From: Thermodesulfobacteriota bacterium
GTDB lineage: Bacteria > Desulfobacterota > GWC2-55-46
Length of the DNA stretch: 50,583 nucleotides
Direction of reading: 5' to 3'
NCBI GenBank assembly: GCA_030583865.1
Contig: CP129479.1
Location: 2,701,053-2,751,635 of the forward strand
Below, in pieces: positions 1 through 50,583 of this stretch (position 1 is its first letter; each line of letters opens with the position of its first letter). Made by a program: the position numbers and the translations under genes. The notes beneath the pieces are model-generated. The model was not told the DNA's origin, did no database searches, and worked only from the letters and a program-made list of their open reading frames with translations.

Positions 1-337
1 GCTTGTGGCTCCCGGCCGGGCTTACGCCCTCGTATTTGTAATAGATGCGCGCCGGCGTCTTGAGCGCGGCTTCCAGTCGGTGCGCCCTGTATAGAGGGCT
101 CGGCCTCCAGAGGCGATAGATGTTCCTCACCTCTTCGGGTATCTCGACCCAGCGTTCTGTAGCGACCTCCTGCTCGATAAGCGACATGGGGAATATGGCC
201 TTGAGGTCGTCAGGGCCGCAGGGCTCAAGGGTGGCTGGATGGAGGGGCGGGGCCGGGAGGTTCGGCATGTCCGCCATTATGTTATACCACTTCTGAGGTA
301 TATCCTTTTCAGGGAGAACTATCTTCGCCTCCGCCAT
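1..337 (-). CDS. trpB: TrpB2-type tryptophan synthase beta subunit, N-terminal part
   Basis: The reverse strand encodes about 112 residues from an ATG at 337 and runs off the left window edge. The N-terminus shows the pattern of the TrpB2 family: an early [11 protein letters not shown] segment, then [41 protein letters not shown] and [14 protein letters not shown], the last being the region that leads into the PLP-binding lysine. TrpB2 enzymes condense indole with serine to make tryptophan in the cytoplasm. A GGAGG lies six bases before the ATG. The gene is chromosomal and GC-rich and was not touched by the insertion. The PLP lysine itself falls at or beyond the edge, so activity cannot be judged. 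Confidence 0.88.
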
Positions 338-521
338 GGGACGCCTCCGGCATGTCTGTGTACGGCTATTTTAGCATATGGCAGGGCCGATGCAAGGATA
401 AGCGCTGCGGCTTCGGGGTCAGTGATGCAGAAAGCGTAGTCCGCGCGCCCAAACGATTTTTTGCCAGAGCACGCGGATAATCGTTCCCTACTGATGAAAC
501 ATCCTGCTTCTTATAATAAGA

Positions 522-1181
522 CTATCGGATCCGTCGAGGAGGCTTTCGAGAGGTCTTTCGGGCACCCTTATTTCCCGTATGCTTTTTCGTATTGCCCCGG
601 AATTCCGGCAGATGCGCTTCCTTCCACTCGCCTGGCTTCAGTTTTCCGAGCTCCCATTGCCCGATGCCGGTCCGAATGAGTCGGAGCACTGGATGGCCAA
701 CGTGCGCGGCCATGCGGCGGACCTGCCGGTTCCTTCCCTCGGTTATCGTAATCCTCAGCCATGTATCGGGGACTGTCTTTCTGAACCGGACGGGCGGGAC
801 CCTTTCCCAGAAGGCCGGGGGCTCTTCAAGAATCTCTACCACTGCCGGGAGGGTCATGCCGTCATTCAGGAGCACGCCGGTCCGGAGCTTATGAAGGGCC
901 TCTTCCGAGGGTATGCCCTCCACCTGGACGAAATAGGTCTTTGGCGTCTTGTTTTCCGGCCCGGCTATAAGGGCCTGGATATGGCCTTGGTCCGTGAGCG
1001 CAACGAGGCCTTCGCTGTCGTAATCGAGCCTTCCGGCGACATACACCCCGGGAACGGGGATGAAATCCGCAAGGGTCCTCCGCCCTTCGGTATCCGTAAA
1101 CTGGCAGAGGACGCGGAAGGGCTTGTTAAAAAGGAGCACCCGGGGATTGGTGTTTGCTTTTTTAGTCTGTCTTTTTTTCAC
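522..1181 (-). CDS. rluE: RluE/RsuA-family 23S rRNA pseudouridine synthase
   Basis: This 219-aa protein belongs to the RsuA/RluB/C/E/F group of pseudouridine synthases, which isomerise a specific uridine in rRNA. The catalytic motif GRLDYDSEGL is present with the aspartate at residue 53. The downstream ITEGRNRQVRRM segment around residue 150 is the second family signature. It lacks an N-terminal S4 domain and has the short length of RluE, the enzyme that modifies U2457 of E. coli 23S rRNA, so RluE is the best guess rather than RluB or RluF. The C-terminal 25 residues are a basic tail of Lys, Arg and Thr. The gene is chromosomal and transcribed away from the tRNA. Confidence 0.88.
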   Translation of the reverse strand: MKKRQTKKANTNPRVLLFNKPFRVLCQFTDTEGRRTLADFIPVPGVYVAGRLDYDSEGLVALTDQGHIQALIAGPENKTPKTYFVQVEGIPSEEALHKLRTGVLLNDGMTLPAVVEILEEPPAFWERVPPVRFRKTVPDTWLRITITEGRNRQVRRMAAHVGHPVLRLIRTGIGQWELGKLKPGEWKEAHLPEFRGNTKKHTGNKGARKTSRKPPRRIR

Positions 1182-1452
1182 GGAGTATAAGTTTTATTTT
1201 TGTTATAGCACTTCCTTATATCAAGGGCAATTCAAAGAGGAGAGGGGTCATGCAATTCATTTTCAAATTAAAATGCGGGAGCAAAGGAGAGCGTAGATAG
1301 GGCTTTAGAAAGAGAATGGTATTTTTTCTGGCGTATGTTGCTTTCCCCATCTTCGAACAGGATACCAACCCAGGAATTCCGAGGAACACCGTATAGGGCG
1401 TTGCTTGGATTCTGCTTTCTTCCCAGATTAGAAGGGCGGCTTAAAAACACGC

Positions 1453-1481
1453 TTGACGGACAGGAAGAGACATATTAATAT
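1453..1481 (+). promoter_or_regulatory. Putative sigma-70 promoter upstream of tRNA-Asn
   Basis: A TTGACG -35 box (1453-1458) is followed after 17 bases by a TAATAT -10 box (1476-1481). It points at the tRNA 54 bases away. A GC-rich hairpin with a T run (1495-1522) sits between this promoter and the tRNA, so the promoter may instead drive a very short RNA. Confidence 0.5.
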
Positions 1482-1494
1482 TAGTAGCTTATAT

Positions 1495-1522
1495 CCCCCG
1501 GGGTACTAACGGGGGTCTTTTT
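1495..1522 (+). terminator. Hairpin with T run just before tRNA-Asn
   Basis: CCCCCG at 1495-1500 pairs with CGGGGG at 1510-1515 and is followed by TCTTTTTC, the form of an intrinsic terminator. Its place between a good promoter and the tRNA is odd. It may end an upstream transcript, or act in a tRNA precursor leader. Confidence 0.55.
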
Positions 1523-1534
1523 CTGAAAACCTAT

Positions 1535-1616
<82 letters not shown>

Positions 1617-1627
<11 letters not shown>

Positions 1628-2729
1628 GCCGATTTTGGGCTGCCCCTTTTTCATTGGACTGTGACCAAATTGTGACGGCGCGGTCCAAAACCTCCACTCC
1701 ATCCCTCAAACTTTCAGGATAGTGATGCGAATATCTCTGGGTCATGGCGATTGTTTTATGACCTAAGAGCTTCGCGATCTTGTAGAGGTCGATACCCGCC
1801 TGAGCGAGCCTCGTAGCGAAGGTATGCCGGAGGTCATGGAACCTGAAGTCCTTGATCTTGGCCCGGTCCAGGGCGTCGTAGAAACCCCGCCTCAGGTTCC
1901 GGTCTATGATCTTGGTCCCGGCTTCGCTCGCGAACACATAGTTGCTCTTTATGTGCCGCACCTTTGCCTTCTCCTTTAAGAGCTCAAAGGCTCTCCGGTT
2001 CAAGGGTATGGTCCGCTTCTCGCCGTTCTTAGACCGGACGACGGTCGCCGTCTTTCTGAAGAGGTCCACATGCGGCCACTCCAGGGAAAGCAGCTCGTCC
2101 ATCCTCATCCCTGTGTTCAGGTCGAAGATCACGATCTCCTGAAGCCAGTAATGGGGAATCTGGATGTTTTTCTCGCCGGTTGCGTAGATCACGCAAGCGT
2201 CAATGAGCTTCTTTTCCTCTTCCAGAGTCAGCCACCTGTCACGTTCATTCCTGACCTTCTCCCTTGATACCTTCTCGACAGGGTTTTCCTTGACCCATTC
2301 CCATTCGCGGATAGCCTTCTTGAAGGCATGGCACAGGACGCCGCGCTGCGAGTTTATCGTGGCTGCGGCCAGGCCCTTTGCCCTCAAATGGGCTTTGTAG
2401 GCCGATATGCGTCCAGGGGTGATCTGCGTCAAAGGGACATCCCCAAAAAATTCGATCATGTCCTTTTTGTACCCCTTGTCCTGACGTATCGACCTGTCCG
2501 ACTTATTGGGTGTCGAGTGCTCGGCTATGTACTTGTCCAGCAGCTCGCTCAAGGTCCTGTCCTCACCCAATTGCCTGTCAAACCACTTGCCTTCGACCAG
2601 CTGGGTCAGCACCTTGGCATGGATCTTCTCGGCAAGCTTCCTGTCCTTGACATCGGTTGATTGCCTGACCCGTTTGCCATTGTATTTCAGATTTATCCAC
2701 CAGACCTGGCCTCGTCTAAAAAGACTCAT
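1617..2729 (-). CDS. int: Tyrosine integrase of the tRNA-Asn element
   Basis: A 370-aa phage-type tyrosine recombinase that inserts and excises the element at the tRNA. An N-terminal arm-binding region (about 1-50) and a SAM-like core-binding domain (about 60-160) precede the catalytic domain. The catalytic residues are visible: Arg in TGMRMDELL (about 207), HDLRHTFATRL (about 298), LGHKTIAMTQRYSH with the nucleophilic Tyr near 332. The gene ends inside the attL repeat, the usual place for an island integrase. The upstream excisionase-like gene overlaps its start by 14 bases, so the two are probably co-expressed. Its last codons form part of the hairpin that now follows the tRNA. Confidence 0.95.
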
Positions 2730-3045
2730 CAGAAACCTCCTTCCTGAGGCCTTGATTCAGGCTGGTTTCCCGTTTGGAAGGATTATACCCCTTGCCTTTT
2801 ACCCCCTCAATAGTCTTTTTTATGAGGCTGTTTATATCTTCTTTTTCAGGCCTTTTTATGAAAAGGCGCTCCTGTACCTGTATTGCCTTGGAGCTATTTA
2901 CCCAGTCTAAAATCTCGTCCATATTGAAGCGGAGAAGTCCGTTGAGTTTGTAGAAGGGAATAGTCCCTTCATGAACCCAGGAGTATAAAGTAGACTCCTT
3001 TACCTTAAGGAATGCGGACAGGTCTTTTATGGTAACAAGGTGCAT
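2716..3045 (-). CDS. Excisionase-like helix-turn-helix protein
   Basis: A 109-aa protein with an N-terminal MerR/HTH_17-type winged helix: VTIKDLSAFLKVKESTLYSW, then a wing and DEILDWV (residues 4-50). This domain is found in recombination directionality factors (Xis) and in small regulators. The second half is basic and has no recognisable fold. It overlaps the integrase start by 14 bases on the same strand, which suits a factor that controls excision direction. An ordinary transcription regulator is possible. Confidence 0.75.
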   Translation of the reverse strand: MHLVTIKDLSAFLKVKESTLYSWVHEGTIPFYKLNGLLRFNMDEILDWVNSSKAIQVQERLFIKRPEKEDINSLIKKTIEGVKGKGYNPSKRETSLNQGLRKEVSDESF

Positions 3046-3113
3046 GGCTTTTACTTTCTGGCTTCTAATACGGACATTTATTTACGGCAGAATTCACAGA
3101 ACATATTGATAAA

Positions 3114-5993
3114 TCACAAGAATCGGCAGAAATCATAGGCAAGCCCTGAAAGGACTTTCTGCCTGCTTTCCTCTGAAAGGACCTTTCCGATATGGCTCCG
3201 GAATTCTTCCAGTTTGGCTTCTTCAAGAAAGAGGGCGACTACCTTGCCATATCCGGCATTAAGGCACTTGGCCGCGTTTCCGGCTTCATGTTCAATGCCC
3301 GTGGTTATCGAGACCTCAACTGCTATCCGTGTTCCGTCCCGCTCAAGGCCGATGTCTACCGTCTCCTTGCCGTCCAGGGTCGGCTCCTCGATTGCAGCCC
3401 GGTAGCCCTTGCCTTCGGCATAGGACTTTATGACCGACTGCCAGTATCGATGCTGAACCCCTCCCTTGCCTTCCTTGCCGGGCTCTATTCCAAAGGCATT
3501 GAACCCTGAGGGCGTAAGGAGAAGGAACTTGGCAATACGGGAGCCCTGGCCCAGGTGCGTTGTAATTTCATGGACGAAGCCTTTTCCCTTGAGAGCGCTC
3601 TTGATCTTGTCGCCCATGTAAGCGCTCAATTCCTGCTTCTTGTAAATTGAAGTAACCGAAAGCAGGGGATTATTGTAGGCGCACTCCAAAAAGGCCTTCT
3701 CCTGGACCGTTATCGATGGAATCCTTTCTTTGGGCGTTACCGACTTCTGCATCGGCTTATTCTGTCTCACTGGTGGACTCTTTTCCGATGCCGTATATCT
3801 TGCCCGTGAACGGGCTATGATCTCGTCCTCATAGTTTATGCTGGGCGGCTCCGGAACCTTTTCCGTCACCATGTTGAAGGCGCTGCCTACCATCTTGACC
3901 AGGGTCTCGCCACGCTTGAGCTGGCCGATCTCCTCGGCCTTGAACTTCCTGGAAAGGTTTTTCTCCATCAGGAGCTGATCGTTGGGCGAATCGCTTGCAA
4001 AAAAGATCATGGTCGAGGCATTGAATACATGTCGAAGGATATAATCGGGAATATCCCCGATCATCTGGTTTGCAAGACAAAGATGCAGCCCGAACTTTCT
4101 TGCCCCGGATAGGATATCCGCCATACTCGGGCAGGCCATGTGCTGGAACTCGTCTATGAATAGATAGGAGTCCGGGCAAGCGCCCTCCCTCCTCATGGCC
4201 GCTATCTGAATTTTCGAGACAAGGAGCTTTCCAAGGAGCTGGCTATTTCTCTTACCTATGTCTCCATGCGAGAGATTGCAGAGAAAGACTTTGCTCCTAT
4301 CCATGATCTCCAGAAAATCTATCTTGTTCTCCCGGTTTGAAAGCATGGGGCCTATGGTCGAGTCCGGAAGGATTAAGGGACTCAGTTTATTGGTTATGGC
4401 CGTGGCTATCCCGCGCCGCTCAAGCGAGGGGAACTCCAGCTCCCAGAAGGCCAGAACCCGTTCGTCCTCGATTCCGTCAAGAAATTCCTTCCTGAAGCCC
4501 TTGTCTATCATGAGCCTTTCCATATCGAGCAAGGTCGAGTCCTGGCGCGAAAGGAGCGTGACCAGGAGAAAATTGAGCGTATGCTGGACATTTACGCCCA
4601 GAGGTGCCTCAAAAAGATCTTCGAAGAAGTTCAGGAGGTCGGTCCTGATGTGCTCCTTTTCAAGCTTGCTTCCGCTGTGGGCCAAAGGGTTAATTGCCAT
4701 TGGGAACCCAAAGTCTCCGGCGCTGAAGTAAATCGTATCGTCCTTTCTTTTTGCCGGAATCCTCGGCAGTATGCCTTGCCTTACAAGCGAGCCGTGGGGA
4801 TCGATTACCGCGACCCCATCTCCGGCTTCTATTCTTTGGGTTACATTTTGAAGTATCAAATTCGACTTGCCATAGCCGCTCTTGCCTGCCAGATAGCAGT
4901 GCCGGTTCGGTAAATTTCGGGAATGGCAGACCTGCTTTCTAATTCCCCTGTACACGTTAGTGCCGAGCACAGGGCCGTTGCTGGTAAACTCCTCAGGCAC
5001 AGGAAAGGCGGCCCTGGCTGTTTTAATATTGTGCATGGCAGAAACCAGCTCCTGAGAAGGAAGGTGGACCAGGGAAGCCAGCTCTTCGGAATTCAATATG
5101 GCCCCGTTCACGAAAGTGCTCCGGTTGAGGATGCTTTGAGGAGGATACGTACCCCTTACACGCTCTATTCCGTTTTCAGCCGTGCTGAACTGATTGAAAA
5201 AACTCTCCATTGCCTCAAGGACGGCAAAGTCGGCGGCAAGTGTCCTGATTGAGACGGCAAAAAGGGGCTTTGCTATTTTCTTGTCCGCCAGCTTGGGAAG
5301 ATGCGGAAGGTCCGCAAACGGCGACTGGCCAGGGTCGTACTGGCTTCTGGACGCAAAATAAAGGTTATCTTTCCAGCTATTTCTGACTGGTATAAAGGCC
5401 ACCTGAAAGACTGCAAAGCCGGAGCCGATATTATCAAAGACGCCGAAAAGCGCCCTGTATGGGTCGAGCCCTGTAGCCTGGACCAGGGGGAAGAAATGCG
5501 AAGATCTGAGCCTGTAGGCGCGCGCAATGAGGTTTTGGCCTTTTGCCCCTTCAAGCAAATCTTTTTCCTCTACTATCGCATCGGCTCCGGGGAAGTGCGC
5601 CCTTATCTGGGCCGCTATGTTTTCCGTTTGCGCCTTATCGACCGTAAGCTGGAACCCGATTTGCTTTCCCGTGCAAGCAATCTCCAAAAATACCGGGGAG
5701 ACGCCTGGAAATGAAGTCAAGAACTGCTCTGCATTCTCAAGAGCGCACTTCTCGTCTCTTGCAGGTAGTATCCAGATGAATCCCGGATCAAAGGGATTTA
5801 TCTTGGCCCGAACGCTTCGGCTCTCAATTTTCCGTCCAAAGAGATTTTGGATAAATGAGCGCTTCTCAAGCTTATGCTTAAATGGCTTGAAAGGAGGCTC
5901 CAGCTCGACCAGATAGGGCAGCACGACTGGTGAGCCCTGCCCTCTCTCCATCTCCTCAATGATTAGTCGTCTTTTCTCTACCAATACTCTCAT
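3114..5993 (-). CDS. TraG/VirD4/HerA-type DNA-pumping ATPase with C-terminal nuclease-like domain
   Basis: This 959-aa protein has a long N-terminal region (1-340) with no clear membrane segment, then a RecA-like motor. Walker A AGKSGYGKS lies near residue 370, AVIDPHGSL near 400, and Walker B LFIDEFQHM near 612. These match coupling proteins and HerA/DUF87 ATPases that move double-stranded DNA. After residue 730 there is a winged-helix-like stretch and then a segment near 884 (DIGLERDGTRIAVEVS) with the layout of a PD-(D/E)XK nuclease core, but the expected Lys is Ser. It is the last gene of a leftward operon starting at 9402, four bases after the zinc-ribbon gene. Its likely role is DNA transfer or processing for this element. 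A defence role is an alternative. Confidence 0.82.
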   Translation of the reverse strand: MRVLVEKRRLIIEEMERGQGSPVVLPYLVELEPPFKPFKHKLEKRSFIQNLFGRKIESRSVRAKINPFDPGFIWILPARDEKCALENAEQFLTSFPGVSPVFLEIACTGKQIGFQLTVDKAQTENIAAQIRAHFPGADAIVEEKDLLEGAKGQNLIARAYRLRSSHFFPLVQATGLDPYRALFGVFDNIGSGFAVFQVAFIPVRNSWKDNLYFASRSQYDPGQSPFADLPHLPKLADKKIAKPLFAVSIRTLAADFAVLEAMESFFNQFSTAENGIERVRGTYPPQSILNRSTFVNGAILNSEELASLVHLPSQELVSAMHNIKTARAAFPVPEEFTSNGPVLGTNVYRGIRKQVCHSRNLPNRHCYLAGKSGYGKSNLILQNVTQRIEAGDGVAVIDPHGSLVRQGILPRIPAKRKDDTIYFSAGDFGFPMAINPLAHSGSKLEKEHIRTDLLNFFEDLFEAPLGVNVQHTLNFLLVTLLSRQDSTLLDMERLMIDKGFRKEFLDGIEDERVLAFWELEFPSLERRGIATAITNKLSPLILPDSTIGPMLSNRENKIDFLEIMDRSKVFLCNLSHGDIGKRNSQLLGKLLVSKIQIAAMRREGACPDSYLFIDEFQHMACPSMADILSGARKFGLHLCLANQMIGDIPDYILRHVFNASTMIFFASDSPNDQLLMEKNLSRKFKAEEIGQLKRGETLVKMVGSAFNMVTEKVPEPPSINYEDEIIARSRARYTASEKSPPVRQNKPMQKSVTPKERIPSITVQEKAFLECAYNNPLLSVTSIYKKQELSAYMGDKIKSALKGKGFVHEITTHLGQGSRIAKFLLLTPSGFNAFGIEPGKEGKGGVQHRYWQSVIKSYAEGKGYRAAIEEPTLDGKETVDIGLERDGTRIAVEVSITTGIEHEAGNAAKCLNAGYGKVVALFLEEAKLEEFRSHIGKVLSEESRQKVLSGLAYDFCRFL

Positions 5994-5996
5994 TTT

Positions 5997-6368
5997 CTAA
6001 ATCGGTATCGAGGTTTCGCATGCAGGACAGACAACCCAAAGAAATCCCTTGCCGCAGTTAGGGCATGGGCTGAAGGCATGCCTGTCTTTGAATGATAAGA
6101 ACCCGCAACCGCACTTATATCTATTGACGAGATCAACCGTTGCACCGCAGGCAAAGCAGGAGGCTTCAGGGATTAGCAATTCCTGAAGCCTCCTGGATAC
6201 CGGGACCACCTTGAACGTGAGAATATGGATAATGAAAAGGGCAATAGCGCTCTGGAAGACAAACTCGCTTCCAAAAGCACTGCCTGCCTTTGCCCCTGTA
6301 TAGATCACGGCAATAACCGAGCAATGGTAAACGGCAGCTATCAACCGGCGCTTTAGCCTTATGCCCAT
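5997..6368 (-). CDS. Membrane protein with C-terminal zinc ribbons
   Basis: A 123-aa protein with two hydrophobic segments (about 8-30 and 36-55) followed by paired cysteines: CFAC, CGCG, CPNC and CPAC between residues 72 and 118. The four pairs suggest two zinc ribbons on the cytoplasmic side. It starts directly after the TGA of the small membrane gene upstream and ends four bases before the TraG-like ATPase, so the three are translated together. I do not recognise the family. It could anchor the ATPase to the membrane. Confidence 0.7.
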   Translation of the reverse strand: MGIRLKRRLIAAVYHCSVIAVIYTGAKAGSAFGSEFVFQSAIALFIIHILTFKVVPVSRRLQELLIPEASCFACGATVDLVNRYKCGCGFLSFKDRHAFSPCPNCGKGFLWVVCPACETSIPI

Positions 6369-6554
6369 TCACTGCCTCCACCTCATCCGAGTCTGCCTGA
6401 TAGTTGCTCCGCCTTTCCTCTCAGTCTGCCTCCAAAGCCAGCCTGCAAATCCCTTCAGGAGCCGGAGTGCAAGGCCCTTAAGAAGCTTGTAGACGCCGGG
6501 GAGCCATCTTTTCATTGCGTAGATCGCAATTAGAGCTATAACCAGGGTAAGCAC
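6369..6554 (-). CDS. Small membrane protein
   Basis: A 61-aa protein read from a GTG start, with one hydrophobic helix (residues 2-14, continuing amphipathically to about 40) and a strongly basic C-terminal tail rich in Arg. It sits between the Rossmann-like gene and the zinc-ribbon membrane gene with close spacing. No family is recognised. Its place in the operon is the main evidence that it is real. Confidence 0.55.
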   Translation of the reverse strand: MLTLVIALIAIYAMKRWLPGVYKLLKGLALRLLKGFAGWLWRQTERKGGATIRQTRMRWRQ

Positions 6555-6569
6555 GTAGGCTCTCTTGTC

Positions 6570-7442
6570 CTAATCAGTCACCAGTGGCGCTGCCAGAGCT
6601 GCCACCGCGACCGCACCAAGAATTGTACTCAAGCCCGCATTGCCGTTCGATGATTGCTTAGGCGCTGAGAGCGGCAAATGAAACCTGATAAGCCGTTTTC
6701 CCCTTACATCTTCGACAATGAAGAATTCAACATTGTTCTTTTCGATCAGGGCTACGCTATAGGTCTTATCCGCTTTCTTCCCGGCATCCAGCACCTGATC
6801 CCTGCTCTCGCTCCATCTCTTTCCATGCCTCTCCTGGACAGCAAGCGGATAAGCCACATCGCCCCAGTGAAGGTTAAGTGTGCCTCCTGTGATATCCTGA
6901 GGCTCGCGGTCTAAAACCGCAAGCCGTCGGGCGCTGTGCAGGGATACTTTCCTTCGTGCGACATTAAGTGCATCGGCATTAAGGAGATTGTCCCTAATCG
7001 TCCTTGAACTCTGTGGCTTTATGAAATCGGCAAGCGCTTCTATGAGTTGGGCAGAGGAGCGCCTGCCGTTCTCATCCCCTTTAGTGACAGTACCGCTTAA
7101 CCCTATAACAGCCCCATTGGAGCCTGGCCCGCGTGCCAGAAGCTGCCATTGGGTAGGCACGCTGTCGTCATTGAGAATCTGCGCCATCGGCTTAAGAGTA
7201 TCTATGGAGAGGATCGCCCTATCCGGCCTGATTTTCTCGATTGCCGTTTCACATGGCTCCTTAAGTCCTGTAGCAGGAACGCCGTTGTTGCTCCAAGTCA
7301 AGGCCAATCTTTCGGCCCGTTCCTCTTTAGGATCTGCTATAAGTACCTGGTTACTCGTGTCCAGGAAGCCTCCTGCCAGGACAGCTTCCGAAACTGCGCT
7401 GCCCCCACGGTTCGCACCACCGATGAAAAGTGTCTTTCCCAT
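6570..7442 (-). CDS. Rossmann-like protein of the VWA/TraG operon
   Basis: A 290-aa protein that opens with a beta strand and glycine-rich loop, LFIGGANRGGSAVSEAVL (4-21), followed by VLIADPKEERAERL, the layout of a Rossmann nucleotide-binding fold. Residues 70-170 contain a second alpha/beta region. The C-terminus (about 265-285) is a hydrophobic Ala/Val-rich segment that may sit in the membrane. GGAGGACAAT precedes the ATG, 13 bases after the VWA gene. The substrate is unknown. The shared operon suggests a structural or regulatory role beside the VWA protein and the ATPase. Confidence 0.6.
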   Translation of the reverse strand: MGKTLFIGGANRGGSAVSEAVLAGGFLDTSNQVLIADPKEERAERLALTWSNNGVPATGLKEPCETAIEKIRPDRAILSIDTLKPMAQILNDDSVPTQWQLLARGPGSNGAVIGLSGTVTKGDENGRRSSAQLIEALADFIKPQSSRTIRDNLLNADALNVARRKVSLHSARRLAVLDREPQDITGGTLNLHWGDVAYPLAVQERHGKRWSESRDQVLDAGKKADKTYSVALIEKNNVEFFIVEDVRGKRLIRFHLPLSAPKQSSNGNAGLSTILGAVAVAALAAPLVTD

Positions 7443-7455
7443 ATTGTCCTCCTTC

Positions 7456-9264
7456 TTAGTTGAAGCTACACACTTCTGATATTTCTGCTTTTATGCCCCA
7501 CTTACTGAACACTTCAGTCCAGAGATCTACCACCCGTTCATAGTTCTCAGTCGTCATCCTCGATGTGTTGCCCAACGTATATGGATGAAGGCCGCAGACC
7601 GTGAGCCTTGTTCCAGGTGGGAATTTTGGCTTTATCAATTTTGATTCGAGCCACCTCATAAACTCCGCCTTGCCCGGCACCCTTTTCTCGAAATTGAAGA
7701 TTCCATCTACCTGGCGCATATCCGAAAGTATGTATATCCGAGTTGTGCCGCCTTGAGGAATCCGTAAAGAGGCCCTGTAGAGAGCTTCGGCAATAGCAGA
7801 TCCCTTATTTTTAGGTAAGCCTCCGGCCTTTTTATCCAGCTTGTCCATAAACTGGTCTACCCATCTTCTCTTATTGAGAGTCACCGGCCCTGGAAACCGT
7901 GCAGGGTATCTCTCGTAAAAGGCAATTTCTGCCGAATCAAAACCGGTATCTATTATGACGAGCTCGAAAGAGCCGCCTTCGGTATCTCCTGCCTGTTCAA
8001 CCCAAAGCCTTCCGGCTTTTTCCAAATTTCCTTTTGAGCAGGCGTACTCTCCCGCCGAGCTGCTTCGGTCGCATATGGCGATCAGATTGAAATCTTCAGA
8101 AGCTTGAGCTGGTTGAGCAATGCCTACCAGGGAAATGAATGCCAAAACAGCCGGAAGATACTTCGACCCTGGGCTCTGTCCCTGATTTATTTTTGACCTT
8201 CGCCAGCCACTCCAGAATCGATATGCTATATGCAACTCGGCAAGATAATTTTCCGTGTAACGAGCATATTTCTCCCACTCAGCCTTTTGCATTTCTTTAT
8301 CCCTTTGGTCTTTCTGGTAATGCCTTACGTATTCGTCAATTAAACGATCAAATTCCCTTTCTGAGTTCGCCAGATGTTGCACATTTTTCCTTAGCTTTTC
8401 TTCATATGTCCTTTCTTGTGCGTCAACACCCCTGATTTTTGCGCTGTCTTTCGCAATCGCAATTGAAGCCGCCCTCCACTTATTTATGAAGAACGCAGCC
8501 GCAAGCGGAAAGGAAAAGGCAGTAAAGCTGAAGAGGAATGGCATTAGTAATGCCCCTATTGCTACTTCATCCTGCAAGGCGAATATCTGCTTACCCCGCA
8601 TCCAGCCTATGGCAATGGCCAGAACCGCGAGTGTGATTATCCAGGCATTACGCTTCTTTCCTGCCAGAACCATTTCCGCGATCAATAATGACGCTATGAA
8701 AATCCCGAATGAGGGTAAAAGGGCCACCAAGAAGGCCGCAGGCTCCTTTAAAAAGGCTTTGGACAGCCGTGTAGGATCAATGCCGAAGAAATCAGCAAAA
8801 AGAGTGAACACGGCACCTATCTCACCAAGTGCCAGAATCACAAATACCGCGAAACTGCTGAAGGCCTCTGTCCGCTTCAAACCTAGTTCATAGGTGTTCT
8901 TGACCTGTAAATTACGCCTATCCTTCTCATCTTCTATTGCTTCAGATGTTGCCCTTATATCCAGCTCGCAAGTCGAGATTCTCGCTATCACTCCTTGGGC
9001 TTTCCTTTGGAGGGTATCGGCATACTTGTCGCCCATCTCGGCTCGCAGCGCCAATTCATCGAGCATGTCCTTATTCTCTTCGTGGAGCTCAGCCCTTAAG
9101 AGGCTTCCGTCCGGCTGGACGGAGATATAATATGGCGGCTCGCCTTTAGGAGCGTGCTTCACCAGCGCCCTTGCCTTTGCCTTCAGTAATTCCGGAAGGG
9201 GGATGCCGCTCCGCTCGGCAAAGTAGGCTTCGCTATAAATTTTGGCTTTCTTGAATACTCCCAT
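7456..9264 (-). CDS. Multi-pass membrane protein with a C-terminal VWA-like domain
   Basis: A 602-aa protein. Residues 1-130 are soluble and partly coiled-coil. Four hydrophobic helices follow (about 135-265). A charged coiled region (270-355) leads to another hydrophobic segment ending in QPAQASE (about 370-390), which looks like an internal signal or anchor. The last 200 residues resemble a von Willebrand A domain with a MIDAS-type DxSxS motif in ICDRSSSAGEY, an FELVIIDTG strand and ILSDMRQVDG later. VWA domains bind partners through a metal ion. A good ribosome site (GAGGAG) precedes the ATG. The architecture is not one I know. It may be a membrane scaffold for the TraG-like ATPase. Confidence 0.68.
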   Translation of the reverse strand: MGVFKKAKIYSEAYFAERSGIPLPELLKAKARALVKHAPKGEPPYYISVQPDGSLLRAELHEENKDMLDELALRAEMGDKYADTLQRKAQGVIARISTCELDIRATSEAIEDEKDRRNLQVKNTYELGLKRTEAFSSFAVFVILALGEIGAVFTLFADFFGIDPTRLSKAFLKEPAAFLVALLPSFGIFIASLLIAEMVLAGKKRNAWIITLAVLAIAIGWMRGKQIFALQDEVAIGALLMPFLFSFTAFSFPLAAAFFINKWRAASIAIAKDSAKIRGVDAQERTYEEKLRKNVQHLANSEREFDRLIDEYVRHYQKDQRDKEMQKAEWEKYARYTENYLAELHIAYRFWSGWRRSKINQGQSPGSKYLPAVLAFISLVGIAQPAQASEDFNLIAICDRSSSAGEYACSKGNLEKAGRLWVEQAGDTEGGSFELVIIDTGFDSAEIAFYERYPARFPGPVTLNKRRWVDQFMDKLDKKAGGLPKNKGSAIAEALYRASLRIPQGGTTRIYILSDMRQVDGIFNFEKRVPGKAEFMRWLESKLIKPKFPPGTRLTVCGLHPYTLGNTSRMTTENYERVVDLWTEVFSKWGIKAEISEVCSFN

Positions 9265-9276
9265 ATTCTCCTCTTT

Positions 9277-9402
9277 TTAATACCCCTCTAGATTTCCGCA
9301 TACCTCAAAAAGGTGTCGCAGTATTTCTAATGGCAATCTTTGATTTAATTTCGTTTCATTGGGTTTCTTATCCTTTTTTCCCGAGTCATCTGTCTCTTTC
9401 AT
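9277..9402 (-). CDS. 41-aa small protein, first gene of the VWA/TraG operon
   Basis: The reverse strand has an ATG at 9402 preceded by GAGGAG seven bases upstream, and a 41-codon frame ending 12 bases before the VWA gene start. The protein is polar in its first half (many Lys, Asp) and has an amphipathic helix RLPLEILRHLFEVC near the end. The strong ribosome site and tight operon spacing support it. Function unknown. Confidence 0.6.
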   Translation of the reverse strand: MKETDDSGKKDKKPNETKLNQRLPLEILRHLFEVCGNLEGY

Positions 9403-9523
9403 TTCAGTCCTCCTCTTTTTCTTAGGCTTATTAAAAAGAAAAAAGACGGCTTTGAAAATGGTTACAGAGAATTTCTATTTTCTTCTTCAAAAATAGGAGG
9501 TTGCTGAGATTTAGGTTACACTC

Positions 9524-9856
9524 TTAAAGCCATCCACTCGATAAATTCAGTTTTTCGATCACTTTTCTTATTATTTTTCTGTCGAAAGTCCTCCCACTCA
9601 CTATATAAATCGCTTCTGTAAGCTCTTCTATTTTACGGCTCTTCCTTGTTTTAATTTTTGAAATCAACCTGTTTTCCTTTTCATATTCATTAATGTTTTT
9701 CACATAACTTTGCTTGCACCCCGGAGTACAAAAAGCCTTCGGATTGTCGATAGAGCCCAAATAGCATTCTAAATTCAAATGATCAGCAGCTTTACCCTCA
9801 TTAATGCAATGAGGGTTATAGCATCGCATCATCTTATATTTGCTGTTGCGTCCCAT
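9524..9856 (-). CDS. Cysteine-rich zinc-finger-like protein
   Basis: A 110-aa basic protein. Residues 11-47 carry CYNPHC, then FCTPGCKQSY, giving four cysteines in two CxxxC/CxxxxC pairs that could hold one zinc ion. The C-terminal half is Lys/Arg/Ile-rich and probably helical. This layout recalls small zinc-finger proteins of mobile elements that bind DNA or RNA. It lies upstream of the 9402 operon on the same strand, 121 bases away, and is divergent from the coiled-coil gene at 10010. No specific family recognised. Confidence 0.55.
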   Translation of the reverse strand: MGRNSKYKMMRCYNPHCINEGKAADHLNLECYLGSIDNPKAFCTPGCKQSYVKNINEYEKENRLISKIKTRKSRKIEELTEAIYIVSGRTFDRKIIRKVIEKLNLSSGWL

Positions 9857-9892
9857 ATACTTTTAAGTAGGCACCTTAGTGCGGCTCACCCC

Positions 9893-9921
9893 TTGACAGA
9901 TGTAACGCTCTGTTTTAAATT
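9893..9921 (+). promoter_or_regulatory. Sigma-70 promoter for the coiled-coil gene
   Basis: TTGACA (9893-9898) and TAAATT (9916-9921) are separated by 17 bases. A start near 9928 would give a leader of about 80 bases made almost wholly of two hairpins. Confidence 0.65.
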
Positions 9922-9929
9922 AGTATATT

Positions 9930-10004
9930 CACCCCTCTGGGAGAATCAGCGCCAGGGGGGTGAGCATACCTCCTGCGCCTGCAAAAAAATCAAATCGCAG
10001 GAGG
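9930..10004 (+). promoter_or_regulatory. Structured leader that hides the ribosome binding site
   Basis: Two hairpins fill the leader. The first pairs 9930-9940 with 9952-9962 (11 pairs with one wobble). The second pairs CCTCCTGCG (9969-9977) with CGCAGGAGG (9996-10004), a perfect 9-base stem. The 3' arm of the second contains the AGGAGG that serves the ATG at 10010, so translation should be low unless the stem is opened by heat, a ligand, a protein or an antisense RNA. Confidence 0.65.
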
Positions 10005-10009
10005 CTAAA

Positions 10010-10342
10010 ATGCACAAAAATGAAATCGCGGAACTAAAACAGTTCATTCACAAGCTCCAAAACGAAAACAAGAAGCTAAGAACCAATAATCGAAAACTCA
10101 AAAAGGATGCGGCGTACTATGAAGACCTATATAAGACCACGAATGGATGGCTCCAGGATCTAGGTCGCGGTTCCGACTTGCTTCTCCAAGACTTAAGGCG
10201 CGCCCTTAAGGGCTTGCAAGCAACAGGGACCAATTCAGGCCGGAAGCCAAAGCATGTTAAAGACGTGATCTCGACCACTCTTCATAGGTTAAAGCAATAT
10301 GAACAGAGCACCCCACTTTCCTTTCTTGAACTTTACTACTGA
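10010..10342 (+). CDS. Coiled-coil small protein under a hairpin leader
   Basis: A 110-aa protein beginning at the ATG that follows AGGAGG by five bases; an upstream in-frame ATG would start before the promoter and is rejected. Residues 4-45 form a strong coiled coil (repeated Leu/Lys/Asn with ELKQFIHKLQNENKKLR). The middle (55-75) is Leu-rich and the end is basic. It stands alone, with its own promoter, structured leader and terminator. I do not recognise a family. Isolation and tight control suggest a regulator or a protein costly to the cell. Confidence 0.65.
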   Translation: MHKNEIAELKQFIHKLQNENKKLRTNNRKLKKDAAYYEDLYKTTNGWLQDLGRGSDLLLQDLRRALKGLQATGTNSGRKPKHVKDVISTTLHRLKQYEQSTPLSFLELYY

Positions 10343-10357
10343 GATACGCTCTCAGTT

Positions 10358-10387
10358 GAGCTATGCAGGTTTGCATAGCTCTTTTTA
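10358..10387 (+). terminator. Intrinsic terminator after the coiled-coil gene
   Basis: GAGCTATGCA (10358-10367) pairs perfectly with TGCATAGCTC (10372-10381) around a GGTT loop, followed by TTTTTAT. Confidence 0.9.
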
Positions 10388-10456
10388 TAACCTATTTTTG
10401 GGCTCGTGATATATTACAGTAAGGACTACTGTTAGGAATTTTGATTACACTCGGAG

Positions 10457-11461
10457 ATGGATATAGAAATGAAAGACAACTCTTCGAAATACGATATTGA
10501 AGTTAAGAAAAAAATAACGTTTGCAGATATAAGGGCGCTCGTTGAAAATTTTGAAAGGACCTACCCTAAGAGGGAAGGTGTTCCTAAAAACACCTTAAAT
10601 TTATTAAAAGCAATTTTTGAAATTTATTCTGAGCATATTGAGAAACAAAAAAATAAACATATCGACCTGAGTATTGACAAAAATAGGCCAGCAATATTGA
10701 GAAGCGAGCTCATCAGGAGATACGGAGGAGGTGCAGAATTAGAGGGCGGATTTTATACTGATAAAAGCAGGCTTAATAATTACCTTAGAAGGATGATTTT
10801 TGATTTTGAGAATGGAAAATCCTTGAATCCAAAATGCTTTGTTCTGAAACGTGCTACGAGCGGGAAAGGAGAAACATCGAATTATTTCATAACCATCCGA
10901 AAGCAGGAAATTGCACCGGCCAAGGCAATTGGCTACAATTACTCTATTGACCAAAGGTTGAAGGCCAGTCTGGAAAAATGGAAGTCTTCAAACTATCTTG
11001 GCGAGTACGCTCTTTCAATAACGGACCTAAATCAAATTCCAATAGAGCTAAATCCCGCAGAATATGATGACGAAAGCATTGCCTATATTATGATAAGTGC
11101 TATATTCCGACAAAAGTACGATGAGCGGTGGTGGAAATATAAAAAGAATATAATTGTACTTTGGCATATGATAAATTTATTGCCCCAAGGATATCGGCGT
11201 CCTTATTGGCGCGTCGCCTTTCTTTTGCAGTGTATAAATTCGACACTTCTAACTAGTGCAGTATCTAAATTCCCCGAAACAGTTATAAACATTCCTCAGG
11301 TAAAACAGGCACTGATTCACATTAAAAAGAAAACAGTGCAAAATTATCTACTAAAGTGTATAAAGGAAAAAAGTTCCTTGGTCGTACCCTATGAAAAGGA
11401 TTTGCTTTGTGAATTCCGTGATTTTGATTGTCATAAGCTAAACCAGAAAAAAAAGAAATGA
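10457..11461 (+). CDS. Unknown protein upstream of TIM-barrel gene
   Basis: A 334-aa protein rich in Lys, Ile and Asn. No domain is recognised. Residues 25-110 are helical with a conserved-looking RSELIRRYGG; residues 120-150 hold a beta-rich segment. The C-terminal half is helical and basic. The start is uncertain: CGGAG directly abuts the ATG at 10457, and a second ATG at 10469 may be used. The stop overlaps the next gene's ATG in an ATGA, so the two proteins are translationally coupled and probably act together. The gene is more AT-rich than the element backbone, as later-acquired cargo would be. Confidence 0.6.
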   Translation: MDIEMKDNSSKYDIEVKKKITFADIRALVENFERTYPKREGVPKNTLNLLKAIFEIYSEHIEKQKNKHIDLSIDKNRPAILRSELIRRYGGGAELEGGFYTDKSRLNNYLRRMIFDFENGKSLNPKCFVLKRATSGKGETSNYFITIRKQEIAPAKAIGYNYSIDQRLKASLEKWKSSNYLGEYALSITDLNQIPIELNPAEYDDESIAYIMISAIFRQKYDERWWKYKKNIIVLWHMINLLPQGYRRPYWRVAFLLQCINSTLLTSAVSKFPETVINIPQVKQALIHIKKKTVQNYLLKCIKEKSSLVVPYEKDLLCEFRDFDCHKLNQKKKK

Positions 11462-12153
11462 ATCTGGGATTTCGCATATCGGATGATAAATATTTGGACG
11501 AATTCGATTTGGAACTGGTCCAGATATCGGTCTGGCACGGCAGCGATGAGGATTTTGAAAGGGTCGATTTTCTTGCCAGAAAACTAAGAGATCAAAAAAG
11601 GCGTTTTGTAATCCATCCAAGCCGACTCTACCTTTCCGAGACCAGGCCTGAAGTCTGGGAATATTATCTTCGCCACCTTAAGAAGTACGCTTTCATTAGT
11701 GATCTTGGTTTAATTGTTCATGATGAGACATTAGCGTGGGGCGGAAGGCTTCACGGGGCTTGGGCTGAAGCCTATCGGTCAGCCCTAACAGAACTGGAAG
11801 CGATCTGTCCGGTATCCATTGAAAACGCGTCTTACTCACCCGATGCCTTATGGTTTTGGGAGTCCTTTGCCAACTCGATTACTTTTGATATTGGCCATTT
11901 CGAAGCCGCCGGAATCGACTGTTTGGAATTGATAAACAGCCTCTCATCTGATCTAATCAAAAAGATTCAGTTCATCCACCTCCATAGGAACAATGGACCT
12001 AAAGAGGTAGGCATAACCGACCACTGGCCTTTGGAGGAAGGTTGTCAGGAAATTGCTGTTTTGAAGGCGTTGCTAAAATTAAGACCCGAGGTAGGTGTTA
12101 TCTTGGAAGTTGACGGAGAGGATGATCTAAAAAACAGCTTATCATTTTTATAA
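11458..12153 (+). CDS. TIM-barrel metalloenzyme (xylose isomerase/endonuclease IV-like)
   Basis: A 231-aa protein with alternating strands and helices of a TIM barrel and a metal-site set like that of the AP endonuclease 2/sugar isomerase superfamily: VIHPSRL (His, near 50), PVSIENASY (Glu, near 121), ITFDIGHFE (Asp/His, near 142), FIHLHRNNG (His, near 178), ITDHWPL (Asp/His, near 189) and ILEVDG (Glu, near 222). Members cut damaged DNA or isomerise sugars; the sequence does not decide which. It is slightly short for endonuclease IV. Start coupled by ATGA to the unknown 334-aa gene. Confidence 0.7.
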   Translation: MNLGFRISDDKYLDEFDLELVQISVWHGSDEDFERVDFLARKLRDQKRRFVIHPSRLYLSETRPEVWEYYLRHLKKYAFISDLGLIVHDETLAWGGRLHGAWAEAYRSALTELEAICPVSIENASYSPDALWFWESFANSITFDIGHFEAAGIDCLELINSLSSDLIKKIQFIHLHRNNGPKEVGITDHWPLEEGCQEIAVLKALLKLRPEVGVILEVDGEDDLKNSLSFL

Positions 12154-12178
12154 ACTCACTTCTTTCCATTGCTTTGCC

Positions 12179-13153
12179 TTATTTTTGCTTATTCCGCCTA
12201 TCGATTACTATTGTTTTTACTTTCTCTTCCCAAGTATTAGTGTGCACAACGCGTTCAAATGAATTACCAAACTTGCCTGATAGCAAATCAATGCGACTAA
12301 GTTTACTTAATTCCTCCCAATTTTCGAATAAAATATAAACAGCATTGCCGTATTCAATATTTTCAAACACAACTAGGTTATCTTCTAAAAGAGCACCAAA
12401 ATATCTCCTAAAACCACTCTGTCCAAAAACCAGACTCTTTGGTTTAAGTGTTTGAAAGAAATTATATCTTTCTGCTGCCACATTTTTTTCATGTTGCGTC
12501 GGTGTTTTACCCTGAAATATTCGCCCAACAGTCTCTTCCAATGTTCCTGGTGGCAAAATCTCCCAGGATAAATGAAGAGATTTAGTGTAGTCAGCAATTG
12601 GAATATTGGCTGGCTCGACACTACAAGCCCCAACATTTTCTTGAAGTAGATTCAGGTCCTCGAATAAGAAATTATTGAAATCCATACTTCTTTTATCGAG
12701 AACCTCTTGAACTTGAAAGGCGATTACATAGGTAGAAAGACCGGGCCGAGTATCTTTACAGGTAATTAAGATTTCCAATTCGCGTGGAGATTGGAAATCT
12801 CTTGGATATTTCTCATACGGAAGATCGACTGTATGCGTGCCGTAGTATGAATTCCCCCAATTTGGAGTATCAACTGTGTTATAGTGAGTTTCTTTTGGAA
12901 GATCCTTACGAATAACTTCTAGTCCGTTTATATTTCTACTGGAAAATTTACCTTGGCTTTCTGGAGGAATAATACTAGTGGGCAGTTTTAACCCCTCATC
13001 CGTTAAGACAATACCTAAATGCTTTAATTTTCCCGATGCCAAATCTTGTGCTTTAAATTTTACCGCACACCCAACAACGACTTCATTGCTTTCTATTTTT
13101 CCAATTTTTTCAAGAATATTTTGTGGAATTTTATTGATATTTTTCTTTGCCAT
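12179..13153 (-). CDS. Unknown protein in LexA-like operon
   Basis: A 324-aa protein with no recognised domain. It is mixed alpha/beta with little charge clustering and no membrane segment. It is third in a tight leftward operon: LexA-like repressor, small HTH protein (8-base overlap), then this gene (4-base gap). If the repressor cleaves itself on DNA damage, this protein would be made under SOS stress. That makes it a candidate effector. Convergent with the TIM-barrel gene, 25 bases apart. Confidence 0.6.
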   Translation of the reverse strand: MAKKNINKIPQNILEKIGKIESNEVVVGCAVKFKAQDLASGKLKHLGIVLTDEGLKLPTSIIPPESQGKFSSRNINGLEVIRKDLPKETHYNTVDTPNWGNSYYGTHTVDLPYEKYPRDFQSPRELEILITCKDTRPGLSTYVIAFQVQEVLDKRSMDFNNFLFEDLNLLQENVGACSVEPANIPIADYTKSLHLSWEILPPGTLEETVGRIFQGKTPTQHEKNVAAERYNFFQTLKPKSLVFGQSGFRRYFGALLEDNLVVFENIEYGNAVYILFENWEELSKLSRIDLLSGKFGNSFERVVHTNTWEEKVKTIVIDRRNKQK

Positions 13154-13157
13154 ATAG

Positions 13158-13370
13158 TTAAGCCTTCTTTCTACGATTATAAGGCGACTGATTTGAGGGC
13201 GCTAATTTGATATTTTTCTCGGATGCTTTTGAGTAAACGCCAGCAACAGGCCGACCGAGCTTAAGGCCAATTACTCGAGTTGGTGTATTGCCCTTAGCGA
13301 GCTCCTTGAGCTTCTTCACCTCTTCCGACGTCCAAAGCTTTCCTGCATTTCTAATGTATTTTTTAGTCAT
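13158..13370 (-). CDS. Small SANT/Myb-like HTH protein
   Basis: A 70-aa basic protein. Residues 12-45 (KLWTSEEVKKLKELAKG, then TRVIGLKLGRPVAGVYSKA) match the three-helix pattern of bacterial SANT/Myb-like DNA-binding proteins, with the conserved Trp near residue 13. The tail is Lys/Arg-rich. It overlaps the LexA-like gene by 8 bases. It probably assists regulation of the operon. Confidence 0.65.
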   Translation of the reverse strand: MTKKYIRNAGKLWTSEEVKKLKELAKGNTPTRVIGLKLGRPVAGVYSKASEKNIKLAPSNQSPYNRRKKA

Positions 13371-13992
13371 ATAGATTGGGGATTACCGCAACCACAACAC
13401 CTTGGATTTGGAAGTCATCGGTTACGATTATCGGTTTATGTTTCTTATTTGTAGATTTTGGTAACAAAACAATTGCACCTTGGCCAAAATGAAGCTCTTT
13501 AACCGTAGCTTCTCCGTCAATTAGGGCAACAACCTTCTCACCCTCTTCAGCACTTGGCTGCTGTCGAATTAATACTAAATCGCCATCATTAATTTTTGCC
13601 TTGTTCATTGAATCCCCAGAAGCCCTGAGTAAAAAATATTTAGAGCCCGAGTGGGCAAGCCTTTTAGAAACAGGCACGAATCCTTCAATGTTCTCTTGTG
13701 CTAATAAAGGCATGCCACACGCTACTGAGCCAACCAAGGGAACATCTATAGTCTGGGCATGTCTTGAATGCGATTCTGGATCCTTAACAAGCTGCAAATC
13801 GCCATCGGGGCGCTTCTTGAGTATTCCCTTTGAGATAAGCTCATCTATTATCAGGGATGCCGAACGGGGTGATTTATATCCCAATTCCTTCATTAGCTCA
13901 CGGACAGAAGGAAGTCGGCCTTTATGCACTAGGCTATTTCTAATGTGACGGACTGCTTTTATTTGTTTTGGGGATAAGCTAATTTCCTTCAT
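13363..13992 (-). CDS. lexA: LexA-like self-cleaving repressor
   Basis: A 209-aa protein with an N-terminal LexA winged helix (SPKQIKAVRHIRNSLV, then PSVRELMKELGYKSPRSAS) and a C-terminal S24 peptidase domain. The catalytic Ser is in ASGDSMNKAKINDGD (near 128) and the Lys in GEATVKEL (near 165). The scissile pair appears as Cys-Gly in VACGMPL (near 92) instead of Ala-Gly. RecA filaments trigger self-cleavage in this family. The start is set at ATG 13992 because the promoter -10 box covers 13999-14004, right beside the in-frame ATG at 13998. It controls at least the two genes behind it and perhaps other element genes. Confidence 0.85.
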   Translation of the reverse strand: MKEISLSPKQIKAVRHIRNSLVHKGRLPSVRELMKELGYKSPRSASLIIDELISKGILKKRPDGDLQLVKDPESHSRHAQTIDVPLVGSVACGMPLLAQENIEGFVPVSKRLAHSGSKYFLLRASGDSMNKAKINDGDLVLIRQQPSAEEGEKVVALIDGEATVKELHFGQGAIVLLPKSTNKKHKPIIVTDDFQIQGVVVAVIPNLYD

Positions 13993-13996
13993 ATAC

Positions 13997-14027
13997 ATAC
14001 TGTATTATAGTGTATAAACTTTGTCAA
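13997..14027 (-). promoter_or_regulatory. LexA-like gene promoter with overlapping operator
   Basis: On the reverse strand TTGACA (14027-14022) and TACAGT (14004-13999) are 17 bases apart. An imperfect palindrome, ATACTGTATTATAGTGTAT (13997-14015), covers the -10 region and spacer, an ideal place for autorepression. The predicted start of transcription falls at or next to ATG 13992, so the message may be leaderless. Confidence 0.6.
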
Positions 14028-14213
14028 GAGCTACATTCTTTCCAAATAAAATCACCCAGCCAGTCAATGGGGGGCCGGTTGTTTTTCTAATAAATGACAT
14101 TTTCAGCAAGAATACCCTCCTTCCTATTCGAGACAAATCTTTCACAATAGACTCAGAAGCTAGGTGGATTTCTATCTGTTTATCCTTTTAGCAACTGACT
14201 AAAAGTAGTACCG

Positions 14214-16079
14214 CTAGTTGAGAGAGGTGCAAAAATTTGGATTATTTTTTCTTGGGAGTTTTGTTTTATCAAAACTAGGGATATGCGGAGGATTTTCCGT
14301 TTCCTTGAAGAATTCCCAGACCTGGCGAACCAGGTCTTGAATGCGTACTTTTTGCTCCGGTGGCAGATCCTCAAATGTTCTAACGTCCTCTATCCCTCCC
14401 CGCCCAGAGAGACATGCAGAGGTGTACGCCTCTGTTTTTGTTTTATGTAAGCCATTATTTTTAGGTTCGAACGGTGGCTTTGGCATCGTAATACCAGGAA
14501 GGGAATTTTCAAGCAATAGAAAAGGATTTTTGGCTTGGATTAGCACTTTTTTATCCCTTAATATCAGGTTCGAACCAATTGCTGAAAGTATCTCGCGCTT
14601 GTCTTTAATATCGCCCTGATTGAACCAGTCTCTTACATAACAAGCAAACTCAAAAGTCTTCTCCGAAAGCTCAAGCCATTTATCTATTCTGTGTCCTGCA
14701 TCCTTAAATAGTTCTTCCAGACGAGACTTTTCCTTTAGGAGTTGAACCCTTTGTAGAGAATATTCCTCATCCGAGAGCAAATTGCCATTTGCATTCTGAG
14801 GCGAAGTCTTGAGTAAAATTAGGTTGTCGAGTCTTTTCAGACAATCCGTATACGTTTTTTGTTGCGATTGGACAATAGCACCCCTGCCCTTAATTTCTTC
14901 CTTATGGGCCTTACTAAGCAGCTCAATCGTCCACTGCTTCATGTTAGCTGAGAGTTGAATTCGTGAAATATAGGTATCTATCTGCTTTTCTAATCCCTCA
15001 CCCCTTACGGATCCTTGCGAGCATCCGGGCTTTTTTGTTTTGGCACAATGATAATAGGTATAATGCAGAAATTTCGGCTGCATCATTTTTGAAATCGCGG
15101 TCTCGCACTTAGGGCATCTTTCCTTATTTCTATATGCAAACTTATGCTTGCAAGTAGAACATATCAGCTGATGTTTTTCCTCTGCTGTTATTACTGCTCC
15201 GCATTCACCGCAGCGCATCATACCCGTAAATGGGAAGGTATGCTTCTTTGGCTTTGCAAGTCCTTTTCTCCCGAGCAAGGCTTGTACCAACTCATATTCC
15301 CTTTCATTGACCATAGGCTCATGACTGCCCTGAAACCATAAGCCGCTGCCCCTCGGATATTCAAAATAGCCATAGTAGAAGGGGTTGGTCAAAATTTTAT
15401 AAATTGCACTTCTATTTAATGGTTTGGAGCCGAGTCTTTTCATTGGCCTAGTTTTGAATCCCCATTCTTTATTTGCCATTTCAACTATCTTTGGTGGAGA
15501 ATAGCGGCCCGAGATCATCAGATCCCACATATTTCTTACCAGCTTAAATCGTTCTGGATCAGGTATTATATCCTTCTCCCCTTTATTCTTGGCTGGATTA
15601 TTGAGATAGCCTAGAGGCGCTACACTCGGATACCAGCCTTTTTCAAGCTTGGCCCTAATCCCACGCTTCACATTACGACTCAAATCATCTATATACTTCT
15701 GGGCCATCCCAAACTCGATGTACATGAGAATAGTATTTTCGTCATCATGGCTATAAGCCTGTGTAGGAGTAGTGATTTTTATTCCATGCTGCTTTATGGC
15801 CCAGATTATAGAACCGCCATCAACGGGATTACGTGCGAGACGGTCGAGTTTCCAACAGAGGACGCCATTGGCCTCACCTCTGTAAATTCGCTGCATCATG
15901 GAATTAAAAACGGGTCTACCGGGTTCCTTTGCGGATCTGGCTTCGGTCAATATTTCGGTAATTTCAATATTCTGATTTTCTGCGATTCTTTTTAATTCAC
16001 CAATTTGAGATTCGATTGACAATACTTGCCGGTCTTCAGCTTCTGAGGATTTTCGGGCATAGAGAAAATATTTGGACAT
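14214..16079 (-). CDS. Large serine recombinase
   Basis: A 621-aa large serine recombinase. The resolvase domain (1-150) has the nucleophile Ser11 in YARKSSE and the conserved KLDRLARNP near 76-84. The recombinase domain spans about 160-270. A zinc beta-ribbon with several CxxC pairs (CGECG, CSTC, CPKC) lies near 300-345, followed by the coiled-coil (near 410-460). The set is complete, so it may still be active. Similar proteins are frequent in genomes of the Patescibacteria (CPR). No matching attachment sites were found beside it. It may have carried a nested element or act in a rearrangement. A 52-aa companion gene lies upstream on the same strand. Confidence 0.92.
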   Translation of the reverse strand: MSKYFLYARKSSEAEDRQVLSIESQIGELKRIAENQNIEITEILTEARSAKEPGRPVFNSMMQRIYRGEANGVLCWKLDRLARNPVDGGSIIWAIKQHGIKITTPTQAYSHDDENTILMYIEFGMAQKYIDDLSRNVKRGIRAKLEKGWYPSVAPLGYLNNPAKNKGEKDIIPDPERFKLVRNMWDLMISGRYSPPKIVEMANKEWGFKTRPMKRLGSKPLNRSAIYKILTNPFYYGYFEYPRGSGLWFQGSHEPMVNEREYELVQALLGRKGLAKPKKHTFPFTGMMRCGECGAVITAEEKHQLICSTCKHKFAYRNKERCPKCETAISKMMQPKFLHYTYYHCAKTKKPGCSQGSVRGEGLEKQIDTYISRIQLSANMKQWTIELLSKAHKEEIKGRGAIVQSQQKTYTDCLKRLDNLILLKTSPQNANGNLLSDEEYSLQRVQLLKEKSRLEELFKDAGHRIDKWLELSEKTFEFACYVRDWFNQGDIKDKREILSAIGSNLILRDKKVLIQAKNPFLLLENSLPGITMPKPPFEPKNNGLHKTKTEAYTSACLSGRGGIEDVRTFEDLPPEQKVRIQDLVRQVWEFFKETENPPHIPSFDKTKLPRKNNPNFCTSLN

Positions 16080-16192
16080 AGGAAGGAGGGGCTATCCCAC
16101 TTAAAGGCGGGCTTTTGCCCCTTTATTAGAATGGCTTTGCTTTTATCCTATTATAGAGACTGAAAGCCGTCAAATTTCGTATGGCAATCTTT

Positions 16193-16351
16193 TTATTTAT
16201 CAGAATCCGACGGCAGAGGGCGGTAAATTATTTTAAATAAAGCAAGCAGCCGTTGTCCCATTTCCAATGCCTCGGCATCGGAGAGCATCTGGCCGGACTC
16301 TTTATGATATATTTTCTTGAGTTTTTCGATATCTTCTTGGCTGATCTGCAT
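16193..16351 (-). CDS. 52-aa companion of the serine recombinase
   Basis: The reverse strand has an ATG at 16351 and 52 codons ending at 16193. The protein is a helical acidic-basic peptide: EDIEKLKKIYHKESGQ, then LSDAEALEMGQRLLALFKII and a YRP ending. I recall small proteins of this pattern beside serine recombinases in CPR-like elements, where an EALEM..RLL helix recurs. It lies 113 bases upstream of the recombinase on the same strand. Function unknown; a recombination partner or regulator is plausible. Confidence 0.65.
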   Translation of the reverse strand: MQISQEDIEKLKKIYHKESGQMLSDAEALEMGQRLLALFKIIYRPLPSDSDK

Positions 16352-16659
16352 ATTTTTATATGTATCAGCCTATCAAATGTTCTAAGACTAGAAAGGAGGG
16401 CTATATTGCCTAAAGAGAAATGTCAAAAGGGCTGCTAATCTTAGCTCAAAATTCTCATATGTAAAAATTCCTCTATCATTTCTTTATCTTTTCTTTATCT
16501 CCCGTAGGCTATCATAGGATATTTTGGGGATCGTGTTTTTTTTGGTCTCCAAATCATACCTGAATCAATCCAGTAAAATTGCCTAAAAAGGCAATTCTTC
16601 CCTCCTTAGCTCGATGCGTTTCTTGAGCTATTGTTAATCGCATAGAAATAACCATTTGG

Positions 16660-16920
16660 ATGCTTATGAAATACATCCCGAACAGCCTGAAGAAGCACAG
16701 AAGAATACGAGGGCTCAAGCAAAAGGAAGTCGCGGAGATACTTGGGCTTCAGAGCGCAAGCATTATTTCGCGCTGGGAAAAGGGGCAGTCCATGCCTAAT
16801 ACTCTTAATGCCTTCAAATTGGCCTTGATATACAGGACTATGGTGGATGCCTTGTTTATCGATCTTTCGAGATCACTAAAAGAGGACCTCCATCGCAAGG
16901 AGGAGGCTATTAGAAAATAA
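16660..16920 (+). CDS. XRE-family HTH regulator
   Basis: An 86-aa protein with a Cro/C1-type helix-turn-helix at residues 8-60: SLKKHRRIRGLKQKEVAEIL, then SASIISRWEKGQSMPNTLNAFKLALIY. The first 15 residues of the tail are helical and charged. The start may be the second ATG at 16666. It heads a rightward operon with a winged-helix protein (11-base gap) and a RuvC-like protein, and so probably controls that operon, perhaps a replication or maintenance module. Confidence 0.85.
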   Translation: MLMKYIPNSLKKHRRIRGLKQKEVAEILGLQSASIISRWEKGQSMPNTLNAFKLALIYRTMVDALFIDLSRSLKEDLHRKEEAIRK

Positions 16921-16930
16921 TTAAATCTAT

Positions 16931-17674
16931 ATGCAAAACCAAAAACAATGGTGGACTCCGGTCCGGAGCGGACTGATTATGGAACAGGATGCCAGCCACT
17001 ATAGAAAAATGAGGAATGCCATCTGGCTCTATCTCTATCTTCTCCTGAATGCGGACAGGAAGAGCGGCACGCTTTCAAGAAAGCTCAGGACCATATCCGG
17101 CGACATGGGAATTTCCAAAAACATGATTATGCGCTGGCTTAATATCCTCAGGACGGAGGGATATATTGCCACAAAGAGCAATGGAAGATGCCTGAGTATC
17201 AAAATCACTAAATGGAGGGGCACTGATGCTACAAAGGATGTATTTCAGAGTCACCAAACGACCTTCTCCAGGGGTTTCAAAAATCCAAATCCACAAAAGC
17301 CTTTTTATCCTCAAAATTCATATAATCCCAGCCAAAAAAGAGAAGGCTCCTTCGAGCCTATCGATATAACGATAAAAAGAAATATTTTAAAAAGCGATAT
17401 CGATAATAGAAATTTTGAGCCGGAAAAAGGTTACAAGCCCCGAACTGAAAAAGAGCTTCTGGCTATGGATTTAGCCGAAGCCCTGAATGATACAAAAAAC
17501 CTACCCCTGTACCTTTCCTACTGCAACAAATATCCTGAACAGCTCTTAAGGAGGGTTCTGGGTGAGGTCAAGGAATTACCCCGAGAGAAGATCAGAAAAA
17601 GCAGAGGCGCTTTATTTAATTACTTAGTCCAAAAGTATGCAAACAAACAAGACAATCAAAATCCTGGCCATTAA
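16931..17674 (+). CDS. Winged-helix protein, possibly replication-related
   Basis: A 247-aa protein. Residues 25-95 fit a winged helix-turn-helix as in plasmid replication or primosome proteins: NAIWLYLYLLLNADRKSGTL, then ISGDMGISKNMIMRWLNILRTEGYI and a basic wing. The middle (95-160) is low-complexity and polar. The end contains a conserved-looking helical block (YLSYCNKYPEQLLRRVLGEV) that resembles the C-terminus of some DnaD/Rep-like proteins. It follows the XRE gene and overlaps the RuvC-like gene by 38 bases. The replication role is an inference. Confidence 0.6.
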   Translation: MQNQKQWWTPVRSGLIMEQDASHYRKMRNAIWLYLYLLLNADRKSGTLSRKLRTISGDMGISKNMIMRWLNILRTEGYIATKSNGRCLSIKITKWRGTDATKDVFQSHQTTFSRGFKNPNPQKPFYPQNSYNPSQKREGSFEPIDITIKRNILKSDIDNRNFEPEKGYKPRTEKELLAMDLAEALNDTKNLPLYLSYCNKYPEQLLRRVLGEVKELPREKIRKSRGALFNYLVQKYANKQDNQNPGH

Positions 17675-18125
17675 TCCCGGAACACGATACATAGGCTTTG
17701 CCGTCTTCTACGGCCCGGAGCTGCGGGACTGGGGGACAAAGGTAGTGAGGGGGAAATGGTCTGCCAAGAAAAAAGAAAAGCTCAAAAATATAGTACTCTC
17801 ACTTATGGACCAGCACCAGCCTGATGCGCTAGCCCTCAAAAAGCTTCATCCTTCCAGAAGCTCTAGGCAACTTGATTGTTTTCTCAATGCCATTAAGGTG
17901 ATTGCTGAAGAGACTAGTTTGCCGGTCTACGAGTATCCGATCAAGTACTTGGAAGCTTATTTTTCACCAGGCAAACCGAACAACAAGAGACAACTGGCAG
18001 AGTTATTGGCAGAGAGATATCCGGTTCTCTATAGTGAGATCGAGAATGAAAACCCAAATAAACTCTATCATCTAAAAATGTTTGAAGCAGTGGGAATGGC
18101 AGTGGTTTGTAGTAGAAGAGCATAG
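17637..18125 (+). CDS. RuvC/RNase H-fold protein with altered active site
   Basis: A 162-aa protein with the RuvC-like opening ILAINPGTRYIGFAVF (residues 8-23). In true RuvC the first motif is D-PG; here Asp is Asn. The second motif region reads ALALKKLHPSR where RuvC has a Glu, and the last reads YHLKMFEAVGMA where an Asp pair is usual. So three acidic positions look changed, though the KKLHPSRSS block seems to be a feature of its own subfamily. It may bind branched DNA without cutting, or use other residues. It overlaps the winged-helix gene by 38 bases. Confidence 0.65.
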   Translation: MQTNKTIKILAINPGTRYIGFAVFYGPELRDWGTKVVRGKWSAKKKEKLKNIVLSLMDQHQPDALALKKLHPSRSSRQLDCFLNAIKVIAEETSLPVYEYPIKYLEAYFSPGKPNNKRQLAELLAERYPVLYSEIENENPNKLYHLKMFEAVGMAVVCSRRA

Positions 18126-18266
18126 GTTGGTACGGAAATAATACAAAATTGAAACGCGTAACCTATCGATTTTCAAGGATAATTGGACGGGGTTTAAAGA
18201 AAAAATTCCTTATTATTTCAAAATGTGTTAAAAAAATAGAAAAAATAATTCTCGAATGGTACTGTC

Positions 18267-20627
18267 GTGGCCGTAAAAATTGCTCATTTATCAGATCTTC
18301 ATTGTAACGGCACAAAAGAATGGTCTATCAATTTTGAGAATGTTATCAGTTGTTTACGGGAAATATTACCAGATATTATTGTTATTACAGGAGATTGCGT
18401 TGATGATCCAAACGAAGAGAACTTTAAAAGTCTAATCAAAGCTATAAAAAAATTATGTGATACAATTATCAACGAAAAAGAGTTTTATCTTATTACAATT
18501 CCGGGTAATCACGATCTTTATAAAAATGGGTGGTGGCCTAGATTACCTAAAATTCTACCTCCAAGTAAAATTTTTTCCAAAAATTTTAAGGAGCTTGTTT
18601 ATCCTCACGAAGATACAGATAAGTTATGTGAATTAATTTTCCTAAGATACAAAATTGCTATTTTTCCTTTTGATTCCAATCAACGAACAAAGCTTTTGGG
18701 ATCCAATTTTTTCCTAAAGTTTGCGTTTGCAAAAGGATCTGTAGAAGATCCGCATAAGATTTTCGATAGATTTGAAGATAAATATAGAGGACTTGCGCGA
18801 TCAAATAACATATGTTATGATTTTTGTAAGAAAATAGCCATAGTACACCATCATCCCTTGCCACTACCAACGCCAATAAATCATCAATGGGAAGAGCCTT
18901 TCTTAGTTTTCACTAATTCATATCTATTTCTTTATGAAGCGGGCAAAAGAAAAATAGATCTTATCCTCCATGGTCATAATCATTCATCTGGCATAACGGA
19001 ATACAGAGCTCTAAGCGAAAATCATTCCTTGCCGCCTATCTTTATTTCCGCCTGCGCCACCACTTCTTCGATTAAAAAAGATGAAAACGTAGAGAGGCAA
19101 ATCAAGGTAGTAAACATTTTAGAATCTGGTGCTTGCGAAGTTGATATTTATGAAACACCCCATATTGCTGGTAGTGCAGCTTTTGAAAAGAGGCCTAAAA
19201 ATATCCAACTGTCCGATTACGGCGCTCAAAGAAAAATAAATTTTGGAAACGTAGATTCAAATATAGAACAAATATCAGCTAAAACAAAGGTAGTTGATAT
19301 TTTAGACGATGGGAATGGTGGTGCGAAAGTCACAATAAATTATGAAAAAATTAGGTTTAAACGTGGAATTCATAAAAAGGAAGACCAAACGATAAAGGAG
19401 ACAATATATTCAGATTTGGGTAGAGTTCCAGGTGGTTGGTATGTCTTTGATTCTGAAAGGATGAGAACCTCTGATCAAAGGATTGTATGGGAGCCTCAAG
19501 GCCAAGCTTCAAACCCTAACCAAGAGGAATCCTATGTCGTGGAATTCAAGCCAAGGAAATCAATATCAGAAAATTCTTTAGCTTATTTAACTACTGTGTA
19601 TCCTGATTCCAATGCATATGCTCTTAGCCTAATAGACCATGAGGATATGTATCCCGTTGTGGGCATGGTAAAAGAAGAGTGCTGCAGGATACAAACCGAT
19701 TATCCTACACAGAATTTAGAGCTAATTGTAAAATTCCCTAGTAAAGAATATTTTCCAACCGATCCTGAGAAAATTATTGTTGAAGCGCTTCCCAAAACAG
19801 AATTAATTGAAGACAAAACAACTTACTTGAAAGTTCTAAAGGGTGATTACAACCATCATATCGAAGAAACAAATTTTTTACGAACAAAGGGCGCAATAAA
19901 AATTAACCCCGAATTCAATCAAATAACATTAACAATCAGATATCCTCAGCCCAATCTAATATACGCATTACGCTGGCCTGTTCCTAAAGTGTATTCTTAC
20001 TCATTTGCTGAGCTCAAAGAACACGAAAAATTTGGAAGAAATTACTCTAAGATTTCAAAACTTCGCAAGCTTCTTTTAGACAAAGGCGAAAAAGCTAGAA
20101 CTTTTTTTGAAGAAGTAATTGACAAGATTAAAGAGGAGCTGAGGGATAAGAAACTTGATTTTATTCTATTAGGTTATAACGAAGAAACTAAATTCCTCGA
20201 GGTTGTGTTTGCTCCAAATAAATACCCTAATTCATATAATGATTTATGCGTAGGTAGAGGACCTGCCGGAAAAGCTTTCAAAACGAGAAAAGCACAATAT
20301 TTCGAGAAAACAGGAAATGCATGCCTAAGTTTGGAAAATCGTAACCTAACTATTAATCTTGAGAATGTGATACCAAATTTGAATCCGGAATTAGTTTTTG
20401 CAATACCCATTCCTATACCAATAATAAAGGATAATGAAATTTTAAAACTCAATCCAGTTGTCGGTGTCTTAAGTATAATCGCATCTGATGCTGCATCTTC
20501 ATTGTCAAGTTTTAACCCGCAAAATCCGATAAAGAATAGAGAGGATTCAGGAAAACGCTTACATGACATCGTATTAGCGATATTCAATAATCATTTTCTT
20601 GAAAAGGAGGAACGATGCCAAAATTAA
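18267..20627 (+). CDS. Metallophosphoesterase with C-terminal GAF-like domain
   Basis: A 786-aa protein. Residues 1-290 form a calcineurin-like phosphoesterase with all metal motifs: SDLHC (9-13), TGDCVDD (near 43), PGNHD (near 82), HHHPLP (near 195) and HGHNH (near 236). A long middle part (300-600) is mostly beta-strand and unrecognised. The last 170 residues resemble a GAF sensor (GRGPAGKAFKTRKA near 670, then a hydrophobic VGVLSII strand). The start is a GTG; no strong ribosome site is seen. The gene is much more AT-rich than the backbone. The next gene overlaps by 13 bases. A nucleotide- or nucleic-acid-hydrolysing effector switched by a small-molecule sensor is a reasonable guess. Confidence 0.78.
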   Translation: MAVKIAHLSDLHCNGTKEWSINFENVISCLREILPDIIVITGDCVDDPNEENFKSLIKAIKKLCDTIINEKEFYLITIPGNHDLYKNGWWPRLPKILPPSKIFSKNFKELVYPHEDTDKLCELIFLRYKIAIFPFDSNQRTKLLGSNFFLKFAFAKGSVEDPHKIFDRFEDKYRGLARSNNICYDFCKKIAIVHHHPLPLPTPINHQWEEPFLVFTNSYLFLYEAGKRKIDLILHGHNHSSGITEYRALSENHSLPPIFISACATTSSIKKDENVERQIKVVNILESGACEVDIYETPHIAGSAAFEKRPKNIQLSDYGAQRKINFGNVDSNIEQISAKTKVVDILDDGNGGAKVTINYEKIRFKRGIHKKEDQTIKETIYSDLGRVPGGWYVFDSERMRTSDQRIVWEPQGQASNPNQEESYVVEFKPRKSISENSLAYLTTVYPDSNAYALSLIDHEDMYPVVGMVKEECCRIQTDYPTQNLELIVKFPSKEYFPTDPEKIIVEALPKTELIEDKTTYLKVLKGDYNHHIEETNFLRTKGAIKINPEFNQITLTIRYPQPNLIYALRWPVPKVYSYSFAELKEHEKFGRNYSKISKLRKLLLDKGEKARTFFEEVIDKIKEELRDKKLDFILLGYNEETKFLEVVFAPNKYPNSYNDLCVGRGPAGKAFKTRKAQYFEKTGNACLSLENRNLTINLENVIPNLNPELVFAIPIPIPIIKDNEILKLNPVVGVLSIIASDAASSLSSFNPQNPIKNREDSGKRLHDIVLAIFNNHFLEKEERCQN

Positions 20628-20773
20628 CGAGCGCGATAAATAGCTGGACTGAAACCGAAGAGCAATTTGGATTTGATGGAATGTGTGGCATTCGAATTAT
20701 CGATCCTGATGATGAGAAACAACGCAAACTGTTAGCCAAGTTACTTGAAAACATTGAAGCTGATGAACAATAG
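20615..20773 (+). CDS. 52-aa partner of the MPP-GAF protein
   Basis: An AGGAGG five bases before the ATG at 20615 and a 13-base overlap with the MPP-GAF gene mark a real small gene. The 52 residues include SWTETEEQFGFDGMCGIRII, then an acidic-basic helix (DPDDEKQRKLLAKLLENIEA). It is acidic overall. Nothing similar is recognised. It could be a regulator, inhibitor or substrate of the larger protein. Confidence 0.72.
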   Translation: MPKLTSAINSWTETEEQFGFDGMCGIRIIDPDDEKQRKLLAKLLENIEADEQ

Positions 20774-20801
20774 TTCTTTTCAAATCAATATCTCTCTATT
20801 T

Positions 20802-20840
20802 AAAAAGCTGTATATAAAAATTATATATACAGCTTTTTTT
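20802..20840. terminator. Bidirectional intrinsic terminator
   Basis: A long perfect stem: 20802-20816 pairs with 20824-20838 (15 pairs, core AAGCTGTATATA). An A tract precedes and a T tract follows, so it can stop both the rightward MPP pair and the leftward nuclease operon that ends at 20843. Confidence 0.88.
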
Positions 20841-20842
20841 AT

Positions 20843-21616
20843 TTAACTAAAACTGTTATTCCACCCCCTACACCCCTCCTCATACTCGCAATCCTTACAC
20901 CAGAACCCGATCCGGGGAAAGAACATTTGGCCCTCAATCCCTTTTAGGACCTGTTTTGCCAGGTAGAAGAATCTCTGGTAATCGGATTTTCCTCGTACGG
21001 TCTCCATGACGTTGATTTTGGGCTTTTTGTTTTTTACGAAATTGACCACCTTAAGCACTTTTGGTGGCTTCTGGTAAAGGACTTCATAGGCGTAGCTATA
21101 GGCGGTCAGCTGGATGCTGTTTAGGACATCATCCAGGCTCATGGTCTGCTGAGAGGTCTTGAACTCCACAATCGTGCCGTCCTTCTCGATAAGGTCCATG
21201 TACCCTTCGAGGTTGACCGCCAGCTTTTCGCCGGTGGACGGGTTGATGACAGGGACGGTGAAGGGGATTTCAGCCCCTTTTATCTCATTTGCAGGCTCGT
21301 GAAAATAGAGCCCGAGGATCTCCTTTGCCAGAAGCACCAGCCTTTCCTCGTCCTCGCCCTCCTTGAAGCGGATATCCATCTCAAGCTTCTGGGCGTACCA
21401 GTCCGCCTCTATAATCTTGTATAAGCGCTCCAGCGAGGCTCCGTTGCCGTTCATTCTTTCCCTGTGCAGCCAATCAAGGGCAGAATGGACCGCGCTCCCG
21501 AAGGCCAAGCCCGAAGACTTGAAGGAAACCGGCAGCTTATCTATGTACCGGAATTTGTACTTGAGGCTGCACTGCATATAGAGATTTATCCTGCTCGCCG
21601 ATATGTACTCAGGCAT
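20843..21616 (-). CDS. RecB/Cas4-like PD-(D/E)XK nuclease
   Basis: A 257-aa protein of the PDDEXK_1 family (RecB/AddB/Cas4-like). It opens with ISASRINLYMQCSLKYKFRY, the family's N-terminal cysteine (Cys16) and Tyr motif. The catalytic part is GYMDLI then TIVEFKTSQ (near 138-152), with Asp, Glu and Lys all present, followed by a QLTAYSYAYEV helix (motif IV, QxxxY). Three more cysteines near 243-252 (CKDCEYEEGC) complete an iron-sulfur site. These proteins are 5'-3' or 3'-5' DNA exonucleases. It overlaps the upstream gene by 8 bases and probably works in recombination of the element. Confidence 0.88.
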   Translation of the reverse strand: MPEYISASRINLYMQCSLKYKFRYIDKLPVSFKSSGLAFGSAVHSALDWLHRERMNGNGASLERLYKIIEADWYAQKLEMDIRFKEGEDEERLVLLAKEILGLYFHEPANEIKGAEIPFTVPVINPSTGEKLAVNLEGYMDLIEKDGTIVEFKTSQQTMSLDDVLNSIQLTAYSYAYEVLYQKPPKVLKVVNFVKNKKPKINVMETVRGKSDYQRFFYLAKQVLKGIEGQMFFPRIGFWCKDCEYEEGCRGWNNSFS

Positions 21617-21986
21617 GGCTGTCCCCCTTTGCCTCTTTCAGCAGGCGCTCGATGAGTCTGCTTGCCTCGTTTTTGGAGGCCTCTTTTAAAGAACTGACCT
21701 GAAAGGCCTTTAGAAGGTGCTCGTGTGCCTTATCTCCCTCCACTCCCTTATCAGCAAGGAGCCTGAAGAGAAGCCTTTTCTGGGGGAAGGTCATCAGGCC
21801 CTCTGTTTTCTCCAAGCTTCCATTACCATTCCCGCCCTTGCCCTTGACACCTCCATTGCCTGTCCGGTTCGCATCTTTCAGAGCCTTGTAGTCGATCAGG
21901 AATTCATCGCCGGGCTGAAGAAAGATTTTTACGACCACCTCTCCATGCTTGTTTACTACATTCATGCACTTGGTTCTGTTTTCCAT
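21609..21986 (-). CDS. Unknown recombination-associated protein
   Basis: A 125-aa protein in two parts joined by a Gly/Asn-rich linker (residues 42-60). The first part is a small beta-rich unit. The second (65-120: FPQKRLLFRLLADKG, then SSLKEASKNEASRLIERLL) has the pattern of a small helical domain seen at the C-termini of several phage and plasmid recombination proteins. It is coupled to the RecB/Cas4-like nuclease by an 8-base overlap and is divergent from the ATPase at 22122. It may load or target the nuclease. Confidence 0.6.
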   Translation of the reverse strand: MENRTKCMNVVNKHGEVVVKIFLQPGDEFLIDYKALKDANRTGNGGVKGKGGNGNGSLEKTEGLMTFPQKRLLFRLLADKGVEGDKAHEHLLKAFQVSSLKEASKNEASRLIERLLKEAKGDSHA

Positions 21987-22121
21987 TTTTTATCCCTCCT
22001 TTTATTAAAGAACTGCCTTCAGCTTATATTTTTCAAAAGGCTGGGCAAAGGAGGGCAAAGTTGCCGCTAAGGACAATTTTGGCATTCTTTTATTTTTGAG
22101 TTGAACCCTTACAATTAAGGA

Positions 22122-23441
22122 ATGCTTGTCACAAATAACAAAAACTCAATAACTCCCTTTGCTGTTACCAACTACCGGCATCTAAGAAAGAGGTTTGGAA
22201 TAAAAGAGCAGGACCGGCTGGGGCATATGTATGTCATCGGGAAGACCGGCACAGGCAAATCGACGCTGTTGAAAAATCTGATCGCGGCTGATCTACGGAA
22301 TGGAAACGGGCTGGCCCTGATAGACCCGCATGGCGACTTGGCCGAGGATGTTCTTGATTTAGTACCTGAGGAGCGAATCGAGGATGTGATCTACTTCAAC
22401 CCGCAGGACCTGGAGTACCCTACCGCTTTCAATCTTCTTGAGAGAGCTACGCCATACAGCCATTACCTGATTGTCTCCGGACTAATCTCGGTGTTCAAAA
22501 AAGTCTGGGCTGATTTCTGGGGGCCGCGTCTTGAGCACATCCTGAGGAATGCGCTATTTACCCTTCTGGAGCGCCCTCAAAGCACGCTTTTAGACCTGCC
22601 AAGGCTTTTGACGGATAAAGATTTCAGGAAAGGCGTGGTCGGAAGGATAAACCACCAGCAGGTCAGGGACTTTTGGCAATATGAATTTGAAAAATACTCT
22701 GCCTGGCTTAAGGCCGAGGCGACCGCGCCTATACTCAATAAAATTGGGCAGTTCCTTACGAGCGTCCCCTTGAGAAGTATAGTGGGCCAACAGGAGAATT
22801 CGTTCAGGATTCGAAAAGCAATGGATGAAGGAAAAATCCTTATCGCCAATCTCTCTAAAGGCAAGCTCGGGGAGGACAACGCCGCCCTCTTGGGTGCGCT
22901 CCTGGTGACCAGGATACAGCTTGCAGCATTAAGCCGGGCCAATATACCTGAAAAGGACAGGCGGCCTTTTTACCTGTATGTGGACGAGTTCCACAATTTT
23001 ATTACGAGCTCCTTTACCGACAGCCTCTCAGAGACCCGCAAGTACGGATTAGGCCTTGTGCTCGCCAACCAGTATATCTTTCAGCTCGATGAAAATATAC
23101 GGCAGTCAATTTTCGGCAATGTGGGAACGATTATTTCGTTCAGGGTCGGGGCTGAGGACGCAAAAAGGCTTGCCCTGGAGTTCAATGGATCAATTGAGGA
23201 GCGCGATCTTGTGAGCCTGGAAAACCACCATATCTTTCTTAAGCTGATGATTGATGGAGCCAGCTCAGAACCCTTCAGCGCCATAACACTTCCACCTCCC
23301 CAGCCTATACACTCCTTCAAGGAGCAAATCATTGCAAATTCCAGAGCTAAATATTGCAGGCCAAGGAAAGAGGTCGAAAGGGAAATTCTATTGAGGAGGA
23401 CTCCCCCAAGCACGCCAACAGCCCAGAGGCTGCCGCTTTAG
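22122..23441 (+). CDS. TraG/VirD4/HerA-like DNA-transfer ATPase
   Basis: A 439-aa soluble ATPase. Walker A GKTGTGKS is at residues 40-47, LALIDPHGDLAEDV follows near 66, and Walker B FYLYVDEFHNF is near 285. A conserved SETRKYGLGLVLANQY follows. This matches the type IV secretion coupling-protein/DUF87 family that pumps DNA. It lacks the N-terminal membrane helices of VirD4. It is a shorter relative of the 959-aa ATPase at 3114-5993, with the same order of motifs, so the element has two such motors. Rightward, 106 bases before the DUF932 gene. Confidence 0.85.
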   Translation: MLVTNNKNSITPFAVTNYRHLRKRFGIKEQDRLGHMYVIGKTGTGKSTLLKNLIAADLRNGNGLALIDPHGDLAEDVLDLVPEERIEDVIYFNPQDLEYPTAFNLLERATPYSHYLIVSGLISVFKKVWADFWGPRLEHILRNALFTLLERPQSTLLDLPRLLTDKDFRKGVVGRINHQQVRDFWQYEFEKYSAWLKAEATAPILNKIGQFLTSVPLRSIVGQQENSFRIRKAMDEGKILIANLSKGKLGEDNAALLGALLVTRIQLAALSRANIPEKDRRPFYLYVDEFHNFITSSFTDSLSETRKYGLGLVLANQYIFQLDENIRQSIFGNVGTIISFRVGAEDAKRLALEFNGSIEERDLVSLENHHIFLKLMIDGASSEPFSAITLPPPQPIHSFKEQIIANSRAKYCRPRKEVEREILLRRTPPSTPTAQRLPL

Positions 23442-23546
23442 TAATTGCCTTCAAAGGCAAAATCACCCACCTTATCGATTCCCGTCCTCCGTTTTATTCT
23501 CTAACCAGATTTGTTCTTTCAAATTTCTTTTCAAAAAGGAGGACTT

Positions 23547-24542
23547 ATGGATTTAGTCGAACTGCTTCAGACGCTCGAAAAACAGCATCCGCTTAAATGG
23601 GATAGGAAGCTCAATACCTCAGTAATCGACATGAAAGTTGAAGATGGATCAGCAAAACTGGAAATTCCCGGCAATTACAACTTGCTTGCGATCACTAAGC
23701 CGTGCCATCAACAGATAGCCGAGCGTCTTGATATTCCAGTCAAGTATTACAACCGTATGGAGGCCGAGGCTCCCTATCTTCTAGCAGGGAATGTCAATGC
23801 CTGGCTGACAAGGATGGAGAAGGATATCTTCGTACGGGGATTGGGGGATGCGGTCCGGGCTTTCTTAAGCAACCGCTACAGGGTAATAGACCATCTCGAC
23901 TTCCTGTATTGCTCTTTAAACGAGCTTCAGGCAAATAGGGCTGAAATCGAAGACTGCCATCTTTCAGAAACGGAGATGTATGTCAAAGTGCGGAGCCATC
24001 ATTTGAAGGACGTCATCAGGCACAGGGATGATCTTATAATCGGCGGCCTTCTCCTTACCAACTCCGAGACCGGGCACAAGGCCCTACGTGTCGAGCCGAG
24101 GATATTCCGGGTCCAATGCACAAATGGGATGGTCATAGAGAAGCTGACGACCCGCCAGGTCCACCTAGGAAACGGGAACGGTGGGAATGGAGAACTGGAC
24201 GACGATATGGTCTATCTTGCAATCCGGAGGTCCATAAGGGAGCTTTTCGGGCGCTTCGGCGAGATCGTCCAATCCCTAAGGGATTCTACTGAAATCAAAA
24301 TCCTGAATCCACAAGGAGTCATAAACAACCTGGTCAAGCATTACGGCTTAAACGAAACCCAGAAGGAAAACATCCTCATGGCCTTTGGCTCGGAGCCTGA
24401 ATCAGATGCCTATGGCATAGCTAATGCCGTGACCAACGCAGCTCAGAAGGAGGAGAGCTGGGAAGGTAGCCTTGAGCTTGAGAAGATAGGAGGAAGGCTT
24501 TTGGCCCTGCCTGCCCAAGGGTTCAAGGCCTTTGATTGCTAA
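23547..24542 (+). CDS. DUF932 plasmid/phage-type protein
   Basis: A 331-aa protein matching DUF932: KYYNRMEAEAPYLLAGNVNAW and VRAFLSNRYRVIDHLDF near 60-120, then a beta-rich core and PRIFRVQCTNGM near 195. Members are widespread on plasmids and phages, often near recombination genes, and their activity is unknown. The start is the ATG at 23547 with AAGGAGG nine bases upstream. A terminator follows directly. Confidence 0.82.
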   Translation: MDLVELLQTLEKQHPLKWDRKLNTSVIDMKVEDGSAKLEIPGNYNLLAITKPCHQQIAERLDIPVKYYNRMEAEAPYLLAGNVNAWLTRMEKDIFVRGLGDAVRAFLSNRYRVIDHLDFLYCSLNELQANRAEIEDCHLSETEMYVKVRSHHLKDVIRHRDDLIIGGLLLTNSETGHKALRVEPRIFRVQCTNGMVIEKLTTRQVHLGNGNGGNGELDDDMVYLAIRRSIRELFGRFGEIVQSLRDSTEIKILNPQGVINNLVKHYGLNETQKENILMAFGSEPESDAYGIANAVTNAAQKEESWEGSLELEKIGGRLLALPAQGFKAFDC

Positions 24543-24555
24543 AAAATAGTCAAAT

Positions 24556-24583
24556 GGAGATACCGGATGGTGTCTCCTTTTTA
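24556..24583 (+). terminator. Intrinsic terminator after the DUF932 gene
   Basis: GGAGATACC (24556-24564) pairs with GGTGTCTCC (24569-24577), one wobble, GGAT loop, then TTTTTAT. It separates the DUF932 gene from the graspetide operon. Confidence 0.88.
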
Positions 24584-24588
24584 TATTA

Positions 24589-24617
24589 TTGACTAAACAA
24601 TATGGATAAAATATACT
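24589..24617 (+). promoter_or_regulatory. Promoter of the graspetide operon
   Basis: TTGACT (24589-24594) and TATACT (24612-24617) are 17 bases apart, close to consensus. Transcription would start near 24624, 26 bases before the precursor ATG. Confidence 0.75.
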
Positions 24618-24649
24618 AAATCTCTTAAAAATTCCTGAGGGGAGAGGTC

Positions 24650-25078
24650 ATGGGCGATCACATTGAGGCAAATGCGATTCCATTTATAATGTTATTTTCA
24701 AAACCCAGAAGAAATGCGGAAGCATTGCCAGGTAGATATGATAATGAACTAGATGTAATGGTATTAGATGTAGCTGGACAGAAGATGCCATTAATTAAAA
24801 CGAGCTCAATGCCAGAACTTATAACATTTACTAGGGTGCAGCGTGAATCCAATGATGAGCAAGAAAATCCTATTATGCAAGAAACAGTGACCAAGACTGC
24901 CGTTTCCAGGGAATCCGACGACCATAGCAACTATTTATTAGAGACGATGACCAAAACATTTACAGAAAGAGAATCAGATGATGATTCTTTAGGTATCAAT
25001 GAATTATATACAAAAACAGAAGTTGATCGTGAGCAGGAAGACACTTTGATCGGCTTACCAAATGATTATCATTCTTAG
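24650..25078 (+). CDS. Graspetide-type RiPP precursor with four core repeats
   Basis: A 142-aa protein. The first 55 residues look like a leader, with IPFIMLFSKP (10-19) recalling the PFF-type ligase-binding helix of microviridin leaders. Four repeats follow with the pattern TxTxxxRExxD: Thr59/61 with Arg65-Glu66 and Asp69; Thr81/83 with Arg87-Glu88 and Asp90/91; Thr101/103 with Arg107-Glu108 and Asp110/111; Thr121/123 with Arg127-Glu128 and Glu130/Asp131. Spacing is 22, 20 and 20 residues. Such Thr-plus-acid repeats are where ATP-grasp enzymes form ester links between side chains. GGAGAGG precedes the ATG. The ligase gene overlaps the end by 17 bases. Confidence 0.85.
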   Translation: MGDHIEANAIPFIMLFSKPRRNAEALPGRYDNELDVMVLDVAGQKMPLIKTSSMPELITFTRVQRESNDEQENPIMQETVTKTAVSRESDDHSNYLLETMTKTFTERESDDDSLGINELYTKTEVDREQEDTLIGLPNDYHS

Positions 25079-26018
25079 TAACCGCGAAGATATAACCGCA
25101 GATTATGTCATATTAGAGCTTAGAAAAAGAAAGGTTGATTTCTTTCGATTTAATACAGAAGATTTCCCCCTAAATGTAAAGCTTTCTCTGAATTACGGTA
25201 CAACTAATTTTCTTCAGACTCCCAATAATAAAATAATCCCCTTTTCCGATATACAAAGCATTTGGTATAGAAGACCCATTCTTCCTGATTTTAATAAGTT
25301 CAGATTAGAAAAAGGTGTGGAAGATTTTTGTACTAAGGAATCTTTTGCAGCACTGGAAGGTGCGTGGACTCTATTAGATTGTAACTGGGTGAGCAATCCC
25401 TTTAATATCAGAAAGGCAGAAATAAAACCATTTCAATTAAGCGTAGCATCTGAGATTGGATTTAAAATACCGAAAACTTTAATTTCCAACGACTCGGAAT
25501 TAATCAAAAATTTTTATCTAAAAAACAATAAATGTACGATCGTAAAACCAATAAAAACTTCTGTCGTAAAAAAAGTGGCAGGAGAAGACATAATCTTCAC
25601 AAGTAGCGTGCAGGATTTTGCTATCGAGAAAGTGAGCAAATGCATTCCAATTCCGTCGATATTCCAAGAAAGATTACCTAAAAAGTACGATATTAGAGTG
25701 ACTGTTATTGGTGAACAAGTATTTCCAGTAGAAATTCATTCGCAGGATTTTAGGGATTCTATGGTTGATTGGCGGCAAGGGGAAAATCCTAAAATTAAAC
25801 ATTTGAGGCATGAGTTGCCCAAGGATATTTCTGATAAATGTCTTCAATTGAATAAGAGATTGGGCTTGAAATTTTCAGCTATTGATTTTGTTTTTACACC
25901 CAATGGTGATTACTATTTTCTTGAAATTAATCCCAATGGTCAGTGGGCATGGATTGAAGAAAGAACTGGCTACAAGTTAACCGAAAGCCTAGTTGATCTT
26001 TTATGCTTAGAAAAATAA
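25062..26018 (+). CDS. ATP-grasp graspetide ligase (MvdC/MvdD-like)
   Basis: A 318-aa ATP-grasp enzyme of the group that makes omega-ester or omega-amide rings in precursor peptides. The N-terminal domain has IWYRRPILP near residue 66, the typical signature of microviridin-type ligases. The ATP-grasp core has VKPIKTSVVKKV (near 162), FQERLPKKYDIRVTVIG (near 205) and the metal-binding end SAIDFVFTPNGDYYFLEINP (near 272-291) with Asp, Glu and Asn in place. It overlaps the precursor gene and the following membrane gene, so all three are coupled. Product: a peptide with several bridged units, one per repeat. Confidence 0.88.
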   Translation: MIIILSNREDITADYVILELRKRKVDFFRFNTEDFPLNVKLSLNYGTTNFLQTPNNKIIPFSDIQSIWYRRPILPDFNKFRLEKGVEDFCTKESFAALEGAWTLLDCNWVSNPFNIRKAEIKPFQLSVASEIGFKIPKTLISNDSELIKNFYLKNNKCTIVKPIKTSVVKKVAGEDIIFTSSVQDFAIEKVSKCIPIPSIFQERLPKKYDIRVTVIGEQVFPVEIHSQDFRDSMVDWRQGENPKIKHLRHELPKDISDKCLQLNKRLGLKFSAIDFVFTPNGDYYFLEINPNGQWAWIEERTGYKLTESLVDLLCLEK

Positions 26019-26656
26019 GAGAATTTTTCTGGCCATTGTTAGAGGGCGAGCCACCTAAGCAAAATGATAGTAGCGTCGATATTATTTTGTATAAATTGGG
26101 TGAGAATCAAGAAAATGCCGAAAGACTGCTCGAAATTAGCAAGGATATTTGCGAAGCTGAAAATAAAAGGCTAAATACAGTCGAGGCTAAAGCGACAACG
26201 ATTTTGGGTGCTACGGGTCTTATTGTTGTATTAATCGCTAATTTTGGCAAATCATTATTTTTTGAAGATAGTCACAGCACCCCGGATAAAGATTTCGCTG
26301 TCTATCTTTTTAGTATTATTTTCTCGTTATCTATAATTTATTTTTCTCGTGCCGTGTACTTTGCCATCAAGACTATTAGTAGGCGTGGTTATCACAAAAT
26401 TAATCCTAATGAACTTATATCAAATTTCAAACACGATACTAAATGGACATATGATATGAGAATTGCAGCTTTTATTTTAGATAAGACTCAAAAAAATTTT
26501 TCTATAGTTAATGAAAAAGTTGATTACATGGTGATGGCACAGGAGTATTTTAAGCGTGGTATTTTAATAATTTTATTTGTTGCAATAATTTTATCTTTGA
26601 AGCCATTCCTGCCATTCCTTTTGAATTTTCTCCAGGCAATCCATGCTAAATACTGA
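26003..26656 (+). CDS. Three-helix membrane protein of the graspetide operon
   Basis: A 217-aa protein with membrane segments near 64-84 (TTILGATGLIVVLIANFG), 98-122 and 190-213. Before the first is a helical charged region with EAENKRLNTVEAKATTILGATG, which recalls the short membrane effectors of SLATT/Pycsar type, where a KA..ILG motif starts the first helix. That link is weak. It overlaps the ligase gene by 16 bases. It could export the peptide, protect the producer, or be an effector. No ABC transporter or peptidase is present. Confidence 0.65.
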   Translation: MLRKIREFFWPLLEGEPPKQNDSSVDIILYKLGENQENAERLLEISKDICEAENKRLNTVEAKATTILGATGLIVVLIANFGKSLFFEDSHSTPDKDFAVYLFSIIFSLSIIYFSRAVYFAIKTISRRGYHKINPNELISNFKHDTKWTYDMRIAAFILDKTQKNFSIVNEKVDYMVMAQEYFKRGILIILFVAIILSLKPFLPFLLNFLQAIHAKY

Positions 26657-26717
26657 AGGACATTTGTTAGCATTAAAATTTTATTCTTTTTGACTTTCCA
26701 CTCTCATAAATCTAAAT

Positions 26718-26752
26718 CAGCTCCGCTTTACAAAGAGGAGCTGTTTTCTTTT
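26718..26752 (+). terminator. Intrinsic terminator after the graspetide operon
   Basis: CAGCTCC and CTTT pair with AAAG and GGAGCTG around a short loop with one internal mismatch, followed by TTTTCTTTTTT. It ends the rightward graspetide operon and faces the leftward recombinase gene. Confidence 0.8.
26719..26742 (+). repeat. Left 24-bp inverted repeat around the serine recombinase
   Basis: This 24-base sequence is the exact reverse complement of 27612-27635. It is itself nearly palindromic (AGCTCC...GGAGCT) and also works as a terminator stem. Confidence 0.9.
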
Positions 26753-26786
26753 TTAAGGTACAATGTGCTTATATCTATCCATTTTT

Positions 26787-27593
26787 TCAGGATTTTGTCA
26801 AGAGTGAGCACCTTTGTAACTGAACCCCTTCTTTCATATAATCGGCTAAGATTAGCTGATTTTCCATTTCCCCTTCGATCTCGCCGTAGCGTATCAATCC
26901 CTCTCGATAGAGCCGTTCTTTTTGAAGAATCCGGGAGACCTGTCTTTGTGTCCAGGGTTTTCCATTTCTTAGGACAAAACCCCTTTGAGTAAGCTCGTCA
27001 GCAATGTGCTGCCCCGTAAAGCCCTGCTCAGCCAGGTGGAAGACTAATCTAACGCACTCGGCCTCCACTGGATTAATGACGACGCGTTTATTTTCTCTCG
27101 TATACCCGTAAGGGAGATTGCCTCCGGGGAATCGTCCTTTTCTGACGCGCTCCTGACGGCCCTTCCGTAATCTCTCGATAATCCCTCGTCTGTTCTCCTC
27201 GGCCACAGCTGCCAGTATTTGCCTCATCAAAACGTCTTTGGATTCGCCATTGTACTGAGGTATGTCCGCGATCAGGACCTTGACTCCTAGCTTTTTGAAT
27301 TCATAAAAGAGGTTTTCGGATATCCGGACCTCCCTTGAGAGCCGGTCCAGGGAAGGAAGAATCAAGACCCCGACCTTGCCTTTTTTGCAGGCCTTCATCA
27401 AGCGCCGGAGCTCTTTCCTGTCCTCTTTCACCCCGCTTACAGCCTCGTCCTTGTAAAATCGCTCCACCAACAATCCATTCCGCTCAGCAAAAAGAGAAGC
27501 ATCCCTGATCTGGATGTCTATCCCATACCCCCTCTTCTTTTGCTCCAGGGTCGAGACCCTGCAATAGGCCACGACCATTTTCTTTTGACGCAT
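26787..27593 (-). CDS. Small serine recombinase inside inverted repeats
   Basis: A 268-aa serine recombinase. The resolvase domain holds Ser14 in AYCRVSTLEQ, the LPSLDRLSREV segment near 80 and the long E-helix (ILAAVAEENRRGIIERLRKG near 128-147). A recombinase domain (NLPYGYTRENKRV onward) follows, and the zinc ribbon of larger members is missing, so it is short for the family. The gene lies between exact 24-bp inverted repeats 869 bases apart, the geometry of an invertible segment or a small mobile cassette. AGGAGG stands only one base from the ATG, so the true start may be the ATG five codons later. Confidence 0.88.
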   Translation of the reverse strand: MRQKKMVVAYCRVSTLEQKKRGYGIDIQIRDASLFAERNGLLVERFYKDEAVSGVKEDRKELRRLMKACKKGKVGVLILPSLDRLSREVRISENLFYEFKKLGVKVLIADIPQYNGESKDVLMRQILAAVAEENRRGIIERLRKGRQERVRKGRFPGGNLPYGYTRENKRVVINPVEAECVRLVFHLAEQGFTGQHIADELTQRGFVLRNGKPWTQRQVSRILQKERLYREGLIRYGEIEGEMENQLILADYMKEGVQLQRCSLLTKS

Positions 27594-27611
27594 ACCTCCT
27601 GCTGATACTTA

Positions 27612-27635
27612 AGCTCCTCTTTGTAAAGCGGAGCT
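27612..27635 (-). repeat. Right 24-bp inverted repeat around the serine recombinase
   Basis: Exact reverse complement of 26719-26742. The flanking bases differ, so the repeat is 24 bases and no longer. Together the two copies enclose only the recombinase gene. Confidence 0.9.
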
Positions 27636-27659
27636 AAACCTACTTTCCAGTCTAATGCC

Positions 27660-27677
27660 TGACAGGAAATCCTGTCA
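27660..27677. promoter_or_regulatory. 18-bp palindrome upstream of the TPR/pilin genes
   Basis: TGACAGGA and TCCTGTCA are separated by AA, a perfect dyad ending 37 bases before the TPR gene ATG. It fits an operator. The protein that binds it is not known. Confidence 0.55.
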
Positions 27678-27714
27678 ATACGGCCAAAAAACTTGAAAAA
27701 TGAGGAGGTTAGCC

Positions 27715-28734
27715 ATGAACAGGATAGTGATCACGGTTTTTATGGTCTGTGCACTGCTTTTCGCAACGGAGAGCTATGCAAGCAATGTCAGCAGGGCAAA
27801 GGAGTTCATGAAGGCAGGGATGTACCCTCAGGCCATAGCGCTTCTTGAAAAGGAGATATATGGCGACGAGACAAACCAGGCCACGGCAAACCCTGCGAAC
27901 GCCGAAGCCCATTACCTTCTCGGCGTATGCTTGGTTCAGAATGGCAATTTCAGTCAGGCTGATGAAAGGTTTGCCAGCGCGGTAAAGCTCAATCCGGAGT
28001 ATGGCTATAAAATAGGCGATGTGTATAAGGATGCTGGGAAGTCTCTTCTGAGTACTGGCAAGCTGGCTGAGGCTAATGAGCTCTTCAGGAAGGCACTGAG
28101 CTATGAGCCAAGCCTGAGGAAGGAAATAGCATTGTTCATTTTTGAAACCGGAAAGCGCTACGGCAATGACGAACTCCTGTCCCTTGCTGCTTCATACGAC
28201 CCGGGGTTAAGGAAGCCGGTCGCAGAGTACTACCATGCCTTAAGCAAAACCGCCGAAGGTGATGAGGCCAAGGTGGACCTGCTCGGCATTGCTGCAAGAT
28301 ACGATAACACCTACGAAGGTGAGTATACCCTCAACAGAGAGGCGCTCGGGCGTTACCACTTGGACAAGGCCAAGGAATTGGCAAGGAAGCCGGGGAAGGA
28401 AGCAGTAATGGAGACACATAAGACGCTCGCCTCTAAATACCTTGGCGACGACGTGGTGATGAGAGAACTGCCAGAAGCTGTCGTTTACAAGCCAGGCACC
28501 TATACGTTCTCTTTGAAGGCCGGAGAGCAGACTCCTTATTGGATTACTTTTCCGACCGGCGTTATCTCAAACTGGAGACTTGATTCACCCGACGGCAAGT
28601 TTCAGGCGATCTACGACGATGGAGAGGTCGTCAACCTGTGGTCCGCCAAGTCTCTACCAAAAAACAAGTATAAATTTAGGCTATTGGCTGTAACAGACCA
28701 GCCTGAAATCAGTATGGTTGTGCGCCAGAGGTAA
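27715..28734 (+). CDS. Exported TPR-repeat protein
   Basis: A 339-aa protein from the ATG at 27715, which follows GAGGAGG by seven bases; the ATG at 27700 overlaps that site and is rejected. A signal peptide (1-24, MNRIVITVFMVCALLFATESYA) suggests export. Residues 25-170 contain TPR-like helix pairs (AKEFMKAGMYPQAIALLEKE, AEAHYLLGVCLVQNGNFSQA). The last 100 residues are beta-rich. TPR proteins often assemble secretion or pilus machines. Two genes for small pilin-like membrane proteins follow, after a terminator. Confidence 0.78.
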   Translation: MNRIVITVFMVCALLFATESYASNVSRAKEFMKAGMYPQAIALLEKEIYGDETNQATANPANAEAHYLLGVCLVQNGNFSQADERFASAVKLNPEYGYKIGDVYKDAGKSLLSTGKLAEANELFRKALSYEPSLRKEIALFIFETGKRYGNDELLSLAASYDPGLRKPVAEYYHALSKTAEGDEAKVDLLGIAARYDNTYEGEYTLNREALGRYHLDKAKELARKPGKEAVMETHKTLASKYLGDDVVMRELPEAVVYKPGTYTFSLKAGEQTPYWITFPTGVISNWRLDSPDGKFQAIYDDGEVVNLWSAKSLPKNKYKFRLLAVTDQPEISMVVRQR

Positions 28735-28740
28735 TCAGCA

Positions 28741-28769
28741 GGGAGAGCAGCAATTTGCTCTCCCTTTTT
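28741..28769 (+). terminator. Intrinsic terminator after the TPR gene
   Basis: GGGAGAGCA (28741-28749) pairs with TGCTCTCCC (28756-28764), then TTTTTC. Confidence 0.88.
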
Positions 28770-28817
28770 CATTTTCAAAAAAGTTGTTATACTGTAAATA
28801 TACTAAATTCGAAATAT

Positions 28818-29186
28818 ATGAAAGGATTCATCTTTTCTTGCGTTCTACTATTATTTCTCTCCTGCACCCCTCAGGCACTCGCAGTTGGAGCTGGCACTGA
28901 TAACGACTGCCCTTCAGGCTCCGTTTGCCTCGATAATCCCCTTAATACAGATTCTCCTCAAAAACTTATCGGCGTAATCATCAGAGGCGCATTGGGCGTG
29001 GTCGGCTCAATCTCCCTGGCTATTTTCGTCTATGGAGGCTTCATCTGGATGCTCTCAGGAGGAAATACGGAGATGGTTCAGAGGGGAAAGCTGACCTTCT
29101 TCTATGCCACTATCGGATTAATTATTATCTTTTCTGCCTATGCCATTACCAAATTCGTTATGGCGGATTTGCTCGGGCTTGGCTAA
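28818..29186 (+). CDS. TrbC/VirB2-like pilin
   Basis: A 122-aa protein starting at ATG 28818, where a signal peptide begins (MKGFIFSCVLLLFLSC...ALA); an upstream in-frame ATG would hide it. After a short Cys-containing stretch there are two membrane helices (VVGSISLAIFVYGGFIWML and FFYATIGLIIIFSAYAITKFV) divided by a polar turn (SGGNTEMVQRGK). This is the plan of TrbC/VirB2 pilins, and the exact pattern of YGGF-W-L-S-GN followed by a basic turn is common in Patescibacteria. It would form a surface filament or pore. No VirB4 or other pilus genes accompany it. Confidence 0.82.
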   Translation: MKGFIFSCVLLLFLSCTPQALAVGAGTDNDCPSGSVCLDNPLNTDSPQKLIGVIIRGALGVVGSISLAIFVYGGFIWMLSGGNTEMVQRGKLTFFYATIGLIIIFSAYAITKFVMADLLGLG

Positions 29187-29192
29187 ATTCAT

Positions 29193-29399
29193 ATGCAAAA
29201 AATTCTGAACAAAATCCATGAAGAGATGCCCTTTATGCTAAAAATGACGGCCGCTACTCTTGTGGGCATGACCTTTCTAACCGGATTCAGCAGGCTAACA
29301 ATGAACTACGAAATCTCCCTAGTCTATATAGCGATAGGGTTCGTGATTTTGATGTGGGTTATGTATGAATTTATCAGAAAGGGATTAAGTAAGCAGTAA
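29193..29399 (+). CDS. Small two-helix membrane protein
   Basis: A 68-aa protein with two hydrophobic helices (about 13-33 and 41-61) and a basic C-terminus. It lies seven bases after the pilin-like gene and convergent with the JAB gene. Its size and place recall VirB3-like partners of VirB2 pilins, but sequence alone does not prove this. Confidence 0.65.
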   Translation: MQKILNKIHEEMPFMLKMTAATLVGMTFLTGFSRLTMNYEISLVYIAIGFVILMWVMYEFIRKGLSKQ

Positions 29400-29405
29400 C
29401 CGAGC

Positions 29406-29936
29406 TCATGGATCAATTACAGGAAGCGTATAGTTAGAAATTTCATTTATTATTTCTATACCAAGAGATTTCGTTTCCAGAGAACTTGAACTATACTGCA
29501 ACGAATAAGCTGCAAAATCATGTTTTCTACTGTGACCTAAAATATAAAATTCTGGCCTATAAATAGCGATAATAGGACGAGGAGTTTTAGCTCTATGATC
29601 TGAAGCCAATTCTATCAGAGTCTTATAGTCGCGCGAGCTTAAGTCGAGAGCGCCCCAAGGATGTGTGTGCCAATCCCCCATGAACGTTAATTCGCCTCTT
29701 GTTAGGTCAAATATGTAATCCAAAATACTCTGGCAATATTTGTGGTCCGCCTCAAAACATGTCAACCCATGGTAAGCATTCGGACCTGGTCCTGTTGCGT
29801 GTGTCATTACATGATTTCCTGATTTATCCTTATACCCAATCAGGATCCCACCTGTCTCTTTGAAAAGAAATTTTTTTGCTTCTTTACGCCAAGTCTCAAT
29901 TACTGACGCAAAGATAAATATTTTTTTCTGCATCAA
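29406..29936 (-). CDS. JAB/JAMM isopeptidase
   Basis: A 176-aa JAB1/MPN metalloprotease with the whole JAMM set: Glu27 in ETGGILIG, His90 and His92 in DWHTHP, then after seven residues Ser100 and Asp103 (HxHx7SxxD). Such enzymes remove ubiquitin-like proteins or process their tails. It is the last gene of a leftward three-gene operon, its ATG sharing the ATGA with the stop of the E2-E1 gene. In CBASS (Cap3) and Bil systems a JAB enzyme acts against the E1/E2 conjugation step, so this one probably does too. Confidence 0.92.
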   Translation of the reverse strand: MMQKKIFIFASVIETWRKEAKKFLFKETGGILIGYKDKSGNHVMTHATGPGPNAYHGLTCFEADHKYCQSILDYIFDLTRGELTFMGDWHTHPWGALDLSSRDYKTLIELASDHRAKTPRPIIAIYRPEFYILGHSRKHDFAAYSLQYSSSSLETKSLGIEIINEISNYTLPVIDP

Positions 29937-31672
29937 CAGCTTTTATGAAACCTACATGAATTGTGTTTGGTTATATTCCGTTTTTCCAAATTAGGCAAAT
30001 CTCCTTTAGAATCAGTGCGGCTACTCCAATTGATAAGATTATAATCCACGTCGGGATATCCATTCTCGTTCCGCAACAGTGTTTGAACTGCGAATCGAGT
30101 GGCCAGATTTGATATGACGCTTGTATCAAAACCAGTTCCTGTGAACGTTGGGAAACAACAGCCTCTAGCGTACAAGGGCTGAGCTAATGGATCTTCATTT
30201 ACATTACCCGTATTCATATCACTTTTATGATATCCGAAACATTCGAAACAGGCTTCGTTCGGCAAAGCACGAAAAATCTGACCTCCCCAGGCACCATTAT
30301 GCACATATGCATATATCCCAGGTTTCCCTGCTGCTGTCAGAATATCGTTGATTAAAAATTCAACTGACTTATCCGCTATTGTAGATATAATCAGATCGTA
30401 CTCTGCTGTAAGTTTCGAAAAAATCGACAAATCGTCACCCTCGCCATCTGGAAGTGATTCAGGGTCATGTACAGGCATGCCCAACTTTACTCCCCACGGC
30501 TTAACTTTGGCAAAGGGATTAATTAGTTTAATCTGCCTTGCGATTGCATCGACCTTGGCCATACCAGTCATTCTTAAATCTACAGCTTGACGGACCACAT
30601 TTCCTGCGTCATAGCCATCAAAATCAATGAGACAAAAATGGCCTATCCCGGCCCGCGCTAGCTCTGTCGCAATTACGCTTCCTATAGCTCCAAGGCCGAC
30701 CAGGACTACCTTCTTTTCACGAAGTTTTATCAAGGAAGGAATACGTTGGAAGTACGCATCCTCAACTCCTAACAGAGAAGGACGCAATAGAGCTTTTATT
30801 TTGTGTTTTTTGCTTTCAACTCCTATTAGCCATTGATCATGAACATACTCTCTTCTTTTTGGCCCTTCTTCGGGATAAACTATACCGAATATATCAAAAT
30901 CTCTTGCAGGATCATTCTGCTTCATTTTATCCAAGAGCCTCTGATATCGATATGTCAGTTTACTTTCCTGATCAAAAAACCATTTTTTGAAGGAACCGTA
31001 ATCATTCAGAAAAGGAGGCTGAGTTTTTACCTTAAGCCATTGTCCTTTCATTTCTAAGACACCTTGCAATGCCTCTGAATTTATGCTGTATGTTTTATTA
31101 GAGCTTGCGTCGTGAACTTTGTAGAGGACAGTTTGCATTACTTCATTAATGTGAATTGTGGGATTGAATACTTGCAATCTAAGAGCAAAATCGCCCCAAG
31201 ATCCCATAGGAATGTGAGTCATTGTACTTGGAATTAATACTGAGGAAACCTTGGTGGTTGATAATTTATTATACGGGTAGTAAATGCTTGCGGGTTCCGG
31301 AGCATCTATTTCAAGGTCTTCGATGTCTTGGGGACGCTCATTAAACACATTTATAAGGTCAAGGGCCTCCAGTACTCGGTCTGCTCCAGTTTTTTTCTGT
31401 TCTATGCATAAAACGCCGCTGTAAGGCTCCTGATGGCGTGGCAGCACTTTGCTTAAGTCCCTTATTAGCGGCATTGTATCAGGGAATCCTGATGGATAAA
31501 TTACCTGTAACCTATGCTCGCCATCAGAGGCTTGAATAGTACCCTCGAAGACTACAACCTTTTTTTTGACCAGGAGTTCCTCGTTTAAACGAAAATCCAT
31601 GCCACCTTCTAAATAGGCCTTCTTTTCCGTTTCGAGCAAATCGGGTTCTCTCTCAAACCAAGGCTTAGGCAT
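29933..31672 (-). CDS. E2-E1 fusion of a ubiquitin-like conjugation system
   Basis: A 579-aa protein. The first 120 residues fit a prokaryotic E2 fold: VIYPSGFPDTMP, then HQEPYSGVLCI with a candidate catalytic Cys89. Residues 130-310 are a linker domain of unknown fold. The E1/ThiF domain starts near 320 with VVLVGLGAIGSVIATELARAG, the IDFDGYDAGNVVRQ loop, and CFEC plus CC pairs near 477-495 that may bind zinc. The order E2 then E1 is that of CBASS Cap2, but there is no CD-NTase. The start is taken as the ATG at 31672, sharing TAATG with the stop of the 48-aa gene; a GTG at 31681 is in frame. Confidence 0.88.
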   Translation of the reverse strand: MPKPWFEREPDLLETEKKAYLEGGMDFRLNEELLVKKKVVVFEGTIQASDGEHRLQVIYPSGFPDTMPLIRDLSKVLPRHQEPYSGVLCIEQKKTGADRVLEALDLINVFNERPQDIEDLEIDAPEPASIYYPYNKLSTTKVSSVLIPSTMTHIPMGSWGDFALRLQVFNPTIHINEVMQTVLYKVHDASSNKTYSINSEALQGVLEMKGQWLKVKTQPPFLNDYGSFKKWFFDQESKLTYRYQRLLDKMKQNDPARDFDIFGIVYPEEGPKRREYVHDQWLIGVESKKHKIKALLRPSLLGVEDAYFQRIPSLIKLREKKVVLVGLGAIGSVIATELARAGIGHFCLIDFDGYDAGNVVRQAVDLRMTGMAKVDAIARQIKLINPFAKVKPWGVKLGMPVHDPESLPDGEGDDLSIFSKLTAEYDLIISTIADKSVEFLINDILTAAGKPGIYAYVHNGAWGGQIFRALPNEACFECFGYHKSDMNTGNVNEDPLAQPLYARGCCFPTFTGTGFDTSVISNLATRFAVQTLLRNENGYPDVDYNLINWSSRTDSKGDLPNLEKRNITKHNSCRFHKSC

Positions 31673-31818
31673 TATAGACACGCCCTCCCATATCTTCGAG
31701 GGCGGTCTATATCAGGCCTTTTCGGGTGCTCAGGCCTTTCTGGCTTCTCAGGATGTTCTGGGTGCTCCGGGTGATTTGGTTTGTCGTGACCCTTTTTTTC
31801 TTTGTCTTCGTTTTTCAT
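31672..31818 (-). CDS. 48-aa His/Pro/Glu-rich peptide of the E2-E1/JAB operon
   Basis: The reverse strand has GGGGGGAG six bases before an ATG at 31818, then 48 codons whose TAA overlaps the E2-E1 ATG (TAATG). The peptide is low-complexity: a charged start, six P-E/K/R-H/R-type repeats (NHPEHPEHPEKPERPEHPK), and an Arg-rich end, YGRACL. It has no beta-grasp fold and no Gly-Gly tail. Since no ubiquitin-like gene is nearby, this peptide may be the conjugated partner, a cofactor or a regulator. Tight coupling supports it as a real gene. Confidence 0.78.
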   Translation of the reverse strand: MKNEDKEKKGHDKPNHPEHPEHPEKPERPEHPKRPDIDRPRRYGRACL

Positions 31819-31848
31819 TTTATGCTCCCCCCTAAAAGGATTTTTATT

Positions 31849-31940
31849 GTTCCGAACTCATTAATATGATAAACAGAATTATATGATTTTATCGAACTAA
31901 CGTGTTCGGTTTATCGGAATATACCGAGTTACCGAATTCA
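31849..31940. promoter_or_regulatory. Divergent control region with repeated CCGAA/TTCGG elements
   Basis: The space between the E2-E1 operon and the XRE gene holds several related elements: TTCCGAACTCA (31850), the dyad CGAAC-TAACGT-GTTCG (31893-31908), TCGGAAT, ACCGAG and ACCGAATTC to 31939. These look like a set of binding sites for one dimer, most simply the XRE protein encoded at 31978, and would let it control both directions. Confidence 0.5.
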
Positions 31941-31977
31941 AGTCAAGTCCTTTTTAATTCTTCTTTTGAGGGTTCAA

Positions 31978-32403
31978 ATGAAACTGGCGTCGGTTGGCGA
32001 TCGTATCAAATATATACGAACACAAAAAAAACTAACTCTTGAGCAATTAGCCGATAAATCGGAAATCTCCAAAAGCTTTTTATGGGATGTTGAGAACGAT
32101 CGTTCTGATATTGGAGGGGAAAAACTTTTACGAGTTGCAAATGTACTTGCCGCCTCATTAGATTATCTTTTACGTGGTGAACCAATATCCGAAGATAACA
32201 GGCGAGCAATCATTGAGATACCAGTTGAATTAAGTAACTTTGCTGAAGAGAAATGTCTTAGTTATCAACAAACATTATTACTACTTGAGATTGATAATTC
32301 GATTATGGCTCGTCGAAGCACTAAGAGTAGAGATTCTAAAACTAAAGAATATTGGCAAGAACTGTACGAGGGCGTCAAACCGTTTTTGGGGGAGAGGAAG
32401 TGA
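31978..32403 (+). CDS. XRE-family regulator paired with ImmA/IrrE protease
   Basis: A 141-aa protein with an N-terminal Cro/C1 helix-turn-helix (residues 5-65: VGDRIKYIRTQKKLTLEQLA, then SEISKSFLWDVENDRSDIGG) and a helical C-terminus. GAGGG precedes the ATG at 31978; a TTG at 31966 is less likely. Its stop overlaps the GTG of the ImmA/IrrE gene (GTGA), the standard pairing in which the protease cuts the repressor to release its promoters. It probably represses the divergent ubiquitin-like operon. Confidence 0.85.
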   Translation: MKLASVGDRIKYIRTQKKLTLEQLADKSEISKSFLWDVENDRSDIGGEKLLRVANVLAASLDYLLRGEPISEDNRRAIIEIPVELSNFAEEKCLSYQQTLLLLEIDNSIMARRSTKSRDSKTKEYWQELYEGVKPFLGERK

Positions 32404-33476
32404 ATAAATTAGAGCGTCAGGCTTATGATCAGGAAATTCGAAGGGTAGGTAAGCGCCTTGGTATTCCGCTCCGTGGGAATATTGAAAATGCAATAATTGA
32501 ATATTGCAAAAAAGAGGTCGATAAATTACTCGCACCGCGAGTTAATCCTAAAAACCTTGTAGATCTTCTCAATTATGTAGCAACTTCTCTAGGGGTTGTG
32601 GTTAAGGAGATACATGAGGATAGGGACCTGGATGAATTGGAACAGGAGATCCCTCCGGAGAGAGAACCCGTAATTGGGCGGCTCAAAAAAGAACTCGATG
32701 ATCAGACAGATGCTTTGATTTTAGAACGCAAGAATAGGCATCCTTGGGAACAACCGTATTTAGCTGTTATAAATTGTCGTGGCTCGCATTCGTTAAAAAA
32801 ATATTTTAGCAAATGGCATGAGATAGTACATCTTTTATTGGATGGAAAGCAGCTCCGATTTGCATTCCGCCGTACTCCCTCTCTCAAACGTGAACCAGAA
32901 GAAATATTAGTAGACCGAGTTGCGGCTTTTTTAGCGCATCATCCAGCCTATCTTGAGCCTGCATTGGAAGAAGAGAATCTTTCAAACGGGAAACTCTCTT
33001 TTGAAATGATCGATCGAATTCGGGAGAAATTAGCGCCCGAGGCAAGTCGCCTATCTACTACAATTGCCTGTATCAAAAAAACCAAAGAGCCTATTTGTTT
33101 TTTACGTGCGAGATTGGGTTTTAAAAAAGATGAAGAGAAACTCCTTCTTGCAATGGAGCATGAAGTAATCGAAGAGAACTTTGCTCCTGTTATGAAATTG
33201 CGTATACGTGAAGCTACAAGCAGTTTGAAATTGGAAGAATTGGGAATTCGCTTTCACAAGAATATGGAAATACCTACTACAAGTATTATTTCCAAAGCCT
33301 TTGATGGCAACGATTATGAATCATATACAGGAGCAGAATTGCTTCAGACGTGGACTACTTCAAAAGGGTCTATAGGATACGGAAAAATAGAAATAGAGGC
33401 GAAACGTATTCCGTCTCTAAATGAAGTATGGGCTATCATCTATATTAAAGAGCGAAAAGGGAAAAAGCATAATTGA
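32400..33476 (+). CDS. ImmA/IrrE-family metalloprotease
   Basis: A 358-aa protein read from GTG 32400 (GGAGAGGAA upstream; an ATG at 32352 would overlap the XRE gene deeply). The HExxH zinc site is WHEIVHLLLD near residue 141, and a later acidic residue in VDRVAAFLAHHP would complete the site. The last 130 residues have no known domain and may sense the inducing signal. ImmA-type proteases cleave XRE repressors during DNA damage or infection. So this pair may switch on the neighbouring operon under stress. Confidence 0.85.
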   Translation: MNKLERQAYDQEIRRVGKRLGIPLRGNIENAIIEYCKKEVDKLLAPRVNPKNLVDLLNYVATSLGVVVKEIHEDRDLDELEQEIPPEREPVIGRLKKELDDQTDALILERKNRHPWEQPYLAVINCRGSHSLKKYFSKWHEIVHLLLDGKQLRFAFRRTPSLKREPEEILVDRVAAFLAHHPAYLEPALEEENLSNGKLSFEMIDRIREKLAPEASRLSTTIACIKKTKEPICFLRARLGFKKDEEKLLLAMEHEVIEENFAPVMKLRIREATSSLKLEELGIRFHKNMEIPTTSIISKAFDGNDYESYTGAELLQTWTTSKGSIGYGKIEIEAKRIPSLNEVWAIIYIKERKGKKHN

Positions 33477-33492
33477 TTTCAGTAAGATTGTT

Positions 33493-34548
33493 TTATGACC
33501 ATTTTTGCAAGAGATCACGTTGACCAATTTTAGTACTTGTATTGAAAAATAGTAAGGCCCTGCCATCAGCATAAACCACAAAAGAAGAAGCTAATTCAGA
33601 GAGTCTGCCGAAATTTATAAGCTTTACGGGATTTTGTATCATTAAGATGGGCAACGTTCTTTTTTCCAATATATCCGCAAGTGGTACAAAATATATCCAA
33701 TATTTATTCTTATGATGAAAAGCCATTTCTCGTTCTCTTATTGACCATTCAAAGCGAAGCGCCTTACCAAGAGAAGATTTTACCTCAATCAGACGCTGCG
33801 AACCGTCGTGCTCAAAAGAACTTATGTCAAATCCTGCCGATACAGCTTCTGCACCAATACGAAATACAAGCTTCGCCAAATCAGGACGTCCGATTTTAAT
33901 GAGGCGTTTTTGCTCTTCGATGAGCACCAACTCTTCTGCCTTTTTAGCTCGGAGTCTTTGGGCATCAAGTCGCTCCCACAAAGTTTTCTCATCAAGAGCT
34001 ACCATTCTAAGAATTTGAGGAGGGAGAACTGATTCAAAGGCTACATTAAGGCACAGCTTACCATCGCATTCTTCAAGAACGCCGAGTTGCTGTAATATCC
34101 TTGCCGCTACCTGCATCGTCTCTTCCCATGTTGATGGATTTGACTTGGCCTCTAATTTCTCATCTGCTCCCTTCCCAAAATAACTAAATAATTGGGAAAT
34201 ATTAGAATTCATGTATTCGTCATCTAAAAATAGGCTCAGCAGAAAACTTGACTGTCCAAAGGTTAAATCCATTTTATAATCACTCAGTTTGAGGAAAAGT
34301 GCGCCGGTCTGGGTTAGAAAAACGATTTTCTTATCTTTATTGAGTAGTCCGATTAGTAAAGCTACTTTAAGGGCAGGCTCAGGATTGGGGTACCGATAGG
34401 TTGCTCCAGCGCTTTGATTAGCAAGCTCGATAAGTTCGAGTTTGCCAAGTCTCTTAGCACGCCGATGTTTATACACAGAAAGTAGTCGGTTTAGTTCACC
34501 GACGTGTCCTGTTTCTTCGATTAGTTTGAGTAGTTCCTTTGTCTGCAC
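33493..34548 (-). CDS. DUF3883 protein with nuclease-like core
   Basis: A 351-aa protein from GTG 34548, chosen because it overlaps the helicase gene by only 53 bases; an ATG at 34626 is in frame. The N-terminal two thirds are helical and unknown. The C-terminus is a DUF3883 domain: GFDISSFEHDGSQRLIEVKSS near 250, with the Asp and the EVK that make a PD-(D/E)XK active site, then RFEWSIREREMA and KYWIYFVPL. DUF3883 occurs in many defence proteins. It is the last gene of a four-gene operon and would be its cutting part. Confidence 0.78.
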   Translation of the reverse strand: MQTKELLKLIEETGHVGELNRLLSVYKHRRAKRLGKLELIELANQSAGATYRYPNPEPALKVALLIGLLNKDKKIVFLTQTGALFLKLSDYKMDLTFGQSSFLLSLFLDDEYMNSNISQLFSYFGKGADEKLEAKSNPSTWEETMQVAARILQQLGVLEECDGKLCLNVAFESVLPPQILRMVALDEKTLWERLDAQRLRAKKAEELVLIEEQKRLIKIGRPDLAKLVFRIGAEAVSAGFDISSFEHDGSQRLIEVKSSLGKALRFEWSIREREMAFHHKNKYWIYFVPLADILEKRTLPILMIQNPVKLINFGRLSELASSFVVYADGRALLFFNTSTKIGQRDLLQKWS

Positions 34549-36436
34549 TTGATATCTCTTCCAGTAATTCTCGGAAGATTTCCTCCAAATCGTCTTCTCT
34601 ATCTGCAAGGAAGGAATCATCATCATAGCCTAAGACCGGCATGTCATCATCTAGTAATTGATAGAGCACTTGCTGGCGGCTGCGTAATCTTCGATCCACA
34701 ACCTGCTCAACTGCGCACTGCAATATCGGAATATAATAGCGTGGATGAATTTTTGATGGCATACCCACCCGGTGTATGCGATCCATAGATTGCAAGAACT
34801 GCCCGCAATTGAAGGTCCGTTCCAGATAGATTGCGTTATGGCAAATCATGTGAAGAGAAACTGATTCAGAACATGCAGCTGGATTAGCTATCAACACAGG
34901 GCGATCCAAACGGGTTTTAAATTCAGAAATGTTTTTTTCTCTACTTTCAAAAGCCGGATCATTGTCCTCATTGTAAGGCGGCACATCTCCATAAATTTTC
35001 AAGGGTTTTAAATCTTTTAAAAGTCTTTCCAACAGGAGTATGTTTTCAACAAAAGTTGCCCAGATGAGCACTTTATTGCCATTTTTTACTAGTTGGCGTG
35101 TTGTATCTACAACAAAAGAGACTTTTGCCGGTATCTCATATTTAATATGGTCACGAAGCATTGTGGCTAGCACAGGATCATCATCCATTGCTGCTCCAAA
35201 TTCCCCGGTATCAGGAATAATGCCTCTCAACAACGCTGGGTTACTTGCAGCTTGTAGGAGCCTTAAAGAACGAGCTTTGCGCCAACGACGAAGAATTGAC
35301 AAATCCGCCTGACTCAGCTGTAAATTTCTAGCTTCCTGAAGTGTCCTCTGCTCAAGCAAACTAATTATGATTTTTTGGCGGGATGGAATGTCGCGATGAG
35401 GAATTTTGGTTATAACAGGAATGGGCTTTGGTAATCCCAAATCGGACTTCTTGGTACGTATGAAAAAAGGCTTGATCAGCGTTTTAACTGCTTCAGCTTG
35501 ATGACTTGCCGAAGATGTTAATTGTTGTTCAAATTGCGCTCGGCTTCCCAAAACACTTTGACTTGGCCAAAGAAAAGCAAACTGCGACCATAAATCCTGA
35601 AGCGAACGAGGTGCCGGAGTACCTGTTAATACCATTCTACGTTCGGCATAAGGAGCTAAGTCAAGAACAGTGCGAGCCCAAGGACCCAAATTAATGTTTT
35701 TAATGTGATGAGCCTCATCGAGAATCAACAAACAGCGACTTGAGCTAAGAGCGACAATCAAATTATCGCGCTCTCTATTGGCCATTTGATATGTACAAAG
35801 GACTAGATCGACATTTTCGAGGTTACGAAGTAACCTTGCACGTTCAGGCCGGGTTCCTATCAATCTTACCACAGTGGGAGTTTGACCAAGCGTTTCTTTG
35901 AACTCATTCTCCCATGGCGCAAAACTACTTGCTGGACCTATAACGAGTAATTTTTCAACAATTTTCTGTTTTTTTAATATTGCATAAACTGATAATGCAC
36001 TTGTTGTTTTTCCACTCCCAGGGACAGAGAAGTTTGCAGCATGCCTAATAGTAAGGGCATGACGCACCGCTGTTTGTTGATGTCCTAGTAATGAACGACA
36101 GATACCATAATTGGTGGGTGACTCAAGGGATACTGGTCGAAGCTTCTTTGATCGGGCCGCCTGAACGATTGAGGATTCTTCGCGAAACTGGACCAAAGCA
36201 CGGCGCATACTGACATCTAAATCTACCTCAAAACCACGAGCGGTAAGAAAATTGTCTATGTAATCAAGAATATGGCCAAGCTGACCATTGTCCTCTGCAA
36301 TGATTTCATCTGAGCCACCTTCAACTGTAAACAATCCGAGAGATAACTCACTCCCGATAGAATCTCGATCAAAATCTTTTTCCCGAGAAAAATCTACAGT
36401 TATCAATCCAGGTCGGTCTTGCCGAAGTATAATCAT
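34496..36436 (-). CDS. SNF2-family helicase/translocase
   Basis: A 646-aa superfamily-2 ATPase. Motif I is FSVPGSGKTTSAL (near 137), motif II LLILDEAHHIKN (near 240), motif III LTGTPAPRSLQDLW (near 270) and motif VI QSMDRIHRVGMPSK (near 550). The SNF2 group moves along double-stranded DNA. The first 110 residues are a unique N-terminal domain. The gene follows the ParB-like gene after 10 bases and overlaps the DUF3883 gene. It resembles helicases of DISARM and type I/III restriction-like systems, but the other DISARM genes are missing. Confidence 0.88.
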   Translation of the reverse strand: MIILRQDRPGLITVDFSREKDFDRDSIGSELSLGLFTVEGGSDEIIAEDNGQLGHILDYIDNFLTARGFEVDLDVSMRRALVQFREESSIVQAARSKKLRPVSLESPTNYGICRSLLGHQQTAVRHALTIRHAANFSVPGSGKTTSALSVYAILKKQKIVEKLLVIGPASSFAPWENEFKETLGQTPTVVRLIGTRPERARLLRNLENVDLVLCTYQMANRERDNLIVALSSSRCLLILDEAHHIKNINLGPWARTVLDLAPYAERRMVLTGTPAPRSLQDLWSQFAFLWPSQSVLGSRAQFEQQLTSSASHQAEAVKTLIKPFFIRTKKSDLGLPKPIPVITKIPHRDIPSRQKIIISLLEQRTLQEARNLQLSQADLSILRRWRKARSLRLLQAASNPALLRGIIPDTGEFGAAMDDDPVLATMLRDHIKYEIPAKVSFVVDTTRQLVKNGNKVLIWATFVENILLLERLLKDLKPLKIYGDVPPYNEDNDPAFESREKNISEFKTRLDRPVLIANPAACSESVSLHMICHNAIYLERTFNCGQFLQSMDRIHRVGMPSKIHPRYYIPILQCAVEQVVDRRLRSRQQVLYQLLDDDMPVLGYDDDSFLADREDDLEEIFRELLEEISSADKGTTQTNRRNRTRR

Positions 36437-36446
36437 TGCTGATCAC

Positions 36447-37796
36447 TCAAATTTTTTTTGATTCTAAGTGCTTGGCTCGGCTCGCTTTCGCATCACTAGG
36501 ATTCCTTATTTTCTTACGCAATTTTTCCGCTTTTTCAAAACATTTTTTTGCCACAGTGATTATTTCATCCAGAACGGCCGGGAGGCTGTTGAATTTCTGA
36601 GCAGATTCAAAATTATCTGCTATCTTTCCATCTTCGAGTGTATCTAACAATTGTTTCAAATGTGTATTCGCATTATTAGCTAACTGCAAAGGTTTATCAG
36701 CTTTTTCCTGAGCATCCATTTGATCTAAAAAAGAATCAACGCTTTCTTGGTGAGATATTTTGAGAGCTGTATTTATTCCTTTTGCAGATAAGGCCTTCTT
36801 AAGATTTTGTGGATCGCCGCCCAATCCTAAAAGTCCTTTAAATGCTTTTTCGTTTCTCCCCTTTGCGGTCTTTCCACTTCCCATAGAAGTACGAATTTTC
36901 CGCATCTGCCAGTTATCCATCAATTTATCTCGGATAATAGCAAAATGAGTTAACTTAAGCTTTTGAATCTCGGCAGGCATCGTTCCTTGTTTTCTGGCCT
37001 GCTCAAGTGTCTTAACGGCTTCCTCGAAGCGCTCGACAACATCTCCAATTTCATTGTAGGCTCTCGGTTTTCCAATGAAGTCCAGATACTCATTGATCAA
37101 TCGAATTTTCAGGATATCCTTTTTTATTTCCTCTTCTGATATCCCATATAAAACTTTACTGATTTCTTTTTCAGGATTCTGCTTCCCTCTTAAAAGATTA
37201 AGTCCCTCTTGAATTTTTAATAGTTCATTAATAGGAGAATACGGATGTTTTTCATCGCGCCCAATCTGAACGCCAGCTTCAATTCTCCAACGATCCTCAG
37301 GGCCAACATCTGGATCTAGAATAATTGCATCAAGATATTCAAAACGAGTGGGATTTGGTTCTGTTTTTTGCAAATCTAGCAAAGCAGCCAGACGGCGATT
37401 CCCATCCAAGACCCCACCGTCAAATAGAACCACACCTGGCTTCAGCTGTAATCGGCCAGCCAAGTCAGAACGTAATTTCTTGAAAGGGTCTATATCACGA
37501 TCTGTCCCGGGATATTCACCTTTTAACATTTTCCAAATTTTGTCTTTCCACTTTTCTTTCTTTGGATCAATTTCTACACCGGGATTATCTGCCCGCAACT
37601 GAACCATTTTGTCGGCATAACGCCCATTCTCTATGTTAAAAAATAGGTACTTCGTAGGAACTCGATAAACATCGAGCTCCTGTCTTTTACCTTTGATCCA
37701 AAACAGCTCTTTTCGATCTGTTTTTTCAGAAACGTCTTTCAAATCGGATAATGCATTAGAGTCTTTAATCTTAGCTAATTTCTCTCGCTTGCTCAT
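36447..37796 (-). CDS. ParB/Srx-like protein of the methylase-helicase operon
   Basis: A 449-aa protein from ATG 37796 (AAGGAG at a good distance; overlaps the methylase end by 26 bases). Residues 100-170 carry a ParB-like DGNRRLAALLDLQK motif near 132, the nucleotide-binding loop of the ParB/sulfiredoxin fold. The C-terminal half is helical with coiled-coil character. ParB-like domains in defence loci often bind DNA or hydrolyse nucleotides. It sits between the methylase and the SNF2 helicase. A specificity or loading role is plausible. Confidence 0.75.
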   Translation of the reverse strand: MSKREKLAKIKDSNALSDLKDVSEKTDRKELFWIKGKRQELDVYRVPTKYLFFNIENGRYADKMVQLRADNPGVEIDPKKEKWKDKIWKMLKGEYPGTDRDIDPFKKLRSDLAGRLQLKPGVVLFDGGVLDGNRRLAALLDLQKTEPNPTRFEYLDAIILDPDVGPEDRWRIEAGVQIGRDEKHPYSPINELLKIQEGLNLLRGKQNPEKEISKVLYGISEEEIKKDILKIRLINEYLDFIGKPRAYNEIGDVVERFEEAVKTLEQARKQGTMPAEIQKLKLTHFAIIRDKLMDNWQMRKIRTSMGSGKTAKGRNEKAFKGLLGLGGDPQNLKKALSAKGINTALKISHQESVDSFLDQMDAQEKADKPLQLANNANTHLKQLLDTLEDGKIADNFESAQKFNSLPAVLDEIITVAKKCFEKAEKLRKKIRNPSDAKASRAKHLESKKI

Positions 37797-39966
37797 TCCG
37801 CTCGCTCCTTTTGCTGGAGGTCTTTGATTTGAGTTTCGACTTGGAATAACTTTTAGCGAATAAAGCTTCAAAGTCTATGCCTCTTGTTGCTTTCTTGCTT
37901 AGGTACATAATCATGAGGCCAGACATGAGACTTCGAGCATCACACGAATTAAAATCAAATTTCTCTTTACGCAAAATGCGCGTCCAGTGCCCCAACTGTC
38001 TTTTTGCATCTCTCTCGATCGATAACAGTAATTTATCACCTAGATTATTATGATTATGGCTCTTTTGAGCTCTATCCCTTTTTCGACAAACAAATACTTC
38101 ATCCCATTTTATATTCCTATTATCACTGTGAAAGCGACTTTGTCCTTCAGAGCGCACTGGAAAAACGTTAGTAATACAGAATCCTGACTTCAGCAAAGCT
38201 TTTGCGAGAGCTGCCCAGGCTTTTGGTTCATTGTGATGAAATGTGAATACGAAAATCCCATTTTCTTTTAGTACTCTATAGCACTCCGAAAATGCACTCG
38301 CAAGTCCTTGCGCAAAGCGCTCGTGAGATTCTTCTGATTTTCGCTCTCTTTGTGAAACGTAAAGAGATTCCTTAAGCGGAGTCTGCCGATGATTATTGCC
38401 AGGGTATGAATTAAGATTAAATTTTTTCAACCAGACATGATAGAAGTCTGACAATTCGGAATATGCGAGATTGTTATAATATGGCGGGTCAGAAAGAATA
38501 AGATCAACTGAGGCAGATGGAATAGACGAAAAGTTTTCAGATGACTGATTTAATAATAGAGCAAAGGGGTTTTTATTTGATTTATCTGGAAATTGAGTAA
38601 TAAGCTCGCAGCTAATGCTTTCACCAGTAAACTCTTGCTTAGGCCCTTTCTCATCATATTTATATTCGTATGGCTTATTGGCATAACGTTTTCCTTCGAG
38701 CATTTTGTTAAAACATTTCAAAAACGAGCCTCTTCCGAAATTTGCCCCCCATACATTATTTTCGACAGGTCGTGTCATTTTAACATAGGCGTGTAAGCCA
38801 AATAATGGAGTAAGCTTTCCATAGTCAAAAGCATAAAAACAGAACATATTATTTGACGCAAGACAGTCTGAAAAGGCCAAGGCTAACAATTCGCGAGCCC
38901 CTGAGTCTTCAACAGAACCTATGGCCTTTCCTAATGCTGATAAACATAGTAACTGGCGGGAATTAAACAAATCTTTATACCGTTTATAACCAAATGAGAC
39001 TGGTCTACGGTCGTCTCTATTTATTACTGGGATGGAGTCATAAGGAATGAATCTATCTTTTATACTTTCTTGCAACCATTGACGCTCAGCCTTCCTATAG
39101 AGCTTAAGATCAGACTCGTCAGCTTTTTTGAAAATTCGCTCTTTGGTTCCATCAATAAGAACTTCCACTGCAAAGAGTTTTTGCAAAAATGGTTTTTCTT
39201 CATCAAAGAGCTCTTGCATCGCCGTTCTAGTCTCACATCCAGGGCAGACGAATGCGCCTCTACTGACCGGTCCTTTCATAATATTAGTTCGATGCTGGCA
39301 CTTATCACATGTAAATGTTTTCCAGGCTAGAGGAATCTTAGATACAGTTCCACATTTTGCACAAAACACAATCTGCTCTTCTTTTTTCTGGTAACGCCTT
39401 AGCTGAAAATGTGGATGTCCCTCAAATATATCGCAGCAAGATGGACACTTTATCTGATCAACCCAAAAAGCATACATTATTAGCCCTTTGCGGCCATCAG
39501 ACAATTCGGTGTGATACCACTGCATTATTTCTTCTTTGACTTTTTTCTCTACTAATGAAAAAGCAGCCAATAAGGCTTCTTCATTATAAATTCCAAGCTC
39601 CTTTGCTGTAACAAAGCAAGCAACTGGATCAATATCAATTCCAATTACACTCGCATTGCATTTAGCCGCCTCAATCAGCGATGTACCACCACCTACAAAT
39701 GGATCTAAAACACGAAGCCCTGAAAAATTATGTCGATGATAAAAATAATCTTTTTTAAAAAAATGTGATTCATTTTCTGATGTTATCGCAGAAAGAAGCA
39801 AAGAACGAAAAACTGAGCCAAGCCGTCTTGCCCACCATTTATGCATTTGGTAAATTGGTTTTTTTCGATTACCCTCTCGGAGCGCCAGACGGCTCGCGAA
39901 CACAACAGGCGGTTCCGTTTCTATTAAGGCTTTATCAGGAATGAGTGACTTTTTATTTTGATTCAT
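37771..39966 (-). CDS. DUF1156 (COG1743-type) DNA methyltransferase
   Basis: A 731-aa methyltransferase. It opens with ASRLALREGNRKKPIYQMHK and WWARRLGSVFRSLL, the DUF1156 signature. Motif I DPFVGGGTSLIEA is near residue 92. The catalytic motif IV is SDPPYYNNLAYSELSDFYH near 492, of the adenine/N4-cytosine class. Between are four CxxC pairs (about 170-255) that form zinc ribbons. It is the first gene of the leftward operon methylase, ParB-like, SNF2, DUF3883. It would mark self DNA. In known systems DUF1156 methylases pair with a DUF499 ATPase, which is absent here. Confidence 0.88.
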   Translation of the reverse strand: MNQNKKSLIPDKALIETEPPVVFASRLALREGNRKKPIYQMHKWWARRLGSVFRSLLLSAITSENESHFFKKDYFYHRHNFSGLRVLDPFVGGGTSLIEAAKCNASVIGIDIDPVACFVTAKELGIYNEEALLAAFSLVEKKVKEEIMQWYHTELSDGRKGLIMYAFWVDQIKCPSCCDIFEGHPHFQLRRYQKKEEQIVFCAKCGTVSKIPLAWKTFTCDKCQHRTNIMKGPVSRGAFVCPGCETRTAMQELFDEEKPFLQKLFAVEVLIDGTKERIFKKADESDLKLYRKAERQWLQESIKDRFIPYDSIPVINRDDRRPVSFGYKRYKDLFNSRQLLCLSALGKAIGSVEDSGARELLALAFSDCLASNNMFCFYAFDYGKLTPLFGLHAYVKMTRPVENNVWGANFGRGSFLKCFNKMLEGKRYANKPYEYKYDEKGPKQEFTGESISCELITQFPDKSNKNPFALLLNQSSENFSSIPSASVDLILSDPPYYNNLAYSELSDFYHVWLKKFNLNSYPGNNHRQTPLKESLYVSQRERKSEESHERFAQGLASAFSECYRVLKENGIFVFTFHHNEPKAWAALAKALLKSGFCITNVFPVRSEGQSRFHSDNRNIKWDEVFVCRKRDRAQKSHNHNNLGDKLLLSIERDAKRQLGHWTRILRKEKFDFNSCDARSLMSGLMIMYLSKKATRGIDFEALFAKSYSKSKLKSKTSSKRSERNEQAREIS

Positions 39967-40217
39967 GATTTATACTTGGAATAAAAATATCTTAATTGTG
40001 AGTTCATTTAAAGAAAAAATTTTCTTTCAAATGCTTTCTTGGAACTAAATTTGTATTTTTTTTACAGCTATCGTAGATTTTGAGTAAAGAAGTCAATAGC
40101 TTACAACAATTTTCTATTTTACGCCACAGATTTTCTGGATGGTAAAAAGAAAGGGTTAAAGATATTTTGAAGAAAAATTGAGGGTAAATAGATGAGCAGT
40201 CTGTTATGTAGGAATGA
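39967..40217. other. AT-rich gap upstream of the methylase operon
   Basis: About 250 bases with no gene on either strand. It must contain the leftward promoter of the methylase operon. Several A/T tracts are present but no clear consensus pair stands out. Confidence 0.4.
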
Positions 40218-40430
40218 CTATCGCTGTCTCTCCCTTCCTTTAATATAACTATTCACTGCATCCATTGTAGTAACCCAGTTCCGCCCTTCTTTATGCGCCT
40301 CTATCCTGCCTAGCCTGGCAAGCAGGTTCAGATATTTTTCCGAGTACGGCGTCTGCTTGCTTATTTCTGAAAGTGGCAGGTAGCGCCTGCCTTGTTTAGC
40401 CGGAAGCAAATTTTTTAAATTGATGTTCAA
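40218..40430 (-). CDS. Small HTH DNA-binding protein
   Basis: A 70-aa protein: YLPLSEISKQTPYSEKYLNLLARLGRIEAHK, then GRNWVTTMDAVNSYI. This is a winged helix like those of excisionases, and this version (TPYS.KYL..LAR.GR..A.K.GRNW.TT) is common as a short unit in Patescibacteria proteins. It stands alone, leftward. It may regulate the nearby DUF6922 or methylase genes. Confidence 0.78.
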   Translation of the reverse strand: MNINLKNLLPAKQGRRYLPLSEISKQTPYSEKYLNLLARLGRIEAHKEGRNWVTTMDAVNSYIKGRERQR

Positions 40431-40550
40431 GGACGCTCAGCATCTTATAGTATTTCTTCTTGTCGCTCTTAAGAATAACACCAATGAAATAACCCTCGCA
40501 CATTAGGAGGCAGGTTCATGAGAAGCCGTGAGTTGTATGTGTTATTTAAT

Positions 40551-40589
40551 TAATATGGTATGGTGTAATAACTACACCATACCATATTA
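40551..40589. promoter_or_regulatory. Perfect 17-bp inverted repeat upstream of DUF6922 gene
   Basis: TAATATGGTATGGTGTA (40551-40567) and its exact reverse complement (40573-40589) are separated by ATAAC. It lies 25 bases before the ATG at 40614. No T run follows, so it is more like an operator than a terminator. Confidence 0.65.
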
Positions 40590-40613
40590 GGGAACAGTTC
40601 AAAAATCACTATT

Positions 40614-40877
40614 ATGCCAACTAAGGAAATTATTTTCATAAAGGAGACAGCTGTCCCAAGCGAGTTTTATTCTCTCTTTTGGGATGTCGATCCGGAGAAG
40701 ATTGATCTGGAAAAGAATGCGCGCTATGTGATTGAAAGGGTGCTTGAGTTGGGTGATCTAAAGGCTCTTAAGTGGATTCAGATGCTCTATCCCACCGGGC
40801 TGATTGTTGAGATACTGAAGACAAGCAGAAAGATATCTCCAAAATCCAAGAACTTCTGGACCATCTGGTTTGATTAA
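40614..40877 (+). CDS. DUF6922 small protein
   Basis: An 87-aa protein matching the DUF6922 pattern: PSEFYSLFWDVDPEKIDL, then YVIERVLELGDLKALKWIQM, LIVEILKTSRKISPKSKNFW. These small proteins often sit beside AbiEii-type nucleotidyltransferases in toxin-antitoxin-like pairs. Here a nucleotidyltransferase gene is the neighbour, but convergent, with eight bases between the stops. A perfect inverted repeat precedes this gene. Confidence 0.8.
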   Translation: MPTKEIIFIKETAVPSEFYSLFWDVDPEKIDLEKNARYVIERVLELGDLKALKWIQMLYPTGLIVEILKTSRKISPKSKNFWTIWFD

Positions 40878-40885
40878 CGTTCCTA

Positions 40886-41425
40886 TCAGCTCCTAATTTT
40901 TTCAAGTTTTTTATCAACCTTGAGCCGTTTGGCCAATTCATGTGTAAGGTCTGAATCTGCATTTCCGATCTCAAGAAGCTCCTTGGCATCGAGGATATCC
41001 CTCGGGCTGCCAGCTTTTAGCTTCATTGCTATAATATATTCAACCCTTACCACTGGAACTTTTGCGCCATGAAAATCGATTTCGATAGCATTTATTATCG
41101 CTTCATCTTCCCATTTTCTGGTTGCAATGAGCATGTCAACCGGCACATCATCCTGAATGACTTTTACAAGATAGGGCACCGGGTCCAACTGACCACCCCT
41201 GCTTATTTCAGGATGCAGACCACCTTCTTTAAGGGCCTCTGAAAATGCATTAAGGTCATGAATGGACGGAAGGGAAACGAGAAGGTCTATATCTTGTGTG
41301 GCGCGAGGAAGACCCCAGGTTGAAACAGAAAGTCCGCCAATAAGTGCGTACCCGGTTATAATTTGCTGTTTTTTAAATTTATTGAGAACCTTAGCTACTT
41401 CCTTAAGACTTTTTGCCAGAGACAC
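40886..41425 (-). CDS. AbiEii-type nucleotidyltransferase
   Basis: A 179-aa protein with a nucleotidyltransferase motif near 28-50: GYALIGGLSVSTWGLPRATQ then DIDLLV, giving GG...D-D. This resembles the nucleotidyltransferase AbiEii/AbiGii toxin family, but it is shorter than full AbiEii. The GTG start at 41425 lies inside the end of the small upstream gene (23-base overlap). The pair may be an abortive-infection or toxin-antitoxin unit together with DUF6922. Confidence 0.78.
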   Translation of the reverse strand: MSLAKSLKEVAKVLNKFKKQQIITGYALIGGLSVSTWGLPRATQDIDLLVSLPSIHDLNAFSEALKEGGLHPEISRGGQLDPVPYLVKVIQDDVPVDMLIATRKWEDEAIINAIEIDFHGAKVPVVRVEYIIAMKLKAGSPRDILDAKELLEIGNADSDLTHELAKRLKVDKKLEKIRS

Positions 41426-41573
41426 TATCTATTGCCTCCTTGCCTGCTTTCATGAGCTCCAGACAGAAATCAGATAGCTCTGTAGCCATATCAAGTTTTT
41501 CAGAAGGCTTAAGCTTTTTAATATCCTCAAGCTCTTTCCGCCTACTTCGTTCCATTGTTAATGATTTAGCCAA
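41403..41573 (-). CDS. 56-aa small protein coupled to the nucleotidyltransferase
   Basis: A TTG at 41573 has AGGAGA at a normal distance; an ATG at 41555 has none, so the TTG is preferred. The 56 residues are helical and charged: MERSRRKELEDIKKLKPSEK, then DMATELSDFCLELMKAGKEAI. It overlaps the nucleotidyltransferase gene by 23 bases. Short helical proteins in this position are often antitoxins or partners. Not recognised. Confidence 0.6.
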   Translation of the reverse strand: MAKSLTMERSRRKELEDIKKLKPSEKLDMATELSDFCLELMKAGKEAIDSVSGKKS

Positions 41574-41641
41574 ATCTCATCTCCTGGTTCCGACACAGAA
41601 ATTGATACACAAGTTTTTTAATAAACAAGCTAGACTCTTTT

Positions 41642-41938
41642 TTAAATATTGACTACCTCTTTCAGGATGTGGCTTCCGATTCTCGGCTTCAATGCATTCT
41701 TCATGACAAGATCAACATTAATGCCTAAATATTTGCTTAGATTATTCTCAAGGCGTATAAAATTAAGCAGGCTTATTGGTTCATAGAAATCAACGAGTAT
41801 ATCAAGATCGCTTTTCTTCTTCTGTTCACCCCGAACAAAGGAGCCGAAAACTCCAATCTCCTTGACCTTGTATTGTTCTTCAAGAACGAGCTTATATTCG
41901 CTTAATTTATTTTTTATAGTTTTCAGTTCGGTATTCAA
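41642..41938 (-). CDS. MNT-type minimal nucleotidyltransferase
   Basis: A 98-aa minimal nucleotidyltransferase with GVFGSFVRGEQKKKSDLDIL near 29-48, the GSxxRG..SDxD signature. MntA proteins add AMP groups to HEPN toxins and so neutralise them. No HEPN gene lies beside it, so it is an orphan here, or acts on a toxin elsewhere. It is 68 bases upstream of the 56-aa gene on the same strand. Confidence 0.88.
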   Translation of the reverse strand: MNTELKTIKNKLSEYKLVLEEQYKVKEIGVFGSFVRGEQKKKSDLDILVDFYEPISLLNFIRLENNLSKYLGINVDLVMKNALKPRIGSHILKEVVNI

Positions 41939-42061
41939 GGTTGTGCCTCCAATTCATTACAAAAAGATTATACCAATCAAGCTAGCTCAGGCAAGCTTTT
42001 TGATAAGAGCATGAGTATGGCACGAAAATGGGGGCGGGGCGCTTTTTTCTCGTTGCTTTTG

Positions 42062-42175
42062 GATTGTTCCCAAATTGTACCAAAATTGTTTCCCAACAGG
42101 CATAAAATCCCAAAACGGGCAAGCCCCAAAGGCCTTCCAAGCCCCTAATTTTCAAAACAAAAAGGCAGCCAGCCT
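42062..42175. repeat. Diverged direct repeat, copy A
   Basis: About 114 bases that align with 46300-46415, sharing the blocks AAATTGTACCAAAATT, CCCAACAG, TAAAATCCCAAA and CGGGCAA, with scattered mismatches and small gaps. Together with copy B it brackets the Fic and KatG genes. Confidence 0.7.
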
Positions 42176-42200
42176 CACTTGAATAAATTGAAAGCCAAAA

Positions 42201-42265
42201 TGAGATATGACTTGACGTATCTCAAGAAAATTGATTAAATTGAGATATAAATCATTCTTATCTCA
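42201..42265 (+). promoter_or_regulatory. Promoter and twin operators of the fic gene
   Basis: Two inverted repeats with the same arms TGAGATA/TATCTCA lie at 42201-42224 and 42241-42265. A promoter, TTGACG (42213-42218) and TAAATT (42236-42241) spaced by 17 bases, is overlapped by both. A dimer bound at both sites would block transcription. The Fic protein's C-terminal winged helix is the obvious candidate. Confidence 0.72.
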
Positions 42266-42271
42266 AAACAT

Positions 42272-43399
42272 ATGCCAAAATTTGCGTCAGGAAAATATAA
42301 GCAGCAGTACCAATATAAGAGCTTTTCGCCTGCCTTTGTAAACCAGGAATTTGATTTAGAGGACAAAAAAATCGGTATTTTGCTGGAGGAGGCGGTCCGG
42401 TATCTGGGCGAACTCAACGCCTACTCAATGTTTGTGCCGGATGTTAACTTTTTCATCAAAATGCATGCAATCAAAGAGGCCACTCTTTCCAGCCGTATCG
42501 AGGGCACAAAAACAGCTGTAGATGAGGCCGTTTTACCAGAAGAAGAGATCAATCCGGAAAAACGCGATGACTGGCAGGAAGTGCAGAACTATGTCAGAGC
42601 CATGGACTTTGCGATTGCTAAGCTTAAAACGCTTCCGCTTTCCATGCGCCTTATCAAGGATACACATAAAATACTGCTCTCGGGTGTCAGGGGCAAACAC
42701 AAAAGCCCTGGAGAGATCAGGACCAGCCAAAACTGGATTGGCGGGTCAAATCTTAATGACGCCTTTTTTATTCCTCCGCATAAAGACGAGCTTCCCGCCC
42801 TTCTGACTGACTGGGAGAAGTTTTGGCACAACAAAAACCTCGAAATCCCTCTTCTTATAAAGATAGCTATCTGCCATTATCAATTCGAGACCATTCATCC
42901 ATTTCTGGATGGTAATGGCAGAATCGGCCGTCTTATAATCACCTTGCAATTGATTGAGCAAAACATCCTCACGGAACCCACTCTTTATCTCTCAGCTTTT
43001 TTTGAAAAGAACAAGGGAGCTTATTATGATGCTCTGACCGTGGCACGTGCATCAAATAGTATAGAACAATGGATCAAGTTCTTTTTGAGCGGAGTTATCG
43101 AAACTTCGAAGGCTAGCAAGGAGACTTTCCAAGAAATTATCCAGCTGCGCCAAGCTTATGAAAACAAGATTATAAAGCTTGGGCGCAGGGCAAAAATGGC
43201 CAAGGATGTTTTGATGTTCTTGTTCTCAAGGCCTATAGTCAATTCAAAACACATCATGAACCAGTTCGGAGTATCTTACAACACGGCCAATACCTTGCTT
43301 GCCGATATGGAGAAGCTCGGCCTCCTCAAAGAAATCACTGGTTTCTCACGTAATCGCTTTTTTGCACTTGATGAATACCTTAACCTGTTCAAACGCTAA
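42272..43399 (+). CDS. fic: Fic-domain AMP-transferase with C-terminal winged helix
   Basis: A 375-aa stand-alone Fic protein. The inhibitory helix motif SSRIEGT is at about 73-79, placing it in the class with an N-terminal self-blocking helix. The Fic motif [12 protein letters not shown] (about 209-220) has every key residue. Residues 310-375 form a winged helix ([20 protein letters not shown]) that may bind its own promoter operators. Such proteins transfer AMP to targets and are listed as single-gene defence candidates (SoFic type). No ribosome site is seen before the ATG. Confidence 0.92.
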
Positions 43400-45979
<2,580 letters not shown>

Positions 45980-45998
45980 CACAAATGTTTTTCTGATT

Positions 45999-46290
45999 CT
46001 AGGTCCTCCTTTTCCTTAGGATTTTAATAGGCATACTGTTGATGGAGGTCGAGGCCATCAGAAAGATCTGTTGCGGTGTGTGCCCGGCGTTGTACATAGC
46101 CATAAGGTTCAAGGCTCTTCTTGTAGAACTTATTGCGGAATGCTACTTATAAAACTCCTCCCACACCGTCTGGTTAAGCCTCTCTTCGCAGCCGCTAGTC
46201 TGCGGATCCCGGGAGACTTCGTCGCGCCCAATGCGTAGGTGTCGATACACGCCTGCTGATAAAGCTGCCCAATTCTCACCTCAGTGCTGC
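45999..46290 (-). pseudogene. Decayed IS481/IS3-like transposase fragment
   Basis: Reverse-strand pieces in shifted frames resemble the DDE transposase of IS481-type elements: EVRIGQLYQQACIDTYA (the strand that normally carries the second Asp), then ERLNQTVWEEFYK, then AMYNAGHTPQQ, which recalls the YN..R.HQ motif. Stops and frame changes break it. It lies directly after katG and could mark how that gene arrived. Confidence 0.55.
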
Positions 46291-46299
46291 ACCCCAGAC

Positions 46300-46415
46300 G
46301 ACTGTTCCGAAATTGTACCAAAATTATCCCCAACAGTCGTAAAATCCCAAAGCGGGCAAACTCACCAGAGACCATCCAATGCCTTGATTTTAAAAGCAAA
46401 ACGGGAAAACCAGCC
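46300..46415. repeat. Diverged direct repeat, copy B
   Basis: Aligns with 42062-42175 (see copy A). It ends 36 bases before attR, so it was probably the old right margin of the element. Confidence 0.7.
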
Positions 46416-46451
46416 TTTAATCAAGGAGTTGCGATTTTTACTCCTTTTGCC

Positions 46452-46513
46452 CTGTTAACCACCGGGTCGGGGGTTCGAATCCCTCCCTGGGAGCCAAGAA
46501 AATCAAGGGGTTA
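46452..46513 (+). repeat. attR direct repeat (partial tRNA-Asn)
   Basis: Matches attL in 60 of 62 positions, with an exact 45-base match to the tRNA 3' end. It lacks the 5' half of the tRNA and cannot give a functional tRNA. It marks the right end of the element. Confidence 0.95.
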
Positions 46514-46536
46514 TGCGGTTTCGCATAGCCCCTTTT
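46505..46536 (+). terminator. Original terminator of tRNA-Asn, now right of the element
   Basis: AAGGGGTTATGCG (46505-46517) pairs with CGCATAGCCCCTT (46522-46534), 13 pairs with one wobble, then TTTT. In the uninterrupted chromosome this stem would follow the tRNA directly. The element brings its own weaker hairpin next to attL. Confidence 0.8.
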
Positions 46537-46608
46537 GCATTTGACTGTGCAATTTTGGTAAAGAATTGGAAAACACCGTGCTGGCCGTGCACGTAGGGGG
46601 TGGGAATA

Positions 46609-46998
46609 CTATTCCCGGACAGTTGAAAGGCACCTGCTTACGGTCTCCATAACCTCACGGGAATTGATCGGCTTGGTGATATATGCATCCGCTCCGAGGG
46701 CCATGCCGTTCTTTCTGGCGTCCTCCTCACCTTCGGTGGTTATTATGATTATCGGGATGCCTTTGTTCTGGCCGTTACTGTCGCCCCGCACGGATTTTAT
46801 GAAGGACAGCCCGTCCATCACAGGCATGTTTATGTCTGTAAGCATCAGGTCGTACTTCGCCTGGCCCAGTTTTTTAAGCCCCTCCACGCCGTCCCTTGCC
46901 GTCACGACCTCGAGCCCAGAGACCCTCTTCAGCGTCATGGTCAAGAGCTGTGTCATGGTCGGCGAGTCGTCGACTACGAGCACCCTTTGAGGTTTCAC
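46609..46998 (-). CDS. CheY-like single-domain response regulator
   Basis: A 129-aa receiver domain: VLVVDDSPTM at the start (acid pocket), phosphorylation Asp in LTDINMPVMDG near 55, and Lys in ITKPINS near 108. No output domain, so it signals by protein contact like CheY. It is the last gene of the chromosomal signalling cluster that reads leftward toward attR. Confidence 0.93.
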   Translation of the reverse strand: MKPQRVLVVDDSPTMTQLLTMTLKRVSGLEVVTARDGVEGLKKLGQAKYDLMLTDINMPVMDGLSFIKSVRGDSNGQNKGIPIIIITTEGEEDARKNGMALGADAYITKPINSREVMETVSRCLSTVRE

Positions 46999-47007
46999 CG
47001 AGTCCTC

Positions 47008-47886
47008 CTATTTTGTGATAAGCCCTATAAAGCCCTGTATGGTGGAGAGCTTCCTCTCGGATTCGCCGTAGAGCCTGGAGCTCAGGAGGGCCATTGCGGT
47101 CTGCTCGCCCAAGAGCGCGAAGAGCTCGTGGTCCAGCTCCGTAAGCCTCTCCTTCTGCTGAAGCAGGCTGTATATTGCTATCGCTCCCACGGCGCGGTCC
47201 CCTATCCTGAGCGGCAGGCAAACAAGCACCCCGTCATCGTCTCCGGGACTGCCGGTTTGGTAATATGCCTGCCCGGATACCAATGCTCCGCCTATCACCC
47301 CATCGCCTGCCTTGACCGGGGGGACCTCTTCAGGCTCCATCCCCTCGGACGCGACGGCCTTCAGTATGCGGGTCTTCTCGTCAAGGAGCATGACCGCGAA
47401 CCTTTCGGCCCCGATGAGGTTTATTATTATCTCTATTACGCTCCGCATCACCTCGTCGAAATTGAGGGAGGAGTGGAGCTGGCGGCTTGCGATATAAAGG
47501 TTCGTGAGCATGTTCCCGTGCTCCTCGATTTCCACATACCGGTTTGCGAACTCCTTGTTTTCCGTCTCGAGCTCGGCGGCCCTCTTTTCGAGGTCCGCTA
47601 TGACCGCTTCCTGCTCGGCAAGCTTCCGCCTTACGGCCTCCATGTCCGGACCCTGCCCCATGCTCTTTATCTTTTGCTGCAGTGCGAGGTTCTGCTCGCG
47701 GAGGAGCACGGCCGTTTTCTTGAGCTTCTCGTTCTCGCTCAGCAGCTCCTGGGTGTACTCTACTCCCTTTTTCAGCATGGAGATGAACTCCATGCCCCTC
47801 TCAGCCCTCGCCTCAGGCTTGCAGTCCCCGGCAGCGGGGCCTGGTTCGCCATGTTTCCGGACGAGTTCTCTCTCAGGTAGGCTCAT
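47008..47886 (-). CDS. Coiled-coil GAF-domain protein
   Basis: A 292-aa protein from ATG 47886, one base after the upstream stop (AGGA in place). A long coiled coil (about 35-120, rich in E, L, K and Q) is followed by a GAF domain (about 125-275: SLNFDEVMRSVIEIIINLIG, ERFAVMLLDEKT, LVCLPLRIGDRAVGAIAIYS). GAF domains sense small molecules. There is no kinase domain. It probably passes a signal to the neighbouring receiver proteins. Confidence 0.85.
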   Translation of the reverse strand: MSLPERELVRKHGEPGPAAGDCKPEARAERGMEFISMLKKGVEYTQELLSENEKLKKTAVLLREQNLALQQKIKSMGQGPDMEAVRRKLAEQEAVIADLEKRAAELETENKEFANRYVEIEEHGNMLTNLYIASRQLHSSLNFDEVMRSVIEIIINLIGAERFAVMLLDEKTRILKAVASEGMEPEEVPPVKAGDGVIGGALVSGQAYYQTGSPGDDDGVLVCLPLRIGDRAVGAIAIYSLLQQKERLTELDHELFALLGEQTAMALLSSRLYGESERKLSTIQGFIGLITK

Positions 47887-47887
47887 C

Positions 47888-49189
47888 TCATGTCCTTTCA
47901 GCCGGCTTCCCCATGGCCTTGAGCTCGGCGACCAGTTTTTTAGCCGTGCCGGCGAACGCGGAATCGAGGCGTTCCCGGAGCGCATCGTGCAAATAGGAAT
48001 CAGAAGACCCCGGCGCCTTCTCCCTGAAATACTTGAGTCCTTCCTCTATCTCCTCTTTCAGAACTAGAAACGCGTCCTCAACGGCGGCCTTCTTGCCGAG
48101 CTTGCCACCATAGTAAAGCATTATGTCGGAAGCGATAACGCGGGCCAGTCTTTTAGCCTTCGCCTCTTTGTCATGGCCGCCGCCGCAGGCGGCCGCGATA
48201 TTACGTTCCCTGGCCTCGGCCGGGCCGTTCGTCCCGCCTTCGGGGACTGAGGCGATTTCCAGGCCCAAGAGGGCGCCTGCCCTGGCCGGTAGCTCGCGTT
48301 CAAGGCAATGCGCCTCCATGTACTCGTCGGCCCCGAAGAGGTCCGCCGGTTTCCGCTTGTACCTGTTCTTGTTGTAGACCGCCGAGGTCATTATTATCCT
48401 CATGGCACCGAGTCGGCCGTCCTTCCTGAGGATATCGCATACTTCGAAGCTGAAGACCCCCTGTATGGCCGCGTCCAGTATAAGCAGATCCGGCCTTGTC
48501 CTGCCTGCCATTTCAACGGCCTTGCGCCCGTCGTCCGCGAACTCAAGCGCAATGCCGGTCTTCCGAAGGGCGCCCCTTATCGCTTCGATGATGAAACCGT
48601 TTTCCGTGGCGACAAGCACCTTTGTGGTCTTCTTGTCGTCCGGCGCAATTGCCCTGTTTGTGGCGGCTTCCCTTGAGGCCGGTTTCATCTGGGCGTCAGC
48701 CGGATTCAACCCGGCGTGTTTGCCTCCTATAACGGCCCCAGCCGGCGGCAGGCCTTCCCGCGGCAAAGCATTTACATCGCCCCGCAAAGCGGCTTGCTGC
48801 CTCGGCCTTATGATCTGAGCCGTTTGCGGCCTGGGCGGCGGGGGCAGAGGTCTGGGTTTTATTATCTGGACGGTCTGCTCCCCGGACTGCCGGGCCTCAG
48901 AGGCATCGACGGCCTGGGCGGCTTGAGGCCGGTCTTTCTGAACCTCTTGCGGCCGGGGCTCAGGCCCCGGATTGGCGACCTGGCCCGCCGGCGCCTGGGG
49001 CAAAGTGGTCCCATGACCCGGGGCAGTCGCGTGTACAATGCGGGACCTTTCGGTCCTGCTCTCTCTCGCTTCCAGGCCCTCGGTTATCGTGAATACCAAT
49101 CCGCAGATTATGCACCTTAGCCTTTTCGAGCGGGTTTCCATGCTCGAAAAGACATAGTCCTTGCTGCAGCTTGGGCAGGATACGACCAT
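47888..49189 (-). CDS. Zinc-ribbon plus receiver-domain protein
   Basis: A 433-aa protein from ATG 49189 (GGGGA upstream; a TTG at 49195 is in frame). The start is an MJ0042-type zinc ribbon with CPSC and CIIC. Residues 45-180 are Pro/Ala/Gln-rich linker. A receiver-like domain follows (VLVATENGFIIEAIRGALRK, then LLILDAAIQGVF) with Asp in the phosphorylation place. The C-terminus is helical. This mix is typical of chemotaxis-related regulators in Desulfobacterota and similar phyla. Confidence 0.8.
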   Translation of the reverse strand: MVVSCPSCSKDYVFSSMETRSKRLRCIICGLVFTITEGLEARESRTERSRIVHATAPGHGTTLPQAPAGQVANPGPEPRPQEVQKDRPQAAQAVDASEARQSGEQTVQIIKPRPLPPPPRPQTAQIIRPRQQAALRGDVNALPREGLPPAGAVIGGKHAGLNPADAQMKPASREAATNRAIAPDDKKTTKVLVATENGFIIEAIRGALRKTGIALEFADDGRKAVEMAGRTRPDLLILDAAIQGVFSFEVCDILRKDGRLGAMRIIMTSAVYNKNRYKRKPADLFGADEYMEAHCLERELPARAGALLGLEIASVPEGGTNGPAEARERNIAAACGGGHDKEAKAKRLARVIASDIMLYYGGKLGKKAAVEDAFLVLKEEIEEGLKYFREKAPGSSDSYLHDALRERLDSAFAGTAKKLVAELKAMGKPAERT

Positions 49190-49199
49190 GACCAATCCC

Positions 49200-50417
49200 C
49201 TAACAGCCGGTTCCCGTCTGCTCCGCCGGCTTCAAGATACTCTCCAGCCTTTTTCCGGTCTGTAAAAGAAAACTTTCCAGCAAGTCCACCCCGTAGACTT
49301 TCCTGCTCTCCGGGGCGTTATCCACGTAGAGCACAAAGGCAGTCTTTTCGCGTACTACCACGGGAGCGGCCATGGCCTCGACGGGCCTCTTGCCTCCGAG
49401 CCGCTCGACCAGGTATGAATCCCATTCCGTATCCTCAAGCGGCCGGATGACGATTTTTTTCCCCTGGACCGCCTCGGAAAGGAGAGAACGCTCTCTGAGC
49501 GGGATTATCGTATGCTTGACCCTGCTGTCGGGCGGCTCTCCTTCAAGCTCGATGCCGAACTGGCCCAGCCCCCTGATGTGCTCCCCTTTTACGGAAAACA
49601 TTACCGACCTGTTGAAGAGCTCGCTGCTTAAGCGGAGCATGAGAAGCATTATCTCGTTCAATGTCGCCGCGGTTTCAAGCTCTTCGAGCACCTGCACGAG
49701 TATCGGCCCGGCTGCGTGACCCTCATCCGCGGCGAGGCCTGCCCCGGTAACGGCGCTTATGCCTCCATCCGGGCCGGCGCCATCCGGGTCCCCTCCGGCG
49801 ATTTCCGGGCCGTCTGCACCGCGTTCATCCGCCCCGGCAGGCTTACCCGCCCTTTCCCAAGGGAATTTCTCAGACTCGCGCGCGAGTGTTTGTGGGTCAA
49901 GCCCGGCACGGAGGACGTATTGCAGGGTATCGGAAAAGAGGACCGACGGGGTCTCGGCGTAATCGCAGACCTCGAACTCGAATTGCGTCCCCTCCCACTT
50001 GAAAAAATCCATGACAGAGTCCTTTATCAGGTCAGCGGCGGCCCTTTCGACTGAGTCCTGGGGAACGTTGAAATTCTTCACAAGTATCCTGCCAAGGGAC
50101 TCGACATAGCCTCTTACAAGCTGGAGCGCCCTTGCTTTTTCCAGGACGTCCCGGCTGATCGAGCCGTCCTCCATGAGTCTCTCCCCTATGCCTGCCTTGG
50201 ACCTTGTTGAGGAGCTTTTTACGATCCTGCCGTCCCTGAACACTATTAATCCTTTGTCTCCCGCGTTTTCGAGACTCAAGGTGCCTGACCTGCCGCTGAA
50301 CTCCAGTATCCTGAATATGTCGGCAAGGGCTATGTCGTCGAGAGTGCCTTTCAGCTGCATAGTTCCAGATGACCTGAAGCCCCGCCGGAAGACCCGCGGA
50401 GTTTCCTTGAAGAGCAT
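49200..50417 (-). CDS. DUF4388 (PatA-like N-terminal) signalling protein
   Basis: A 405-aa protein. A DUF4388/PatA N-terminal domain (LKGTLDDIALADIFRILEFSG, then GTLSLENAGDKGLIVFRDGRI) lies near 22-70. A Gly/Asp-rich linker is near 195-230, and a GAF-like domain forms the C-terminal 180 residues. The ATG at 50417 has GGAG only three bases away; the ATG at 50360 begins exactly at the domain and may be the true start. It lies 22 bases after cheB and belongs to the same operon. Confidence 0.78.
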   Translation of the reverse strand: MLFKETPRVFRRGFRSSGTMQLKGTLDDIALADIFRILEFSGRSGTLSLENAGDKGLIVFRDGRIVKSSSTRSKAGIGERLMEDGSISRDVLEKARALQLVRGYVESLGRILVKNFNVPQDSVERAAADLIKDSVMDFFKWEGTQFEFEVCDYAETPSVLFSDTLQYVLRAGLDPQTLARESEKFPWERAGKPAGADERGADGPEIAGGDPDGAGPDGGISAVTGAGLAADEGHAAGPILVQVLEELETAATLNEIMLLMLRLSSELFNRSVMFSVKGEHIRGLGQFGIELEGEPPDSRVKHTIIPLRERSLLSEAVQGKKIVIRPLEDTEWDSYLVERLGGKRPVEAMAAPVVVREKTAFVLYVDNAPESRKVYGVDLLESFLLQTGKRLESILKPAEQTGTGC

Positions 50418-50439
50418 CGTCTCCGTTTTGGCTGCCGTT

Positions 50440-50583
50440 TCATTGTGATATCGCCGCGCCCGGGTTTCCGCAGATCGAACTCCTTATCGCGCCGGCCATC
50501 TCCTCGAGGGGGACGACCTCGTCGACATGGCCCCTGTTTATTGCCGCCCTGGCCATGCCGAATACGACGGAGCTCTTCTCATC
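50440..50583 (-). CDS. cheB: CheB protein-glutamate methylesterase, C-terminal end
   Basis: The reverse strand carries 47 codons and a TGA at 50440, continuing past the right edge. The end reads SSVVFGMARAAINRGHVDEV then VPLEEMAGAI, the typical C-terminus of the CheB methylesterase domain. CheB removes methyl groups from chemoreceptors. It shows that the signalling cluster is chemotaxis-related. Confidence 0.88.
   Translation of the reverse strand, partial: DEKSSVVFGMARAAINRGHVDEVVPLEEMAGAIRSSICGNPGAAISQ

Follow-up and report, generated by a model that had tools for sequence, protein, structure and literature searches.

Here we describe a bacterial gene cluster resembling the ubiquitin machinery that seems to attach to its targets not a folded ubiquitin but a short, floppy, proline-rich peptide. 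The same arrangement recurs in at least six bacterial phyla and may therefore represent a new kind of protein tag used in bacterial defence. The cluster was found in a 50,583-nucleotide stretch of a Thermodesulfobacteriota bacterium genome (GCA_030583865.1, contig CP129479.1, positions 2,701,053 to 2,751,635; hereafter the window). The operon comprises three genes on the minus strand, next to a divergently transcribed pair:

31672-31818 (-), 48-aa Pro/His/Glu-rich peptide (MKNEDKEKKGHDKPNHPEHPEHPEKPERPEHPKRPDIDRPRRYGRACL), the predicted modifier, with a probable mature end at Gly44 (..RPRRYG followed by RACL)
29933-31672 (-), E2-E1 fusion of 579 aa, with E2 His80/Cys89, E1 GxGAIGS loop, Asp350/Asp352, Arg361, Lys373, candidate catalytic Cys505 and Cys475/478/573
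29406-29933 (-), JAB (JAMM) metalloprotease, read from ATG, with conserved Glu, His-x-His, Ser and Asp (E26, H89, H91, S99, D102 in the 175-aa form)
31905-31946 (-), promoter-like site (TTGACT-17-TATATT, 31946-31918) overlapped by an inverted repeat (31905-31936) that could be a repressor operator, identified at the level of consensus only
31966-32403 (+), divergent HTH repressor-like gene, CapH-like, with an ATG at 31978
32352-33476 (+), protein with an HEIVH motif, possibly a CapP-like metallopeptidase, inferred from motif and position only

The peptide is coupled to the E2-E1 gene by TAATG, and the E2-E1 gene to the JAB by TGATG. The peptide start has ...TAGGGGGGAGCATAAAATG upstream, with a strong ribosome-binding site of its own (GGGGGGAG), whilst the ribosome-binding site of the E2-E1 gene (GGAGGG) lies within the codons for the last residues of the peptide, Gly-Arg-Ala. 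Moreover, the peptide has the highest Pro+His density of any six-frame ORF in the window (12 in 24 aa), and 100 simulated windows reach at most 11. No gene of the locus matches a beta-grasp family, no CD-NTase-like ORF was found in the locus and no SMODS domain was found in the whole genome. These data confirm the preliminary description of the operon, which had noted the short peptide in place of a ubiquitin fold.

The enzyme is a Cap2-like E2-E1. Pfam recognises only the E1 part (ThiF, 7.7e-26) and misses the E2 part, but the PADLOC models for E1-E2 (1.1e-39) and JAB (2.8e-21) match the fusion and the JAB, respectively. An AF2 model of the whole fusion, built from an alignment of 41 sequences (pLDDT 77.7), has CBASS Cap2 (7to3_A) as its best full-length Foldseek match (E 7e-22, 607 alignment columns). 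Invariant residues in this alignment include H80 and C89 in the E2 part, G326/G328/G331, D350, D352, R361 and K373 in the adenylation site, and C505, which aligns with the Cys of the conserved GC motif in Cap2 proteins.

To test whether the arrangement extends beyond the window we searched for related E2-E1 loci (numbered L below). Scans of genome contigs and viral contigs with the single window protein found nothing. Relatives were instead reached by tblastn on plasmids, a DNA scan of genome contigs with an alignment of plasmid relatives, and HMM searches of whole genomes, the last of which does not depend on the peptide. Viral contigs gave only two partial E1 hits, and phage records gave four weak E1-domain hits, named MoeB or ThiF where annotated. 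In total we gathered 62 family loci from six phyla. In 57 of these, a free Pro-rich ORF of 39-70 aa ending in V-G (once V-A, in L090), with at most two further residues, sits at the E2-E1 start. Elsewhere in the same loci only 1 of 6,838 ORFs passes the same filter, and it does not look like a real match. The E2-E1 start was chosen with knowledge of the peptide stop and thus the position criterion is slightly circular, although the content criteria are not. Loci found by HMM only, without regard to the peptide, also have it (L087, L088, L090 and L091). The five exceptions are a contig edge at which the end ..HPRPVG is still visible (L026), broken E2-E1 frames (L054 and L061), a frameshift inside the peptide (L067), and L087, in which the peptide reads ..PPKDREVGARCSS with no stop after VG and runs on out of frame into the E2-E1 gene, reflecting either a sequencing error or a long precursor. 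In two Halomonas loci (L019 and L062) a peptide ending HREVG and the E2-E1 are present, but no JAB was found by HMM within the locus.

Several loci are near-identical copies, and there are 49 distinct peptides including that of the window. These are 36% Pro and 13% Gly, with almost no hydrophobic or aromatic residues other than Val. None of the ten sampled, nor the window's, matches Pfam. The peptides are under protein-level selection, with dN/dS of 0.077 in ten Bradyrhizobium/Mesorhizobium sequences and 0.113 in eight sphingomonad/rhizobial/Brevundimonas sequences. Differences by codon position were 112/106/861 and 154/154/695, respectively; pairwise sums are not independent, but the pattern is unambiguous. 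Among the family loci only one, L044 (Azospirillum), has a CD-NTase-like ORF, on the opposite strand about 2.5 kb beyond the peptide operon. Taken together, these data support the suggestion in the preliminary description that the peptide may be the conjugated partner. However, the HPE repeat emphasised there is not the essential feature; instead, Pro/Gly richness and a C-terminal V-G (or V-A) are.

Interestingly, near relatives in the E2-E1 tree carry such a tail on a folded protein. L085 and L089 have CD-NTases ending ..RSRWYG and ..RDERYG, L086 has a metallo-beta-lactamase with a Pro-rich tail ending ..RRDRYAG, and L097 and L098 have CD-NTases ending ..PGGFA. L041, which lies inside the peptide clade, has a double YegP/DUF1508 protein ending ..GDRPVG. 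This suggests interchangeable cargo on one tail. In CBASS the C-terminal Gly or Ala of the CD-NTase is the residue conjugated by Cap2, and deletion of the Gly abolishes thioester and conjugates (PMC10097602; see also PMC11153139). The simplest reading is that the free peptides are the same tail without a cargo domain, and so the peptide is most likely the modifier itself.

The window copy is an outlier. It is the only one of the 49 peptides whose glycine is not preceded by V, having instead Y-G and four extra residues (RRYG-RACL). Y-G matches the CD-NTase tails, and extra residues after VG occur in other members (Q, R, QG, QQ), so that trimming of a precursor by the JAB is likely. An archaeal JAMM enzyme matures its Ub precursor just after the terminal Gly-Gly (PMC6043591). 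The window E2-E1 is only 21-30% identical to its relatives. Its best BLAST hits are members of the peptide clade (L087, 29.6%), but the tree is unresolved and joining it to the clade is neither supported nor rejected (p-AU 0.116). In the phylum of the window, only 1 of 395 genomes, that of the window itself, has a clear member, which is consistent with horizontal spread; the other two matches (E 1e-26 to 1e-32) cover the E1 part only and lack the peptide.

The genomic context points to defence. The divergent neighbour matches PADLOC capH (1e-10) and HTH_3 (5e-10), and is followed by the HEIVH protein. The latter has no family or PDB match and gave a poor AF2 model (32406-33476, without relatives, pLDDT 39.8), so its CapP identity is a guess. 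A capP-like gene is adjacent in 8 of 36 relatives. CapH and CapP control CBASS and Bub operons in response to DNA damage (PMC13373217). Pfam and PADLOC scans of 98 flanking proteins identified no general effector neighbour, and no conserved target gene was found. Within the window, positions 1617-29399 carry a tyrosine integrase (1617-2729), two VirD4-like ATPases, serine recombinases and a T4SS pilin, and are likely an integrative conjugative element. Positions 24650-26656 hold a repetitive peptide (TKT..RESDD repeats) followed by an MvdD-type ATP-grasp ligase and a membrane protein, a possible graspetide cluster. On the other side, a NOV_C protein, an SNF2-family helicase, a ParB-like protein and a DUF1156-type methyltransferase lie in a row (33493-39966) and look like another defence system.

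We therefore propose, with reasonable confidence though without biochemical evidence, that the operon is a minimal ubiquitin-like conjugation system whose modifier is a free, intrinsically disordered, Pro-rich peptide. In this hypothesis, in which every catalytic step, the trimming, the target and the role in defence are inferred, the JAB trims the precursor where needed (here after ..RRYG) to expose a C-terminal Gly. The E1 half adenylates that Gly and passes it as a thioester to Cys505, the E2 half takes it on Cys89 and joins it to an amine on a target, and the JAB can remove it again. A CapH/CapP-like pair probably keeps the operon off until stress or phage attack. More broadly, it is probable, but not established, that this represents a widespread and previously unannotated class of bacterial ubiquitin-like pathway in which the modifier has no fold at all.

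Other explanations appear unlikely, but cannot be dismissed entirely. The least remote is that the window locus is a decayed CBASS, in which the CD-NTase was lost and the peptide is a remnant of its Pro-rich tail. The ending RRYG indeed resembles the CD-NTase tails RWYG/ERYG, and the window E2-E1 is not firmly inside the peptide clade, such that this origin stays possible for this copy. However, the peptide has its own start codon and strong ribosome-binding site, all three frames are intact, no CD-NTase remnant lies in the short gap to the divergent HTH gene, and dozens of other loci carry conserved free peptides. It is also conceivable that the peptide is a translated leader that only couples or regulates translation of the E2-E1 gene, which would modify something else. 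The tight TAATG coupling, the ribosome-binding site inside the last codons and the short, low-complexity sequence would fit this, but strong purifying selection on the amino acids, the fixed C-terminal V-G and the occurrence of the same tail on folded proteins in related loci argue against it.

A peptide natural-product pathway of MccB type, in which the E1-like enzyme modifies the C-terminus of a ribosomal peptide to make a small molecule, seems doubtful. MccB and PaaA are among the fold matches of the E1 half and a short peptide precedes an E1-like enzyme, yet a fused E2 with invariant Cys and a JAB are present, the full-length match is Cap2, and no exporter family recurs among neighbours whilst CapH/CapP do. 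Similarly improbable is that the His-rich peptide is a metal-binding cofactor or chaperone. The HPEHPEHPE repeats and the copper- or heavy-metal-related genes near the Arthrobacter and Hymenobacter plasmid loci (L012 and L013) could be taken to suggest this, but many family members have few His (for example L013, L060 and L088), and the conserved features are Pro/Gly and the C-terminal Gly.

E1/E2 chemistry is usually thought of with a beta-grasp protein, and in CBASS with a CD-NTase. If a bare tail suffices, the tail is the true recognition unit of these enzymes and the protein in front of it is interchangeable, be it a CD-NTase, a metallo-beta-lactamase, YegP or nothing. This would predict what many orphan E2-E1/JAB operons modify, provide a very small E1/E2 substrate for biochemistry, and flag dozens of operons, some next to CapH/CapP regulators, as candidate defence systems. 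The peptide genes are so short that most are missing from the annotations. We found no description of the peptide in the literature we could consult, although a prior mention cannot be excluded.

The closest known system is CBASS type II, in which Cap2 and Cap3 conjugate a CD-NTase through its C-terminal Gly/Ala. Both have an E2-E1 fusion followed by a JAB, a conserved C-terminal Gly/Ala on the gene product directly upstream and CapH/CapP-like regulators nearby. However, here there is no CD-NTase, the upstream product being only a 40-70 aa unfolded tail, and the three-gene operon of the window has no cyclic-nucleotide-activated effector, nor did Pfam and PADLOC scans of neighbouring genes show one. 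The 6A-MBL type operons (Iyer 2006 row 6a, NCBIfam NF058523) share the E2, E1 and JAB modules, and the related MBL protein of L086 has a tail ending RYAG, but here there is no MBL gene and the E2-E1 and JAB are separate proteins. The Bil and Bub systems (E1, E2 and JAB with a beta-grasp ubiquitin-like protein) share the conjugation logic with a JAB, whereas here E2 and E1 are fused and the locus has no beta-grasp protein. Pup of Actinobacteria is likewise a small, intrinsically disordered protein modifier; however, the window peptide ends RRYGRACL rather than in GGE/GGQ, and E1/E2 chemistry on a terminal Gly is predicted. Lastly, Iyer, Burroughs and Aravind listed operons of type 6b from RhNGR234a and an Arthrobacter in 2006 (PMC1779556). 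The E2-E1 and JAB genes of our NGR234 and Arthrobacter operons are probably those listed there, where they were grouped with nucleotidyltransferase operons and the short peptide gene is not mentioned.
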